In this document: piece after piece, positions 1 through 41,137 of the stretch | Position numbering within the stretch: the first letter of the stretch is position 1 | Layout: every line of letters starts with the position of its first letter | Assembly: GCA_021163295.1 (NCBI GenBank) | Contig: JAGGXD010000192.1 | Location: 1-41,137 of the forward strand | DNA length: 41,137 nucleotides | From: Bacteroidales bacterium | Lineage (GTDB): Bacteria > Bacteroidota > Bacteroidia > Bacteroidales > VadinHA17 | Reading direction: 5' to 3' | Position numbers and translations under genes: made by a program | The notes under the pieces: model-generated | Seen by the model: the letters and a program-made list of their open reading frames with translations, nothing else | What the model was told of the DNA's origin: nothing | Database searches by the model: none

Positions 1-480
1 ATATATAGCAACTTTTAATAAATTAATATGAAAAAAAAGTAATTTTCATATTTCGTGCAATAACCCACATGACTATGTTTTAGGAACGATAAAAAAATCC
101 ATTTTTGAAAATGTTGAAAAAAAAATGAAAAAACCGGTAACATTTTTGCCTTTTTGGGGATTAATGTATAAAGAGTACAACTAAATTTTTTATCACAAAA
201 TTCATTTTATAATTAGTGGATTAGTGACTTTCGAATAATACAGGTTTAAAAATCAAGTTCCGGCAAAACTACTGTTTGGCATGTATCTTGTGTATTTTCA
301 AATAAACTCAGAAGAAACTAAAACCGAAAGAAAAGAACAAAAGGAATTAAAAAAATATTTTATGTGCCATTATATTCACAAGCCACGTAAAGGCATTTAA
401 ATAAGCCCTGCACCTGACATAACTGTGGTGTAGGGTAAAAATGAAAATTTATTTTTTTAGTGAACATTAAATCTTATATT
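1..480. other. AT-rich upstream region without a gene
   Basis: I find no convincing coding region in these 480 bases. The DNA is very AT-rich with several A runs. The only clear structure is an imperfect hairpin at 406-414 / 427-435 (ccctgcacc against ggtgtaggg, with one G-T pair) about 45 bases before the lipoprotein start. It could lie in the 5' untranslated region of that gene. No unambiguous TTTG / TAnnTTTG promoter pair was found. Confidence 0.5.
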
Positions 481-1122
481 ATGAAAAAAATAATTCAAAT
501 ATTTTATCTGCTTCCTGCCTTATTCATGGTAGCGGTAATAAGTTGCCAGAAGGAATCCATAGAACCGGTAACGGAACTGGCTATTGACTCTGAACAAAAA
601 GTTATTGCTGTAGAGAAAAATGGTATTGGTATTGAATTTTGTTTGCTGAATGAAGAAGGTGAACCTGCTACCGTTTTCAGTGAAGGTGAGAACTTCAGAT
701 TTCACCTGGCAATAGAAAACAGTATTGAGACGGATACTGCTATGTATATGGTTAGCGATTTTGTATCTAATCAGGACCTTTTTAAAGTGTTTAGCAATAA
801 GAATGATGCCATTGGAAGGCCTTGGGAAGGTATAATTTGTAATCAAGTATCTGACGGCATAAATCAGATAAAACGGGGAGAAAAATGGATTATGGAGAGT
901 CCCTGGACTGAAACACGGATTTTTACGGGTCCTTATGAATCTAATACCATAAGATTTTTACAATGTTATTTTTCCGGACTTAATATGAAGCCTTTACCTA
1001 AAGGAGAGTATTACACACTATTTACCCAGCAGTTTTGTCTTGGGAAATATCTTCCGCATCCACAAAGTGAATTCGTATGTACAGATACTTTGGAATTAAA
1101 AATAAACTTTGAAATAAAATAA
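481..1122 (+). CDS. predicted lipoprotein, possible inhibitor-like beta-sandwich domain
   Basis: The product is a 213-residue exported lipoprotein. The ATG at 481 is preferred over an in-frame GTG at 460, because it gives a compact signal peptide (MKKII, then a hydrophobic stretch) ending in the lipobox V-I-S-C with Cys22. The mature part is beta-rich with no membrane segment. Around residues 55-100 it has a pattern of the form GE-x-F-x-F-x-L-x-I-x-N, and near the C-terminus an L-P-K-G-E-Y-Y element. Both are reminiscent of intracellular protease inhibitor (BsuPI-type) or other immunoglobulin-like sandwich domains. That similarity is by eye and weak. It lies 19 bases upstream of the secreted protease gene on the same strand and is probably cotranscribed with it. 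Function unknown. An inhibitor or surface partner of the protease is inference. Confidence 0.75.
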   Translation: MKKIIQIFYLLPALFMVAVISCQKESIEPVTELAIDSEQKVIAVEKNGIGIEFCLLNEEGEPATVFSEGENFRFHLAIENSIETDTAMYMVSDFVSNQDLFKVFSNKNDAIGRPWEGIICNQVSDGINQIKRGEKWIMESPWTETRIFTGPYESNTIRFLQCYFSGLNMKPLPKGEYYTLFTQQFCLGKYLPHPQSEFVCTDTLELKINFEIK

Positions 1123-1141
1123 ACCTTAAAAACCAATTATT

Positions 1142-3317
1142 ATGAAAAAGTTATCTATCTATCTATCTATCTATCTATCTGCTGTTAGCAATTAATGTAA
1201 CAGCTCAGGTTACCTCCAATATCTATTCTGAGAAATCAAAGGTCTTCGATTTGTATCCCCAGTTTGATAAACTTCAAACTATTGCCCCCGAAATAATTAT
1301 GCCCTGCTTTGATATTAATCGTCTTCTGGAAGAAGATGAAGCGGTAAAAGATATGGATGTGCCATATCGTTTTGGTAAAGGGTTTGATGTGAACTACTCA
1401 CTTGCCGATGGCAAATGGACAAAGGTTGACAGCGGAAGGGTCTGGCTGTTGAAAATAACTTCACCCGGGGCATATTCCATTAATTTTATTTTTAATGAGC
1501 TATACCTTCCCGAAGGGGCTGAATTGTATATATACAGCGCCGATGGCAGTATGGTTTACGGACCTGTAACATCAAAACAAAATTTAAGTAAAAAGTTACT
1601 CTTAACCGATCTTGTAAAAGGAGAGAGTGTGGTACTATATCTGTTTGAACCTATAAATAATGATGAAAGTTTAAAACTAAATATTACAAGAGTAATACAT
1701 GCCTATAAAAATGTATATGCCGGATTATTTGAATCAGGCAAGGAATTGGATGATTCTGAGTGGTGCGAAAAAGATGTGGCTTGTTATCCCTGGAATAATG
1801 AGTCGGATGCAGTTGCATTGGTTCTTCTTGCCTCAGGGACAAAACATTGTTCCGATTCTTTATTAAACAATACTGCGCAAAATTTTCGTTCATATTTTTT
1901 AACGGCATTTCATTGTATTGATGTTGCTGGTGGAAATCAGTATAGTGAGGACTATAAAGACGGAGAATTGCAACCATATGAAATAGATGATGCTGAAAAC
2001 TGGAGTTTTAAATTCGACTACAAAAAAACAAGTTGCGGAGGAGGTAGGATTGCAACTACAACAACTTATGACCATGATAATTTAAGAGCAGCCTGGAATT
2101 CAACCGATTTTGCCCTTTTAGAACTGGAAGACTCACCTTTATATAACACGACCCTTTCATTCCTGGGTTGGGACAATACCGGATCTACACCAACAGAAGG
2201 AACATGTATTCATCATCCTTCAGGTGATGTAATGAAAATATCACTTGATAGTGAATCCCTAACTTCTGTGTTTAATAATAGATATTGGTTTGTTGATGAT
2301 TGGGATATTGGTTCGACAGAAGAAGGATCATCTGGAAGTCCACTTTTTAATCAAAATAAAAGAGTAGTTGGACAACTTTATGGAAGGGAGTCTGAATATC
2401 TTCCATGCGATCCTGAAATGGGATCATTTTTTGGAAAGTTATCTCGTTCATGGACAGGAGGGGGACATGATACAACCCGCTTAAACAACTGGCTTGATCC
2501 GGATGGTGGTACCAGTACAATGAATACTCAGCGTTTTCCTTCTATTACAGGTTCTGACGTTGTCTGCACCTCCAATACTACTTACACACTTAATAACCGT
2601 CCGCCCGGCACATCAGTAAGCTGGAATAAGAGTAGTAATCTACAATATGTGAGCGGACAGGGAACCAACAGCTATACGGTGAAGGCATACAGCAACGATA
2701 CCAGGGCAAGTGGTTACGTCACAGCTTCAATAACCGGTGATTGTGATATCCCTATATTAAATAAAAGTGTTTGGGTAGGCAGACCGGGAACACCGGTTAC
2801 AACTCCTGATGAAAGCCCTCCTATGCAAGTGATTTATGGCAGTTCTTTCCTGGTGAATATTTTTAATCCGCCGGGAGCCAATCCTAATACAGGCAGTTGG
2901 ACAGCCATGGGAAGTATTTCCATAACTACAAGCGGTAGCGGCAGACGTTGCGGATTTAAAGCCACAGGTTTTGGTTTCGGGCAATGGCATGTAACAACAT
3001 CAAATGATTGTGGTACTTCAGATACTTACACCGGTTCAGTAATAGTTCCAGGCTGGGATTTCGGAATGTCACCAAATCCTGCAGATGATTATGTTGAACT
3101 TACAGCAGAGAAAAAGGAGTATGATACCAAAGGTATTGTTAGTGATAACTATGAAGTAAAAATACTCAATAATCTAAAAAGTGTGGTCTATGAATCAGCA
3201 AAAACGAATCAGACTTCACTGCGGATCAGCACAAAACATTTAGCCAACGGAACATATTATATTCATTTTACAGCAGGGGAACAGAAGGAAGTGAAACAAC
3301 TGATTATAATTCATTAG
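1142..3317 (+). CDS. secreted trypsin-like serine endopeptidase with T9SS sorting domain; start out of frame at a TATC repeat
   Basis: The natural start is the ATG at 1142. In this sequence seven TATC copies push it out of frame, and translation would stop at the TAA at 1193 after 17 codons. The long frame is open from 1146 to the stop at 3315-3317. With six copies (one 4-bp unit fewer) the two frames join and give a normal signal peptide, MKKLSIYLSIYLLLAINVTA, before QVTSN. The protease domain has a chymotrypsin-type triad: His in LTAFHC (codon 1911), Asp in TDFALLE (2106) and Ser in EGSSGSP (2331), as in the lysyl endopeptidase-like group. An Ig/PKD-like domain follows at about 2550-2740. 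The C-terminus (from about 3060, motif SPNPADDYVEL) is a type A T9SS sorting domain. Without the upstream start, a TTG at 1251 or ATG at 1299 would give a protein lacking its signal peptide. A sequencing error in the repeat is the alternative to true phase variation. Confidence 0.85.
1152..1180 (+). repeat. tetranucleotide repeat (TATC)7 in a signal-peptide coding region
   Basis: Seven perfect TATC units plus a final T run from 1152 to 1180, ten bases after the ATG at 1142. One unit is 4 bp, so each gain or loss shifts the reading frame. Six or nine copies restore the protease frame; seven or eight do not. This is the classic architecture of slipped-strand phase variation. Confidence 0.93.
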
Positions 3318-3415
3318 TTTGCATTGTGAATTTTATTTAGTTGTGTAGCCTGTGAAATTGAGCAATCAGACCGGTTGGACATTAGAAATTTGACAACCGG
3401 AGATAACAAAGAATT

Positions 3416-3455
3416 ACTCACCGGGCGACTTGTTGTCACCCGGTGAGTTTTTTTT
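3416..3455 (+). terminator. rho-independent terminator after the protease gene
   Basis: A near-perfect stem begins with actcaccggg and closes with cccggtgagt. It has one internal mismatch and a short ttgtt loop, and is followed directly by a run of eight T. It lies about 100 bases after the protease stop codon and should end the lipoprotein-protease transcript. Confidence 0.9.
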
Positions 3456-3458
3456 CTC

Positions 3459-3533
3459 AGACCCTGCCCCTGACGACCGTAAACGGTTTCAATATCTCAG
3501 ACAGGAACGCCTACGGCGTACTCTGGCAGGTCT
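3459..3533. other. multi-branched inverted-repeat element (possible structured RNA or small dispersed element)
   Basis: An outer imperfect stem pairs agaccctgcc (3459-3468) with ggcaggtct (3525-3533), with one bulged C. It encloses two hairpins: accg-taaa-cggt at about 3476-3487 and acgcc-tac-ggcgt at about 3507-3519. The stretch is richer in GC than its surroundings. It sits between the protease terminator and ndk. I do not recognise the family. Confidence 0.4.
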
Positions 3534-3613
3534 TTAGTTATATTAACCACTGATTTATCTGTGAGTGTCTTAATTTATTTAGTACATTAGCGTCCACAAA
3601 AAAAAGTCACAAC

Positions 3614-4033
3614 ATGTCAGGAAATATTACACTTTCAATTATCAAACCGTTTGCTATTAAAAGTGGATTTATCGGACCTATAATGGCAATTATTACTGAA
3701 GCCGGATTCAGAATATCCGCAATTAAATCAGTGAAACTAACTATTGGACAAGCTGAGGAATTTTACTCCGTACATAAAAGCAAACCTTTTTATAATGACC
3801 TGGTTGAATTCATGTCATCCGGTCCGGTAGTTGCAATAATGTTTAAAAAAGAAAATGCCGTGGAAGATTTCCGGGAACTTATAGGTAACACCGATCCGTC
3901 GAAAGCAAAAGAGGGAACAATAAGAAAAATGTTTGCCGAATCACTTCAGAGAAATGCCGTTCACGGATCAGACAGCGACGAAAATGCAATAATTGAAAGT
4001 GATTTCTTTTTTGCAAAAAAAGAGAGGTTTTAA
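3614..4033 (+). CDS. ndk: nucleoside diphosphate kinase
   Basis: This 139-residue cytoplasmic enzyme transfers the terminal phosphate of ATP to nucleoside diphosphates through a phosphohistidine. The sequence is full length for the family, with the signature NAVHGSDS carrying the phospho-acceptor His117, and the downstream ENAIIES typical of the Bacteroidota form. The start at 3614 gives the expected N-terminus, a short lead into the first strand TLSIIKP. One oddity is that the usual KPDA segment after that strand reads KPFA, so the normally conserved aspartate is Phe13. The rest of the active-site region looks intact (EGTIRK, His54 in YSVHK). It is a single gene convergent with the DUF721 gene, with a tandem repeat (cgttctttcgttctt type) in the 49-base gap. 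Confidence 0.96.
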   Translation: MSGNITLSIIKPFAIKSGFIGPIMAIITEAGFRISAIKSVKLTIGQAEEFYSVHKSKPFYNDLVEFMSSGPVVAIMFKKENAVEDFRELIGNTDPSKAKEGTIRKMFAESLQRNAVHGSDSDENAIIESDFFFAKKERF

Positions 4034-4061
4034 CTTGCTCACTTCGGCTATAGTTTGAGCT

Positions 4062-4090
4062 TCGTTCTTTCGTTCTTTCGTTCTATCGTA
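4062..4090. repeat. short tandem repeat, 8-bp unit (cgttcttt)
   Basis: Three copies of an 8-bp unit of the form cgttcttt / cgttctat run into the 3' end of the DUF721 gene. The last part, cgttctatcgta, is the exact reverse complement of tacgatagaacg, the core of the 16-bp tandem repeat at 18795-18840. Confidence 0.8.
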
Positions 4091-4373
4091 TAACTATCTC
4101 CTTAACAATCTCCTCCCCTGCTTTGGTATTGATCCTTTCGATAATACTTTCACGAAACATCATAAGTTCATTTTTCACAATAGAGGAATTCATATGCAGG
4201 TAAAGCTTCCCATTTTTGATATATATCCTGTTTGTCCGGCGGGCAATAGTTTTTCCTACCAGTTCTTCCCAGGAATTAACAACCTGCACTTCCTTTAGTT
4301 TCCCTTCAATCTGAGCTTCTTTTAGGTAATCGTTGATGACACTTGCAATTGTTTGAGTATTACTTTTACGCAT
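4083..4373 (-). CDS. DUF721 (DciA-like) protein
   Basis: This 96-residue cytoplasmic protein has the DUF721 pattern: a helical start (IASVINDYL), the conserved NSWEELVG around residues 33-41, and the beta segment with YIKNGKLYLHMNSSIVKNEL. DUF721 includes DciA, which loads or stimulates the replicative helicase in bacteria without DnaC. Whether this short version does the same is inference. It follows recF on the same strand after about 95 bases of repeat, the usual Bacteroidota neighbourhood, and a shared transcript with recF is likely. The start MRKSNTQ is the only ATG that fits. Confidence 0.88.
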   Translation of the reverse strand: MRKSNTQTIASVINDYLKEAQIEGKLKEVQVVNSWEELVGKTIARRTNRIYIKNGKLYLHMNSSIVKNELMMFRESIIERINTKAGEEIVKEIVIR

Positions 4374-4413
4374 AAATTCATATGGTATTAATCTGATGAT
4401 TACTCATCTCTCA

Positions 4414-4447
4414 CCTCTTCTTCCTCTTCTTCCTCTTCTTCCTCTCT
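4414..4447. repeat. 9-bp tandem repeat (cctcttctt)
   Basis: Three exact copies of cctcttctt (4414-4422, 4423-4431, 4432-4440) plus a degenerate fourth lie in the gap between recF and the DUF721 gene. They are purine-rich on the sense strand of both genes. Confidence 0.85.
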
Positions 4448-4468
4448 TCCCATTATTCCAACATTCCA

Positions 4469-5620
4469 CTATTCCATTATTCCCTCTATTCCCTCTATTT
4501 CCTCTATTCCCTCTATTTCCTCTATTTCCTTTATTTCATTATTTATCCTGAACAATCTGAAATCGGCAGATAGCCCGGACAGTATCTTTTCAAGTCGTGA
4601 CTGGTGAGTATCGGTAATAAATATCTGTCCGAACTGATTTTCTGACACCAGTTGAATGATCTGTGTAACGCGGGATGCATCAAATTTATCAAAAACATCA
4701 TCCAGTAACAGAATTGGATTAGAACCACTCACCTCTTTAATAAATTCATATTTAGCAAGTTTCAATGCCACAAGATAGGTTTTTTGCTGTCCCTGCGAAC
4801 CAACCCTTTTTATCTGATAACCATTCAGCTCAAGGACAAGATCATCTTTGTGGATCCCCCTGGTTGTATATTGCAGTATCCTGTCTTTATCAAGAGCATC
4901 TTTAAAAACTGAGCTGAAATTAGCGTCATGATGGTGCGATTGGTAAACCAAACCAACCGATTCCTTTCCCAGGGCAATTGAATCATAATACTTTTGAAAA
5001 ACCGGTACGAGTTTATCAATAAAGTCTACTCTTTTGTCATATATCTTTTGTGAAAGCGGTATCAGTTGTTCATCCCATAATTCAAGTGATTCAGTGTCAA
5101 ACCTGCCCGACCTGGTAAAATCTTTCAGTAAAGCATTTCGCTGTGCCAGAGCTTTATTATATTGAATAAGATCGTTAAGATAGTTCCGGTCGTATTGAGA
5201 AATTACAGCGTTAATAAACTTCCGCCTTTCGTCGCTTCCACCGGTAATAAGATTACTATCAGCAGGAGAGATCATAACTACCGGTAATAATCCTATATGG
5301 TCTGCCAATCTTTGGTACTCTTTCTTATTTCTTTTAAATTGTTTCTTCTTGTTTCTTTTTGAGCTGCAATAAATATTTTCCTGTGTATCACCCCTCAGGA
5401 AAGAACCCTGGATAACAAAAAAATCTTCATCGTACTTAATATTCTGACTGTCTATTGAATTAAAAAAACTTTTAGTAAGTGACAGGTAATGAATAGCATC
5501 CATGATATTTGTCTTTCCAACGCCGTTATTCCCAACAAAACAATTTATTCTTGCTGAGAATTCCAGTTCAACCTGACTGTAATTTTTAAAATTTATAAGT
5601 GAAATATTCTGCAAATGCAT
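4469..5620 (-). CDS. recF: DNA replication and repair protein RecF
   Basis: This 383-residue cytoplasmic ABC-type ATPase helps load RecA at single-stranded gaps. The Walker A motif GNNGVGKTN is near residues 30-38, the ABC signature is in the GSQGQQKTYL segment, and the Walker B is PILLLDDVFDKFD. The N-terminus LQNISLINFKNY is the typical RecF start. After the normal end of the family (around FRLFRINNE) there is an extra tail of about 20 residues made only of I, E, G and K/M. It is encoded by a 9-bp repeat that also occurs between genes elsewhere in the window. It is transcribed with the DUF721 gene and divergent from the TPR gene. A TAACTTTG box on the minus strand (5651-5658) may be its -7 element. 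Confidence 0.96.
   Translation of the reverse strand: MHLQNISLINFKNYSQVELEFSARINCFVGNNGVGKTNIMDAIHYLSLTKSFFNSIDSQNIKYDEDFFVIQGSFLRGDTQENIYCSSKRNKKKQFKRNKKEYQRLADHIGLLPVVMISPADSNLITGGSDERRKFINAVISQYDRNYLNDLIQYNKALAQRNALLKDFTRSGRFDTESLELWDEQLIPLSQKIYDKRVDFIDKLVPVFQKYYDSIALGKESVGLVYQSHHHDANFSSVFKDALDKDRILQYTTRGIHKDDLVLELNGYQIKRVGSQGQQKTYLVALKLAKYEFIKEVSGSNPILLLDDVFDKFDASRVTQIIQLVSENQFGQIFITDTHQSRLEKILSGLSADFRLFRINNEIKEIEEIEGIEEIEGIEGIME
4479..4532. repeat. 9-bp tandem repeat forming the recF 3' end
   Basis: Six tandem units of the form att(c/t)cct(c/t)t run from 4479 to 4532, with a degenerate seventh. On the recF sense strand they read as purine-rich codons giving I-E-G and I-E-E triplets. Because the unit is 9 bp, copy changes leave the frame intact. 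Related units occur at about 5668, 14914, 23889 and 38536. Confidence 0.9.
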
Positions 5621-5724
5621 AAAAACGCGTTAAATATTATTGTTCCTTTGCAAAGTTAAGAAAATATTATTCCATCTATTCCCTCTATTCACTTCTTCTT
5701 CTTCCTTTTTTTTTATGTCAATAA

Positions 5725-5756
5725 TTTCAGATAAAACCACAAAAAAATTATCTTTG
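5725..5756 (+). promoter_or_regulatory. Bacteroidota-type promoter of the TPR gene
   Basis: A perfect -7 box TATCTTTG (5749-5756, consensus TAnnTTTG) is preceded by TTTC at 5725-5728, one base off the -33 consensus TTTG, with a 20-base spacer. Transcription would start about 30 bases before the TPR gene start codon. Confidence 0.55.
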
Positions 5757-5791
5757 CGGAGATTTTTAACAGAGGTAACAAAAACACTATT

Positions 5792-6481
5792 ATGGCAAAA
5801 AGCAAAAAGTCTCAGGCACCTGACAGATTAGAAGAAGTTGAAAGCGCATTGAGCCGTACTGAAAGATACATTGAAGATAATCAAAAACCCCTGACAATTA
5901 TTATCCTGGCTTTAGTCGTGGTTGTTATTGTTTTTATGGGATATAAACGGTTCATTGTAATACCTGCTGAGAAAGAAGCACAGTCGCAAATGTTCATGGC
6001 CGAGAGATACTTCGAGCAGGACTCATTTAACCTGGCTCTTTATGGCGATGGCAATAACCTTGGGATGCTCGATATTATTGACGATTATGGCGTTACTAAA
6101 TCATCTGAACTAGCTCATTACTATGCCGGTATTTCATTTCTTCACCTCGGTGAATTTGAACTGGCAATTGAACAATTAGAAAAATTCAGTTCAAATGACA
6201 AAATGATAAACCTGATTGCAAAAGGAGCTATTGGCGATGCTTATCTTGAACTTGGCGAACCGTCAAAAGCTATTACTTATTACGAGAAAGCTGCTACTAC
6301 TGAAGATAATGTATTTGTAAACCCAATTTATCTTTTGAAAGCCGGTCAGGTTTATGAATCACAGGAAGAATTTCAAAAAGCATTGGAAACCTACCAAAAA
6401 ATAAAAGATAATTACCCTGAAAGCCAGGAAGGCCAAAAGATTGAAAAATATATTGCCAAAGCTAAGTTGATGGTAAATTAA
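5792..6481 (+). CDS. membrane-anchored tetratricopeptide repeat protein
   Basis: The product has 229 residues. A hydrophilic N-terminus of about 33 residues is followed by one membrane helix at about 34-56 (LTIIILALVVVVIVFMG), then a soluble domain outside the cytoplasm. The soluble part contains at least three TPR-like units, for example AHYYAGISFLHLGEFELAIE, GDAYLELGEPSKAITYYEKA and KAGQVYESQEEFQKALETY. The arrangement resembles YfgM-type anchored TPR proteins, but partners cannot be deduced. The ATG at 5792 follows a good promoter and gives a lysine-rich start. It is divergent from recF, a common Bacteroidota order. Its last 20 bases overlap the 3' end of the convergent epimerase gene. Confidence 0.88.
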   Translation: MAKSKKSQAPDRLEEVESALSRTERYIEDNQKPLTIIILALVVVVIVFMGYKRFIVIPAEKEAQSQMFMAERYFEQDSFNLALYGDGNNLGMLDIIDDYGVTKSSELAHYYAGISFLHLGEFELAIEQLEKFSSNDKMINLIAKGAIGDAYLELGEPSKAITYYEKAATTEDNVFVNPIYLLKAGQVYESQEEFQKALETYQKIKDNYPESQEGQKIEKYIAKAKLMVN

Positions 6482-7607
6482 TTCCTATACCTGGAGCTTC
6501 GGGCATAATCCAGTGTCCATCGCGAAATTCAGCACCTTTGTACGGATCGTTACTTAGGAGCAGTGGGCCATCAAGATCGAGCCATCTTGCGAGAGGCTGG
6601 AGTTGAACAGCTGCACTAATAGCCACTGATGATTCGATCATACATCCAATCATTATGTCCAGATTAAAAGCCCTGGCAAGAACTGCAATACGAAAGGCTT
6701 CAAGTATTCCACCGGATTTCATCAGTTTTATATTAACACCATCGTATGCTTCAGCAATTGCTGGTATGTCTTTCGATGTATTTATTGCTTCATCGGCAAC
6801 AATTGGCACAGGCGCCCTCTCTTTCAGCCATTTGGCTTCCTTTATTTTATCCACAGGCATTGGTTGTTCAATAAGTTCCACACCTTGTTTTGCCAACCAT
6901 TCAATTTTCCTTATGGCTTCTTCCTTATTAGTCCACCCCTCATTTATATCAACCCGTATCGGTTTGTCTGAAACCAGGCGAATAGTTGAAATTATTTCCT
7001 TATCGTTCCTGTTTGTTAATTTCACTTTCAATATTCTATACGGATCAGCTTCCTTAACTTTCTGCTTAATTACTTCAGGCTTGTCAAATCCTATTGAGAA
7101 AGAGGTATTCACGAACTTATTCGGATCAAGACCAAAAAACCTGTGAACAGGAATATTAAGTTTCTTGCCGAGCCAGTCAAAAAGTGCAATATCAAGTGCA
7201 GCTTTTGCCGGTGATATATTTTCAATCTTTGCATTAACCTTATCCGTCAATTCATAAAATTCAAAAGGGTTTGAGTCGACATAAACTGGTATAATTTTCT
7301 TCAGTTCAGATATTGTTCTTTCAGCATTCTGTCCGGCGCCTGTCATATGCGACGCCTCTCCTATTCCCGTTATCCCGTCTTTTTCGTAAAAAACAAATAC
7401 ATCTTCTTTATAATCAGTACTACCACGACTAATAGTCCATGTATGACCCAGTTCAAGTTTTATTTTTTTATAGGTAATTGATGCTTTTGTACTATTACTT
7501 TTTTCTGTTTTGTTCACCTCTCCGGATAATAATCTGTTCCCCGGAAAGACTAGTGATGAACCTGCTAAACCGGTTAAAGCGAGGAATTTTTTTCTACTTA
7601 TTTTCAT
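6462..7607 (-). CDS. exported dipeptide epimerase (L-Ala-D/L-Glu type, enolase superfamily)
   Basis: The product has 381 residues. The ATG at 7607 is chosen over an upstream in-frame start because it begins a signal-like segment MKISRKKFLALTGLAGSSLV. The S-R-K-K-F-L element resembles a Tat motif with one Arg replaced by Lys. The mature part is a muconate-lactonizing-type enolase superfamily enzyme: KVK at 194-196, metal ligands Asp220, Glu247 and Asp272, Lys294 in NIKLMKSGG, and a DLDG motif near 344 seen in Ala-Glu epimerases. The expected reaction is epimerisation of dipeptides such as L-Ala-D-Glu from peptidoglycan recycling. The exact substrate is not certain. Export would place it in the periplasm, unlike the cytoplasmic E. 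coli YcjG. Confidence 0.88.
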   Translation of the reverse strand: MKISRKKFLALTGLAGSSLVFPGNRLLSGEVNKTEKSNSTKASITYKKIKLELGHTWTISRGSTDYKEDVFVFYEKDGITGIGEASHMTGAGQNAERTISELKKIIPVYVDSNPFEFYELTDKVNAKIENISPAKAALDIALFDWLGKKLNIPVHRFFGLDPNKFVNTSFSIGFDKPEVIKQKVKEADPYRILKVKLTNRNDKEIISTIRLVSDKPIRVDINEGWTNKEEAIRKIEWLAKQGVELIEQPMPVDKIKEAKWLKERAPVPIVADEAINTSKDIPAIAEAYDGVNIKLMKSGGILEAFRIAVLARAFNLDIMIGCMIESSVAISAAVQLQPLARWLDLDGPLLLSNDPYKGAEFRDGHWIMPEAPGIGINLPST

Positions 7608-7718
7608 CCGTTCAATTTTTATAAAACGTAAAAATACAAAAAACAAATAACTACTAAGTGTTTGAAAAATGTTGATAACAATATGGTACTTAAAATGTTT
7701 TTTAACATGCGATGTTTG

Positions 7719-7726
7719 TAATTTTG
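7719..7726 (+). promoter_or_regulatory. possible -7 box before the giant gene
   Basis: TAATTTTG fits the TAnnTTTG consensus and lies 34 bases before the ATG at 7761. No good -33 TTTG is seen at the right distance, so this is weak. Confidence 0.3.
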
Positions 7727-7760
7727 ACAGAATTTGATTTTTTCAAAAAATATTTTAATT

Positions 7761-10700
7761 ATGCAAATATCCGGAGAACCAAAAACTACGCTCAATCAGG
7801 AAGCCAGAAATTTTGTTGACTTATATACTCAACTTGATGAAAGAGCAGAAAATTTTCTCCCTGACCGGGTTTTTGAAAGCCTTTCCAATTTTGTAAGGTT
7901 ATGTTATGAAGAACCCGATGACCCTGCAAAACAGCAAGCAGAAATACGAAAATATTTGCTTGAACTAAAGGAAGCTATCCCCGGTTACATAGATGTTTCC
8001 CTAATGTTGATGCCTCATGAGAACTCAAAAGCATTTGAGTACAGTTCAAGGAGGAAGGTATTTCATGATATGCTAAATGAGCTTATTGATACCGAGCAGG
8101 TTGATGATAAAACTAAAATACAGTTCAAAAATATTCTTAAAACCCATGATTATTCGTTGGGCACACCTCCTGTTACAAAAATAACTATCGACTCCCTTTA
8201 CAGGATATTGTTGGGTGACAAAGTAAGGGAACTCCGCAAATTTCGTGATCTTATTGGAGTAAGTGGGGATATCGAAGAAGCACAATGGAATTATATGCTT
8301 GATGTAATGGATCAAATGATTAACCAGTCAACCCATTATACAACAAACGCAGAAAAGGAGAATTTTCTTTCCCGTACCGAATCTACCGTGAATTTCAAAG
8401 GACTTAACGGATTTATAAGAACTATTGTTTCAGGAACTGCCGAAACAGCTATTGATCTGCTTACAAAAGAAGTATTCAGCAAAAACAGTGTAAGAGTAAT
8501 CGAATTTTCAACAGAAGAAAATCTTTACAAACAGATATATGAAGAGAGCACAAGTATTTTCGCTGTCAGGATAAGGAATATGAGAAAAAACCCATTCAAC
8601 TCCTTCAGGTGGTTTCCTTTACTAACCAGAATGGTATTTATTGATGATTCCCCTGAGTCCCGGTCAACTAATACATCCCTGATCTTTTGTCTGCATAATG
8701 GCATAATAAATACTCTTAATAAGGTTCATACAAAGAAACTGGGAGCCATGGCTAACAGCCAGTTGAATCTTCGTCTGATTCATGATAAGGTTAACTCGCG
8801 GAATCTTAAATATTTCAGGCAAAAGATTGATGAAAAAATTATTGAATATGATAAAGAATTAAGGCAACTGAAAAAAGAACAGCTCGCTAATCCTGAAAAC
8901 CCTGATCAGGATAATATTCTTTATAAATTCGATGAATTTGCCCGGCAGGTAATTAAGGATAAGTACATACTTTCAAAATTCGGAGCATACATCAACCTGG
9001 CAGAAAACACAAGGGATCCTGAAAATATTAAAATAATTAATCGGGAGTTGATAAAGGAATTTGAGGAAAGAACCCTGGCCTATTTTTATTCCGAGAATAA
9101 AAGCCTGCATATTGCAACAGTTGTTGAAGGTGGCGGTCGTAACCAGATAAGGACATACGGAGAATATTTACTCAAGCGTCCTCTAAAACCTGTACAGAAT
9201 TCAATAATACACAGGTGCAAAACCATTCTGGATGTCGTCCCTGATAATTACCAGAGAACAATCCATAACCATTTTCATAATAATTTCGGAATAAATCTTT
9301 TTCTTGAAAAATACAAAGAATACCTCACAAAAGTTGAAAATAGTTCAGATAATCAGGGAAGGTTCAGAAACCTGCTGATCGATTTTGGTATTGAAGACAA
9401 ATACAACAAAAAAGGATTGGCAGATAAGGATATCATTAAAGAGTTTATCAGTAATCTGGGGAATCTGGAAAAAACATCGATTTCAGATGATGTACAAATG
9501 ATTATCAGGGATCTGTTATTTTACAAGAACCGAACACCAAACCCATTTATTTTCTTTAACCAGGAGGCAGCCTGGGAGTATAAAGATCTTTTTCCACCCG
9601 ACCGTTTTGATCTTAATCCATTTGATATTGAGATCGAACTTAATGAGGAGGGTCATGTTGACTGGGAGCGACTGCTTACAAAACTTGAACGAATAAAAAG
9701 CACTTTTCAGTTATTCGATGAAACAGGGAATTTATGGGACCGGTTCTGTGAAAATTCAACCCTCATTATTAACGATCCGTCCAACCCATCAGGATTCACC
9801 GATTTTAATAATACTAACCTGATAAAATTCCTTAAGTTTCTTAATAACAGTAAACTTACTTTGTTTTTAGATGAAGCATATAACGATGCGGTAAAAATAG
9901 AGGATCCCGAAGAGCCGAAATGGCGCACTATTTCAAGATATATAATGAACAATATCGGTTCATTTGCCAGAATTAGTGTCGTATCGTCTTTATCGACAAC
10001 AAAAAACCTCGGGGCAACCGGTGATCGTCTCGGTTCTCTTCTGGCAACACCGGTCAGAAAAGATGTGATTGATTATGCCAGGAAACGATTTGGAGTTGAA
10101 AAAGGAAACACAAACTCATTGTTCATCCTTGTTAATATACTGGAAACAGCTCAGCTGGCAAAGAAAATAAAAGACAGAATGGATGAAAGTCTTCCAAAAG
10201 ATGCTTCCAGGTATAAAATAAAAGAGAAACTGAAAAAATATATTATGACAGAGATACGTGTCAACATTAATATCCGTGAAAACGGAAATAGTACCCATAC
10301 ACGTAATCCGTCATTATTTGAAGGAAGTCCGCTACACCTTTTTCTTCTGGAAGAACTTGTATCTCTTGATAAGCTTGATGTTCTGGAATTGCCGGATGAT
10401 TTCAAATATAAAGGAATTCTATTCTTTAGCTATTATAAAGCTCATTTGGTAAGTGAACTTAATAATTTCAGGATAAATAAGATATTCAGACGGGAAGCTA
10501 ATAAAAGACTGGAGCTGGCAAAGAACAAAGCGTTAGTAGTTTTAAAAGAAAGTGAGCAAAACAAAATTAGTGTACTGGATTCGGATGGATCATACCTTTT
10601 TAATCTTCATCTGAAAGATTTTTTCTCATACCAGGATTTAGAGAAATTCACAAAAAAACTTGCAGACCAGCGCGGAATTGCACTTATACCCTATCAAACA

Positions 10701-13700
10701 GGATTTCTGCGTTTCTCACTTGGTGATTATATTGAAGGCTCTGCAGAAAGCTACGATAATTTTATTGATGAATTTGAAAACGCACTGCGTATGTTCCTGA
10801 AATACTGGAATATATTCCATAAAGCTAAGAATGATCCTTCAAATAAAGATAAACAGACAGATGATATTTTAATTGATATTTTCAAAGTTCGTAGTGACAG
10901 TGAACTGATTAAAAATATTCTTGAAGATTTTAATGTTATCCGTGATCTAAATAAGGACATTAATAATTCGCTAAAAATCAGCGACATAAAAACACTTTAT
11001 CATGCTTTTCCAAAAGAATGCGGGGTTTCAATCAATTCAATTGGTGATTCAAATAATGCTGTGTTGGAATTTTATGAAAATGTAGGGAAATGCAGAAATC
11101 TAACTGAATTTATCTCATCCAAAGCATTTACAAAAGTATATGAAAACCTTCTGCCTCAGATTTACCGTAATATTCCACAGCTTAAAAAACTTGACATCAA
11201 TACGGTAATTGCCAAATATGGAAAAACAACCATACTTAAGCACATAAAAAGTAAGCTGGAATTCCAACCGGACAGGTATATACTTGATAACCCGGAAGAA
11301 CTAACTATTATGCAGGAAATCCTGATTGAACTGGAAAGGATTCTGTTCTCTGATGCAAAAACAAAAATACTCTCAATTAAAGCGAACGAAAATGATATTT
11401 CAGGTGACCTGGCTAAACTTGAAGGTTATAACAGAATACTTAAGAAATACATAGAAGAATTATTACTGCATTTTAATCTTCCTTTTGAACTGCATTCGGT
11501 TGAACCGACATTTGAACAGCTTGCAGATACAGTTGCTTTAAGATTTAATGAAATTACCGGATTATCTGTAAACGACATTAATCCGGATATTTTCACCAAC
11601 AGGTATTTCGAAAAGATAGATAAGAAGCTGGATGATCAAAAGCGGGATGATATGATGAGAAAATACCCCGGAGTTATTCAGCAAACAATCCGTAAAAAGC
11701 TTTATCACTCGAACCTCACATCAACAAACAGGATATTGTTCATTTACCTGCTTCAGAAAAATAACCAGTTTGAAAACCGGCTGATTGAGAGAATAAACCG
11801 GTTTACGAGCCATTATGATATTACAGAGCAGGAAGATATCAGACTGACCAGAGAAGACCTGATATCACAACTTATTCCTGCAGAAATAAAAACATTACTG
11901 GATGAGATATCTACACAAAGAAATGTAAAGATCTTACCGGAACAACTGCATGATGAAGTAAGGGAGATGGCTCTGTTTTTTATCAGTCTTGTAAACATGA
12001 CTAAAAACAATGAATATTACAAGAAATATAACCACATACTAATCAAACTGGTTGAAACAGAATTTCTGGAACAAAATTCAAACATAAATGAAATGGTGCA
12101 GCATGGAATTGTGCTTCATAAAAATTTTACTGTACATAATAACACACTTGAAAAATGGAATAAAGGATCGTTATTATGGATAGCACAATTAATGTCGCGT
12201 TGTGGAGTAATTGCCTGGGAACAGCCGGTGCAAACACATACAAGGATAGCAACTGATGCTAAAAAACGGGAATATCCCTATCATAAAATAGACAGGTCAG
12301 ACGATCCGTCAATCAACAATACAGGTTCTCAAAATCCTGACCGAAATGAATTCATAAAAAAAATGCAAGTCAGACCTTTGTCCTCATTTTTTGCAAAACG
12401 ACTCGCCCTGTTTGCCCATAACCTTGACGAAGAGGATTACCGGTGCAAAATTGTAAATACCGGTTTGGTGAAGGAACTCCATATTATTCAAAAATCTTTT
12501 CTGAAATATCTGACAGATAATTACCGGTTGATAGGTCCAGGATTTATTAAACTGGATGAGGTTCAGGAATTTATTCCTGACGTAATCCTCCTTCTCGGAG
12601 CTCCTGAAAAAGTAATATCATTCCCTCAAATTGGTTATTTCGATCTGAAAGGTCCAAACGGGAATATAAAAACCATCGTTACACCTTTGAAAAAATCTGT
12701 TGACTACTTTGGGAACATTAAGAAACCCAGACTAACCATGGTTAATGAGAAAGTAAAGGAGCTGGGCGGTATACCAGTTCATGGCTCTTTGTTTGCAGTG
12801 GAAGAAGATGATGGCAGTATTTTTGTTATCCAGATAAGCGGTGACAGCGGGGTTGGTAAATCAGAAATGCTGGCTGCTATGATGCTTAAGTGGATGAAGA
12901 AGGATCTTCCTGGCATCCGTTCAATTAAAATGATTGCCGGGGATATGTTTCACCTGTTTCCCGATGAAGAGGGTAACCTGTACGGAATAGGTACAGAAAT
13001 GGGTGATTTCTCACGTGTTACAGATTTTGATCCGGATTTTATTAAAAATTACAATTCCCTATTCAAAAGCAGTGCAGACAGTAATGTACATGACCTTAAC
13101 TCAAGAAGCACTATCAGTGGTTTATGTGATATTAATATGCCTTTTAAAATTGACATCATGCTAACTGCTTACAATTTTGCCAGGGAAGAAGCAGGAGTGA
13201 AACGATATGCCAACCCGGAAAACTTTTTTCTTTATCGTGATTCACATGGAGAGAGGAAAGAAAAAGCAACCAGTTCTGATAATCCCCATATTCTGCGAAC
13301 TTTACTTCGCTATTCAGGTGACAGGAATATTGTTGAAGTAATTGACCGGTATGGCAACCATCTTGATGATATCCTGTCATGGGAGAAAGATGAATTTACG
13401 GGAGTGCATTACCTGTCATCCTCATACAAAATGATGGATAAGATTGACATTGAAGATACTGTCAACAAAATATTTATTAATAAATCCTTTTTCAGGAAAA
13501 ACAAGAAGTTTATTGTTATTAAAGTCAGGTTTGATATAATTAAAAACCGGTTTATTGCTGATGCAAAATGCGATGAGGATAAGAATAATATTTCATCCCC
13601 AATTGACCGTGATTTTTTTGGTACATTATTTAACACCCTTGCCAGCACACCTTCCGGAAATCCTTTTATTGCAGAACCTGGTGAAAGCAAGATAAAAAAA

Positions 13701-14429
13701 CATTTAATAGAGATATTAAAAGGAAGACCTGATGGTACAGGAAAAGGCAAAAAAATTCAGTTAGGTATACTGTCAACCGATCTTGGCAGGAAAGGGAAAG
13801 AAATTACCGGACCGCAAAAAGCAGCTGAAGATGTAAAGATCCTGATACGCGAAGTACGAATTATGAACCCTGACCTTGACAAAAAGAAAAATCATGTTAA
13901 GAAATTAATAATTGAGCGCTATAAGCCCCTTTTCAGGCATCATAAACATAACTTGGAAATATGGCGATACAACTTTTATTTGTACCAGCTTGAAGAAATG
14001 AGAAAAGCCCGGCTGGTAAGAGTGGATGATATGAAAACTAAAATAGATATGTCAGGATTAGCAGGTTTCTATCCTTTACCCAGGAACCATAAATTCAGCC
14101 CGTTGCTAATAACACCCAATATCAATATTGAGCTAAACGGATTTAGTGAGACTTACGAACAGTTAATGTGGTTACCTAATATCCGGGAATTTGCAGATCA
14201 GTTTTATAATGACTGCAGCACAGTGTATATTGCCAATAGCTACAATAGGGACACAGTCATCAACAACATAGTTATACAGCTTCTCTTAATGAACGGGTAT
14301 ATTGCTATTGAAGATCTGACCCGTGGTAAAATAACTGAAAAGGCTAACAGGGAAACAATTGCTGCAGCAAAATTTGCAGCCGTTAAGAAGCTAAAGGAAA
14401 TCGAACAAAAAAAGACCGGCAGAAAGTAA
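7761..14429 (+). CDS. giant protein with PLP aminotransferase-like and HPr-kinase/PEPCK-like P-loop domains
   Basis: The product has 2,222 residues from the ATG at 7761; a TTG nine codons upstream is less likely. There is no signal peptide or clear membrane helix, so it is probably cytoplasmic. Residues about 500-990 look like a fold-type I PLP enzyme. NDPSNPSG (671-678) holds the expected Asn674, DEAY (704-707) holds Asp704 and Tyr707, and SLSTTKNLGATGDRLGS holds Lys748 and Arg756, eight apart as Lys258 and Arg266 are in aspartate aminotransferase. GFLRFSLG gives a candidate carboxylate-binding Arg984. Residues about 1000-1600 are largely helical and unrecognised. Residues about 1640-1900 resemble HPr kinase: VHGSLFAV (His1674), then GDSGVGKSE (Lys1700), then an IAGDMFHLFPDEEG segment. 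The N-terminal 480 residues and the C-terminal 300 are unrecognised. It stands alone, between a divergent epimerase gene and a convergent ridA. Substrate and role are unknown. Confidence 0.9.
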   Translation: MQISGEPKTTLNQEARNFVDLYTQLDERAENFLPDRVFESLSNFVRLCYEEPDDPAKQQAEIRKYLLELKEAIPGYIDVSLMLMPHENSKAFEYSSRRKVFHDMLNELIDTEQVDDKTKIQFKNILKTHDYSLGTPPVTKITIDSLYRILLGDKVRELRKFRDLIGVSGDIEEAQWNYMLDVMDQMINQSTHYTTNAEKENFLSRTESTVNFKGLNGFIRTIVSGTAETAIDLLTKEVFSKNSVRVIEFSTEENLYKQIYEESTSIFAVRIRNMRKNPFNSFRWFPLLTRMVFIDDSPESRSTNTSLIFCLHNGIINTLNKVHTKKLGAMANSQLNLRLIHDKVNSRNLKYFRQKIDEKIIEYDKELRQLKKEQLANPENPDQDNILYKFDEFARQVIKDKYILSKFGAYINLAENTRDPENIKIINRELIKEFEERTLAYFYSENKSLHIATVVEGGGRNQIRTYGEYLLKRPLKPVQNSIIHRCKTILDVVPDNYQRTIHNHFHNNFGINLFLEKYKEYLTKVENSSDNQGRFRNLLIDFGIEDKYNKKGLADKDIIKEFISNLGNLEKTSISDDVQMIIRDLLFYKNRTPNPFIFFNQEAAWEYKDLFPPDRFDLNPFDIEIELNEEGHVDWERLLTKLERIKSTFQLFDETGNLWDRFCENSTLIINDPSNPSGFTDFNNTNLIKFLKFLNNSKLTLFLDEAYNDAVKIEDPEEPKWRTISRYIMNNIGSFARISVVSSLSTTKNLGATGDRLGSLLATPVRKDVIDYARKRFGVEKGNTNSLFILVNILETAQLAKKIKDRMDESLPKDASRYKIKEKLKKYIMTEIRVNINIRENGNSTHTRNPSLFEGSPLHLFLLEELVSLDKLDVLELPDDFKYKGILFFSYYKAHLVSELNNFRINKIFRREANKRLELAKNKALVVLKESEQNKISVLDSDGSYLFNLHLKDFFSYQDLEKFTKKLADQRGIALIPYQTGFLRFSLGDYIEGSAESYDNFIDEFENALRMFLKYWNIFHKAKNDPSNKDKQTDDILIDIFKVRSDSELIKNILEDFNVIRDLNKDINNSLKISDIKTLYHAFPKECGVSINSIGDSNNAVLEFYENVGKCRNLTEFISSKAFTKVYENLLPQIYRNIPQLKKLDINTVIAKYGKTTILKHIKSKLEFQPDRYILDNPEELTIMQEILIELERILFSDAKTKILSIKANENDISGDLAKLEGYNRILKKYIEELLLHFNLPFELHSVEPTFEQLADTVALRFNEITGLSVNDINPDIFTNRYFEKIDKKLDDQKRDDMMRKYPGVIQQTIRKKLYHSNLTSTNRILFIYLLQKNNQFENRLIERINRFTSHYDITEQEDIRLTREDLISQLIPAEIKTLLDEISTQRNVKILPEQLHDEVREMALFFISLVNMTKNNEYYKKYNHILIKLVETEFLEQNSNINEMVQHGIVLHKNFTVHNNTLEKWNKGSLLWIAQLMSRCGVIAWEQPVQTHTRIATDAKKREYPYHKIDRSDDPSINNTGSQNPDRNEFIKKMQVRPLSSFFAKRLALFAHNLDEEDYRCKIVNTGLVKELHIIQKSFLKYLTDNYRLIGPGFIKLDEVQEFIPDVILLLGAPEKVISFPQIGYFDLKGPNGNIKTIVTPLKKSVDYFGNIKKPRLTMVNEKVKELGGIPVHGSLFAVEEDDGSIFVIQISGDSGVGKSEMLAAMMLKWMKKDLPGIRSIKMIAGDMFHLFPDEEGNLYGIGTEMGDFSRVTDFDPDFIKNYNSLFKSSADSNVHDLNSRSTISGLCDINMPFKIDIMLTAYNFAREEAGVKRYANPENFFLYRDSHGERKEKATSSDNPHILRTLLRYSGDRNIVEVIDRYGNHLDDILSWEKDEFTGVHYLSSSYKMMDKIDIEDTVNKIFINKSFFRKNKKFIVIKVRFDIIKNRFIADAKCDEDKNNISSPIDRDFFGTLFNTLASTPSGNPFIAEPGESKIKKHLIEILKGRPDGTGKGKKIQLGILSTDLGRKGKEITGPQKAAEDVKILIREVRIMNPDLDKKKNHVKKLIIERYKPLFRHHKHNLEIWRYNFYLYQLEEMRKARLVRVDDMKTKIDMSGLAGFYPLPRNHKFSPLLITPNINIELNGFSETYEQLMWLPNIREFADQFYNDCSTVYIANSYNRDTVINNIVIQLLLMNGYIAIEDLTRGKITEKANRETIAAAKFAAVKKLKEIEQKKTGRK

Positions 14430-14453
14430 GGAAATAATCAAATTGAGCTATTC

Positions 14454-14831
14454 CTACCTGGCCGCAATGGCTTCAATCTCAATTTTTACATTCAGGGGTA
14501 ACCTGGCAACCTCAAATGCAGCTCTTGCAGGAGGGTTTTCAGGGAAGAATTTTTCATAAGTCTTGTTCATTTCTGCAAAATCATTCATATCCTGAAGCAT
14601 ACAGGTTGTTTTTATTATCTCTTTCATTGAATACCCGGCAGCATTTACTATAAAACGGATATTCTGTAAAACCTGCTCCGTCTGTGAAGTTATAGTATCA
14701 CCGGCAAGTTTCCCGGTGTCAGGATTAAGTGGTACCTGACCTGAGATATATAATGTGCCTTTTACTTCAACAGCCTGGCTATAAGGACCAATTGTGCCCG
14801 GAGCTTTTTTTGTACTAATTACTTTTCTCAT
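14454..14831 (-). CDS. ridA: RidA family reactive enamine/imine deaminase
   Basis: This 125-residue cytoplasmic protein of the YjgF/YER057c/UK114 family hydrolyses reactive enamine and imine intermediates, such as 2-aminoacrylate released by PLP enzymes. Family marks are present: GPYSQAV at 15-21, LYISGQVPLNPDTG at 27-40, and PARAAFEVARLPL with the substrate-binding Arg103. Length and start are normal. Its 3' end lies 24 bases from the end of the giant PLP-domain gene, in convergent orientation. It precedes lptD on the same strand (128-base gap), the direction in which it could share a transcript. Confidence 0.94.
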   Translation of the reverse strand: MRKVISTKKAPGTIGPYSQAVEVKGTLYISGQVPLNPDTGKLAGDTITSQTEQVLQNIRFIVNAAGYSMKEIIKTTCMLQDMNDFAEMNKTYEKFFPENPPARAAFEVARLPLNVKIEIEAIAAR

Positions 14832-14913
14832 ATAAGAATTACTATAATGGTTAAAAATTATAAAGTTAAAAGGAAGAGTTAGATTTACAAACTTTTAACT
14901 TAACAAACTAATA

Positions 14914-14957
14914 TTTCCTTTATTCCCCCTACTCCCTATACTCCCTCTATTCCCTTT
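14914..14957. repeat. degenerate 9-bp repeat tract (ctattccct family)
   Basis: A pyrimidine-rich stretch on the plus strand with diverged 9-bp units (tattccccc, tactcccta, tactccctc, tattccctt) ends two bases before the lptD stop codon. It is the same family and orientation as the recF tail repeat. Confidence 0.75.
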
Positions 14958-14959
14958 AA

Positions 14960-17578
14960 TTATATATCACGATCGAACCAGCTTTTGCGTTTTTCATATT
15001 TCAAATCGCTCAGGATGGCTGATTTTGCACTTATGGTAAATGAATAACTTTGCCGACTCCCTAATGGGATCCATGAAAGTCTCATCTGCCAGCAGTGAAG
15101 ATCGCGGGAAATATTCACCGATGTATAGGTAAGCTCTTTAATCTTGAAATCCCAACCTGAATTAAACCCTATTTTCCATTTTGAAGTTAGACTGATATTT
15201 CCATTAAAATTTAGAGTTTGAGTAATATTAGGTTCATTGGATCTTGGTTTTGACCAGTTGAAATTATATCTGAATGAAAATCTCCAGGGTACATTAAAAT
15301 CAGCATACCCCAACTCCTCAATAATTTGTTCATCCTGTCCCATTCCTTCAGAACCTAATCCCATTCCTCCACCCTCCGGTCTGATACCGGCAGGTGCACT
15401 TCTTGAAGAAGCTGAACTTCCTCCACCACCTCCGGCTTTTGAACTGAAAGAAGCATTTACAGACATATTTAACCTTGTTACACGAAATAATTTACCGGTT
15501 TGCTTAATCTCAAAAGTATTAATCCTTGTACCATTTTCGGTAATTGCATATGGATCAAAAGCACCACCAAAGCTCAGACTGACTTTTTTGAAAAGTTTGG
15601 TTGATCCCCGGAATATAACAGGAGCAAGATTAAGCGAATCTGCAAACATATTGTAATTGGTTGAGAAATTAAACCTGTCAATTATTTTAACTTTCTGTGC
15701 CTCTTTTGTTGTATCTTTCAGGTTTCTGAGTTTCATCTCAATGTTGTTATTGAGAGAAAAAGAAATTGATCCACTTCTCCCGGGCAATGAAGGTGTGCTG
15801 TATATCTCAGATTCGTATATAGAGTATTCCCGAGTATTACCCGCTGTATCTGTCTGGTATTCACGGTAATAGCTTGGAGTAATTTCGCTCATATCAGGAA
15901 CAAGAGACATAGATATTGCCGGACTCATCACATGACGAATAGCAATAATTTTTGAATCAGGATTCCGTGGTAAAAACATACCATATATCTTAGGTGTAAG
16001 TCCTAATGAAATTGAAGGCACGAATGCATGAGCATAACTAATTTCTTTAATAGTATCGGTAACTATCTGACTATCTTCCCAGCTTCTTTCGATACTACTG
16101 GAATATAAAACGCCCGAATACCTAACCTGCGGCGAGATAGAAAAATTATTAAATGGACGGAAAACCGTACTTAAAGGTATTGAATGCTGGAAACCATTTT
16201 TCATTTCATCAAACATATCTGAAGTCAGAAATTTTTCATCAGTAGTACTTATCCTGTTATCCATCTTAGCCTGGTAGCTTAATTCAATATTTTGATACCA
16301 TTTAGTTTCTCCAACCTGGTTTTTCGGTTTGAACGGATAGATACGGCTCATATTAAAATTTGCACGCGGGAGGTTCAAGCTAACCGTCTTATTTCTACTG
16401 TTCTGGCTATGGTTCATACTGGCAGAAAAATTAAAAGGTGTTCCCTCCCATCTTCTGGAATAAGAGATACTGGATGTTTTTGTATTTGTCAGATAACTGT
16501 TCGAGGTACGTGCATATTTCTGATCAAAGCTGCTGGAAGACATATTGACATTTCCTGAAAAACTGGCACCCGGATTGTTCTTGGGATCCTGAGAGTGTGA
16601 CCATGCAATGGAATAGTCATTTGATGTACGGTAAGTAGAAAGTCCTTTCTCTCCCGACACACTTTTATAATACCTGGCATTTAGATTACCCGTAAACTTA
16701 TACCTTTTTTTATATCTTGAACTTAATCGCAATCCATATGTGCCATTGGTGTAGATATCTCCACGTATAGCAAGGTCGGCATATTCGCTCAATGCAAAAT
16801 AATAACCTCCGCTTCTGAAGAAAAACCCACGATTTTTTTCTTCTCCATAATCAGGAATAAGAACACCTGATGCCCGCCCTTTTTGGTTAGGAAAGAATCC
16901 AAACGGAAGGATTAATGGTAAAGGCAAATCTTCAACAACAAGGTAAGTCGGACCTGAAACAATTTTATCATCAGGAATAATTTTTGCTTTTGTAAGAGCA
17001 ATGTAAAAATGAGGATGTTCAGCATCACATGTCGTATATTTCCCCGATTTTACATGTATTTCACCATTAGCGTGTTTCTTTGTTCGTGTACTATGCAGGT
17101 ATCCACCCTGTTCTTCAGTAACAATTCCCTTAATAATACCTTTTTGTGTCTTGAAATTATATTCAAGTGTATCTGCATCAAATTCTTCAGCTCCATCTTT
17201 AAAATGAGGTCTGCCGGCTATAGTTCCTGTACTATCAGGCCAACCGGTTGCTATAATAATATTATTTTTTGTGTCCAGCACAATATAATCAGCTTCCAAA
17301 ACAATATTTTCATAGTTCACAACTGCCTGACCATATAAATAAACCTTATGGGCTTTTACTTCAAAGCGTAAAGAGTCTTCTGAATTATATTTAATTGGGA
17401 CTTCTATAACATTACGTGTACCTGACTGCGAAGCAGTGCTTGTAGTATCAACCGAAACTGTATCCTGTTGCATCACAGCGTTACCGGATGTTACAGGATT
17501 ATTCTGACTAAAAGACAGACATCCTGAATAAATCCAGATAACAGTAATGAATACAGGTTTTATGTATTTTTTTAACAA
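14960..17578 (-). CDS. lptD: LPS-assembly protein LptD-like outer-membrane protein
   Basis: The product has 872 residues. An N-terminal signal peptide (MLKKYIKPVFITVIWIYSG...) is followed by a Ser/Thr-rich linker and an OstA-like beta-jellyroll domain at roughly 65-210 (AHKVYLYGQAVVNYENIVLEADYI). The large LptD beta-barrel then starts around the segment with VEDLPLPLILPFGFFPNQKGRASG. In the outer membrane, with LptE, LptD inserts lipopolysaccharide or lipooligosaccharide into the outer leaflet. The barrel has many alternating Ser/Tyr/Asn strands and a Gly/Ser-rich loop near residues 710-750. It is divergent from the amidase-MCE pair. A TAGCTTTG box on the minus strand (17654-17661) may drive it, though no -33 box is obvious. 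Confidence 0.88.
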   Translation of the reverse strand: MLKKYIKPVFITVIWIYSGCLSFSQNNPVTSGNAVMQQDTVSVDTTSTASQSGTRNVIEVPIKYNSEDSLRFEVKAHKVYLYGQAVVNYENIVLEADYIVLDTKNNIIIATGWPDSTGTIAGRPHFKDGAEEFDADTLEYNFKTQKGIIKGIVTEEQGGYLHSTRTKKHANGEIHVKSGKYTTCDAEHPHFYIALTKAKIIPDDKIVSGPTYLVVEDLPLPLILPFGFFPNQKGRASGVLIPDYGEEKNRGFFFRSGGYYFALSEYADLAIRGDIYTNGTYGLRLSSRYKKRYKFTGNLNARYYKSVSGEKGLSTYRTSNDYSIAWSHSQDPKNNPGASFSGNVNMSSSSFDQKYARTSNSYLTNTKTSSISYSRRWEGTPFNFSASMNHSQNSRNKTVSLNLPRANFNMSRIYPFKPKNQVGETKWYQNIELSYQAKMDNRISTTDEKFLTSDMFDEMKNGFQHSIPLSTVFRPFNNFSISPQVRYSGVLYSSSIERSWEDSQIVTDTIKEISYAHAFVPSISLGLTPKIYGMFLPRNPDSKIIAIRHVMSPAISMSLVPDMSEITPSYYREYQTDTAGNTREYSIYESEIYSTPSLPGRSGSISFSLNNNIEMKLRNLKDTTKEAQKVKIIDRFNFSTNYNMFADSLNLAPVIFRGSTKLFKKVSLSFGGAFDPYAITENGTRINTFEIKQTGKLFRVTRLNMSVNASFSSKAGGGGGSSASSRSAPAGIRPEGGGMGLGSEGMGQDEQIIEELGYADFNVPWRFSFRYNFNWSKPRSNEPNITQTLNFNGNISLTSKWKIGFNSGWDFKIKELTYTSVNISRDLHCWQMRLSWIPLGSRQSYSFTISAKSAILSDLKYEKRKSWFDRDI

Positions 17579-17684
17579 TTTATTAATACTATTTTTGTGT
17601 GATCAGTGTTATGTAAAAAAGTAGTTTCTAATTGTATAATACAAGGTTGGGGACAAAGCTAAATAAAAAATCAAATTTCTGTTA

Positions 17685-18794
17685 ATGAGGTACCGCATAA
17701 ATAATGCCATTTTTCTAAAGCAACGAATAGCTGTTTTGCTAATTTTTTATATCGTTGCATTCTCCATTTGTCAGAATTGTGCTTTCGGACAAAATAATGA
17801 CATTAATAATATGTGGACAATTGTTATTGATCCGGGACATGGAGGAAAAGATCCCGGTACATTGGGTAGAAGATGCAGGGAAGCTGATATTGTTCTGGGC
17901 ATTGGATTAAAACTTGGTAAGTATATAGAACAAAATTTTAGCAATGTGAATGTAATTTATACAAGAAAAACCAACAGGTTTGTCGAACTTCATAAAAGGG
18001 CAGATATCGCAAATAAGAACAAAGCAGATCTTTTTATATCGATCCATGCCGACTGGTATAGTAATTCCCGAATTTCCGGTCCGTCTACATATGCTATGGG
18101 TATTCATAAAAATAAAGAGAACCTCGCTTTAGCACAGAAGGAAAATGCGGTTATTACACTTGAAGAAGATTATACTACCAAATACGAAGGTTTTGATCCT
18201 AATTCTCCTGAATCTTATATTATCTTTTCTTTAATGCAAAACACTTATCTCGATCAGAGTCTTGAGTTTGCATCTTTTGTTCAGGATCAGTTTAGAGAAC
18301 GGGCAAAAAGACACGACAGGGGTGTTCGTCAGGCAGGATTTATTGTTCTTGCTCAAACAACTATGCCCAGTGTTCTTATTGAAACAGGATTTGTTTCAAA
18401 TCCTTCTGAAGAAAGGTACCTGATTTCACAAAAAGGACAGGAACTTATTGCGTCTGCTATTTACAGGGCATTTAAAGAATATAAAAAGAGCATTGAGGAT
18501 AAAAGCAATTTTATGATTGCCCGGAAACAAGACACAATACGTTTTATGGTTCAGATATCCTCTTCACATAAGCAAATTTCACTCGATTCGGATTTCTTTA
18601 AAGGACACAAGAATGTTTATGAATTTAAAATAAATAAGACCTATAAATATGCACTTCTTAATTCTGGGATATATGATAAAACCATTGCTTTTAGTAAAAC
18701 ATTACAAAAAGATTTCCCGGGTGCTTTCCTTATTGCAGTAAGAAATGACACAATTATTCCAGTTCAGGAAGCACTTGAAAGTATGGAGAGATAG
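17685..18794 (+). CDS. N-acetylmuramoyl-L-alanine amidase (Amidase_3) with SPOR-like C-terminus
   Basis: The product has 369 residues. An N-terminal signal or anchor helix at about 15-32 is followed by an Amidase_3 zinc enzyme that cleaves the lactyl-peptide bond of peptidoglycan in the periplasm. Zinc ligands and catalytic residues are visible: His52 in DPGHGGKDPG, Glu66 in RREADIV context, His121 in SIHADWY and Glu233 in LIETGFVSNP. After about residue 280 there is a short domain (RFMVQISSS ... KYALLNSGIYD ... FPGAFLIAVRND) resembling SPOR septal peptidoglycan-binding modules. The next gene, an MlaD/MCE protein, is on the same strand 75 bases on, across a tandem repeat. It probably acts in cell separation or wall remodelling. 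Confidence 0.92.
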   Translation: MRYRINNAIFLKQRIAVLLIFYIVAFSICQNCAFGQNNDINNMWTIVIDPGHGGKDPGTLGRRCREADIVLGIGLKLGKYIEQNFSNVNVIYTRKTNRFVELHKRADIANKNKADLFISIHADWYSNSRISGPSTYAMGIHKNKENLALAQKENAVITLEEDYTTKYEGFDPNSPESYIIFSLMQNTYLDQSLEFASFVQDQFRERAKRHDRGVRQAGFIVLAQTTMPSVLIETGFVSNPSEERYLISQKGQELIASAIYRAFKEYKKSIEDKSNFMIARKQDTIRFMVQISSSHKQISLDSDFFKGHKNVYEFKINKTYKYALLNSGIYDKTIAFSKTLQKDFPGAFLIAVRNDTIIPVQEALESMER

Positions 18795-18840
18795 TACGAT
18801 AGAACGAGGGTACGATAGAACGAGGGTACGATAGAACGAT
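18795..18840 (+). repeat. 16-bp tandem repeat
   Basis: Two exact copies of tacgatagaacgaggg (18795-18810, 18811-18826) are followed by a partial third copy up to 18840, starting directly after the amidase stop codon. Its 12-base core occurs in the opposite orientation at 4079-4090. Confidence 0.9.
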
Positions 18841-18869
18841 TAATAAGTAAATTTTTTAATTTAATAAAG

Positions 18870-19862
18870 ATGAAAATATCACACGAGGTAAAGATTGGAT
18901 TTGTAGTTTTTGTTATACTGGCTATGTTTATCTGGGCCTATAATTTCATGAAAGGGCATGACATTCTAAGCTCATCTGTTCACTATTATGTTTACTATGA
19001 TGACATAAACGGACTGGAAGAATCATCTCCTGTAACATTAAATGGTTATAAAATAGGAACAGTTAGTCGCATTGGATTTGTCCCGGAAAAAACAGGTGAA
19101 CTGGAAGTAAGATTATCTATTGAAGAGCAGGTTAATTTACCATTAAATACAACAGCTGAAATTTACAACTCAGACCTGCTGGGTACAAAAGCTATCAGGT
19201 TATTAACAGGTGATAGTGAAAGTTTTATTGTAAAGGGAGACACTCTTAAAGGTTATATTGAAATCGCATTGCAGGACCAAATAGGAGAGCAACTTTATCC
19301 ACTTAAAGAAAAAGCTGAAAACCTTATAGTTTCGATTGATTCAGTACTTTCAATTGTCCAAAATACCTTTTCTGGTAACTTTAGTAAAGACCTGGGCGAA
19401 AGTGTCAGACATATAAATAACACGCTTGGCGCTCTGGATACTATGGTTACAAAAAAAGACGGATCATTTGCAGGAACCATGGCAAATATTGAATCAATTA
19501 CGCGAAACCTTGCAAAGAACAACGAAGAATTAACAAGAACACTTGAAAATCTGGCCTTAGTTAGCGATTCAATCGCCCAATCAAATATCCGTTCATCAAT
19601 TAATAACCTTGATCAGGCGCTGGCAAATTTTAATTCAATTCTTTTGAAAATAAATGAGGGCACAGGAACTGCAGGAAAAATCATAAACAATGATTCATTA
19701 TATTACCAGCTTACTGAAACAATTGAGAGTCTGAACCTGCTCCTTAAGGACATGCAAATGAATCCAAAAAGATATGTACATTTCTCCCTGTTTGATAGAG
19801 GAAAAACAGTTGTTGTTGATAAGAATCCAGACAACAAGAAATCAAAACCCGTTGATAAATAA
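18870..19862 (+). CDS. MlaD / MCE family lipid-transport protein
   Basis: The product has 330 residues. A single N-terminal membrane helix at about 9-27 (IGFVVFVILAMFIWAYNFM) is followed by an MCE domain at about 38-120, with DINGLEESSPVTLNGYKIGTVSRI and the LGTKAIRLL segment. A long, probably helical C-terminal region reaches the end. MlaD-type proteins form hexameric periplasmic rings anchored to the inner membrane and carry phospholipids with an ABC transporter. No mlaE/mlaF partners are in the window. It follows the amidase gene closely, likely on the same transcript. Start ATG at 18870 fits the usual short cytoplasmic lead. Confidence 0.92.
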   Translation: MKISHEVKIGFVVFVILAMFIWAYNFMKGHDILSSSVHYYVYYDDINGLEESSPVTLNGYKIGTVSRIGFVPEKTGELEVRLSIEEQVNLPLNTTAEIYNSDLLGTKAIRLLTGDSESFIVKGDTLKGYIEIALQDQIGEQLYPLKEKAENLIVSIDSVLSIVQNTFSGNFSKDLGESVRHINNTLGALDTMVTKKDGSFAGTMANIESITRNLAKNNEELTRTLENLALVSDSIAQSNIRSSINNLDQALANFNSILLKINEGTGTAGKIINNDSLYYQLTETIESLNLLLKDMQMNPKRYVHFSLFDRGKTVVVDKNPDNKKSKPVDK

Positions 19863-20257
19863 AACCAGAAATTTTCCAGTTTGAGCTCAATCATGAATAT
19901 TTTCTGCTTTTTCAGAAAAATATTTGGTTATGTTTTTGATGAAATAGAGAAAATTTTTGACTAGATTTACTGTTAATTACTTAACAGAATAATGAAATCT
20001 TTAGTTAATACATAATAAACAATTATATGTCAAAAACTTATGCGTCTAATTATTTAACATGCTTATTTATAGCCAATTAATCTTTTTTCATTTTTTTTTT
20101 CGCTACAAACACCTGATAATAATAACAATATATTAATTATGTAAAAATCAAGTAAAATTTAATTTTTTTTTTACCATTTTTTTAACAAATTTAGTGTTTC
20201 CAAATCAGGTATAAAACTTGGAATAATAATTTATCAAATATAACTCTGTTCCCATTC
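19863..20257. other. 395-base AT-rich gap before dnaA
   Basis: I find no gene here. The DNA is extremely AT-rich with two long T runs (about 20082-20100 and 20163-20172). An AT-rich hairpin near the start may terminate the mlaD transcript. I looked for TTATnCACA-type DnaA boxes on both strands and saw no cluster, so I do not call an origin. Confidence 0.5.
19896..19924 (+). terminator. possible weak terminator after the MCE gene
   Basis: aatattttctg (19896-19906) and cagaaaaatatt (19913-19924) form an AT-rich stem with one bulge and a 6-base loop. A T-containing but not uniform tract follows. It lies 34 bases after the stop codon. Confidence 0.4.
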
Positions 20258-21688
20258 ATGAATAATTCTCATCAGGACGTTTGGCAAAATTGTTTAAAAA
20301 TAATTAAGGATAACGTTCCTTCCATAAGTTACAGAACCTGGTTTGAACCAATCGTTCCTATTCGAATAGATAGTAATATCCTTACTATCCAGGTACCCAG
20401 TCCGTTTTTTTATGAATACCTTGAAGAACAGTATATTGACATTCTGAGAAAAACTCTCAGGAAAGAACTCGGGTCTGATGCAAAACTGGAATATAATGTG
20501 GTAATAGAAAATTCACAGTTCGACCAGTCTAAACCTTATACAATAAAAATACCTACCAGAAATAAAACAGATTTAAAAAATCGTCCATTTTCACTACCAC
20601 TGGAATCTGAAAGTGGTTCAATAAAAAACCCATTTATCATACCAGGTATCAGGAAACTTCATGTAGACCCCAGGTTAAATCCTGATAATTCATTTCAGAA
20701 TTTTATTGAAGGTGAATGTAACCGGCTGGCTCGTTCTGCCGGATTTGCAGTTGCAAATAAACCTGGAGGAACTGCTTTTAATCCTCTGTTATTATATGGG
20801 AATTCAGGACTGGGAAAAACCCACCTTGCTCAGGCAATTGGAATTTTAGTAAAAGAAAAATTCCCCGAGAAAATTGTTTTATATGTCAACGCCAACAAAT
20901 TCCAGACCCAGTTCGTCGAATCTGTTAGAAACAATAATAAAAATGATTTTCTGCATTTTTACCAGATGATCGATCTGTTAATACTGGATGATGTTCATGA
21001 ATTTGCAGGAAAGACAAAAACACAGGAAACATTTTTCCACATCTTTAATCATTTACACCAGAGTGGTAAACAACTGATACTAACATCAGACAAACCACCG
21101 GTTGAGCTTCAGGGACTGGAACAAAGATTATTATCAAGATTCAAATGGGGATTGTCTGCCGATCTTCAGGCACCAGGTTTTGATACACGAATAGCTATAC
21201 TTAAAAAGAAGGCATATATTGACGGGATAGATCTTGATGATGAGATACTGGAATACGTTGCTACACATATAACAAATAATGTTCGTGAATTAGAAGGAGC
21301 ACTTATTTCATTACTTGCACAATCAACCCTGAACAAGAAGGAAATAACTATCAATCTGGCTAAAGAGATGATTGATAAATTGATCAAGAATTCACGACGT
21401 GAGATATCAATTGATTATATACAAAAAATTGTTTGTGACTATTATAATATTCCCCTTAACCTGATACAGAGTAAAACCAGGAAAAGAGAGATTGTACAAG
21501 CACGCCAGGTAGCAATGTTCTTTTCGAAAAGTCTTACTAAATCTTCACTTGCCACTATAGGAACCCAAATTGGAGGGAAAGACCATGCAACAGTTTTACA
21601 TGCCTGTAAAACTGTAAATAACCTTATTGACACTGATAAACAATTCAGATTGCAAATACAGGATATTGAAAAGAAATTAAGTTTCTAA
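20258..21688 (+). CDS. dnaA: chromosomal replication initiator protein DnaA
   Basis: This 476-residue cytoplasmic AAA+ ATPase binds DnaA boxes and opens the replication origin. Domain I is at about 1-80 (DVWQNCLKIIKDNV, RTWFEPI). A variable linker follows to about 140. The AAA+ core has Walker A GNSGLGKT at 181-188, Walker B LLILDDVHE near 245 and sensor LILTSDKPP. The C-terminal DNA-binding domain ends with the signature segment GGKDHATVLHACKTV at about 440-454. Full length; start ATG at 20258. It is a single gene after a long AT-rich leader and convergent with yidC. Confidence 0.97.
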   Translation: MNNSHQDVWQNCLKIIKDNVPSISYRTWFEPIVPIRIDSNILTIQVPSPFFYEYLEEQYIDILRKTLRKELGSDAKLEYNVVIENSQFDQSKPYTIKIPTRNKTDLKNRPFSLPLESESGSIKNPFIIPGIRKLHVDPRLNPDNSFQNFIEGECNRLARSAGFAVANKPGGTAFNPLLLYGNSGLGKTHLAQAIGILVKEKFPEKIVLYVNANKFQTQFVESVRNNNKNDFLHFYQMIDLLILDDVHEFAGKTKTQETFFHIFNHLHQSGKQLILTSDKPPVELQGLEQRLLSRFKWGLSADLQAPGFDTRIAILKKKAYIDGIDLDDEILEYVATHITNNVRELEGALISLLAQSTLNKKEITINLAKEMIDKLIKNSRREISIDYIQKIVCDYYNIPLNLIQSKTRKREIVQARQVAMFFSKSLTKSSLATIGTQIGGKDHATVLHACKTVNNLIDTDKQFRLQIQDIEKKLSF

Positions 21689-21785
21689 TATACTCATCTA
21701 TCCTTCAATTTCAACCGGTATATCTTCTCTGCAAACATCATATGGCAGTTTTTCAAATGGCTTTTTACTTTTTAATTTGTAATTT

Positions 21786-23768
21786 TTATCTTTTCCCCTT
21801 CCCCCTTGATTTAGATGCTTCTTCAAGTCTTTTCTGCCATTTTGATTTTTGAACAGGTTTCTTCTTATTCTCAGCCAGCTTTTTTAATATTGCTTCTTCG
21901 TCCACAAATCGTTTTGTAATCAAATTCTGCCCGAAAGTTATCAGGTTAGCCAGGAAATAATAATATGTTAATCCTGCAGAGAAATTATTCAATATCAGCA
22001 TAAACATTACAGGCATAATATACATCATCCCTTTCATGCCGGGCATTTGCGATGATCCTGTAGCAGGACTATTGATTTTCATAGTTACAATTGTAGAAAT
22101 GGTCATCAACAGGGTAAAAAGACTTACATGATCACCATACATTGGTATTTCAAAGGGAAGCTGAAGAATTGAATCGTAAGTTGAAAGGTCATGTGCCCAT
22201 AAGAATCCCTCCTGCCGCAATTCAATTGAAGAGGGGAAAAAGCGGAACATAGCAAAGAGGACTGGCATCTGAAGCAACATGGGCAGACAACCACCCATGG
22301 GACTGGCACCTGCTCTTTTATAGAGAGCCATGGTAGCCTGCTGCTTTTTCATTGCATCTTCTTTCTTGGGAAACTTCGCATTAATCTCATCAACCTGGGG
22401 TTTAAGCACCCTCATTTTAGCCTGTGACATATAAGATTTAAAGGTAAAAGGAAAAAGAACAGTCTTAATAATTATGGTAAGAATAAGAATAATAATACCA
22501 TAATTCCCAATAAAATTATTCAGCCAGTTAAAAAGGGTAATAATCACATACTGATTAATATAGCGGATAACACTTTTTCCAAGATAAACCAGTTCTTTCA
22601 GTTCCATTCCGTACTTTTTCAAGGTCTGGAAATGATTAGGCCCGAAATAGAAACTTAAATTAATTATTTCCTCACTTTTACCTTCATATGGAATACCAAG
22701 TTCTGTACGCATATTCCGAAAGTATTTTGCAGAGGCAAGCTGTTCTGAACGCACATAACCATTAGCAAAAAAATTGTCAGCAATAATAACAGACGAGAAA
22801 AATTGATCTTTAAAGCCAACCCATTTAATTTTTGTAGGAATATCTTCCTCTTCAACATCTTTGGTTGATCTCATGCGAAATCCTGCAACTTCACCTTCAA
22901 AGAATTTATATTTCAGAGAACTATAATTATTTTCATTCTGTCTGCCTTTTTCCTGTTGGGGCATGAAAATTTCCCAGTTTAAATCAAGGCTGTTCAGATT
23001 GGCTGCTATTATCTCATCCATTCCAAACAAAGTAATATCAAGATCAACCATATAACTGCCCGGTTCGAGTGTGTACAAGAATTCAATATACCTGCCCTCA
23101 CCAATTTCCAAACGAAGAGGAACAGATTGTTTTGAACCTGATGCATCAAAACTGGTTTTCTCTTTCACCGGTTTAAAATAGAACATCTTAGTCTCTATTG
23201 GCTTATTATCTATTGTAAAGAACCGCAATCCAAATTCGGTTGAATCACCGTCAAAAAGTATCAACGGTAATGAATCGAAAGTTTGATAATTCTTTATCTC
23301 TGCTGAATATACACGTCCTCCTAACGTTGATAGTTCAATCTTAACTTTATCATTCTCAAGATTAATAAAGCTATTCTCTCCTGAGACGCTTGATGAAAAA
23401 GCGCCATATATATTTTGCGCCTCCTCATCTGAATAAACAACTCTCTTCTTAACCGATTCCACTATCTTACTTTCAGTTTCTTCAGGTTTGATTTTGTTAG
23501 CTGTGGCAGGATCAGAATTTGTTGTATCAGGGATTATTATAGAATTAATCCTATCAATTCTTTCTAGCACATAATCCTCATTTACTCTGTAAGTAAGAGC
23601 CTTTCTATAAGCCAACCTGGAAGCTTCATAATTCCTGGCCTCGAATAATGAATCAGCCACGCCAATTTCAGCTTCATAGGCTTTTCTGGTTTTTTGGGTA
23701 TTGAACCATCCAAACAAAATAATGATTGCTATTATGGTAATTATTCCGGTTAATGTGTTTTTATCCAT
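21786..23768 (-). CDS. yidC: membrane protein insertase YidC with a TPR-like N-terminal insert
   Basis: The product has 660 residues and inserts and folds inner-membrane proteins, alone or with SecYEG. The first membrane helix is at about 7-22. A large periplasmic beta-sandwich domain (about 130-400) follows, then the conserved insertase core starting near 400, with LFNWLNNFIGNYGIIILILT, MGGCLPMLLQMPVLFAMF and a Met/Pro-rich helix (MPGMKGMMYIMPVMFML). A basic tail (KSRGKGKR) probably contacts the ribosome. The oddity is at residues 34-72, just after the first helix: ADSLFEARNYEASRLAYRKA and what follows read like one tetratricopeptide unit, which I do not expect in YidC. It is downstream of pyrG on the same strand with a 198-base gap full of repeats. 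Confidence 0.95.
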   Translation of the reverse strand: MDKNTLTGIITIIAIIILFGWFNTQKTRKAYEAEIGVADSLFEARNYEASRLAYRKALTYRVNEDYVLERIDRINSIIIPDTTNSDPATANKIKPEETESKIVESVKKRVVYSDEEAQNIYGAFSSSVSGENSFINLENDKVKIELSTLGGRVYSAEIKNYQTFDSLPLILFDGDSTEFGLRFFTIDNKPIETKMFYFKPVKEKTSFDASGSKQSVPLRLEIGEGRYIEFLYTLEPGSYMVDLDITLFGMDEIIAANLNSLDLNWEIFMPQQEKGRQNENNYSSLKYKFFEGEVAGFRMRSTKDVEEEDIPTKIKWVGFKDQFFSSVIIADNFFANGYVRSEQLASAKYFRNMRTELGIPYEGKSEEIINLSFYFGPNHFQTLKKYGMELKELVYLGKSVIRYINQYVIITLFNWLNNFIGNYGIIILILTIIIKTVLFPFTFKSYMSQAKMRVLKPQVDEINAKFPKKEDAMKKQQATMALYKRAGASPMGGCLPMLLQMPVLFAMFRFFPSSIELRQEGFLWAHDLSTYDSILQLPFEIPMYGDHVSLFTLLMTISTIVTMKINSPATGSSQMPGMKGMMYIMPVMFMLILNNFSAGLTYYYFLANLITFGQNLITKRFVDEEAILKKLAENKKKPVQKSKWQKRLEEASKSRGKGKR

Positions 23769-23844
23769 TCTTGCTTATTGTTTTCAATTAATATTTTCTT
23801 AAGACTATACTCACCTCTTCTCCGCTTCATTCTATATTTTCCAA

Positions 23845-23973
23845 TACTGTTACTGGTTACTGGTTACTTGTTCTGGTTTCTGGTTCTCCTCCCTCTATTC
23901 CCTTTATCCCCTCTACCCCCTCTAATCCCTTCTTCAATTATTAATTTTTAATTTATAATTTATAATTTATAAT
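23845..23973. repeat. three adjoining tandem-repeat tracts between pyrG and yidC
   Basis: About 23849-23888 holds diverged copies of ggttact / ggttctg. About 23889-23932 holds 9-bp units of the ctattccct family. About 23950-23973 holds a 7-bp unit (aatttat) repeated three or more times, and this last tract contains the pyrG stop codon. No gene is present in the gap. Confidence 0.75.
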
Positions 23974-25598
23974 TTTCTTCTCCCATCTTCCATATGATAC
24001 AGAACAGCTGCTTTAATAAAATCCACAAAAAGCGGATGTGGTTTAACTACAGTAGAGCTGTACTCAGGATGGAACTGAACTCCGACAAACCATCTGAGTT
24101 CAGGGATTTCCATTATTTCAACAAGTTTTGAACCGGGATTGATCCCCACTCCTTTCATACCTGCATTTTCAAAATCATTAAGATATTTATCATTAAATTC
24201 GTACCTGTGACGATGGCGTTCTGAAATATTTATCTTTTTATATGCCATATACGCAAGAGAACTTTTATCGATCACACAATTATATGCACCAAGCCTCATG
24301 GTTCCTCCCTTCTGGGTAATTTTCTTCTGCTCTTCCATTAAATCAATAACAGGGAACTTTGTTTCAGTATCCATTTCGGTAGAATTTGCTCCTTCGAACC
24401 CTAATTCATTTCTGGCGAATTCTATTACAGCACACTGCATACCAAGGCATATACCAAGGAAAGGTACATTTTTTTCTCTGGCAAACCTGGCAGCAAGAAT
24501 TTTCCCTTCAATACCACGATGTCCGAATCCGGGGGCAACCAGTATTCCGTCAAAAACTGAAAGTTTCCTTTTATAGTTCCTTATATGCAGTGTTTCAGAC
24601 TGAATAAGATCAACATCCACATGACAATCATTACTGGCACCTGCATGAATAAATGATTCGGATATAGATTTATATGCATCCGGTAACTCAACATATTTAC
24701 CTACCAGTCCGATTTTGATATGATGTTTAGGATTATTTAGCTTATTAAGGAAAGTTTTCCATTTTCTAAGTCCGGGTTCATTTTTAATAACGAGGTCGAG
24801 TTTCTTTAATACAATTATATCCAGTCTCTCACGAAGCATGAGAATTGGAACCTCATAAATTGTGGAAACATCAATTGATTCAATAACAGAATCACGATCA
24901 ACATTACAAAACAGGGCCACTTTATTCCGTAAATCTTCAGAGAGTTTTCTCTCAGTTCGGAGTACCAGGATATCAGGCTGAATACCTGTTTCCAGTAATA
25001 CTTTTACTGAGTGTTGTGTTGGTTTTGTTTTAAGTTCTCCTGAAGCAGAAAGATAAGGAACAAGGGTAAGGTGTATTACTAAACTATTTGACCGTCCCAA
25101 TTCCCATTTAAGCTGTCTTACCGATTCAATATACGGAAGTGATTCAATGTCACCAACTGTACCTCCAATTTCAGTAATAACAACATCAAACTTTGTTTTT
25201 TTTGCAACCTTTTTAATCCTGTGTTTTATTTCATCTGTAATATGCGGAATAATTTGCACTGTCTTGCCCAAATAATCACCCCTTCGTTCCTTATTAATAA
25301 CCGTCTGGTAAACCATTCCTGTAGTAACATTATTGTCCTGGGAAGTAGGATTGTTAAGGAACCGTTCATAGTGACCCAGGTCGAGATCAGTTTCAGCACC
25401 ATCGGCAGTTACATAACATTCACCATGTTCGTATGGGTTCAGAGTACCCGGATCAACATTAATATAAGGATCAAGTTTCTGTATTGTAACCGAATATCCA
25501 CGTGCCTGCAACAATTTGGCAAGAGATGATGATATAATTCCTTTTCCCAGGGAAGAAGTAACCCCTCCAGTTACAAAAATATATTTAGTAGAAGACAA
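23967..25598 (-). CDS. pyrG: CTP synthase
   Basis: This 543-residue cytoplasmic enzyme makes CTP from UTP, ATP and glutamine. The N-terminal synthetase domain has the P-loop region [11 protein letters not shown] at about 11-21 and the conserved [22 protein letters not shown]. The C-terminal class I glutamine amidotransferase domain has the nucleophile segment FLGICLGMQ and the catalytic His/Glu in QFHPEYSS. Length and both active sites are normal. The start at 25598 gives the typical N-terminus [12 protein letters not shown]. It lies 42 bases after the DUF349 gene, with an AT-only inverted repeat in that gap, and is followed by yidC, the usual Bacteroidota order. Confidence 0.98.
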
Positions 25599-25604
25599 AC
25601 TATA

Positions 25605-25627
25605 ATTTATTTAACGGTTAAATAAAT
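25605..25627. promoter_or_regulatory. AT-only inverted repeat before pyrG
   Basis: atttatttaa (25605-25614) and ttaaataaat (25618-25627) are perfect inverted arms around cgg, in the 42-base gap just upstream of the pyrG start. It could be a binding site or a weak hairpin. No T run follows in the right direction for a good terminator. Confidence 0.35.
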
Positions 25628-25640
25628 ACACTTACCGGCA

Positions 25641-27674
25641 CTATCCTTTCAGGTCAGTCTGATCAATCATTTTTATTTTTTCTTTCAGAAGGATAATATT
25701 CTCTTTTGCCTGATCAATTTTTTCATCCACTTCACGGATTAAAGATTCAGCATTTTCTGATTTTGCAAAAAAGCCCTTATTATTTTCCCAAAGAACAACA
25801 TCGCTTTCCAGACTTTTAATCTTATTATAAAATTTTTCCCTGTCATTTTTAGCCTTGATCCCTCCCTTCGGACTTTCGCGTAATTGCTCAAGTTTATTTT
25901 TATATTTAAGTTTATTCTTTCTGAATTCGTCAACATCTAACCCATCAAACTGCTTATTAATCACACTCTTATATCTATTAATAATGTCATCCTTTTGTTT
26001 GAAAGGAACAAATCCAATCTCTGTCCAGCGATGTTGAAAGTCCTGAATTTTGCTAAAATTCTCTTCTACATTGTCAACAGGTTTATATTTCTCAATTTCT
26101 TCAATCAATTCATTTTTCAGTTTCAGGTTTTCTTTAAATACTTCATCCCTGTTGGAATAATATTCTGATTTCCTTTCAAAAAACTTATCACATGCAGCCC
26201 TAAAACGTTTCCATATTTTTTCTGAATTTTTTCTTGGAACCGGACCTATCTCTTTCCACTGTCTTTGAAGTTTGATAAGTGTATCTGTGGTTTGTTTCCA
26301 TTCTTCACTATCCTGCAATTCTTCAACCTGAACAGCCAACTCTATTTTTAATTTAAGGTTATTATTCTGAACCTCTTTATGTTCAGTATAAAAATTCCTT
26401 TTTGCAAGGAAAAAAGCGTCACAAGCTTCCCTGAACCTCTTGTAAATAATATTATTATATTTCCGTGGAGCAAAACCAATTGAACGCCAGGTCTTCTGAA
26501 GTCTTTTAATCTCATTAGCTGCCTTCTCCCAGTTCCTGGGCAAATTGATATCAGATTGCTCATTAATTTCTTCTACCTGTTCACATAGTTTCGTTTTGTC
26601 TTCCAGGTTTTTCTTTTGCTGATCTTTAATATCCTGATAATACAGGTGATGTTTCTTATTAATCTTTGAAGTTATTTCCCTGAATCTTTCCCATATTTCA
26701 TTTTTGCTTTCATGCGGAACAGGACCTATCTCTCTCCATTGGTCATGATATTTCTGAAGTGAATCATAAGTAAGAATAATATTGGAATCCGATAATATCT
26801 CTTCTGCTTTTTCACAAAGTTTAATCTTGGCCTCCTGATTCTTTTTTAAATCAAGATCCCGAAGTTCTTTATTTATTTTTACATAATCATAAAACTTTTC
26901 AACATGATGGTGATAGGTCTCCCAAAGATCCTTTAAATTTTGTTGTGGCACCATGCCAATAACTTTCCATCGATTCTGAAGATCACGAAATTCCTGAAAA
27001 GTTAAATGAAGTGACTCCTCACGGTTAACAAGATCTTTTATCTCATCAATAATTTTATATTTCTCCTTAAGATTTTCATGCTTACCAGCTTCAAGGGTTT
27101 TAATATATTCTGCTTTTTTCTTTTTAAATTTCAGCAGAAGACCTTTTAATTTTAATTCAAGAGGATCATCCCCGGGCATAAAATCTTTTATTTCACCATC
27201 CTCTTTAAGAAATTGATTTTTCTTTTGTTCCAGTTCACTTCTGTGCTTCTTGTAAAAATTAATTTTTATCCGGTCAATATCATTTCTGATCTCGTTTACA
27301 GGTCTTTCTTCAATCAGAAGTGTTAATCTGTTTACTAATTGCTCCTTTCCAAAAGTTGAATAATCAACTGACTTTACGAATATTTCCTCAACCTCTTTAT
27401 CCTCTGCTTTATCACTATCTTCCTCTGCTTTTATTGTTTCCTCCCCTGCTGTTTCATCAGAATCTTCCTCTGCCTCAACAGGATCTTCTTCCTTTTTTAC
27501 CTTCTCCTCAGCTTTTTCACTAAGATTTACAAATTCATTGTCAGCATTTTCTGCGATTTGAGCATCTTTACCCTGATCAGAAATTTCTTCCTTCTTTACC
27601 GTATTTTCAGGGCTATTTTTCTCTTCCCCGAATTGTTCTTCACGAACAGAGCTTTTTTCCACATTGTTGTCCAT
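25641..27674 (-). CDS. DUF349 repeat protein
   Basis: The product has 677 residues from the ATG at 27674; an in-frame ATG at 27713 would add 13 residues and is possible, as the predicted transcription start lies upstream of both. Residues about 15-100 are an acidic, low-complexity, disordered region rich in Glu, Asp and Lys. From about 225 onward there are five DUF349 units, each with a W-x2-IG-x-[VA]P core: WKVIGMVP, WREIGPVP, WRSIGFAP, WKEIGPVP and WTEIGFVP. They are joined by long charged helices likely to form coiled coils. Function of DUF349 proteins is poorly known. The protein has no signal peptide or membrane helix, so it is cytoplasmic. It is probably first in a transcript with pyrG and yidC. 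Confidence 0.88.
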   Translation of the reverse strand: MDNNVEKSSVREEQFGEEKNSPENTVKKEEISDQGKDAQIAENADNEFVNLSEKAEEKVKKEEDPVEAEEDSDETAGEETIKAEEDSDKAEDKEVEEIFVKSVDYSTFGKEQLVNRLTLLIEERPVNEIRNDIDRIKINFYKKHRSELEQKKNQFLKEDGEIKDFMPGDDPLELKLKGLLLKFKKKKAEYIKTLEAGKHENLKEKYKIIDEIKDLVNREESLHLTFQEFRDLQNRWKVIGMVPQQNLKDLWETYHHHVEKFYDYVKINKELRDLDLKKNQEAKIKLCEKAEEILSDSNIILTYDSLQKYHDQWREIGPVPHESKNEIWERFREITSKINKKHHLYYQDIKDQQKKNLEDKTKLCEQVEEINEQSDINLPRNWEKAANEIKRLQKTWRSIGFAPRKYNNIIYKRFREACDAFFLAKRNFYTEHKEVQNNNLKLKIELAVQVEELQDSEEWKQTTDTLIKLQRQWKEIGPVPRKNSEKIWKRFRAACDKFFERKSEYYSNRDEVFKENLKLKNELIEEIEKYKPVDNVEENFSKIQDFQHRWTEIGFVPFKQKDDIINRYKSVINKQFDGLDVDEFRKNKLKYKNKLEQLRESPKGGIKAKNDREKFYNKIKSLESDVVLWENNKGFFAKSENAESLIREVDEKIDQAKENIILLKEKIKMIDQTDLKG

Positions 27675-27741
27675 CAAAATCTCTTTTATATCATAGTATA
27701 TATTACTATTCATCCAACAGGACACAGAATAACAATTAATA

Positions 27742-27772
27742 CAAAGCTACGAAAATATACAATTCACTTCGA
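27742..27772 (-). promoter_or_regulatory. promoter of the DUF349 gene
   Basis: On the minus strand TAGCTTTG (27742-27749) matches TAnnTTTG exactly. TTCG (27769-27772), 19 bases further upstream, is close to the -33 consensus TTTG. Transcription would start near 27735. Confidence 0.5.
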
Positions 27773-27815
27773 ATACTCAAGGTTTTTCCTTTTATTTTGG
27801 AATATATAGCTCATA

Positions 27816-27853
27816 CATAAAAAAGCCACTTACTGAAATATAATAAGTGGCTT
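27816..27853 (-). terminator. terminator of the small heat-shock gene
   Basis: aagccactta (27823-27832) and taagtggctt (27844-27853) form a perfect 10-bp stem. Read on the minus strand it is followed by a run of T, and it lies 24 bases after the hsp20 stop codon. Confidence 0.85.
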
Positions 27854-27877
27854 CAATGTTAAATGCGTAAGAAAGGT

Positions 27878-28324
27878 TTATAAAATTCTGATCTCACGTT
27901 TTTGTTCAATCTCCGAAATAGGTTTTTTTGGCAATTCAAGCATTAGAATTCCATTTTCATATTTTGCTTTCATCTTACTGTCATCAACACTTTCGGGGAT
28001 TACAAAAGTCCGGGTAAATCCGTTATACCTGAATTCCCTACGTGAATACTTGTCATTTTTATTCTCTTTCTTTTCCGAACTTTCATGGCGTACTTTCAAT
28101 ACATCTTTATCAATTTCTACCTTGATATCCTTTTTTTCAAGTCCGGGTACAGCCAGTTCAATCTGGTATTTATTCTCATCTTCAGAAATATTTGCTCCCG
28201 GTATTGCATTATAATCATCACAATAACCTTCGTTTCCGAAAAAATCATTCATCAGGTCTGAGAAATTAAAAAAGTTATGTGCTACTGCCTGATTGTTCCA
28301 ATCATTAAATTTTGCAAGTGTCAT
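27878..28324 (-). CDS. small heat-shock protein, Hsp20 family
   Basis: This 148-residue cytoplasmic ATP-independent chaperone holds unfolding proteins in oligomers. The alpha-crystallin domain runs from about residue 42 to 138: NISEDENKYQIELAVPGLEKKDIKVEI at the start, the FTRTFVIPESVD segment, and the signature KYENGILMLELPK near the end. The tail ends EQKREIRIL, with an I-x-I-type motif that docks subunits. It has its own promoter and terminator, so it is a single-gene unit. Two similar 13-bp sites in the upstream region suggest stress control. Divergent from trmD. Confidence 0.95.
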   Translation of the reverse strand: MTLAKFNDWNNQAVAHNFFNFSDLMNDFFGNEGYCDDYNAIPGANISEDENKYQIELAVPGLEKKDIKVEIDKDVLKVRHESSEKKENKNDKYSRREFRYNGFTRTFVIPESVDDSKMKAKYENGILMLELPKKPISEIEQKREIRIL

Positions 28325-28382
28325 TTTATTTAATTTTTAGTTAATATTAATTGTTTCAAATTCCATTCAAAGACAACATCTC

Positions 28383-28415
28383 CAAAACTAATGCCGTTTC
28401 GCTTTTCAAGACAAA
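28383..28415 (-). promoter_or_regulatory. promoter of the small heat-shock gene
   Basis: On the minus strand TTTG (28412-28415), a 21-base spacer and TAGTTTTG (28383-28390) match the Bacteroidota primary sigma consensus exactly. The leader to the start codon would be about 50 bases. Confidence 0.65.
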
Positions 28416-28439
28416 TTAACCCGTTACAATTAAATAATA

Positions 28440-28483
28440 TGCCATATTGGCGGTATATTTAAAATAAATATGTCATAATGGCA
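28440..28483. promoter_or_regulatory. pair of 13-bp operator-like repeats between hsp20 and trmD
   Basis: TGCCATATTGGCG (28440-28452) and TGTCATAATGGCA (28471-28483) share the pattern TGyCATAwTGGCr. Each is a near-palindrome, and their starts are 31 bp apart, about three helical turns. They lie just upstream of the hsp20 -33 box and also upstream of the trmD promoter, a position that suits an activator. Confidence 0.5.
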
Positions 28484-28495
28484 GCCTATAATTAA

Positions 28496-28526
28496 TTTGA
28501 CTGTTGCGACAGACAAGAGAAGTTTG
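28496..28526 (+). promoter_or_regulatory. probable promoter of trmD
   Basis: TTTG (28496-28499), a 19-base spacer and GAAGTTTG (28519-28526), one base off TAnnTTTG, precede the ATG at 28550 by about 24 bases. Confidence 0.5.
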
Positions 28527-28549
28527 TACTTTTACAAAAAAAGGTGCAA

Positions 28550-29224
28550 ATGAGAATAGATATAATTACAGCCGTTCCTGATCTTTTGGGAAGTCCGTTA
28601 GGACATTCAATTATTCAGAGGGCAAGGGAAAAGCAAATTGTTGAGATCCAGGTTCATAATTTGCGCGATTATGCAAAAGACAGGTATAAAAGCGTAGATG
28701 ATTATGCGTTTGGCGGAGGTGCCGGGATGGTAATGTCTATTGAACCTATTTTTAAGGTTATTGAAAAGTTAACCGGGGAACGAAATTATGATGAGATTAT
28801 TTATACATCACCTGATTCAGAGAAATTCACACAAAAAACAGCAAATAACTTGTCACTTAAAAAGAATTTAATAATCCTTACGGGGCATTATAAGGGTGTT
28901 GACCAAAGGGTACGTGATCATCTTGTTACAATGGAGCTTTCAATTGGAGACTATGTATTGTCCGGTGGGGAACTTGCCGGTGCTATTATCATAGATGCGA
29001 TAGTCAGGTTACTTCCGGGGGTTCTTTCGGATGAAACATCTGCACTCACCGATTCATTTCAGGATAACCTGCTTGCACCACCTGTGTACACACGCCCTGC
29101 AAATTTTAAAGGATGGAAAGTTCCGGAGGTGCTATTATCGGGTCATGCCGAAAAGGTAGAAAAGTGGAGATTAGAACAATCGTACAACCGTACAAAAAAG
29201 ATAAGACCGGACCTTTTACCTTAG
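28550..29224 (+). CDS. trmD: tRNA (guanine-N1)-methyltransferase TrmD
   Basis: This 224-residue cytoplasmic enzyme methylates G37 next to the anticodon using S-adenosylmethionine, preventing +1 frameshifting. The SPOUT trefoil-knot elements are visible: [12 protein letters not shown] near residues 46-57, [15 protein letters not shown] in the middle and [13 protein letters not shown], which forms the cofactor pocket. The C-terminal helical domain ends with a typical [20 protein letters not shown] segment. The ATG at 28550 is chosen over a GTG two codons upstream. Its last 9 bases overlap the end of the convergent channel gene. Confidence 0.97.
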
Positions 29225-30964
29225 TATCTTTCTCACAAAAGCGACTGTAAAGTATGACATCAGAAATAAACCGACAAAGCCCTCAATTCCCGACATCCAA
29301 CGTATTATTCCGGATGGATAATAATCTCCATATCCGATAGTTAGAAATGTAATAGCACTGTGATAAAGCGCTTTCTGAATTGTTGATAAATGATCGGGAT
29401 CCCCTACTGATGAGGTTATGCCGGCAGCAGTATATAATTGCAATACAACATAAATAAATGAGAAAAACAAATAGCTAACTACCATACTGAACAAAACCCT
29501 GATTGGATTGGTTGCATATAACCCAGCCTGATCAAAAACCAGCCATTGAAAAGCTTTTGCAGGGTATTGCCAAAATGCATTCAGGGGATTTCTTTTAATA
29601 CTCTCTTGTAAATCGGCTTTTGCTTCATGCCGCTTAAACTGTATATAAGCCAGGTCTTCATCACCATACTTACCTGTCAGACTAAAATTCTCTTTTAGCA
29701 TTCTGAATTGTTCTGCCAACTGGCGACAGGATGATTCATTCTGCTCTTTTATCATTTTTTCAACCCTGTTACTTCGCCAGTCAAGATTAATCCTGCCTAA
29801 CAATCGCATACCGTTAAGATCAAGCAATCTTATATCAACATCAAAATCATATGGTTGAAGATCTATTATATCTCGCGCTATAGTATCTGAAAGATCCAAA
29901 ACATCACACTTTGCCACCCTTAAATCAAGATAATGATCAAGATGACATGACTTCATTGACAGACTTTTGAACCTGGAATTATGAAAGGAAATATCTCCTT
30001 CGCCAAAATATGTATTGTCAAAAGTAAGTTCACAATCATCATATTCAGCAAGTTCAAAATTCAGATTACCCTTGCCAAACTTTGCTTTTTTAAAGCTAAA
30101 CTTTCCTTTCCTAATCTGACTGCCTTCAAAACTTACATTACAATTACCAAAAACAGAACGGTTAAAATTTATTTTTCCTTCATTAAACTCAACAGTTCTG
30201 AAATCAACATAACTGTCTCCAAATTCAGTGCGCTCAAAAGATATGTTTCCCTTTCCAAATTTTGAATAGTGAAACTCAACTATTCTTCCTTTGAAACGGG
30301 CAATCTTAAAACTCACCTCTCCATCATTGAAGTGCGTATTTATAAAAGAGATCTGATTACTGTGAAATTCAGTATTGGCGAACGAAACTAATCCATGACC
30401 AAAATCAGTATACTGGAAATCTGTTTTATCATTATAAATTACAGAATTTTTAAAAATAAAATCTCCTGAACCGAATATTGCATTGGCAAAGTCAATATTA
30501 CCATCACGAAACAAAGTATTGGAAAAGTTCACCTCTTCATCACCAAATTTTGTAGAATTAAATGAAACATCACCCTTTACAAAATGAGTTCCTTCAAAAG
30601 ATAAATCTCCTTCACAGATTTCAGAAAAGGAAAAATCCGTACCAAATTTAGATTCGAAAAATGAATGATGAGCACTTAGCCCCTTAAGTTCGACATATTC
30701 CTTTTTACCTAATCCACGTTCACCGCGATAAACCGAAAGAGAGAAATTTCTAACCAGACAAAAATCCAGATTAAGATCTTCATTATTATCAATCATCTTA
30801 TACAATTTCTCAGTTTCAAGGTATCCGAATAATTCAACTGCAACCGATTGATTATTATTATCCAGTAAAGTAACAATGGCAGTCTTAGGAAAAATCCTGC
30901 CATCATCTGTTGTATATTTAAGGTTCTTTACCTCAACCTTATAATTTGTATACCGAAAAGTCAT
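29216..30964 (-). CDS. two-helix potassium-channel-like protein with 18 tandem 12-residue repeats
   Basis: The product has 582 residues. There is no signal peptide. Residues 1-116 are a small unrecognised domain. Residues 117-332 are exactly eighteen tandem 12-residue repeats with no insertion, consensus x-x-G-x-[VIL]-[SDN]-F-x-x-[ST]-x-F. Phe at repeat position 7 is present in all eighteen, and position 12 is Phe in fifteen and Ile or Tyr in the other three. This should fold as a beta-solenoid. Residues about 335-485 form a soluble linker. The C-terminus is a two-helix pore: membrane helix at about 490-511, pore loop with the potassium filter TIGYGD at 542-547, and a second helix at about 559-578. 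The pore is a typical ion-channel module; the solenoid is probably a cytoplasmic sensor or scaffold, by inference. A TATTTTTG box on the minus strand (30989-30996) may be its -7 element. Confidence 0.88.
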
Positions 30965-31052
30965 ATGCTATATAAAAAAGCTATTCAACAAAAATATTAA
31001 CATGGCTTCGCAAATTAATAAAAAAATATGCTAATTGTAATTATTGTGTACC

Positions 31053-33965
31053 TTAAGTTTTATCCCTGCTGCACAATTGTTTATAAGGACAATATTTACA
31101 AATGTCAGGTTCATCCACTTGCAGGAATGGAATAGTGGTATCGTAAATTTCCTCAATTGTCTCTTTTATTAACTCAACAATTGACACTTCATAGTCAGAT
31201 ATATCCATAACCGGACTTTTGGATTTTTTATCATCCTTAATAAAAATCCGGTAATCAAAATTCTTATTATGAATATCTCTAACAGAATAAATTCCTGGAA
31301 TAACCGCTGTATCTGATTTCTTCTTCTTCAGCATTAAAGCGTAGATAAAAATTTGTAATACAGCTCTTTTTCTGCTTTTTTCTCCGGCACTAAACAGGTC
31401 ACTTACCATTTTTATTTCATTCTCAGTTGCACCGGTTTTATAGTCAATCACCCTGATTACCCCATTAACCATGTCAATCCTGTCGATCCTTCCCCCTACC
31501 CTGATTTTTTCAGGAATACCATTAAGGGAAAAAGGAATATCCAGCCAGTGGTTTTTCTCCAACTCAATTATCCGAAAAGGGGCATATTTAAGATCGGTTT
31601 CCAACATTGTTATCACATATTTTAATAAAACATCACGGATAACAATACTTTTTCCGGAAATTTCAAGGCCACCCATCTTTTTATTATCATTTTCAAACCA
31701 GATTTCAATAAAGGATTGGTTTACAAAATTTTTTATTTTATCACGATTTTTTATTAACCCTTTAATAACGGGCAAATCAATGATTTTGCCTACATATGGC
31801 TTGTATAAAAGATTAACCGAATGGTGTAAGAGGTTCCCAAATATCATTGGATCTATCTCTTCAATCACTTCATCAGGCTCCTTAAGTTGTGCAATATATT
31901 TGAAATAAAATTTCAATGAACAATCCAGATATATATTTAGTGCAGTTGGAGAAATGTATCTATCCACTTTATTATTTTCAACTATATACTCTGATAATAC
32001 CCGCAAAGTTTTTTCAGTCTTGAAAATCCGGATTGGATCATTTTTTTCAATATTAATTTTAGAACCAAGTATCCTTTCTGTTATTTTAATCTCCTTATCA
32101 TACTTCATTTGAGTAAGAAACCTGCTCATCTCTCCGGTTTTTAAACCTCCCGAACTTGTATCATAAATCAAGGATATGTTCCGGGCCCTCTGAATCAGCC
32201 GGTAAAAATAATATGCATAAATAGAGTCCTGGTGTTCAATGGTTGGAAGACCAAATCCCTTTCTGAGGTTAAATGGAATAAATGAATAACGGGGGCGGGA
32301 CCTGGGAAATATACCTTCATTCATTGAAAGAATAACAACATTTTCAAAATCCAAAGTCCTTGTTTCCAAAATGCCCATTATCTGCAAACCACTTAAAGGT
32401 TCTCCACTAAATGGAATTTTCATATCGTGCATATACCTGTTAAGTAACCGGTAATAAATATCAATGGATAATCTTATTCCTTTGGCTGCCGTTATTATAT
32501 CGTCAAGACGCTTTATTAATGTATAAACGTTATAAATATACTCCCTTTCTATTATTGAAAAGTGGGTGTTTCCTATTTCCTCATCAGTATCCTGTTTATG
32601 AAAATATTCCAGTATCTTAAGCAAATATGGTGACATATCCTCAACTTTTTCTACAACAGAAAATATTATTCTTAACAACGTGTTCTTGATCTCTTTTCCG
32701 GGAGACCAGTATATAATATTTTTTGAATTGATATTCTGTTCGATTATTTTTACTTCTTCACCTGCAACATCTTGAATATAATGACTATATAATACAGGAA
32801 GAACATGTTTAAAATAAAAAACCGGGTTCGTACCTGATTTATTCCTGAGTGATCGTTGAAGTTCAATCAAGTTACACACTAATCCGTATACAGGTGTGTT
32901 TTTTACGGGATATCCCATAGTAATATTGACATTACTAATTTCTTCAGGTAAGGAGTAAATTACCGGCATTAATAAATGTTCATCAGGCAAAACGATTGCC
33001 GTTTTATGATCAAGATTTTTAATTTCCCCGTGCGATTCCCTGAAAACCTGTTCCAATATTTTTGCCTGACCAATTTCTGAAGGGACACCAATAAATTCAA
33101 TTTTTTTGTTCTTATCCAGCATATAATTGAAATTAAAATCCAATTCTGCAGAAGGGTATTTCTTTCTATTCTTTGAAATAAAAAAACCTGCCTCCTGAAA
33201 CTCCTTCCCTTCATCTAAATAATATTGATCCCAATCCCAATAAAATTCAGCTTTCCCACTATCTCTCAAGTATTCAAACAACCTGTCTTCTGCTTTACTC
33301 ATAGCATTAAAACCTACAATAATGTAGGATGAATACTTCAATTCCAGGTTCTGTTTATTTAATATTTTCTCTGCAACCTGCTTGTAAAGCATTCCCTCAT
33401 AGGCAAGTCCCTCATTATTGATCTTATTCTTGAACCCGGAATATATTTTGTATAGTACCTCCCATAAACTGACAAATTTTTCCTGGTGTACAGATTTTTT
33501 TTTAGGTTCAAACCATTTCCAGAACTGTTTAATAACTTCAATTTGCTCCTTGTCCAAAACAGAAAACCGGTTTTCAATTTCCTTTAAATCACTAAGATTC
33601 CTAAACAATTCTTTAGCCGAAATAAGATATTTATCCACTTCATCAAAATCACCAAGGAGCATTTCTCCCCAGTGATAAAATTCATCAAAACTCTCTTCTG
33701 ATTTAATTTCCTGCCGGAAGCTATTATAAAGTTCGAAAATCAAATATAATGGATCGGCTAACTGAAGACCGGAAAATTCCTGCATTAACTCTCTGATTGT
33801 CATGAACACAGGCGACCATACAGGTTTATCAGTAATCTCACTGAGATACCGGCTAAAAAATAAACCCGCTCTTTTATTTGGAAAAACTATACAAACATCA
33901 CCAAGCCCATTTTGATGGTGTTCATAAACCTTTTTTGCAATCTGGTATAAGAAGTTGTTTTTCAA
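31053..33965 (-). CDS. AddB-like PD-(D/E)XK nuclease of a RecBCD/AddAB-type complex
   Basis: The product has 970 residues. The N-terminal half resembles a helicase-derived AddB scaffold, but the usual Walker A is replaced by IVFPNKRAGLFF without the GKT, so it probably does not act as a motor. Helicase-like segments follow (VVILSMNEGIFP in the middle). The C-terminus is a RecB-family nuclease with GGRIDRIDMVNGVIRVIDYKTG. It has the cysteines of an iron-sulfur staple: one near residue 680 (LDCSLKFYF) and a C-x2-C-x5-C near 960 (CKYCPYKQLC). With the AddA-like protein encoded two genes upstream it should process double-strand breaks for recombination. An 8-bp tandem repeat lies just before its start codon. 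Confidence 0.88.
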   Translation of the reverse strand: MKNNFLYQIAKKVYEHHQNGLGDVCIVFPNKRAGLFFSRYLSEITDKPVWSPVFMTIRELMQEFSGLQLADPLYLIFELYNSFRQEIKSEESFDEFYHWGEMLLGDFDEVDKYLISAKELFRNLSDLKEIENRFSVLDKEQIEVIKQFWKWFEPKKKSVHQEKFVSLWEVLYKIYSGFKNKINNEGLAYEGMLYKQVAEKILNKQNLELKYSSYIIVGFNAMSKAEDRLFEYLRDSGKAEFYWDWDQYYLDEGKEFQEAGFFISKNRKKYPSAELDFNFNYMLDKNKKIEFIGVPSEIGQAKILEQVFRESHGEIKNLDHKTAIVLPDEHLLMPVIYSLPEEISNVNITMGYPVKNTPVYGLVCNLIELQRSLRNKSGTNPVFYFKHVLPVLYSHYIQDVAGEEVKIIEQNINSKNIIYWSPGKEIKNTLLRIIFSVVEKVEDMSPYLLKILEYFHKQDTDEEIGNTHFSIIEREYIYNVYTLIKRLDDIITAAKGIRLSIDIYYRLLNRYMHDMKIPFSGEPLSGLQIMGILETRTLDFENVVILSMNEGIFPRSRPRYSFIPFNLRKGFGLPTIEHQDSIYAYYFYRLIQRARNISLIYDTSSGGLKTGEMSRFLTQMKYDKEIKITERILGSKINIEKNDPIRIFKTEKTLRVLSEYIVENNKVDRYISPTALNIYLDCSLKFYFKYIAQLKEPDEVIEEIDPMIFGNLLHHSVNLLYKPYVGKIIDLPVIKGLIKNRDKIKNFVNQSFIEIWFENDNKKMGGLEISGKSIVIRDVLLKYVITMLETDLKYAPFRIIELEKNHWLDIPFSLNGIPEKIRVGGRIDRIDMVNGVIRVIDYKTGATENEIKMVSDLFSAGEKSRKRAVLQIFIYALMLKKKKSDTAVIPGIYSVRDIHNKNFDYRIFIKDDKKSKSPVMDISDYEVSIVELIKETIEEIYDTTIPFLQVDEPDICKYCPYKQLCSRDKT

Positions 33966-33974
33966 AATATACTG

Positions 33975-34014
33975 GTTAATTCGTTAATTTGTTAATTCGT
34001 TAATTCGTTAATTG
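33975..34014. repeat. 8-bp tandem repeat (gttaattc) upstream of the AddB-like gene
   Basis: Five 8-bp units (gttaattc, gttaattt, gttaattc, gttaattc, gttaattg) run from 33975 to 34014, starting 10 bases before the AddB-like start codon on the minus strand. They fall where the leader or promoter would lie. Confidence 0.88.
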
Positions 34015-34046
34015 GTCAATTCTTAAAAATCAAATGGAATTAATCT

Positions 34047-34065
34047 AGCCGAATGCAATTCGGCT
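34047..34065. other. GC-containing hairpin between the radical SAM and AddB-like genes
   Basis: agccgaat (34047-34054) and attcggct (34058-34065) are perfect inverted arms around gca. It lies 142 bases after the radical SAM stop codon. No clean T run follows on the minus strand, so a terminator role is doubtful. The remainder of the gap (about 34080-34200) is a pyrimidine-rich, repeat-like stretch without a gene. Confidence 0.5.
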
Positions 34066-34207
34066 CTACGTCTTATCTTCCCTCCGTCTCTTCGTCTTTT
34101 CGTTCTTTCGTACAATCGTCCTATCCCCTCTCCTTTTCTCCTCTTCACCTTTTCTCTTCTTCTTTTCCTCTTCCTACTCACCCACTCAACTTACTCACCT
34201 ACTCACC

Positions 34208-35158
34208 TTACTTACCTCTTCGTCCTTGCCATGTATCCATTTCTTCCAGTTTTTGTTCAAAAAGATTGAGTATCTGATCCGTTCGTTTCATATTCCATCG
34301 TGGACCGGTCAGATATCCGGGCGGTGCTTCACCGGTGATCCGTTCAACCACAAATGCCGGATTGAGTCTTTCGATAAAACTTACAATAAATTCAAGATAT
34401 TCTTCCCACGTAAATAATTCAAATCGTTCAGGATGTTCCTTGTATTCCAATGACATAGCCGTATCCTTAACAATTTGCAATTGATGAAATTTTACATTAT
34501 TTAATGGCAAACCGGAAATGATACCAGCTTCATCAAGCATTTGCTTCCTGCTTTCACCAGGCAAACCAAAAATGAAATGAGCTCCGACACGAATACCTTT
34601 CCTGGCAGTTTTTTCAATTGCCTCAACACTTTGTTCATATGTATGTCCCCTGTTAACCCGTTGAAGAGTCGAATTAGAAACCGATTCAACACCATATTCT
34701 AAGATCACATAATATTTTTCAGCCAGTTTACTCAAGTAATCAAGTTTTTCATCATCCACACAATCAGGACGAGTTCCAATAACCAATCCAACAACACCGG
34801 GAAATTCCAAAGCTTCCCGGTAAACCTTCTTTAAGACCTCAAGTGAAGCGTATGTATTAGAATAAGCCTGAAAATATGCAAGATATTTTGTTGCTTTTCG
34901 ATATCGTACTTTATGAAATTCTATACCCAATTTAATCTGCTCACTTACAGTTTTTTCAGACTTGCAATAAGATGGATTAAAAGCATTATTGTTACAATAG
35001 GTACAACCACCTTCTGTTATAAAGCCATCTCTGTTAGGACATGTAAAACCTGCATCAATACTTACTTTTTGAACTCTTTCTCCAAATATTTTTTTGAAAT
35101 AGTTCGAGTAAGCATTAAACCTTCTCTCATGCCCCCAGCTATAGACCTTTTTGCTCAT
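34208..35158 (-). CDS. TIGR01212 / YhcC family radical SAM protein
   Basis: The product has 316 residues and is a cytoplasmic radical S-adenosylmethionine enzyme. The iron-sulfur cysteines are Cys40, Cys52 and Cys55 in TCPNRDGFITEGGCTYC, the spacing typical of the YhcC group rather than the common C-x3-C-x2-C. Other family segments are present: FQAYSNTYA, IGTRPDCV, EYGVES and FGLPGE. The natural substrate of this family is not well established, so no reaction is assigned. The start at 35158 gives the common motif SWGHERRFN near the N-terminus. It sits between the AddA-like and AddB-like genes on the same strand, separated from each by repeat-rich gaps. Confidence 0.93.
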   Translation of the reverse strand: MSKKVYSWGHERRFNAYSNYFKKIFGERVQKVSIDAGFTCPNRDGFITEGGCTYCNNNAFNPSYCKSEKTVSEQIKLGIEFHKVRYRKATKYLAYFQAYSNTYASLEVLKKVYREALEFPGVVGLVIGTRPDCVDDEKLDYLSKLAEKYYVILEYGVESVSNSTLQRVNRGHTYEQSVEAIEKTARKGIRVGAHFIFGLPGESRKQMLDEAGIISGLPLNNVKFHQLQIVKDTAMSLEYKEHPERFELFTWEEYLEFIVSFIERLNPAFVVERITGEAPPGYLTGPRWNMKRTDQILNLFEQKLEEMDTWQGRRGK

Positions 35159-35205
35159 AAATAATTCTAAATTTACCTTCTTCCCTACTCACCTTAACCA
35201 CTCAA

Positions 35206-38200
35206 CTATACCTTAACAATTTCCTCCATTTCAACATACCAGAGATATCCTTCAGTATGTTTGTACCCCATTTCTAATAGATAATTCATATACTGCCTGA
35301 TCTGTGACCGATGTTTTTGTTCCTTAACAGCTCCGAACTTGTAATCGATAACCACTGTTTTTTCATCATTATAAATCACTCTGTCAGGACGTTTTATCTT
35401 TCCATCCTTCAATAAAATATCAGCTTCTGTTTTCACTTTCCACTTATCACTGAACCAATCTCTTACTTGCTCATTTTTTAGTTTTTTGAAAATATTATTG
35501 CTTATAACATCTGTTTCACCATTTGAGATTTTCCCGGCATAAACCAATTTTTTCAGCGAAAATTCGATATCCTCTAAAGTGGTAATATTTTCAAATATTT
35601 CATGCATAATCTTTCCATAATTTACTTTTGACCTTTCACCCATTGCAGCAGGTTCAAAATAGTCATCCGACTGAAGATTAAATCGTAATTTCGCAGAATA
35701 TTTGTTTGATGGATAAGTTCTTTCTGTCATCACTCCCAAACCAATCTCCACGGGAACATCTTCTGATATTTCATTAACGCCTAATTGAAAGGTTTCTTTT
35801 TCTGTATCCTGAAATTTCAGAAAATCTATTCCCTGATTTTTCACTTCTGTGTTTGAAACTTCCGTACAATAATTAATCGCCTTTCTAACCAGGTGTCCTG
35901 TATTTGTAATCCCCCCCGACTTTGCCGGTAAGGGACACATCACAAATAAGCTGTCCATTGCTCTGGTAAAAGCTACATACAACAAATTGAGGTTATCAAT
36001 AAACGTATAAAATTTTTCCCTGAAATAATCCTGGTCAAATTCTGTTAATGCTAAATCTTTTGCATACTTTACCGGAACACGATCCAGCTTGTTAAATGGA
36101 GCAGTTTGGGGTTCACACCATATCATTGGGCTTATTTCATGATCAATTTTCCAATTACAGAAAGGTATTATTACTGATCTGAATTGCAATCCCTTAGCTT
36201 TATGCAAAGTAAGAACACGCACAGCATCCGGATTTTCAGATAACTGTATGCTCTTTCCCGTTCCTGTTTGTTCCCACCATTCCATAAATTGCATGATCCC
36301 TGAAAATTCTGTTTTTGAATATTCAATAACCAAATCCTGGAATGCCTGGATAAATGGGATTTCATCTTCTATTGTATTCAGCTTAAAAATTCTGATAAGG
36401 TTTTCTGTCAGTTCAAATAATGGGAGATTCTTTAAATCATTTAGGTTTTCTTTGAATTCAGCCGGGAATAATGATATCAGCATGGCATCGCGATCATTTT
36501 TGTTAAATAATTCACTTATCTCGCTAACATCCTTCCGGTTAGTTTTATCCTTTCTATTAAGATAATATAATATCCATCCTCTGTTTATATCGTCATTGGG
36601 ATTAAGAAAATACCGAAGCATTCCCAGTAAAAATTGAACAGCTTCTGAATTCCTGATAAACAATGAATCGTCTGAAATCAGGTTATATTTTTTCCTGTGT
36701 TCATTATTTTTGTTCATATAACCAAGCAGATTTTCCATAACCTTAACAGCCTGATCCTTTTTCCTGACAAGTATAGCAATATCACCTGGCCTTAATCCAC
36801 TATTAAGCAAATCATTAACCAGACCGGGTAATTTTTCCAGCACTTTGCTCTCCCAATTCTCCTTTCCTGAATCAATAAATGAAATCTCAACATATCCTCC
36901 TTCCCTGGCTTTACCGTCTGGTAATTCCTGGATATGATCACTAAAAACACCAGAAACAGGGGTATCAATACTCACACCTTTTATCCCCTGATCTCTTTCA
37001 CTAATCTCTCCAAGACCACTTACAAAAAGATTATCAAGCAGCTTTTTTGCTGCTTCAAATAGTCTATTATTAAAATCAACAATATTTCGTTTGCTTCTCC
37101 AGTTTTCCTTTAATGACTTCTTAACCACATCAAAAACATTTTGATCTCCTGCAATAAGAGAAGCCAGAATATTCCAGTCACTGTTTCTCCACCGGTATAT
37201 CGACTGTTTTATATCTCCAACAACTATATTTTCATATCCCTCTGAAATACTGTTGATTATCAATGGCTTGAAATTTTCCCACTGAAGTGTTGATGTATCC
37301 TGAAATTCATCAATCATAAAATATTTAAAGTAATTACCTGTCTTTTCGTAAATAAATGGTGCTTCATTCCCGCTAATTATCTTATTAAGAAATCCGGGAA
37401 CATCCGATAAGAGAAACAGATTTTCATCATGTGTAACTTCTCTGATTTGCTGTTCAATATCTGCAAGAATCCCAAAGGAGAACAGATTTTTATTTATACT
37501 TACTGCTGTAAAATATTCTCTGAAATTTTTATTGTAATATTCTATTGCCCGTTTTAATACTTCATTTAAGCCACCATTTACCGCTGCTATAATTTCATTC
37601 CTTTTCTCAGATGATTTATTCACCCATCCATCCTGATTATCAACAGCCTTTAAGTCAGTTTTACGTGGAGTTAATCTCTCCCTGTTTTTTTCTACCAGAT
37701 ACTGAAAATAACGTAGAACACTCGAATTTCCATATTTAAAATCTCCTGTCTCAAGTGAATGTTCTTTAATTATCTTCAATCCTTCATTTCCATACTTCTC
37801 TAAAGTGTTTTCAAATATGCGAATGATCTTATACAGTTCTTTCTGATATTCATTCAGTTTCTTCAAAAAGGAGTCAGACCCATCAGGTTGAAATTTATCA
37901 TCAATATCCCGGTAGTTTTCTGCAAAAATTTCCTTACCCAGATTAATCAGACTATCCCTGAAATTCCAGTTTCTGCCTTCTTCAACTCTGTTTTCTGCAA
38001 ATCTTATCAGCCAATCAGTTAATTCAGACTTTCCATCCAGATTATCAATAAGGTTATCAACAGCTTGTTCAAGTATCCTTCTATTATCAAGCTCCAGGTT
38101 AAATCCAAACTGCAAACCTGTTTCTCTGGCAAAAGAAGTTAGTATCCGTTGAAAAAAATTATCAATTGTCCCAACCGAAAACCTCGAATAATCATGTAGC

Positions 38201-38484
38201 AAATTGTTTCTTATCACTTTTGCCTCCCTGGTAATTTGCTCAGGTGGCAAATCAATCTCCTTTATTAATATATCTGTTGCCGGTGAAAGTTCATTATTTG
38301 CAAGATTATTCAACTCCAGGATTATCCTTGCTTTCATCTCAGCAGTAGCTTTATTTGTAAATGTTACAGCAAGAATGTGTCGGTACTCATATCTTGATTT
38401 GAAAAGTAATTTTATATACTCAACAGCCAGGGTAAAAGTTTTCCCTGACCCCGCCGAAGCACTATATACTGTTAGTTTTGACAT
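35206..38484 (-). CDS. AddA-like UvrD-type helicase/nuclease
   Basis: The product has 1,092 residues from the ATG at 38484, which starts eight residues before the Walker A; an upstream in-frame extension of 44 codons runs through repeat-like sequence and is rejected. Superfamily 1 helicase motifs occur in order: SASAGSGKTFTL (Walker A, about 8-19), YFMIDEFQDTS (Walker B), VVGDIKQSIYRWR, VLTLHKAKGLQF and LLYVAFTRAMD. The C-terminus carries a RecB-type nuclease with RPDRVIYNDEKTVVIDYKFG and the following Q-x3-Y (QIRQYMNYL). It should unwind and resect double-strand breaks with the AddB-like partner. Divergent from the aldo/keto reductase gene. Confidence 0.92.
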   Translation of the reverse strand: MSKLTVYSASAGSGKTFTLAVEYIKLLFKSRYEYRHILAVTFTNKATAEMKARIILELNNLANNELSPATDILIKEIDLPPEQITREAKVIRNNLLHDYSRFSVGTIDNFFQRILTSFARETGLQFGFNLELDNRRILEQAVDNLIDNLDGKSELTDWLIRFAENRVEEGRNWNFRDSLINLGKEIFAENYRDIDDKFQPDGSDSFLKKLNEYQKELYKIIRIFENTLEKYGNEGLKIIKEHSLETGDFKYGNSSVLRYFQYLVEKNRERLTPRKTDLKAVDNQDGWVNKSSEKRNEIIAAVNGGLNEVLKRAIEYYNKNFREYFTAVSINKNLFSFGILADIEQQIREVTHDENLFLLSDVPGFLNKIISGNEAPFIYEKTGNYFKYFMIDEFQDTSTLQWENFKPLIINSISEGYENIVVGDIKQSIYRWRNSDWNILASLIAGDQNVFDVVKKSLKENWRSKRNIVDFNNRLFEAAKKLLDNLFVSGLGEISERDQGIKGVSIDTPVSGVFSDHIQELPDGKAREGGYVEISFIDSGKENWESKVLEKLPGLVNDLLNSGLRPGDIAILVRKKDQAVKVMENLLGYMNKNNEHRKKYNLISDDSLFIRNSEAVQFLLGMLRYFLNPNDDINRGWILYYLNRKDKTNRKDVSEISELFNKNDRDAMLISLFPAEFKENLNDLKNLPLFELTENLIRIFKLNTIEDEIPFIQAFQDLVIEYSKTEFSGIMQFMEWWEQTGTGKSIQLSENPDAVRVLTLHKAKGLQFRSVIIPFCNWKIDHEISPMIWCEPQTAPFNKLDRVPVKYAKDLALTEFDQDYFREKFYTFIDNLNLLYVAFTRAMDSLFVMCPLPAKSGGITNTGHLVRKAINYCTEVSNTEVKNQGIDFLKFQDTEKETFQLGVNEISEDVPVEIGLGVMTERTYPSNKYSAKLRFNLQSDDYFEPAAMGERSKVNYGKIMHEIFENITTLEDIEFSLKKLVYAGKISNGETDVISNNIFKKLKNEQVRDWFSDKWKVKTEADILLKDGKIKRPDRVIYNDEKTVVIDYKFGAVKEQKHRSQIRQYMNYLLEMGYKHTEGYLWYVEMEEIVKV

Positions 38485-38535
38485 AAAGCAAAGAAACAAA
38501 ACAATAAAAATTAAAAGTACGAAAATATTCCATTC

Positions 38536-38560
38536 TTCCCCTCTATTCCATTCCTCCACT
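38536..38560. repeat. short ctattccct-family repeat upstream of the AddA-like gene
   Basis: A pyrimidine-rich run with two to three diverged 9-bp units (cccctctattccattcctcc) sits in the divergent gap, in the same orientation as the other members of this family. Confidence 0.5.
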
Positions 38561-38635
38561 AATTGCATAGTAGCTTTAAAATTCCTACTTTTATTTTTTG
38601 CTTGAAATTGATACAATACTTAAACAATTCTTATT

Positions 38636-39631
38636 ATGAATATTTACAAACCATTAGCAAATCGTTATGATGCAATAAAATATAAACGATGTGGAAACAG
38701 CGGCATACTGCTACCACTGGTTTCATTAGGATTATGGCATAATTTTGGAGATGTTGATTTATTTGAAAACTCAAAGGAGATCCTTTTCAGGGCTTTCGAT
38801 CTGGGTATAACACATTTCGACCTGGCTAATAATTATGGTCCTCCACCAGGATCGGCTGAAGAGAACTTTGGTAAAATTTTGAAAAAACATTTTTCGTCTT
38901 ATCGTGATGAACTTATTATTTCATCAAAAGCAGGGTATTATATGTGGCCGGGGCCCTATGGTGAATGGGGTTCGAAGAAATATCTTATCGCTAGTCTCGA
39001 TCAAAGTCTGCAACGAATGGGATTAGATTATGTTGATATATTTTATTCGCACAGACCTGATCCGGATACTCCGCTGGAAGAGACAATGGGAGCTCTTGCA
39101 CAGATAGTCAGGCAGGGAAAAGCCCTTTATGTTGGTTTATCCAACTATGACGCTGAGACAACGAGGCAGGCTGTTAAAATCCTGGACTCACTCAACACTC
39201 CCTGCCTTATCCACCAACCACGATACTCAATGCTTGACAGATGGGTTGAAGATTCATTGCTTGATGTCCTGGAAGAAAAAGGAATTGGGTGCATTTGCTT
39301 CTCCCCGTTAGCACAAGGCCTGCTTACTGATAAATATATTAAGGACATACCCGAAAATTCACGTGCAGCAAAACCACATGGGTTCCTTCAAAAAACCACA
39401 ATCACCCCTGAACTACGGAAGAAAATTATTAAACTTAATACTGTGGCTATTCGCAGAGGACAATCACTTGCTCAAATGGCCCTGGCATGGATACTAAAAG
39501 ATGACAGGATAACATCTGTACTTATTGGAGCCAGTAGTGTTGATCAACTTGAAGATTCTCTTAAGTGTTTAAATAATACTACTTTTGCAAGCGAAGAGCT
39601 GGATAATATTGAAAAAATACTTGCGGTATAG
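38636..39631 (+). CDS. aldo/keto reductase, YghZ / L-glyceraldehyde 3-phosphate reductase type
   Basis: This 331-residue cytoplasmic NADPH-dependent reductase has a TIM-barrel fold. The catalytic tetrad is visible: Asp62 in HFDLANNYG, Tyr67, Lys98 in IISSKAGY and His139 in YSHRPDPD. The insertion WPGPYGEWGSKKYL after the lysine and the NNYGPPPGSAE loop are typical of the YghZ group, which includes the E. coli enzyme that reduces L-glyceraldehyde 3-phosphate and methylglyoxal. The subgroup assignment is by motif only. It ends 6 bases before mnmA and is probably cotranscribed with it. Confidence 0.93.
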   Translation: MNIYKPLANRYDAIKYKRCGNSGILLPLVSLGLWHNFGDVDLFENSKEILFRAFDLGITHFDLANNYGPPPGSAEENFGKILKKHFSSYRDELIISSKAGYYMWPGPYGEWGSKKYLIASLDQSLQRMGLDYVDIFYSHRPDPDTPLEETMGALAQIVRQGKALYVGLSNYDAETTRQAVKILDSLNTPCLIHQPRYSMLDRWVEDSLLDVLEEKGIGCICFSPLAQGLLTDKYIKDIPENSRAAKPHGFLQKTTITPELRKKIIKLNTVAIRRGQSLAQMALAWILKDDRITSVLIGASSVDQLEDSLKCLNNTTFASEELDNIEKILAV

Positions 39632-39637
39632 AGAATT

Positions 39638-40804
39638 ATGAAAAAAATATTTATCGGGTTGTCCGGAGGTGTTGATTCCAGTGTTGCAGCATATCTTTTG
39701 AAAAAGCAGGGATATGATGTGGAAGCATTATTCATGAAAAACTGGCATGATACAACAGGCGTGCTTAAAGGTGATTGTCCATGGGATAATGATATGATGT
39801 TTGCTGAAATGGTTGCTAACAAACTTGATATACCATTTCACCATGTTGATTTAAGCAAAGAATACCGTAAACGTGTAGTTGATTATATGTTCAATGAATA
39901 CAAAGAAGGTCGAACTCCAAATCCTGATGTACTGTGTAACAGAGAGATAAAATTTGATCTTTTTGTCAGGGAAGCGCGAAAACTTGGCGGAGAAATGGTA
40001 GCCACAGGTCATTATTGCCGTAAAGATGAAATCAAATCAGACAATAAAACGATATACAGATTACTTGCCGGTGTTGATAAAAACAAAGACCAGAGCTATT
40101 TTTTATGCCAGATATCCCAGAAACAATTGGCATCTGCCCTTTTTCCCCTTGGAGATATTACAAAGCCTGATGTAAGGAAAATTGCTCTGGATCTTGGTCT
40201 GGCAACTGCACAACGCAAAGATTCTCAGGGTATATGTTTTGTTGGAAAAGTTGACCTTCCCCTGTTTCTTCAACAACAACTTGCTTCCATAAAAGGAGAC
40301 ATTATTGAAATTCCATTGGGTTATTACGACAGTATTATCAAATCCGATTCTCTTGAAGATATTACTAAAGATTATTTATACCAACCACATGACGGCATAA
40401 AGATAGGGGAACATAACGGCGCACATTTTTTTACTATCGGACAAAGAAAAGGGTTGAATATTGGTGGTAAAGCCGAACCGATCTTTGTTATTGATAATGA
40501 CACAATTACAAATACTATTTATACCGGAATGGGGAAAAATCACCCCGGACTCTTCCGCAGGGGATTATTTATTAAACCTGACGAAATACACTGGCTTAGA
40601 AACGACCTTGATATGAAACCTGGCACAAAAAGGGAAATGCTGGTTAGAATTCGTTACCGCCAACCTTTGCAGGAAGCAACTCTTCATATGAAAAAGGAAG
40701 GTATGTATATTGTATTCGAAAAACCTCAAAGAGGAATAGCCCGTGGACAATTTGCTGCATGGTATGATAAAGAAGAATTACTTGGATCTGGTGTGATCTC
40801 TTGA
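39638..40804 (+). CDS. mnmA: tRNA-specific 2-thiouridylase MnmA
   Basis: This 388-residue cytoplasmic enzyme makes the 2-thio group of U34 in tRNAs for Lys, Glu and Gln, using ATP and a relayed sulfur. The PP-loop SGGVDSS is at 9-15, and the two catalytic cysteines are Cys100 in NPDVLCNREIKF and Cys200 in DSQGICFVG. Conserved ATGHY and KDQSYFL segments and the C-terminal beta domains are present. The gap to the aldo/keto reductase gene is only 6 bases. A hairpin overlaps its stop codon and probably terminates the pair. Confidence 0.97.
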   Translation: MKKIFIGLSGGVDSSVAAYLLKKQGYDVEALFMKNWHDTTGVLKGDCPWDNDMMFAEMVANKLDIPFHHVDLSKEYRKRVVDYMFNEYKEGRTPNPDVLCNREIKFDLFVREARKLGGEMVATGHYCRKDEIKSDNKTIYRLLAGVDKNKDQSYFLCQISQKQLASALFPLGDITKPDVRKIALDLGLATAQRKDSQGICFVGKVDLPLFLQQQLASIKGDIIEIPLGYYDSIIKSDSLEDITKDYLYQPHDGIKIGEHNGAHFFTIGQRKGLNIGGKAEPIFVIDNDTITNTIYTGMGKNHPGLFRRGLFIKPDEIHWLRNDLDMKPGTKREMLVRIRYRQPLQEATLHMKKEGMYIVFEKPQRGIARGQFAAWYDKEELLGSGVIS

Positions 40805-40821
40805 TTAAATAAAGAGATCAC
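40793..40821 (+). terminator. terminator overlapping the mnmA stop codon
   Basis: gtgatctctt (40793-40802) and aagagatcac (40812-40821) form a perfect 10-bp stem. A T-rich stretch including a run of seven T follows on the plus strand. The hairpin also overlaps the 3' end of the convergent HAD gene. Confidence 0.7.
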
Positions 40822-41137
40822 CATATTTTCATTTTTTTATTAAACCTGTTAATTGCTTCACACAAACCGGTTTCTTCATTAGCCCCAACAACCTCATACA
40901 TCTCGCATAGTTCATCCGCTGAATTGGATACAATGAAACTGTTTTCTGTCCAGTCAAGCATGGTAATATCATTATAATCATTACCTACAGCCATAATATC
41001 AGGTAAAGAGATATTAAGTTTATTTGCAAGGAACAAAGAACCTGATCCTTTCGATATTCCCCGTGGAAATATTTCGGTCCATATAGATTTGCCATCTAAA
41101 GGGGAAGTGGTCCTTTCCACATGATAGCCGGGAAACA
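40818..41137 (-). CDS. HAD superfamily phosphatase (Cof-like), 5' part outside the window
   Basis: Only the last 106 codons lie in the window; the frame stays open to the edge (FPGYHVERTTSP precedes the first possible internal start), so the N-terminus with the first catalytic Asp is missing. The visible part has the HAD-IIB / Cof signature: a conserved Lys in GISKGSGSLFLANKL, then GNDYNDITML, the metal-binding motif IV. A typical C-terminal helix follows (ADELCEMYEVVGANEETG). Such enzymes dephosphorylate sugar phosphates or cofactors such as flavin nucleotides. The substrate cannot be told from this fragment. Convergent with mnmA. Confidence 0.85.
   Translation of the reverse strand, partial: FPGYHVERTTSPLDGKSIWTEIFPRGISKGSGSLFLANKLNISLPDIMAVGNDYNDITMLDWTENSFIVSNSADELCEMYEVVGANEETGLCEAINRFNKKMKIW

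Follow-up and report, generated by a model that had tools for sequence, protein, structure and literature searches.

The 41,137-nucleotide stretch of Bacteroidales DNA analyzed here (the window) carries a giant gene that appears to join an aminotransferase to a phosphotransferase, raising the question of what a single polypeptide would do with both. The gene occupies positions 7761 to 14429 of the forward strand, on which all features described below also lie, and was confirmed as one in-frame open reading frame (ORF) encoding a single chain of 2,222 amino acids plus a stop codon, as claimed in the first-pass annotation. A longer version starting at the TTG at position 7734 is possible; the residue aligned with the methionine encoded at 7761 is Met in all 40 alignment rows. 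Including the window protein, 45 distinct full-length homologues were found, sharing 53 to 95% identity and nearly all labeled Bacteroidota. The dN/dS ratio ranged from 0.037 to 0.138 in all 28 regional values (seven regions, four pairs), with dS exceeding 1 in some of these comparisons. Together, the homologues and the low dN/dS indicate at the sequence level that the ORF is real, far beyond chance. None of the homologues showed the N-terminal half in split form, and across 295 genomes (own genome included) all 17 matches to this half fell within frames of 2,150 to 2,320 amino acids.

The N-terminal half is predicted, from sequence and modeled structure, to be a class I (fold type I) pyridoxal phosphate (PLP) aminotransferase. 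The Pfam family Aminotran_1_2 (PF00155) matches residues 628 to 776 (E value, 2.6e-11; 43.8 bits against a cutoff of 19.7) and is recovered in 40 of 40 giant members at an E value of ≤0.01. The AF2 model of this half (pLDDT of 82) shows the class I aminotransferase fold in its entirety, with approximately 350 residues inserted into it, and its VIA alignment covers model residues 75 to 1022 (Z of 16.1, rmsd of 3.4, 376 residues aligned). The first part of the fold, placed by the model and the VIA alignment, comprises residues ~75 to 239 (positions 7983 to 8477), and the second part comprises residues 593 to 1022 (9537 to 10826), containing the PF00155 match and the expected PLP residues. The structural matches 1x0m (Pyrococcus horikoshii KAT II homologue), 1o4s (Thermotoga maritima AspAT), and 2z1y (Thermus thermophilus LysN) share the whole fold and the full PLP residue set at 11 to 16% identity. 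In contrast to these enzymes, the giant has a helical segment inserted midway through the fold, which is itself part of a 2,222-residue chain.

The PLP signature had been described as complete from the sequence alone, and this reading largely stands. Asp704, Tyr707, Lys748, Arg756, and Arg984 are invariant in all 45 giants, but the asparagine had been misplaced by one residue. Position 674 is Ser (25 giants) or Ala (20 giants), and the conserved Asn of the NPxG motif is N675, within NDPSNPSG starting at residue 671 and invariant in 40 of 40 rows. We take D704, Y707, N675, K748, R756, and R984 to act as the Asp, Tyr, NPxG Asn, Schiff-base Lys, PLP-phosphate Arg, and carboxylate Arg, respectively; the predicted Schiff-base lysine K748 is encoded at positions 10002 to 10004. 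In addition, we infer that the invariant S224 and G225 probably form the PLP-phosphate loop.

The C-terminal half is predicted to carry a divergent phosphotransferase domain with the fold of phosphoenolpyruvate carboxykinase (PEPCK), spanning residues ~1451 to 2035 (12111 to 13865) according to Foldseek, VIA, and profile alignment. In a Foldseek search, the model of this half (pLDDT of 76, pTM of 0.66) matched PEPCK (E value, 4.5e-6; probability, 1.00), and the best 50 matches listed were all PEPCK. VIA aligned 373 residues of model positions 392 to 975 to PEPCK (Z of 13.5, rmsd of 4.3). Both folds of the initial two-domain reading, a PLP aminotransferase and a member of the HPr-kinase/PEPCK superfamily in one chain, are thus borne out by predicted structures and conservation, and the two lysines singled out at that stage, K748 and K1700, are kept in all 45 giants.

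The order of motifs in this domain is also that of PEPCK (PF01293/PF00821), namely, KK, His, P-loop, Asp, and N-x-R. K1655 (12723 to 12725), in YFGNIKKP, corresponds to the metal-ligand Lys in YGGEIKKS of PEPCK. It is followed by H1674 (12780 to 12782), the counterpart of the metal-ligand His by profile alignment, and by the Walker A motif GDSGVGKS at residues 1694 to 1701 (12840 to 12863), of which seven of eight positions are invariant in 45 of 45 giants and V1698 is present in 41. The succession of VHGSLF (H1674) and GDSGVGKSE (K1700) noticed earlier is therefore present. Downstream, D1728 (12942 to 12944) corresponds to the latter of the two Asp residues in the DD motif of PEPCK, and N1780-S1781-R1782 (13098 to 13106) corresponds to PEPCK N-[TS]-R, aligned to ENTR by way of the standalone family described below. 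K1655, H1674, D1728, and the N-S-R triplet are invariant in 40 rows, and the first, second, and third of these presumably serve as metal ligands, as in PEPCK. For the substrate arginine of PEPCK (Arg65 in Escherichia coli, near the N-terminal domain), the candidate region of the giants is a T-R-I-A-T-D-A-K-K-R stretch that falls near TGRSPKDK of PEPCK, with an unsure register.

Unlike PEPCK, the giant has extra insertions, carries Gly in place of the first Asp of the DD motif (G1727, in AGDMFH), which two aligned standalone relatives retain, and lies below the family cutoffs. PF01293 was not reported for the window protein, and 7 of 22 members matched it (best E value, 0.025). A profile of the giants matched one of 20 genuine PEPCKs from relatives; the alignment spans 51 columns around KK, His, and the P-loop (37% identity) and has a probability of only 57%. 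Relatives of the domain turned up in two settings only, within giants and as a distant family of standalone proteins of 577 to 618 amino acids in members of the same order (L071, L072, L074, L077, L131 to L135, L155, and L156). These lack the aminotransferase half, are 27 to 32% identical to the giant over the core, and match it by profile at 2e-26 over 344 columns. With hhalign in local mode, a profile of these 11 standalone proteins could be aligned to PEPCK across 421 columns, whereas the global mode gave no useful alignment (probability, 0.1). Among 344 genomes, standalone proteins occur in 7, giants in 19, and both in none, which permits no inference with ~0.4 expected by chance. By eye, no neighbor with an evident link was seen beside the standalone genes.

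Outside the two folds, approximately 1,000 residues, for the most part well conserved, could not be assigned to a fold; the share without a recognizable domain, initially put at more than half, drops to roughly 45% after fold prediction. The mostly helical insertion (residues ~240 to 592; 8478 to 9536), with boundaries inferred from the order of secondary structures, contains invariant EGGGRxQ and HFHxNFG motifs and has no relative in Pfam or PDB sequence searches. For the mostly helical middle region (residues 1061 to 1450; 10941 to 12110), least conserved at residues 1251 to 1400, no known relative was found. The C-terminal region (residues 2036 to 2222; 13866 to 14426) likewise has no fold assignment. 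Searching the PDB by sequence with the C-terminal half and with each of the two helical regions returned chance-level matches only. Pfam matches of the N-terminal half to FapA and PSDC, and of the P-loop to NACHT and nSTAND3, were judged to be chance or generic P-loop similarity.

The reading we favor, tentatively and with a probability of about 0.35, is that the giant is a bifunctional enzyme, with a 2-oxo acid, most simply oxaloacetate, common to its two sites. The transaminase site would make or use the 2-oxo acid, and the PEPCK-like site would decarboxylate and phosphorylate it or form it in reverse. With oxaloacetate as the most likely shared intermediate, the reactions would be aspartate + 2-oxoglutarate ↔ oxaloacetate + glutamate and oxaloacetate + ATP ↔ PEP + CO2 + ADP, and the helical regions would tether or regulate the two sites. 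A coupling of the sites is suggested by the invariable occurrence of the N-terminal half in giant-length frames, together with a pair of genes in the same clade. In 10 genomes, the own genome included, an ordinary ATP-PEPCK gene is immediately preceded by a gene for an aminotransferase of ~405 amino acids; these genomes are close relatives, chosen because the adjacency was visible in two listings. Of the 20 PDB matches listed for this aminotransferase, 16 are named aspartate aminotransferases. The pair represents the same two enzyme families as the giant. Nine of the ten genomes have a giant and one has a decayed copy, while the pair occurs in none of six giant-lacking genomes of the family that have a PEPCK. 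It is also absent from three giant-bearing genomes (G017, G018, and G045) and present only as a remnant in a fourth (G005). In contrast to the giant, the pair consists of two ordinary, unfused enzymes that show no special kinship to its domains; searching the aminotransferases of the window genome with the giants' profile gave one very weak match, uninformative on kinship.

Several observations count against the shared 2-oxo acid. The own genome already encodes two ordinary ATP-PEPCKs besides the giant, the domain scores below the PEPCK cutoffs and slightly better as an HPr kinase in sequence, the DD motif has G1727, the candidate counterpart of the substrate arginine lies in an unsure register, and the operon aminotransferase shows no special kinship to that of the giant. 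The more specific version, in which one polypeptide interconverts aspartate and PEP by passing oxaloacetate internally between the PLP and PEPCK-like sites, is unlikely in our estimate. If true, it would form a self-contained link between gluconeogenesis, or CO2 fixation in the opposite direction, and amino-acid nitrogen.

A somewhat improbable alternative is a PLP enzyme of amino-acid modification, with the PEPCK-like domain as a small-molecule kinase; for example, an amino or hydroxy acid could be phosphorylated and then decarboxylated, cyclized, or transaminated at the PLP site. True kinases (HPrK) do occur among PEPCK-superfamily folds, and certain CobD proteins double as threonine kinases. 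The best NCBIfam matches of the aminotransferase, all weak, are GntC (6e-5; 2.6e-6 for a 438-residue piece), tyrosine aminotransferase, and CobD (3.5e-4; 3.1e-5 for the piece). However, these lie far below the cutoffs (about 20 to 27 bits versus 290 to 475); CobD threonine-phosphate decarboxylase (TIGR01140) reaches 19.8 bits, or 23.2 for the piece, versus 290.55. Moreover, the giant has no conserved gene cluster around it: the largest neighbor clusters are repeated at 6 of 53 loci, many of them with short flanks, and the neighbors are, by eye, what we take to be ordinary housekeeping genes. The aminopropanol branch of B12 synthesis is disfavored, as a search for CobS gave nothing in the own genome and detected it in 2 of the 14 giant-bearing genomes covered. 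The CobD profile matched something in 35 of 35 genomes, never above the cutoff, and hence does not discriminate.

We regard as unlikely a regulator that would use its aminotransferase fold as a sensor of an amino acid or of the PLP state and its PEPCK/HPrK-like domain to phosphorylate some partner protein. The P-loop and nearby motif do resemble HPrK (PF07475), sharing GDSGVGKSE and the upstream HG motif; Hpr_kinase_C, although below cutoff and not reported for the window protein, matches 5 of 22 members, with a best E value of 3.6e-4, and PDB sequence matches favor HPrK (0.15 to 0.16) over PEPCK (0.44 to 1.2), all near chance. In addition, the conserved helical regions are very large and might provide interaction surfaces, and the giant gene stands alone. 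Nevertheless, all of the catalytic PLP residues are invariant, although a pure sensor could do without them, and no conserved neighbor offers itself as a partner. A search for HPr (PF00381) in the own genome (96.6% complete) detected none (controls positive in 7 of 14). The HPr-kinase side of the first-pass annotation is not supported, and HPr kinase identity is rejected despite the slightly better profile scores, given the failure to find HPr, the listed fold matches to PEPCK, and the PEPCK motifs flanking the P-loop. The HPrK fold is missing from the best 50 matches listed, a list filled by PEPCK and thus no evidence by itself.

Doubtful, too, is a catalytically dead domain, with one of the two serving as a structural scaffold or allosteric module: the lost first Asp (G1727) and the PEPCK similarity below the Pfam cutoff would fit, but the metal and phosphate residues are invariant across 53 to 95% identity and both domains show low dN/dS. 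A role as substitute for an absent PEPCK is rejected because the genome has two genuine ones, and as to a plasmid or phage origin, no match was found in either collection.

The giant is a new architecture built from known parts, conserved and without prior characterization. Both catalytic folds are textbook enzymes, and no characterized aminotransferase-PEPCK fusion was found in the literature searched, in which subscription journals are thinly covered; in the text of PMC9138534, neither "aminotransferase" nor "pyridoxal" occurs. The protein is directly testable, as it is present in records of the named isolates Anaerophaga thermohalophila, Thermophagus xiamenensis, Marinilabilia rubra, and Geofilum rhodophaeum. 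If its sites cooperate, the PEP-oxaloacetate node and amino-acid nitrogen would be connected by a natural fusion, which would also offer a large new system in which to study substrate channeling. The giant may couple amino-acid and central carbon metabolism.

The giant gene occupies positions 7761 to 14429 of the forward strand and encodes 2,222 residues in a stop-free frame, joining an N-terminal PLP aminotransferase domain to a C-terminal domain of the HPr-kinase/PEPCK superfamily. When queried against 60 genomes (its own and 59 relatives), it gave matches in 25, and homology search of the genome contigs returned 49 loci. Among the matching genomes, 20 carry giants or large pieces, one (G015) a decayed copy, one (G052) a short C-terminal piece, and three (G013, G035, and G054) only standalone relatives, i.e., separate PEPCK-like proteins without the aminotransferase half. 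After removal of duplicates and fragments, the full-length set comprised 45 distinct proteins, own included, with 53 to 95% identity to the window protein across the entire chain; incomplete copies (e.g., L004, L024, L029, L037, L041, L043, L044, L050, and L066) were left out of the counts. All regions are under purifying selection, as dN/dS equals 0.037 to 0.138 (seven regions, four pairs; some dS values exceed 1). The decayed giant (L086, 7616 to 9997 on contig C7 of G015) lies at a contig end, contains a TGA, and has an internal deletion joining residues ~1217 and ~1726. Beside it are a short-repeat array and frames that we take, naming them by eye, to resemble CRISPR-associated genes.

The model of residues 1 to 1060 (mean pLDDT, 82; pTM, 0.83) retrieved class I aminotransferase-fold enzymes, including ACC synthase and GntC, in all of its best 50 Foldseek rows. 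VIA-align superimposed model residues 75 to 1022 on 1x0m (Z, 16.1; rmsd, 3.4; 376 of 403 residues), with many other structures tied. The PLP signature claimed by the first-pass annotation is invariant among the giants, with its asparagine at N675 rather than Asn674. Judging from strand order, residues ~240 to 592 would form an insertion inside the fold. This stretch is strongly conserved (e.g., EGGGRxQ and HFHxNFG), drops below pLDDT 50 at 497 to 513, and yielded no relatives in searches of Pfam and PDB sequences.

For the C-terminal half (1061 to 2222; mean pLDDT, 76; pTM, 0.66), the best 50 Foldseek rows are all PEPCK (top E, 4.5e-6), and VIA-align matched model residues 392 to 975, i.e., protein residues 1452 to 2035, to PEPCK (Z, 13.5; 373 residues; rmsd, 4.3). 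At the sequence level, the domain falls short of every family cut-off, with a slight edge of HPr kinase over PEPCK: 5 of 22 members matched Hpr_kinase_C (best, 3.6e-4) and 7 of 22 matched PEPCK_ATP (best, 0.025), while PDB sequence rows are near chance for both (E, 0.15 to 0.16 for HPr kinase and 0.44 to 1.2 for PEPCK). HPr was not found in the own genome. A giant profile aligned with 20 genuine PEPCKs of relatives over 51 columns (37% identity; probability, 57%), pairing YFGNIKKP...HGS...GDSGVGKS with YGGEIKKS...HCS...GLSGTGKT. Between PEPCK and eleven standalone relatives (576 to 587 residues after trimming to the first Met), the alignment spans 421 columns (probability, 87%) and takes in both the DD and the N-x-R motif. 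Through these relatives, G1727 and D1728 correspond to the first and second Asp of DD, and N1780-S-R1782 to N-T-R. By analogy with PEPCK, the K, H, D, and N-x-R counterparts presumably have metal and substrate roles. Among 344 genomes of the order, 7 encode the standalone family itself (L071, L072, L074, L077, L131 to L135, L155, and L156; frames of 577 to 618 residues), three of them in two copies; the members scanned score below family cut-offs.

No fold is assigned to ~1,000 residues: 1 to 74, the insertion (353), 1061 to 1450 (390), and 2036 to 2222 (187). The fold-match lists for both halves were occupied by the two known domains, hence the structural testing of these residues is scant.

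An N-half profile had matches in 17 of the 295 genomes searched in the order, own included, every time in a frame of 2,150 to 2,320 residues; no split form of this half was seen in this search. The C-half profile had matches in 2 of the 296 genomes of a phylum sample, own included, and plasmid and phage collections gave none. In a quick tree of the 45 giants, 36 of 42 inner branches have support of at least 95 and Marinilabiliaceae records group together; the program's long-branch warning covers L039, L046, and L065, among others. A few rows bear other, putative labels, e.g., KSB1 (L046), on metagenome bins. The giant gene is solitary, lacking a recurrent partner cluster: the commonest neighbor clusters occur in 6 of 53 loci, many of which are short-flanked. 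In the window, two genes on the reverse strand (14454 to 17578) converge on it, one for an enamine/imine deaminase of the RidA family and one of the LptD family, both ordinary by family. An Enolase-superfamily gene (6462 to 7646, reverse strand) diverges from it, with MR/MLE domains above the Pfam cut-off and amino-acid racemase/epimerase models as best NCBIfam rows, below cut-off.

The own genome also has two ATP-PEPCK genes. Comparison of two search listings placed an aminotransferase match next to a PEPCK match in 10 genomes (G000, the own genome, and G001, G003, G004, G006, G008, G009, G010, G015, and G019). In all ten fetched regions (own, L157:1976-4876 on contig C131; relatives, L161 to L169), the aminotransferase frame lies directly upstream of an ordinary ATP-PEPCK gene on the same strand, with 405 codons (334 in G006, where the start of the contig truncates it). 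This looks like a two-gene operon of the clade. The other nine aminotransferases are 74 to 96% identical to the own copy, for which 16 of the best 20 PDB rows bear the name aspartate aminotransferase; this is also the best NCBIfam row, below cut-off, in the three scanned. Twenty further PEPCK-upstream regions (19 genomes) lack this gene, bar an apparent remnant in G005 (L171, contig C51, ~7532 to 8185), where the aminotransferase start meets the PEPCK frame end. The giant is present in nine of the ten pair-bearing genomes and decayed in the tenth, all within the window's family. The pair is absent from six giant-lacking family genomes with PEPCK (G007, G011, G012, G014, G016, and G020) and from giant-bearing G017 and G018 (family) and G045 (outside it); in G002, the contig begins at the PEPCK gene, leaving upstream sequence invisible. 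Because these genomes are closely related, the co-occurrence is not an independent correlation.

The known activities of the two families, together with the unfused gene pair of this clade, lead us to favor a mechanism in which both sites of the giant would share a 2-oxo acid, most simply oxaloacetate, at a tentative probability of about one in three. Other candidate readings pair a small-molecule kinase with PLP chemistry, make the chain a regulatory kinase whose sensor has the aminotransferase fold, or take one of its domains to be catalytically dead. It is safe to state that a catalytically intact-looking aminotransferase and a PEPCK-fold phosphotransferase are preserved as a single chain. 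The giant is real and conserved, and the first-pass description of it is borne out in part; its architecture is new, built from known parts, and its function is putative.
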